Shown here: in pieces, positions 1 to 10,302 of the stretch
Numbering within the stretch: the first letter of the stretch is position 1
Layout of the letters: each line of letters starts with the position of its first letter
NCBI GenBank assembly: GCA_937128575.1
Contig: CAKZMN010000307.1
Coordinates: 1-10,302, forward strand
Direction of reading: 5' to 3'
Length of the DNA stretch: 10,302 nt
From: an uncultured Alphaproteobacteria bacterium
GTDB lineage: Bacteria > Pseudomonadota > Alphaproteobacteria > Micavibrionales > Micavibrionaceae
Notes under the pieces: model-generated
Told to the model about the DNA's origin: nothing
What the model saw: only the letters and a program-made list of their open reading frames with translations
Database searches by the model: none
Position numbers and translations under genes: made by a program

Positions 1-551
1 CGGATGATTTGCAATGGCCGCTGGATCCGGACGCGGAATATTTTCAGTATACCAGCCACTTTATTGCCGCATTAAAGGCGCGTCAGAATTTTGAGATTTC
101 CGTTGGGTGCTACCCCGAAAAACATCCAGATGCGGAAAGCATGGATAAAGATTTAGAAGCGCTGATGAAGAAATTTGATGCTGGCGCGAACCGTGCGATT
201 ACCCAGTTTTTCTTTGATAACACGCTGTATTATGAGTTGTTGGAGAATGCGGCGAAGGCGGGGGCGAATGGGGAAATTTGCCCGGGATTATTACCGGTTC
301 ATGATTTCGCCAGCATGTGCAGTTTTGCCAAACGGTGTCAGGCCAGCGTGCCGGACTGGATGCATGCGAAGTTTGAGGGGTTAGAAGATAAGCCGGAAGA
401 GGCGAAGAAAATCGCGACAGAAATGCTGGCGGAGCAAGCGATGGATCTTGCGAAGAACGGCGTGAAGCATTTTCATTTTTACACGCTGAATAAATCCACG
501 ATCATTGATGAAGTTTGCAGCGCGCTGGGGTATGAGAGTGCGGCGGCGTAA
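1..551 (+). CDS. metF: 5,10-methylenetetrahydrofolate reductase, C-terminal part (5' end outside window)
   Basis: The open frame enters from the left edge (first whole codon at base 3) and ends with TAA at 549-551, so about 183 C-terminal residues of a protein usually near 300 are visible. The stretch FEISVGCYPEKHPDA, then DAGANRAITQFFFD, the PGLLPV segment and the closing GVKHFHFYTLNKS are the conserved second half of the MetF TIM barrel, which binds FAD and folate. The enzyme reduces 5,10-methylene-THF to 5-methyl-THF in the cytosol. That is the methyl pool used by methionine synthases, which fits metE lying 427 bases downstream on the same strand. The stop codon lies 3 bases from the end of a convergent small gene. 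No hairpin terminator is visible after the stop. The N-terminal FAD-binding part cannot be judged. Confidence 0.95.
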   Translation, partial: DDLQWPLDPDAEYFQYTSHFIAALKARQNFEISVGCYPEKHPDAESMDKDLEALMKKFDAGANRAITQFFFDNTLYYELLENAAKAGANGEICPGLLPVHDFASMCSFAKRCQASVPDWMHAKFEGLEDKPEEAKKIATEMLAEQAMDLAKNGVKHFHFYTLNKSTIIDEVCSALGYESAAA

Positions 552-554
552 GAA

Positions 555-794
555 TTAGGACTGATTAACCAGAACACGCTCAACTGCCAAAGCCTGCTTT
601 ATGCTTTTCCCATTATCTTCAAAGTCGGAATGCAAGCCGATGGCCTCGTTCAAGATTTTCTCACCGGCATCAAAGTCGCTATTTGCAACGCTTTTTTGGA
701 ATCGCTGCGCCAAAGTATCTAAATAATTTTTATTCCCAGAAATGGTGCAGGGAGAAAAGGCCCTCATTACGTTTAAGGATAGTTTGTTACTCAT
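555..794 (-). CDS. Small hypothetical protein, 79 aa
   Basis: I do not recognise this family. The frame starts at ATG 792-794 and ends with TAA at 555-557. A good ribosome binding site, GGAGA, sits 4 bases before the ATG (about 799-803 on the plus strand), which is the main reason to accept it as real. The product is soluble-looking and of mixed charge, with no signal peptide or membrane segment and a single cysteine (Cys16). It has a predicted helical middle (NYLDTLAQRFQKSV, then DFDAGEKILNEAIGLH). It is convergent with metF and divergent from metE, so its promoter would lie in the 795-978 gap. I could not find a convincing -35/-10 pair for it. It may be a lineage-specific gene. Confidence 0.6.
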   Translation of the reverse strand: MSNKLSLNVMRAFSPCTISGNKNYLDTLAQRFQKSVANSDFDAGEKILNEAIGLHSDFEDNGKSIKQALAVERVLVNQS

Positions 795-917
795 TTTGTC
801 TCCGAATCTCGAGATAGGTTAGATCGTATTTTTGCCTAAAAAAATGATTAGAGTCAATAAATATGAAAACAATTTAAAAGCGTTTGTCGTTTTTTGTTTA
901 AACTCCCCCACAAGGTG

Positions 918-950
918 CTTCAATTTACCTGCATCACTGCTATAGTGATG
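918..950 (+). promoter_or_regulatory. Likely metE promoter with overlapping 7-bp inverted repeat
   Basis: CTTCAA (918-923) and CTATAG (940-945), 16 bases apart, resemble the alphaproteobacterial vegetative pattern CTTGAC/CTATAT (4 of 6 and 5 of 6). A perfect inverted repeat CATCACT (932-938) / AGTGATG (944-950) with a 5-base centre overlaps the -10 element, as expected for a repressor site. A start point near 952 would leave a leader of about 26 bases with the ribosome site AAGAGGA at 964-970, 8 bases before the metE ATG. The rest of the 795-978 gap is AT-rich. I see no long structured leader such as a cobalamin riboswitch. The dyad does not match the MetJ box. Confidence 0.45.
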
Positions 951-978
951 ACGATTTTATATGAAGAGGACATGACAC

Positions 979-3321
979 ATGGTACTAGCGACAAATCTTG
1001 GTTTTCCCCGCATCGGCGCACAGCGCGAATTGAAAAAGGCCGTTGAAGCCTATTGGAAGGGCAAGAGCTCTCGCGATGAATTGCTGTCTAAGGGGCAGGA
1101 ATTGCGCGCGCGGCATTGGGGCTTGCAGCAAAAATCTGGCCTTGATCATATTCCGTCGAATGACTTCTCTTTTTACGACCAAATTCTTGATCTTACATGC
1201 ACACTTGGTTTGATCCCAGAGCGTTACAAGCATGAGGGCGGCGCGGTATTTTTGGATACATATTTCGCCATGGCCAGAGGCGCACAGACAGATGCACTGG
1301 ATGTGACGGCGATGGAAATGTCCAAATGGTATGATACGAATTACCATTATATTGTGCCAGAATTTGAAGAAGGCATGAGCCCGAAATTATCTTCCACCAA
1401 AATTTTTGATGAGTTTCAAGAAGCGCTGGATGCGGGCATAAAAACCCGTCCCGTCATTGTTGGCCCCGCTACATATGCCTTCCTTGGTAAGGCGCGTTAT
1501 GATGGGTTTGATCATGCGGCGTTCGTCAAAACTTTGCTGCCGGTTTATAACGAAATTCTGGACAAGCTTTCCGACATGGGCGCGGAGTGGGTTCAAATTG
1601 ATGAGCCAGTTTTCAGTCTAGATTTATGTGAGATTGGTCAGGGCGTGATCAAGACGGCCTATGATGGTTTGAAAAAGCCTAGCGGTTTGAAGATTTTGGT
1701 GGCGACCTATTTCGAAAGCTTACGCGATAATGCTGAACTAGCGTTTGGATTGCCGGTTGATGGTATTCACATTGATTTATGCCGTGGATCTGGTCAGGCC
1801 AATACAGCGGCGAATGATCAAGCGCGTGATTTAGATCAGGCATTATCCAGCATTGGCGACAAGGTTTTGTCATTGGGCGTGGTTGATGGGCGTAATATTT
1901 GGCGCAATAACTTGAGCGCCTCGCTTGGCTTGATCGATAAAGCTGTTGAGGCGCTTGGCCAAGATCAGGTATTTGTGGCGGGCAGTTGTTCGCTTTTGCA
2001 CACGCCGGTTGATTTGAATAGTGAAGCTACCTTGGATGCGGAGCTGAAAAGCTGGATGGCATTTGCAACGCAGAAGCTGGACGAGATTGCGGTATTGGCG
2101 AAGGGCGCCAATGAAGGACGCAGCGCGATTGTGCCGGAGCTGGCCACCAGTGATAATGCGAGAGATGCGCGCAAATCCTCCGCGCGCGTGAACAACCCAG
2201 AGGTGAAGGCGCGCGTGGCCGCGATTACGCCGGACATGAAGGCGCGCAAATCTGAATTTTCAACGCGCCAAGGCGTGCAGCATGCCGCGCTGAATTTGCC
2301 CGCATTCCCAACCACGACCATTGGATCATTCCCGCAAACGCCGGACATTCGCAAGGCACGTTCCGCGTTTAAAAAGGGTGAGTTGGACGCCGGTGCGTAC
2401 AAAGAAGCGATGCAAAAGGAAATTCAAACCGTTGTTGATTTCCAGCATGAATGTGATCTGGATGTTTTGGTTCACGGTGAGCCGGAGCGCAATGACATGG
2501 TTGAGTATTTTGGTGAGCAGCTGGATGGTTACACCTTCTCTAAATTTGGTTGGGTGCAGAGCTATGGCTCGCGCTGCGTTAAGCCGCCGATTATTTTCGG
2601 TGACATTTCACGCCCCAAAGCCATGACCGTTGAATGGTCAAAATATGCGCAGAGCCTGACTGATAAAATCATGAAGGGGATGCTGACGGGTCCTATCACA
2701 ATTTTGCAGTGGTCGTTCGTTCGTGATGATCAACCACGCAGCGAGACCGCCACGCAAATTGGTTTGGCTATTCGTGACGAGGTTGCGGATTTGGAAGCGG
2801 CGGGCATTAAGATGATTCAAATTGATGAAGCGGCGTTCCGTGAAGGGCTCCCCTTACGCAAGGCTGACTGGAAGGCGTATTTGGATAATGCGGTGGAGAA
2901 TTTCCGCCTGTCATCATGCTGCGTGGCGGATGAAACCCAGATCCACACCCATATGTGTTATTCCGAATTTAATGACGTGATCGACAGCATTGGCGCGATG
3001 GATGCGGATGTGATTTCGATTGAATGTTCGCGTTCTGACATGGAATTGCTAGAAGCGTTCGTGGATTACAAATATCCCAATGAAATTGGACCGGGCGTAT
3101 ATGATATTCACTCCCCCCGCGTTCCGGCAACGGAAGAAATGACGCGCCTGCTGGATAAGGCGAATGATGTTTTGAGCGTAAAGCAGATTTGGGTAAACCC
3201 GGATTGCGGCCTTAAAACCAGAGGCTGGCCAGAGGTAAAAGACGCCCTGAAGCACATGGTTGCGGCGGCAAAAGAAATGCGCGCCAAGACGGGTGCGAGC
3301 AAGCAATCAGAAGCGGCGTAG
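979..3321 (+). CDS. metE: Cobalamin-independent methionine synthase (5-methyltetrahydropteroyltriglutamate--homocysteine methyltransferase)
   Basis: This enzyme transfers the methyl group of 5-methyl-THF polyglutamate to homocysteine, without vitamin B12, as the last step of methionine synthesis in the cytosol. At 780 residues it is close to the usual 750-770. The N-terminal barrel opens with NLGFPRIGAQRELKKAVE (residues 6-23). The C-terminal catalytic barrel begins at FPTTTIGSFPQT (about 443-454). All four zinc ligands of the family are present: His658 and Cys660 (HMC), Glu682 (SIECSRS) and Cys743 (NPDCGLKTRGW). The start is set by AAGAGGA at 964-970. An ATG at 972 is out of frame. The gene is probably transcribed alone from the promoter at 918-945 and stops at the hairpin at 3349-3377. 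Upstream metF supplies its methyl donor. Nothing is truncated or missing. Confidence 0.98.
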   Translation: MVLATNLGFPRIGAQRELKKAVEAYWKGKSSRDELLSKGQELRARHWGLQQKSGLDHIPSNDFSFYDQILDLTCTLGLIPERYKHEGGAVFLDTYFAMARGAQTDALDVTAMEMSKWYDTNYHYIVPEFEEGMSPKLSSTKIFDEFQEALDAGIKTRPVIVGPATYAFLGKARYDGFDHAAFVKTLLPVYNEILDKLSDMGAEWVQIDEPVFSLDLCEIGQGVIKTAYDGLKKPSGLKILVATYFESLRDNAELAFGLPVDGIHIDLCRGSGQANTAANDQARDLDQALSSIGDKVLSLGVVDGRNIWRNNLSASLGLIDKAVEALGQDQVFVAGSCSLLHTPVDLNSEATLDAELKSWMAFATQKLDEIAVLAKGANEGRSAIVPELATSDNARDARKSSARVNNPEVKARVAAITPDMKARKSEFSTRQGVQHAALNLPAFPTTTIGSFPQTPDIRKARSAFKKGELDAGAYKEAMQKEIQTVVDFQHECDLDVLVHGEPERNDMVEYFGEQLDGYTFSKFGWVQSYGSRCVKPPIIFGDISRPKAMTVEWSKYAQSLTDKIMKGMLTGPITILQWSFVRDDQPRSETATQIGLAIRDEVADLEAAGIKMIQIDEAAFREGLPLRKADWKAYLDNAVENFRLSSCCVADETQIHTHMCYSEFNDVIDSIGAMDADVISIECSRSDMELLEAFVDYKYPNEIGPGVYDIHSPRVPATEEMTRLLDKANDVLSVKQIWVNPDCGLKTRGWPEVKDALKHMVAAAKEMRAKTGASKQSEAA

Positions 3322-3348
3322 ATTTTTCGCACAGCATTAAAAATTACA

Positions 3349-3377
3349 AAAGCCCGCCTTTTCAGGTGGGCTTTTTT
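3349..3377 (+). terminator. Rho-independent terminator after metE, possibly bidirectional
   Basis: AAAGCCCGCC (3349-3358) pairs with GGTGGGCTTT (3365-3374) over 10 positions, with one G-U pair and a 6-base loop, and runs into six T at 3372-3377. It begins 27 bases after the metE stop. On the minus strand the same hairpin is followed by TTTTGT, so it can also end the convergent gene whose stop is at 3384-3386. Confidence 0.9.
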
Positions 3378-3383
3378 CTGTGA

Positions 3384-4490
3384 TTAGCGCAGATCTAAAA
3401 TAGCTTCTAAAGGACTTAATATATGGCTTGAAATTGCAAACTGATTGTTTCTTAAAAGCTTCTCTGTTTGCGAGGCATTTAAGTAATTCGGCAAAATAAT
3501 TACACCAATAGGTCTTTTCGGGCCTGTTACGCCATATTTGCTCTGTATTAAGCCTGGTTTTTCAAAAATTTGATTGGCTATAAAGCATAGGTCTTTGTCG
3601 TTATTTGCTTTTGCATCATGCGTAAAAATTGTTTCAATACCACGCTCTAACATGCATTTCACAACTTCAGGATCTTTAGTTTTTCTTGGCACTAAATCTC
3701 TTAGTTTCCTTGTATGGGCAAAATGTTTGTCTAAAAACAATGTAACTGAACTCAACTTTATGCATTCATCGGTAATCACATTGTTTTTTCTGGCGAATTC
3801 GATAGCCAAGGGCGGAACATAAACTTGTTCATTCAAGATTTTCTTTTTTAGTTCTCTTTGCTTTTGATTATTGTAAATTCGTTTTTTTGCACTAAGCGGC
3901 GAAAAAACCCGAAGCGTTGATTTCAGCAATTTATTTTGTTTGGTTGCTTTCTCTAATTCAGCATTTACTCTACCCAAAGATTTATTAGCATCATTTTTTT
4001 GTTTTCTATATGGCTTCATAGTTTCTATCTTGTGTAAAAGATCCGCAACATGAAGCTTTTCAAGGTCTTCTGTCTTTATTACTAATTTTTCGCCTTCGTT
4101 TGTAATTCCCGCTTTTTTAAATATTTCAGCAAGAGGGTGCAAAGATGATGGGCAAAGTGTTTTTTCCTCTTCTAAAATACGCGCCAAAGCGTCTGCCATT
4201 TTGATATATGGCAGTTTGGCTTTTGGAACAAAGCCGGTTTCTTGAGGAAGATATTGTTTCTTGGCTTGCGCAGGTTTTTTATTTTGATTGGCCATGTCTT
4301 TTTGACGCAAGTCTGTAAAATGCTTTTTAGCTTTGGATTTCTTCAATAAAAAATCATTTTTGGTTTTCGGTTTTTTATATGGTTCGCCCGCATGTTTTTC
4401 ACGCCTATTTACGGGCGTAAGTGTTTTCGGCTTTTGTGATTTTCTATTCTTGCTCATAAATACTTTGTTGTTATGTATACTAAAAGCCAT
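3384..4490 (-). CDS. Uncharacterised lysine-rich protein with a possible C-terminal PIN-like (DUF5615-like) domain
   Basis: The 368-residue product is not a family I can name with certainty. The first 100 residues hold about 23 lysines and look disordered and basic. Residues 150-222 are charged and helical (possible coiled coil). Residues 250-368 look folded. There LFLDKHF (Asp254), LRDLV, DPEVVKCMLERGIETIFTHD (Asp273, Asp292), DKDL (Asp298, Asp300) and then PIGVIILP follow the order of acidic motifs in DUF5615/PIN-like proteins, a fold related to VapC ribonucleases. That assignment is inference from pattern only. DUF5615 proteins are usually short, so the long basic N-terminus is unusual. 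The gene is clearly richer in A/T and in AAA codons than metE or guaB, suggesting transfer. The ATG at 4488-4490 touches the proposed -10 element, so Met12 (4455-4457) is the likelier start, giving 357 residues. Neither start has a good ribosome site. Confidence 0.75.
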   Translation of the reverse strand: MAFSIHNNKVFMSKNRKSQKPKTLTPVNRREKHAGEPYKKPKTKNDFLLKKSKAKKHFTDLRQKDMANQNKKPAQAKKQYLPQETGFVPKAKLPYIKMADALARILEEEKTLCPSSLHPLAEIFKKAGITNEGEKLVIKTEDLEKLHVADLLHKIETMKPYRKQKNDANKSLGRVNAELEKATKQNKLLKSTLRVFSPLSAKKRIYNNQKQRELKKKILNEQVYVPPLAIEFARKNNVITDECIKLSSVTLFLDKHFAHTRKLRDLVPRKTKDPEVVKCMLERGIETIFTHDAKANNDKDLCFIANQIFEKPGLIQSKYGVTGPKRPIGVIILPNYLNASQTEKLLRNNQFAISSHILSPLEAILDLR

Positions 4491-4505
4491 TTAATATACA
4501 TAACA
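4469..4505. repeat. 16-bp inverted repeat (15 of 16 paired) over the start of the lysine-rich gene
   Basis: TGTTATGTATACTAAA (4469-4484) and TTTAATATACATAACA (4490-4505) are reverse complements except at 4480/4494, around a 5-base centre. The outer 11 pairs are uninterrupted. There is no T-run on either side, so it is not a standard terminator for the rsmB-type gene ending at 4525. It overlaps the proposed -10 element and the first ATG of the gene at 3384-4490, so an operator is the simplest reading. An mRNA hairpin or a mobile-element end is less likely. Confidence 0.8.
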
Positions 4506-4519
4506 TGCAATAAAATCAA
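4491..4519 (-). promoter_or_regulatory. Possible promoter of the lysine-rich gene
   Basis: Read on the minus strand, TTGATT (4514-4519) and TATTAA (4491-4496) are separated by exactly 17 bases and match the sigma-70 consensus at 4 of 6 positions each. Transcription would start near 4484, downstream of the first ATG (4488-4490), which favours the in-frame ATG at 4455-4457. The -10 and part of the spacer lie in the inverted repeat at 4469-4505. AT-rich sequence gives chance matches easily, so this is tentative. Confidence 0.4.
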
Positions 4520-4524
4520 GCTTT

Positions 4525-5820
4525 TTATGCGATTTTGCGCTCCATTATGGCGGTGAAGAAGCCGTCTGTTTTGTGGCGATGCGGGGTTAGGCGCATGTGG
4601 GGTGTGCCAAGGCCTAGTGAATCGTCCAAAGCGAGGAGTTCGAACTCTGGGTGCTCTTTCAAGAAGGCTTCGACCTGCATCTCGTTTTCATCGGGCAGAA
4701 GTGAGCATGTGGCGTAGACGAATTTACCGCCGGGTTTTACGGCCTTGCAAGCGCGCCCCATGATATCAGCCTGAATTTCAACCAGCTCCTCTAGCGATGG
4801 GCCATAGGTTGTCCAGCGCATATCGGGGTTGCGGCGCCATGTTCCCGTTCCGGTGCAGGGCACATCGGTCAGGACAATATCGAATTTTTCCTTTTGACGC
4901 TTTAGCCATTTGCGCTGCTTATCCTCGGACAGAGCGCGCATTTCGATGATGTCGGATACGTGCGCCTTTTTGTAGCGCTCTTTACCGCGCATCAGGCGGC
5001 GTTCGTCATTATCCATGGCCACGATGCGGCCCTTGCGTTTCATGGCGGCGGCCAGCGCCAGGGTTTTACCGCCCGCGCCCGCGCAATAATCCAGCACCTG
5101 CATACCCGGCTGCGCACCGCACATATGTGCGATAAGCTGTGAGCCTTCATCTTGAATTTCGATCCAGCCCTTGCCAAACGCCTTGGTGCGGGCGAGATAG
5201 GCCTTGCCTCTTGCGCGCAAACCAATGGGAGAATAGGGCGTGGCATCCGTTTCAACGCCGTCGGCCTCTAGGTAGTTTTTTGCCTTTTCAGGGTCACATA
5301 GGAAGGTGTTTACGCGCATATCCAGCGTCGCGCCGGGGATCATAGCGGCCATTTCAGTTTCGAAATCATCGCCGAAATAGGCTTTGATTTTTTCCTTATA
5401 AAGCGGTGGGCATTCAACGCGCACGGCGGCGGGCATGTCTTTGTGCTCTAGAGTTTTACCAATTAATGATGTTGCGAACTTAAGTTCAGCGTCGCTTAAA
5501 GGTTCCGGGGCATATTTGGAGCCATCGAATAAATCCTTATTGATGCGCTTTTCATCAGCCCCCTCCACCAACATGACGTAGGCGATAACGCGGTTGCGCG
5601 GGGTGTCTTCAACTTTGGATTTATCCAACCACCAGCCGAGACGCGCATGGGCGCGCACGGTGTCATAAACGCGCTCCGCCACGTTACTGCGATCTTTGGA
5701 GCCAATATAGCGGCGGTGGCGCATATAATCGCCAACCACGCCATCCATGGGGATGCGGGTGTTCTCTTTAATGCGATCCAATACGTCGATGGTCGCTTGT
5801 ATACGTGCCTGTGGTTTCAT
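4525..5820 (-). CDS. RsmB/NOP-family rRNA (cytosine-5) methyltransferase
   Basis: The 431-residue product belongs to the NOL1/NOP2/Sun (RsmB-type) family of S-adenosylmethionine-dependent enzymes that methylate cytosine C5, classically in 16S rRNA at position 967. The N-terminal ~150 residues form a NusB-like helical region (ERVYDTVRAHARLGWWL). The Rossmann domain has the SAM loop LDYCAGAGGKT (243-253), the DVPCTGTGTWRRNPD motif with Cys322, and YATCSLLPDENE with Cys372. The second cysteine of this pair is the usual nucleophile and the first helps release product. The length matches RsmB (about 430). The start ATG at 5818-5820 follows TAAGGA, which lies inside the last codons of guaB, and the gap to the guaB stop is 5 bases. 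The two genes are therefore co-transcribed and probably translationally coupled. Family membership is certain, but the exact target base is inferred. Confidence 0.93.
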   Translation of the reverse strand: MKPQARIQATIDVLDRIKENTRIPMDGVVGDYMRHRRYIGSKDRSNVAERVYDTVRAHARLGWWLDKSKVEDTPRNRVIAYVMLVEGADEKRINKDLFDGSKYAPEPLSDAELKFATSLIGKTLEHKDMPAAVRVECPPLYKEKIKAYFGDDFETEMAAMIPGATLDMRVNTFLCDPEKAKNYLEADGVETDATPYSPIGLRARGKAYLARTKAFGKGWIEIQDEGSQLIAHMCGAQPGMQVLDYCAGAGGKTLALAAAMKRKGRIVAMDNDERRLMRGKERYKKAHVSDIIEMRALSEDKQRKWLKRQKEKFDIVLTDVPCTGTGTWRRNPDMRWTTYGPSLEELVEIQADIMGRACKAVKPGGKFVYATCSLLPDENEMQVEAFLKEHPEFELLALDDSLGLGTPHMRLTPHRHKTDGFFTAIMERKIA

Positions 5821-5825
5821 TTTTT

Positions 5826-7388
<1,563 letters not shown>

Positions 7389-7397
7389 GAAATTAAT

Positions 7398-7916
7398 TCA
7401 ACAACAAGCCTCTTCTTTATTTTGCTCGAAATCACAGCACTCATTTTTATTTTGCTCGGAATCACAGCACTCATTATAATCGCTACAACAGCGCTTATCA
7501 GTAACGCCGCCCTCTGACACTAACTTAAGGAGAGGAAAGGCATCCTCTAACCAGCCGTTGCGGAAATTATCAGCGGGCTCCTGCGTTGGAATATTGTAAT
7601 GGCGCAAAGACAAGCGTGTCCCTCCCTTTTCTTCGTGCAAAAGAATTTCAACTGTTGTTTGCCCGTCTTCTAAATCAAACATACCACCCCAGGTAAATAC
7701 GATTTTTTCATAGGGTTCTATTTCCGTATATTTTCCAGCGAAATACATGGCGCCACTTTCCGCAGAAACATAAAATTGCCCATCGGGTTTACCCTCTATA
7801 TCAACGATATCTCCGAACCATTGCGCAGCCTTTTCTTGCTGCGTCAAGAAAGAGAAAACAGTCTCCGGCGTTGCCTCAATAAATACACCACATATAATTT
7901 CTAAATTCTCGCTCAT
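7398..7916 (-). CDS. SRPBCC (AHSA1/START-like) protein with cysteine-pair tail
   Basis: Residues 1-135 of this 172-residue protein read as an AHSA1-type SRPBCC domain, a helix-grip fold with a hydrophobic ligand cavity. Visible elements are the opening strand with FIEATPETVFSFLT, AAQWFG, the GKYTEIEPYEKIVFTW hairpin, and the closing helix NFRNGWLEDAFPLLKLV. The natural ligand of such domains is rarely known. Residues 143-172 form a tail unlike the domain, with four Cys-Cys pairs at 143/144, 150/151, 160/161 and 171/172 among Asp, Glu, Asn and Gln. The tail suggests metal or metalloid binding, or redox chemistry, by inference only. Part of it comes from a 30-bp tandem duplication. The start ATG overlaps the arsR stop (ATGA) and follows GAAAGGA by 7 bases, so the pair is one translationally coupled unit. 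ArsR plus SRPBCC gene pairs are common in bacteria, but the cysteine tail is the unusual part. Confidence 0.9.
   Translation of the reverse strand: MSENLEIICGVFIEATPETVFSFLTQQEKAAQWFGDIVDIEGKPDGQFYVSAESGAMYFAGKYTEIEPYEKIVFTWGGMFDLEDGQTTVEILLHEEKGGTRLSLRHYNIPTQEPADNFRNGWLEDAFPLLKLVSEGGVTDKRCCSDYNECCDSEQNKNECCDFEQNKEEACC
7416..7475. repeat. 30-bp tandem duplication inside the SRPBCC gene
   Basis: Two adjacent 30-base copies (7416-7445 and 7446-7475) differ at one base (A at 7429, G at 7459). Each encodes a 10-residue unit of the form NECCD-S/F-EQNK, so the change swaps Ser for Phe. Being a multiple of three, the duplication keeps the frame and adds one Cys-Cys pair. The near-identity points to a recent duplication. 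Confidence 0.97.
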
Positions 7917-8224
7917 TTTTTAGTCCTTTCTTCTGCTTCCGCTAATGTTTTTAATTTTTGTAGTTTGGGGGTCCAAAATTCTTCCAAAAAGGCGCGAATG
8001 TCGCTAAACCCTTTTGTGTTCACGCTGTAATATCGGCGTGTGCCTTCGCGGCGCTCTTGCAATAAATGTTGATCTTTTAGAACGCGGATATGCTGTGACA
8101 CCGCGGGGCGTGTGATATTTTCAAAATTTTCTGCAATTTCCCCCGCTGGTAATTCCTGATCTTTCAAAAGACTAAGAATGGCAAAACGAGTTGGGTCGCT
8201 GATGGCTTGTATTTGTTGTATCAT
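7913..8224 (-). CDS. ArsR-family winged-helix transcriptional repressor, no cysteines
   Basis: The 103-residue product has the full ArsR/SmtB winged helix-turn-helix. ISDPTRFAILSLL (8-20) is the typical opening, ITRPAVSQHIRVLKD (37-51) is the recognition helix region, and the wing is ERREGTRRYYSV (57-68). Family members repress their own operon and let go when a ligand binds. The protein has no cysteine at all, so the ELCVCD-type metal site of ArsR/CadC is absent and a different signal is expected. The ATG at 8222-8224 lies only 6 bases after the -10 element, so there is no room for a ribosome site and the mRNA is probably leaderless or nearly so. The stop TGA overlaps the ATG of the SRPBCC gene. 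The dyad at 8230-8267 is the obvious candidate operator. Confidence 0.93.
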   Translation of the reverse strand: MIQQIQAISDPTRFAILSLLKDQELPAGEIAENFENITRPAVSQHIRVLKDQHLLQERREGTRRYYSVNTKGFSDIRAFLEEFWTPKLQKLKTLAEAEERTKK

Positions 8225-8229
8225 TCTTT

Positions 8230-8267
8230 AATGTTAGTTTAAACTTACGTAAGTGTCAACTAACATT
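8230..8267. promoter_or_regulatory. 38-bp nested dyad, candidate operator of the arsR-SRPBCC unit
   Basis: AATGTTAGTT (8230-8239) and AACTAACATT (8258-8267) are perfect reverse complements. Inside them, on exactly the same centre (8248/8249), is the perfect 12-bp palindrome ACTTACGTAAGT (8243-8254). Across all 19 pairs only 8240/8257 and 8242/8255 fail. ArsR-family dimers bind such dyads. The size and nesting could hold one extended dimer site or two dimers. It covers both promoter elements, so bound repressor would block RNA polymerase. Confidence 0.88.
8231..8259 (-). promoter_or_regulatory. Strong sigma-70-like promoter of the arsR-SRPBCC unit
   Basis: On the minus strand a perfect TTGACA (8254-8259) is followed after exactly 17 bases by TAACAT (8231-8236, 4 of 6). 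The start point predicted 6-8 bases downstream falls on or beside the A of the arsR ATG (8224). The rest of the gap to the preceding gene (8268-8281) is plain A/T-rich sequence. Confidence 0.75.
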
Positions 8268-8281
8268 TTAATTAAATTTTT

Positions 8282-8908
8282 TTAAGCCGCTTTTTGAGGC
8301 TTTTCCATGATCGTTTTGAATAGCGGGCTGTTTAGGTGGCTGTCTAGCCATGCCTGTAATTTAGGGAGGGGCAGCGCGTCGAACCATGTGCGGTCGGTGT
8401 TTGCGAATTGACGGATGAAAGGGAAGATGGCGATATCGGCGTAGGTGATGTGATCGGCGCATAGATATTTGGCGCCGCTGAGGCGGGTGTTTAATTGCTG
8501 CAAATATTCCTCACCCTTATCCCGCGCGCCGGAGCAATCTTCATCTGGATATCGCGTCCCGTATTTATAACGATCCAGAGCGTTTTTAAACCACCCGACC
8601 TGCGATGTGGTGGGATCGATTAGAGTTTTGGCGCCCTCGCCCGCATTTAACCAGCCATCAGGATCATTTTGATTAAGCGCCCAGAGCATGATGTCGATGC
8701 TTTCATCTATCACGCGGCCATCGGCGGTTTGCAGCACGGGGACGCTACCCTTGGGGGAGAGATCATAGAGCGCCGGCGGGCGATCCTTTAGATCGACCTC
8801 GATTATGGTGGGGATTATACCGGATTTCCAAAGCGCCATGCGGGCGCGCATTGCATAGGGGCAGCGGCGAAAATTATAGAGGGTGTGAACGTTTTTATTC
8901 GTCATCAT
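8282..8908 (-). CDS. Glutathione S-transferase family protein
   Basis: The 208-residue protein has a thioredoxin-like N-terminal domain with the RRCPYAMRARMAL motif (Cys16, a glutaredoxin-style CPYA site). GSVPVL (54-59) carries the cis-proline, and DES (68-70) binds the gamma-glutamyl part of glutathione. An all-helical C-terminal domain follows with the ITYADIAIFPF capping box (154-164). Such enzymes conjugate or reduce substrates with glutathione in the cytosol. The substrate cannot be read from sequence. A cysteine rather than Ser/Tyr at the active position suggests thiol transfer or dehalogenase-like chemistry rather than classic conjugation. The first ATG (8906-8908) lies inside the 3' end of rlmE, a 14-base overlap. 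The next codon is also ATG, and AGG/GGAC just upstream could serve either start. It is likely co-transcribed with rlmE. Confidence 0.92.
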   Translation of the reverse strand: MMTNKNVHTLYNFRRCPYAMRARMALWKSGIIPTIIEVDLKDRPPALYDLSPKGSVPVLQTADGRVIDESIDIMLWALNQNDPDGWLNAGEGAKTLIDPTTSQVGWFKNALDRYKYGTRYPDEDCSGARDKGEEYLQQLNTRLSGAKYLCADHITYADIAIFPFIRQFANTDRTWFDALPLPKLQAWLDSHLNSPLFKTIMEKPQKAA

Positions 8909-9575
8909 CCTGTCCGCGGAAGCCCGTCGCGACCAAATATTGTTCGGAGCTCTCCTTGCGGCTGGCCTTGGGCTTGATGTGTTTGATGACTTTGAAGTCT
9001 TTTTTCATTTGCGCCATTAATGTGTTTTGCGCGCCGCCTTGGAATACCTTGGCGATAAAGACGCCCTCGGGCTTTAATACCTCACAAGAGAAATGATACG
9101 CGGCCTCTACGACGGCCATGATGCGTAAGTGATCGGTTTGTTTGTGGCCGATGGTGTTGGGGGCGATGTCGCTCATGACCACATCAACAAGGCCGTCTTG
9201 GCCATTATCGCTTAGCATGCCCTTTAAATGGTCTGGCGCGTCATCATCCATGAAATCCATTTGCACGAAATCGGCGCCCGGAACCTCGTCCATTTCAAGA
9301 AGATCTATAGTAATAATTTTTGTACAGCCCTTTTCCACCGCGATTTGGCACCAGCCACCGGGGGCGGAGCCGAGATCAACCACGGTCATGCCGGGTTTTA
9401 ACAGCTCTAGGCGCTCATCTATTTCCTGCATCTTAAAAGCCGCGCGCGAGCGATAGCCCTGCTTTTTGACTTCTTCCACGCACGGATCATTGAGCTGGCG
9501 TTGTAGCCAGCGGGTGGATGAGGTTTTACGACCTTTTGCGGTTCTAACCTTTGCTTTTGCTTTATTCCTGCTCAT
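8895..9575 (-). CDS. rlmE: 23S rRNA (uridine-2'-O-)-methyltransferase RlmE (FtsJ/RrmJ)
   Basis: RlmE methylates the 2'-OH of U2552 in the A-loop of 23S rRNA late in 50S assembly, using S-adenosylmethionine. The 226-residue product shows the family plan: a basic N-terminus (residues 1-30), YRSRAAFKMQEID with Lys48, and the SAM loop VVDLGSAPGGWCQ (65-77). VVMSDIAPNTIGHKQTDH follows with Asp136, then GVFIAKVFQGG with Lys176, and SSEQYLVATGFRG with Glu211. Together these give the K-D-K-E catalytic tetrad. It is slightly longer than the E. coli enzyme (about 209 residues), mainly at the N-terminus and in an acidic insert near 105-130. The start ATG (9573-9575) has only a weak ribosome site (GAG, 8 bases upstream). 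The end overlaps the GST gene by 14 bases. Confidence 0.96.
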   Translation of the reverse strand: MSRNKAKAKVRTAKGRKTSSTRWLQRQLNDPCVEEVKKQGYRSRAAFKMQEIDERLELLKPGMTVVDLGSAPGGWCQIAVEKGCTKIITIDLLEMDEVPGADFVQMDFMDDDAPDHLKGMLSDNGQDGLVDVVMSDIAPNTIGHKQTDHLRIMAVVEAAYHFSCEVLKPEGVFIAKVFQGGAQNTLMAQMKKDFKVIKHIKPKASRKESSEQYLVATGFRGQDDDE

Positions 9576-9608
9576 TTTATTCTCGAAAAGCGTTGTATTT
9601 CCTTATGT

Positions 9609-9953
9609 TCACAGAAGCATTACCACGCTAGAGGTGAAAAAAGCCATAAAAAACACTGCAATGGAGCTCGCCATCAGAATAGAGCCGCTATTTTTGGGCA
9701 TATAATGCAGGAAAACCAAATAGAGCATATAAGCGAAGCTGTAAATTATAATGGCGCGGCCAAGCACGGGAATGCTTAAAAAATCGAGAATGCCGATAGG
9801 ATAGTCAATCGCGTACATAAGCTCTGCCTGCATACGGGCCATGAACATACAGGTGATCATAAAAATCAGCACAATCCAGCGTTGATCCTTTTGCACCGTG
9901 AACCACCCCAAAGGCAGCCAGAGCAGGTCTATATATTGAAGAATAAAATTCAT
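9609..9953 (-). CDS. Small hypothetical inner-membrane protein, 114 aa
   Basis: I do not recognise a named family. The protein is strongly hydrophobic, with likely membrane helices at about 26-40, 62-83 and 91-113, and a possible fourth at 3-19. A short charged loop QKDQR (21-25) separates the first two, and HYMPKNSG (83-90) separates the last two. It has no signal peptide and no obvious catalytic motif, and it ends at the last helix. Its stop lies 33 bases before the rlmE start, so it may head a unit with rlmE and the GST gene. The ribosome site is poor (AGGG only 1 base from the ATG at 9951-9953). It is divergent from the gene starting at 10026, and the 72-base gap between them shows no convincing promoter pair. 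Confidence 0.7.
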   Translation of the reverse strand: MNFILQYIDLLWLPLGWFTVQKDQRWIVLIFMITCMFMARMQAELMYAIDYPIGILDFLSIPVLGRAIIIYSFAYMLYLVFLHYMPKNSGSILMASSIAVFFMAFFTSSVVMLL

Positions 9954-10025
9954 ACCCTATTTCATATTAAATCGTTATTGTTGGCATTGCTTCTTTTAAA
10001 AAGGCAAAGCTCAATTATTTATAGA

Positions 10026-10302
10026 ATGTCACATATTATGCTTCGTTTGAAATCTCTAATTATGGCGCTGATGATTGCCGCGGTTACTTTGACCAGCGCG
10101 CCGGCCTATGCGCAGAGCAATAAGAGCCCGGTTATTATTCGTGATACCGAGATTGAAGCCACATTCAGGGGCTGGATGCTGCCGCTGCTTGAAGCCGCAT
10201 CGAGCGACGAGGATCCGGCCCGCATCGTCAATCTCGGCTCCGTCATGGGCGCCCCGCCGCTTTCGGAAAACGTCTATTCCTACTCCGCTTCCAAGGCGTC
10301 AG
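10026..10302 (+). CDS. Chimeric open frame: M48-type peptidase N-terminus joined to short-chain dehydrogenase middle (3' end outside window)
   Basis: The frame runs open from ATG 10026-10028 to the window end (92 codons). Residues 1-29 are a signal peptide (basic start, hydrophobic core, cleavage after APAYA). Residues 35-48 (PVIIRDTEIEATFR) match the mature N-terminus of secreted M48 zinc peptidases of the BepA/YfgC type. From about residue 50 the text is different: MLPLLEAASSDEDPARIVNL, then GSVMG and YSYSASK are the SDR fold segment with the catalytic Ser and the Tyr-x-x-x-Lys pair. No natural protein I know joins a signal peptide to an SDR in mid-fold, and the nucleotide-binding glycine motif is missing. 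GC rises from about 46% (10026-10165) to about 63% (10176-10302). I treat it as a peptidase gene start interrupted by foreign sequence. ATG 10038-10040 is an alternative start. Confidence 0.6.
   Translation, partial: MSHIMLRLKSLIMALMIAAVTLTSAPAYAQSNKSPVIIRDTEIEATFRGWMLPLLEAASSDEDPARIVNLGSVMGAPPLSENVYSYSASKAS
10164..10178. other. Apparent chimeric junction
   Basis: Protein similarity and base composition both change here, near codons 47-51 of the open frame at 10026. To the left the sequence fits the window (46% GC, peptidase). To the right it is GC-rich with C/G-ending codons (GTC, CTC, CGC, GCC) and dehydrogenase-like. No repeat, IS end or attachment site is visible at the join. Confidence 0.65.

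Follow-up and report, generated by a model that had tools for sequence, protein, structure and literature searches.

An eight-cysteine tail on an ArsR-coupled AHSA1 protein of an uncultured alphaproteobacterium, apparently an enlarged form of a tail common in its subfamily

The window, i.e. the whole stretch of 10,302 nucleotides analysed here, comes from an uncultured alphaproteobacterium and carries, between the genes of RlmE and IMPDH, a co-directional pair encoding an ArsR-type repressor and an AHSA1/SRPBCC protein; the arsR stop and the AHSA1 start overlap by 4 bases, 7913-7916 (Table 1). The assignment of the latter protein, already proposed in a reading made from the sequence alone (hereafter the sequence-only reading), is confirmed by a PF08327 score of 84.5 bits (cut-off 22.1) and by its predicted structure: the AlphaFold2 model (mf247ef717f08) has a mean pLDDT of 81, falling below 50 in residues 150-172, and Foldseek, queried with this model, has an Aha1 structure as its top match (probability 1.00; TM 0.61 on the query and 0.78 on the target), so that a helix-grip fold is supported at the level of the prediction. 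The best sequence match among solved structures is the AHSA1-like RHE_CH02687 of Rhizobium etli (PDB 2lak; E 1.6e-20, profile positions 2-126), which is also rank 8 in the Foldseek list; its alignment to the profile of the window subfamily ends, however, before the tail discussed below, and a protein judged by eye to be alike to the 2lak alignment (L063) has the cysteine-free C-terminus AAGRDPGPDSMHGRTG. The ArsR scores 76.6 bits against the NCBIfam HTH_metalloreg model NF033788 (cut-off 55); its matches to Csa3 models (best E 9e-18) were taken as general HTH similarity.

Table 1. Features of the window discussed in the text (strand in brackets).
Feature	Position	Strand	Basis or remark
AHSA1/SRPBCC protein, 172 aa	7398..7916	(-)	ORF and PF08327; ATG start overlaps arsR stop
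Cysteine tail, Cys143 to stop	7398..7490	(-)	CC pairs 143/144, 150/151, 160/161 and 171/172; relatives have a C-x6-C tail that aligns with it
30-bp unit, copy 1, NECCDSEQNK	7446..7475	(-)	Tandem Repeats Finder array and sequence
30-bp unit, copy 2, NECCDFEQNK	7416..7445	(-)	Tandem Repeats Finder array and sequence
GCT TGT TGT TGA, last Ala-Cys-Cys-stop	7398..7409	(-)	readable as a TTG triplet run
ArsR/SmtB-type repressor, 103 aa, no Cys	7913..8224	(-)	PF12840 and PF01022 above cut-offs; NF033788
Putative double operator, ATGTTAGTTGACACTTACGTAAGTTTAAACTAACAT	8231..8266	(-)	32/36 positions palindromic
GST-fold protein, CPYA motif in N-terminal domain	8282..8908	(-)	PF13409, PF13417, PF13410

The gene of the GST-fold protein lies upstream and co-directional, between RlmE and arsR; glutaredoxin 2 models match this protein only far below their cut-offs, and at E 1e-10 no match was found in six relatives (one of seven genomes, i.e. 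that of the window), and the gene probably lies outside the ArsR-AHSA1 module. On the other side, the gap before IMPDH (7320-7397) holds CGTATAACTCACTTGCAAAT, a sequence that precedes IMPDH almost unchanged in a genome of the same genus, G001 (L026), and in similar form in G002 (L027) and G007 (L029); this is perhaps IMPDH's own promoter, in which case the pair need not drive IMPDH. Two further proteins of the window are without a family match: a lysine-rich-looking protein of 368 residues (3384-4490(-); neither Pfam nor NCBIfam) and a probable membrane protein of 114 residues adjoining RlmE (9609-9953(-)), homologues of which, at 32-52% identity, lie beside RlmE in six other genomes.

The pairing itself is well conserved: arsR is found directly upstream of the AHSA1 gene at all eight related loci, belonging to two Alphaproteobacteria, Sulfidibacter (Acidobacteriota), one of the Thermodesulfobacteriota and four Nitrospinota records. 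Among the nine ArsRs compared, that of the window and six of its eight counterparts contain no cysteine at all, and the remaining two contain one each, at different positions. The two genes are thus a known two-gene module, described by Makarova, Wolf and Koonin in 2009 as ArsR-COG3832 (AHA1 family), a stable combination of ArsR beside an AHSA1-family gene, with patchy distribution (PMC2701414); the ArsRs of this module are reported there to be devoid of the usual metal-binding motifs; for the window ArsR this comparison covers cysteine, of which it has none. The function considered most plausible by the same authors is antibiotic resistance, with CalC as the example, and the passages of their account devoted to this pair make no mention of a C-terminal cysteine tail (PMC2701414). 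A literature search found no paper joining SRPBCC proteins with a cysteine-rich C-terminal tail, and a search on vicinal cysteines gave nothing on SRPBCC among the matches listed. Other settings were considered and set aside: the AHSA1 protein has no PADLOC match that would link it to defence systems, and none of 25 pattern-matching stretches of viral contigs encodes a relative.

The peculiarity of the window protein lies in its last residues. It contains nine cysteines, namely Cys9 and eight others within residues 143-172, where the sequence reads RCCSDYNECCDSEQNKNECCDFEQNKEEACC up to the stop; the sequence-only reading had correctly singled out the arrangement of these eight as four adjacent pairs, as well as a duplicated 30-bp unit, which Tandem Repeats Finder recovers with a 30-bp period, 2.0 copies and 96% match at 7416-7475. 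The duplication is in frame, the two copies, which hold the second and third pairs, differing at one base of 30 (Ser in the former, Phe in the latter). Given a background of 36 cysteines in 2869 residues (a small sample drawn from nine protein stretches that the window encodes, including the AHSA1 protein without its tail), the chance of at least eight cysteines in 30 residues is about 3e-9 and, if one copy of the repeat is omitted, that of at least six in 20 residues is about 1e-7.

Whether such a tail is an appendage acquired by this protein or part of its inheritance can be judged from its relatives. A first search gave 18 of them besides the query, 17 of which were aligned with it; the profile so obtained, itself containing C143, gave 622 matches, the best 120 of which were taken, making up a set of 121 proteins. 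Three of the 121 were omitted by length before cysteines were counted at C143, leaving 118 rows; the subfamily set of 112 rows omits those of odd length or truncated or frame-shifted appearance (P0088, P0093, P0094, P0095, P0096, P0099, P0103 and P0118), together with P0019, which was left out of the conservation, of the tree without tail columns and of the tail counts. Among the 112 rows kept from the best 120 of 622 matches, C143 is invariant, as are E135 and G136, and most nearby tail columns are variable; before removal of rows, C143 accounted for 114 of the 116 letters in 118 rows, P0093 and P0099 having another letter and P0088 and P0019 a gap at this place. This conservation is partly built in, because the matches were ranked by a profile that contains C143; nevertheless, 22 rows that form a clade apart, with identities of 38-46%, retain C143 throughout (21 with one tail cysteine, one with three), which speaks for C143 as a true mark of the family. 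Against this, the mark stops where the subfamily does, since four genomes of the class whose proteins match the profile at E 5e-31 to 2e-21 have GPD and no cysteine at that place (five of 385 genomes of the class matched, that of the window included).

A second cysteine follows six residues after C143 in 77 of the 114 rows that bear the latter. Counted over the last 30 residues, the 112 rows have one cysteine in 26 cases, two in 68, three in 16, four in one and eight in one; the window protein is therefore alone in exceeding four within the rows kept from the best 120 of 622 profile matches, and a tail of eight cysteines common to the whole clade is ruled out within the rows compared. Similarly, 47 distinct AHSA1 ORFs from other loci (47 loci were examined, two of which, L011 and L084, gave no AHSA1 ORF and three gave two, one duplicate protein being counted once) have at most two cysteines in the last 30 residues, and at least one in 22 of the 47. 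As judged from these alignments, the tail of the window protein is an enlarged form of the one- or two-cysteine tail of its subfamily, and did not arise from a tail-less precursor. The general statement of the sequence-only reading that AHSA1-type proteins end after the final helix does not hold for this subfamily, and its picture of a grown tail survives in part: the recent in-frame duplication stands, the new appendage does not. A second protein with a CC-repeat tail, which the same reading had proposed to look for, was not found, as a search with residues 133-172 alone (a search needing shared exact words, over 5.8 billion proteins) returned the window protein itself and nothing else; this protein is a single sequence present on four contigs. 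The low confidence of the tail is also seen in a model of the homologue P0004, where confidence holds up to about residue 140 and lies below 50 from residue 147.

The growth of the tail may be retraced by comparison with the four proteins (P0002, P0003, P0021 and P0022) that group with that of the window (P0001) with support 100/99 when the tail columns are included and an SH-aLRT of 93 when they are not; their tails read SDVNAC or SDANAC, as in RCFSDVNACDSGEVAA. In a putative series of steps, RCF would have become RCC, by a Phe-to-Cys change beside C143; NAC would have become NECC, by the gain of a second cysteine beside the ancestral one; the NECCDxEQNK unit would have been copied by the 30-bp tandem duplication; and two TGT codons would have been added at the end, possibly by growth of the TTG run before the stop, where slippage may have acted. 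Both the order and the mechanism of these steps are to be taken as conjectural. The sequence-only reading had held that homologues in close relatives lacking the tail without phenotype would speak against it; the same-genus genome is without the whole gene, and the four grouping proteins have two or three tail cysteines. The branch leading to P0001 is long (0.38), which would also fit a relaxed constraint.

Tails of this kind are apparently not confined to the window subfamily. At eight loci in other genomes of the order (L004, L005, L006, L008, L012, L013, L015 and L016), a distant AHSA1 group, whose status as a single clade was judged by eye, is preceded by an ArsR gene in every case; in most of these proteins the domain closes with LETGxPLD or a like motif, after which comes a short tail bearing one or two cysteines, as in SACHAGCGDKEAAA and SDCVSSSCA. 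The operator described below was not found upstream of these genes (4-5 mismatches). At least two ArsR-coupled AHSA1 groups thus seem to have gained, or retained, cysteine-bearing tails.

The AHSA1 protein was detected in only three of the 142 genomes of the order, that of the window included (E 1e-15), and its lack in the other 139 indicates that the gene is dispensable. In both other genomes that have it, which belong to the same family, the pair sits between RlmE and IMPDH. In G001, RlmE adjoins IMPDH, with neither the pair nor any trace of the operator; G011 keeps arsR and a single operator site that can be recognised, but is missing the AHSA1 gene. The arsR of the latter genome (L058, 2072-2377(-)), left after the loss of one half of the module, encodes a protein with a different C-terminus. 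Horizontal arrival of the pair is not favoured, given the same RlmE-IMPDH site in the other two genomes; the shared position makes ancestral presence followed by repeated loss the simplest reading.

Immediately upstream of arsR, the window contains two adjacent palindromes, GTTAGT-N4-ACTTAC directly followed by GTAAGT-N4-ACTAAC, each with one mismatch in 12 to GTAAGT-N4-ACTTAC; promoter-like hexamers (TTGACA-N17-TAACAT) lie inside the same stretch, a putative operator and promoter. The pattern GTAAGTN4ACTWAC, written after the site had been seen, has 4 matches, both strands counted, against 0.03 expected. A conserved stretch precedes arsR at all ten loci of the family, the best site in it having one mismatch in 12 at nine loci and two at the tenth, and base shuffles of each upstream stretch were as good as its best site in 0 or 1 of 200 trials. 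By comparison, 20 other ArsR genes, with start codons guessed, show 4-6 mismatches (4-5 in ten from the second subfamily, at eight loci; 5-6 in ten others); in this comparison L022, L013 and L016 had been flagged as uncoupled merely because their ORF starts were called too early, and L058 is the locus without an AHSA1 gene. Both sites are present with at most three mismatches at seven of the ten loci (the window and six others), and an exact TTGACA at five of ten; in OFTM66, OFTM68 and G011, which belong to the bacterial family of the window, the recognisable site is the one proximal to the start codon, the upstream site being unrecognisable. On the scale of genomes, a longer operator pattern allowing up to three mismatches matches only before arsR in G000 (a genome 84% complete), G133 and G134, and has no match in G001 or G011; G133 and G134 are taken as the same genomes as OFTM66 and OFTM68 and hence add no extra evidence.

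The closest described counterpart is the Rv2034-Rv2035 operon of Mycobacterium tuberculosis, in which an autorepressing ArsR stands beside a Polyketide_cyc2/COG3832 gene and for which the footprinted site is CCGTAAGT-N4-ACTTACGG, i.e. a GTAAGT half-site with a 4-bp spacer near the start codon (PMC3338718); the two genes have been named elsewhere as a COG3832-ArsR pair (PMC3968373). The putative operator conserved before arsR in the present family is new here, and at each of the ten loci at least one site in it matches the Rv2034 footprint with one or two mismatches. Differences are also evident from the published description on which the comparison relies: the window has two adjacent palindromes, each off by one of 12 half-site bases; Rv2034 depends on a single cysteine, C61, and the window ArsR has none; and Rv2034 has other targets besides its own operon (PMC3338718). 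We strongly infer that the window ArsR is an autorepressor which binds the one or two conserved palindromes overlying the promoter, with its own operon as main or only target.

As for the role of the AHSA1 protein, the reading that we tentatively favour, at somewhat less than even confidence, is that the tail is a putative disordered arm equipping a ligand-binding domain with thiols. The AHSA1 domain would bind some small compound, hydrophobic or reactive, in the manner of related proteins of the Bet v 1-fold family, where ligand binding is known (PMC2577659), and the flexible tail would supply thiols able to react with the compound, to cycle through disulfides or to hold a soft metal; the extended tail probably adds reactive thiols, and more CC pairs would mean more capacity. 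The combination of a compound-binding domain with a thiol-supplying tail has moderate support. The model for this function is CalC, the calicheamicin self-resistance protein (PDB 1zxf), which is of the same fold class and undergoes a sacrificial reaction with a reactive compound (PMC2701414). Foldseek also matches the predicted structure of the window protein to CalU16 structures; in sequence, however, CalC matches the second subfamily alone (L005, E 2.7e-6) and is not among the eight matches of the window subfamily. A variant, which we consider quite unlikely, would make the pair a split sensor: the AHSA1 partner, through its conserved tail cysteines, would sense thiol stress on behalf of the cysteine-free ArsR, binding or releasing it once these thiols are oxidised, alkylated or bound by metal, and the threshold, set by how many CC pairs there are, could shift by tandem duplication.

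Nearly as likely as a working thiol arm is neutral expansion, a strong rival: function would be limited to the initial one or two cysteines of the tail, and the extra pairs would be by-products of replication slippage, tolerated without selection in the disordered tail of a dispensable gene. The low prediction confidence of the tail in the models of both the window protein and P0004, resembling that of disordered stretches, is in keeping with it, as are the recent duplication and the triplet run before the stop, the sporadic retention of the gene in the order with its absence from G001 and G011, the long branch and the finding, by tail-only search, of a single protein so endowed. Against these, four CC pairs require several separate events, the ancestral second position having also become CC, both frame and domain are intact, and a useless tail of eight thiols would be expected to be costly.

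Vicinal thiols are established ligands of As(III), Hg(II) and Cd(II). From this chemistry, and from the presence of an adjoining ArsR-family repressor, protection against soft metals or arsenicals could be proposed, with the tail as a putative metallothionein-like sink and ArsR as the metal sensor; this we consider unlikely. Most relatives have just one to three tail cysteines, seven of the nine ArsRs (that of the window among them) have none, with no shared position in the other two, and no metal or arsenic resistance protein occurs among the family-matched proteins of the window, where three proteins are without match and metE and an rsmB-like gene were named by eye. Moreover, Rv2034, with its matching operator, is described as unresponsive to Zn, Ni, Co, Cd, Pb, Cu and Mn, although that description names neither arsenic nor mercury, a gap that leaves room for this proposal, and its authors leave other metals open (PMC3338718). 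With a cysteine-free ArsR and a counterpart ignoring those seven metals, nothing found here speaks for an operon devoted to arsenic or mercury, and a dedicated arsenic or mercury role, suggested at the outset, turns out to be the least supported part of the sequence-only reading. Arsenic genes elsewhere were tried as a clue: PF03960 (ArsC/Spx-type) is matched once per genome in the four genomes searched, including the pair-less G001, and is uninformative on the role of the pair.

Finally, a putative toxin-antitoxin pair, with the AHSA1 protein as toxin and ArsR as antitoxin and autorepressor, would suit the self-regulating putative operator, the sporadic loss and the proposal, made from genomic behaviour, that ArsR-COG3832 is toxin-antitoxin-like (PMC2701414), but is very unlikely, as the pair of Stenotrophomonas maltophilia is reported to be non-toxic in E. 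coli and in S. maltophilia (PMC7650669) and the 2009 authors themselves found a resistance role more plausible (PMC2701414).

For ArsR-AHSA1 pairs, which are widespread, the conserved tail cysteine of this subfamily, the natural eight-cysteine version and the conserved operator jointly offer a practical point of entry: thiol reactivity in the AHSA1 tail is directly measurable, and occupancy of the putative operator would serve as the readout for the signal.
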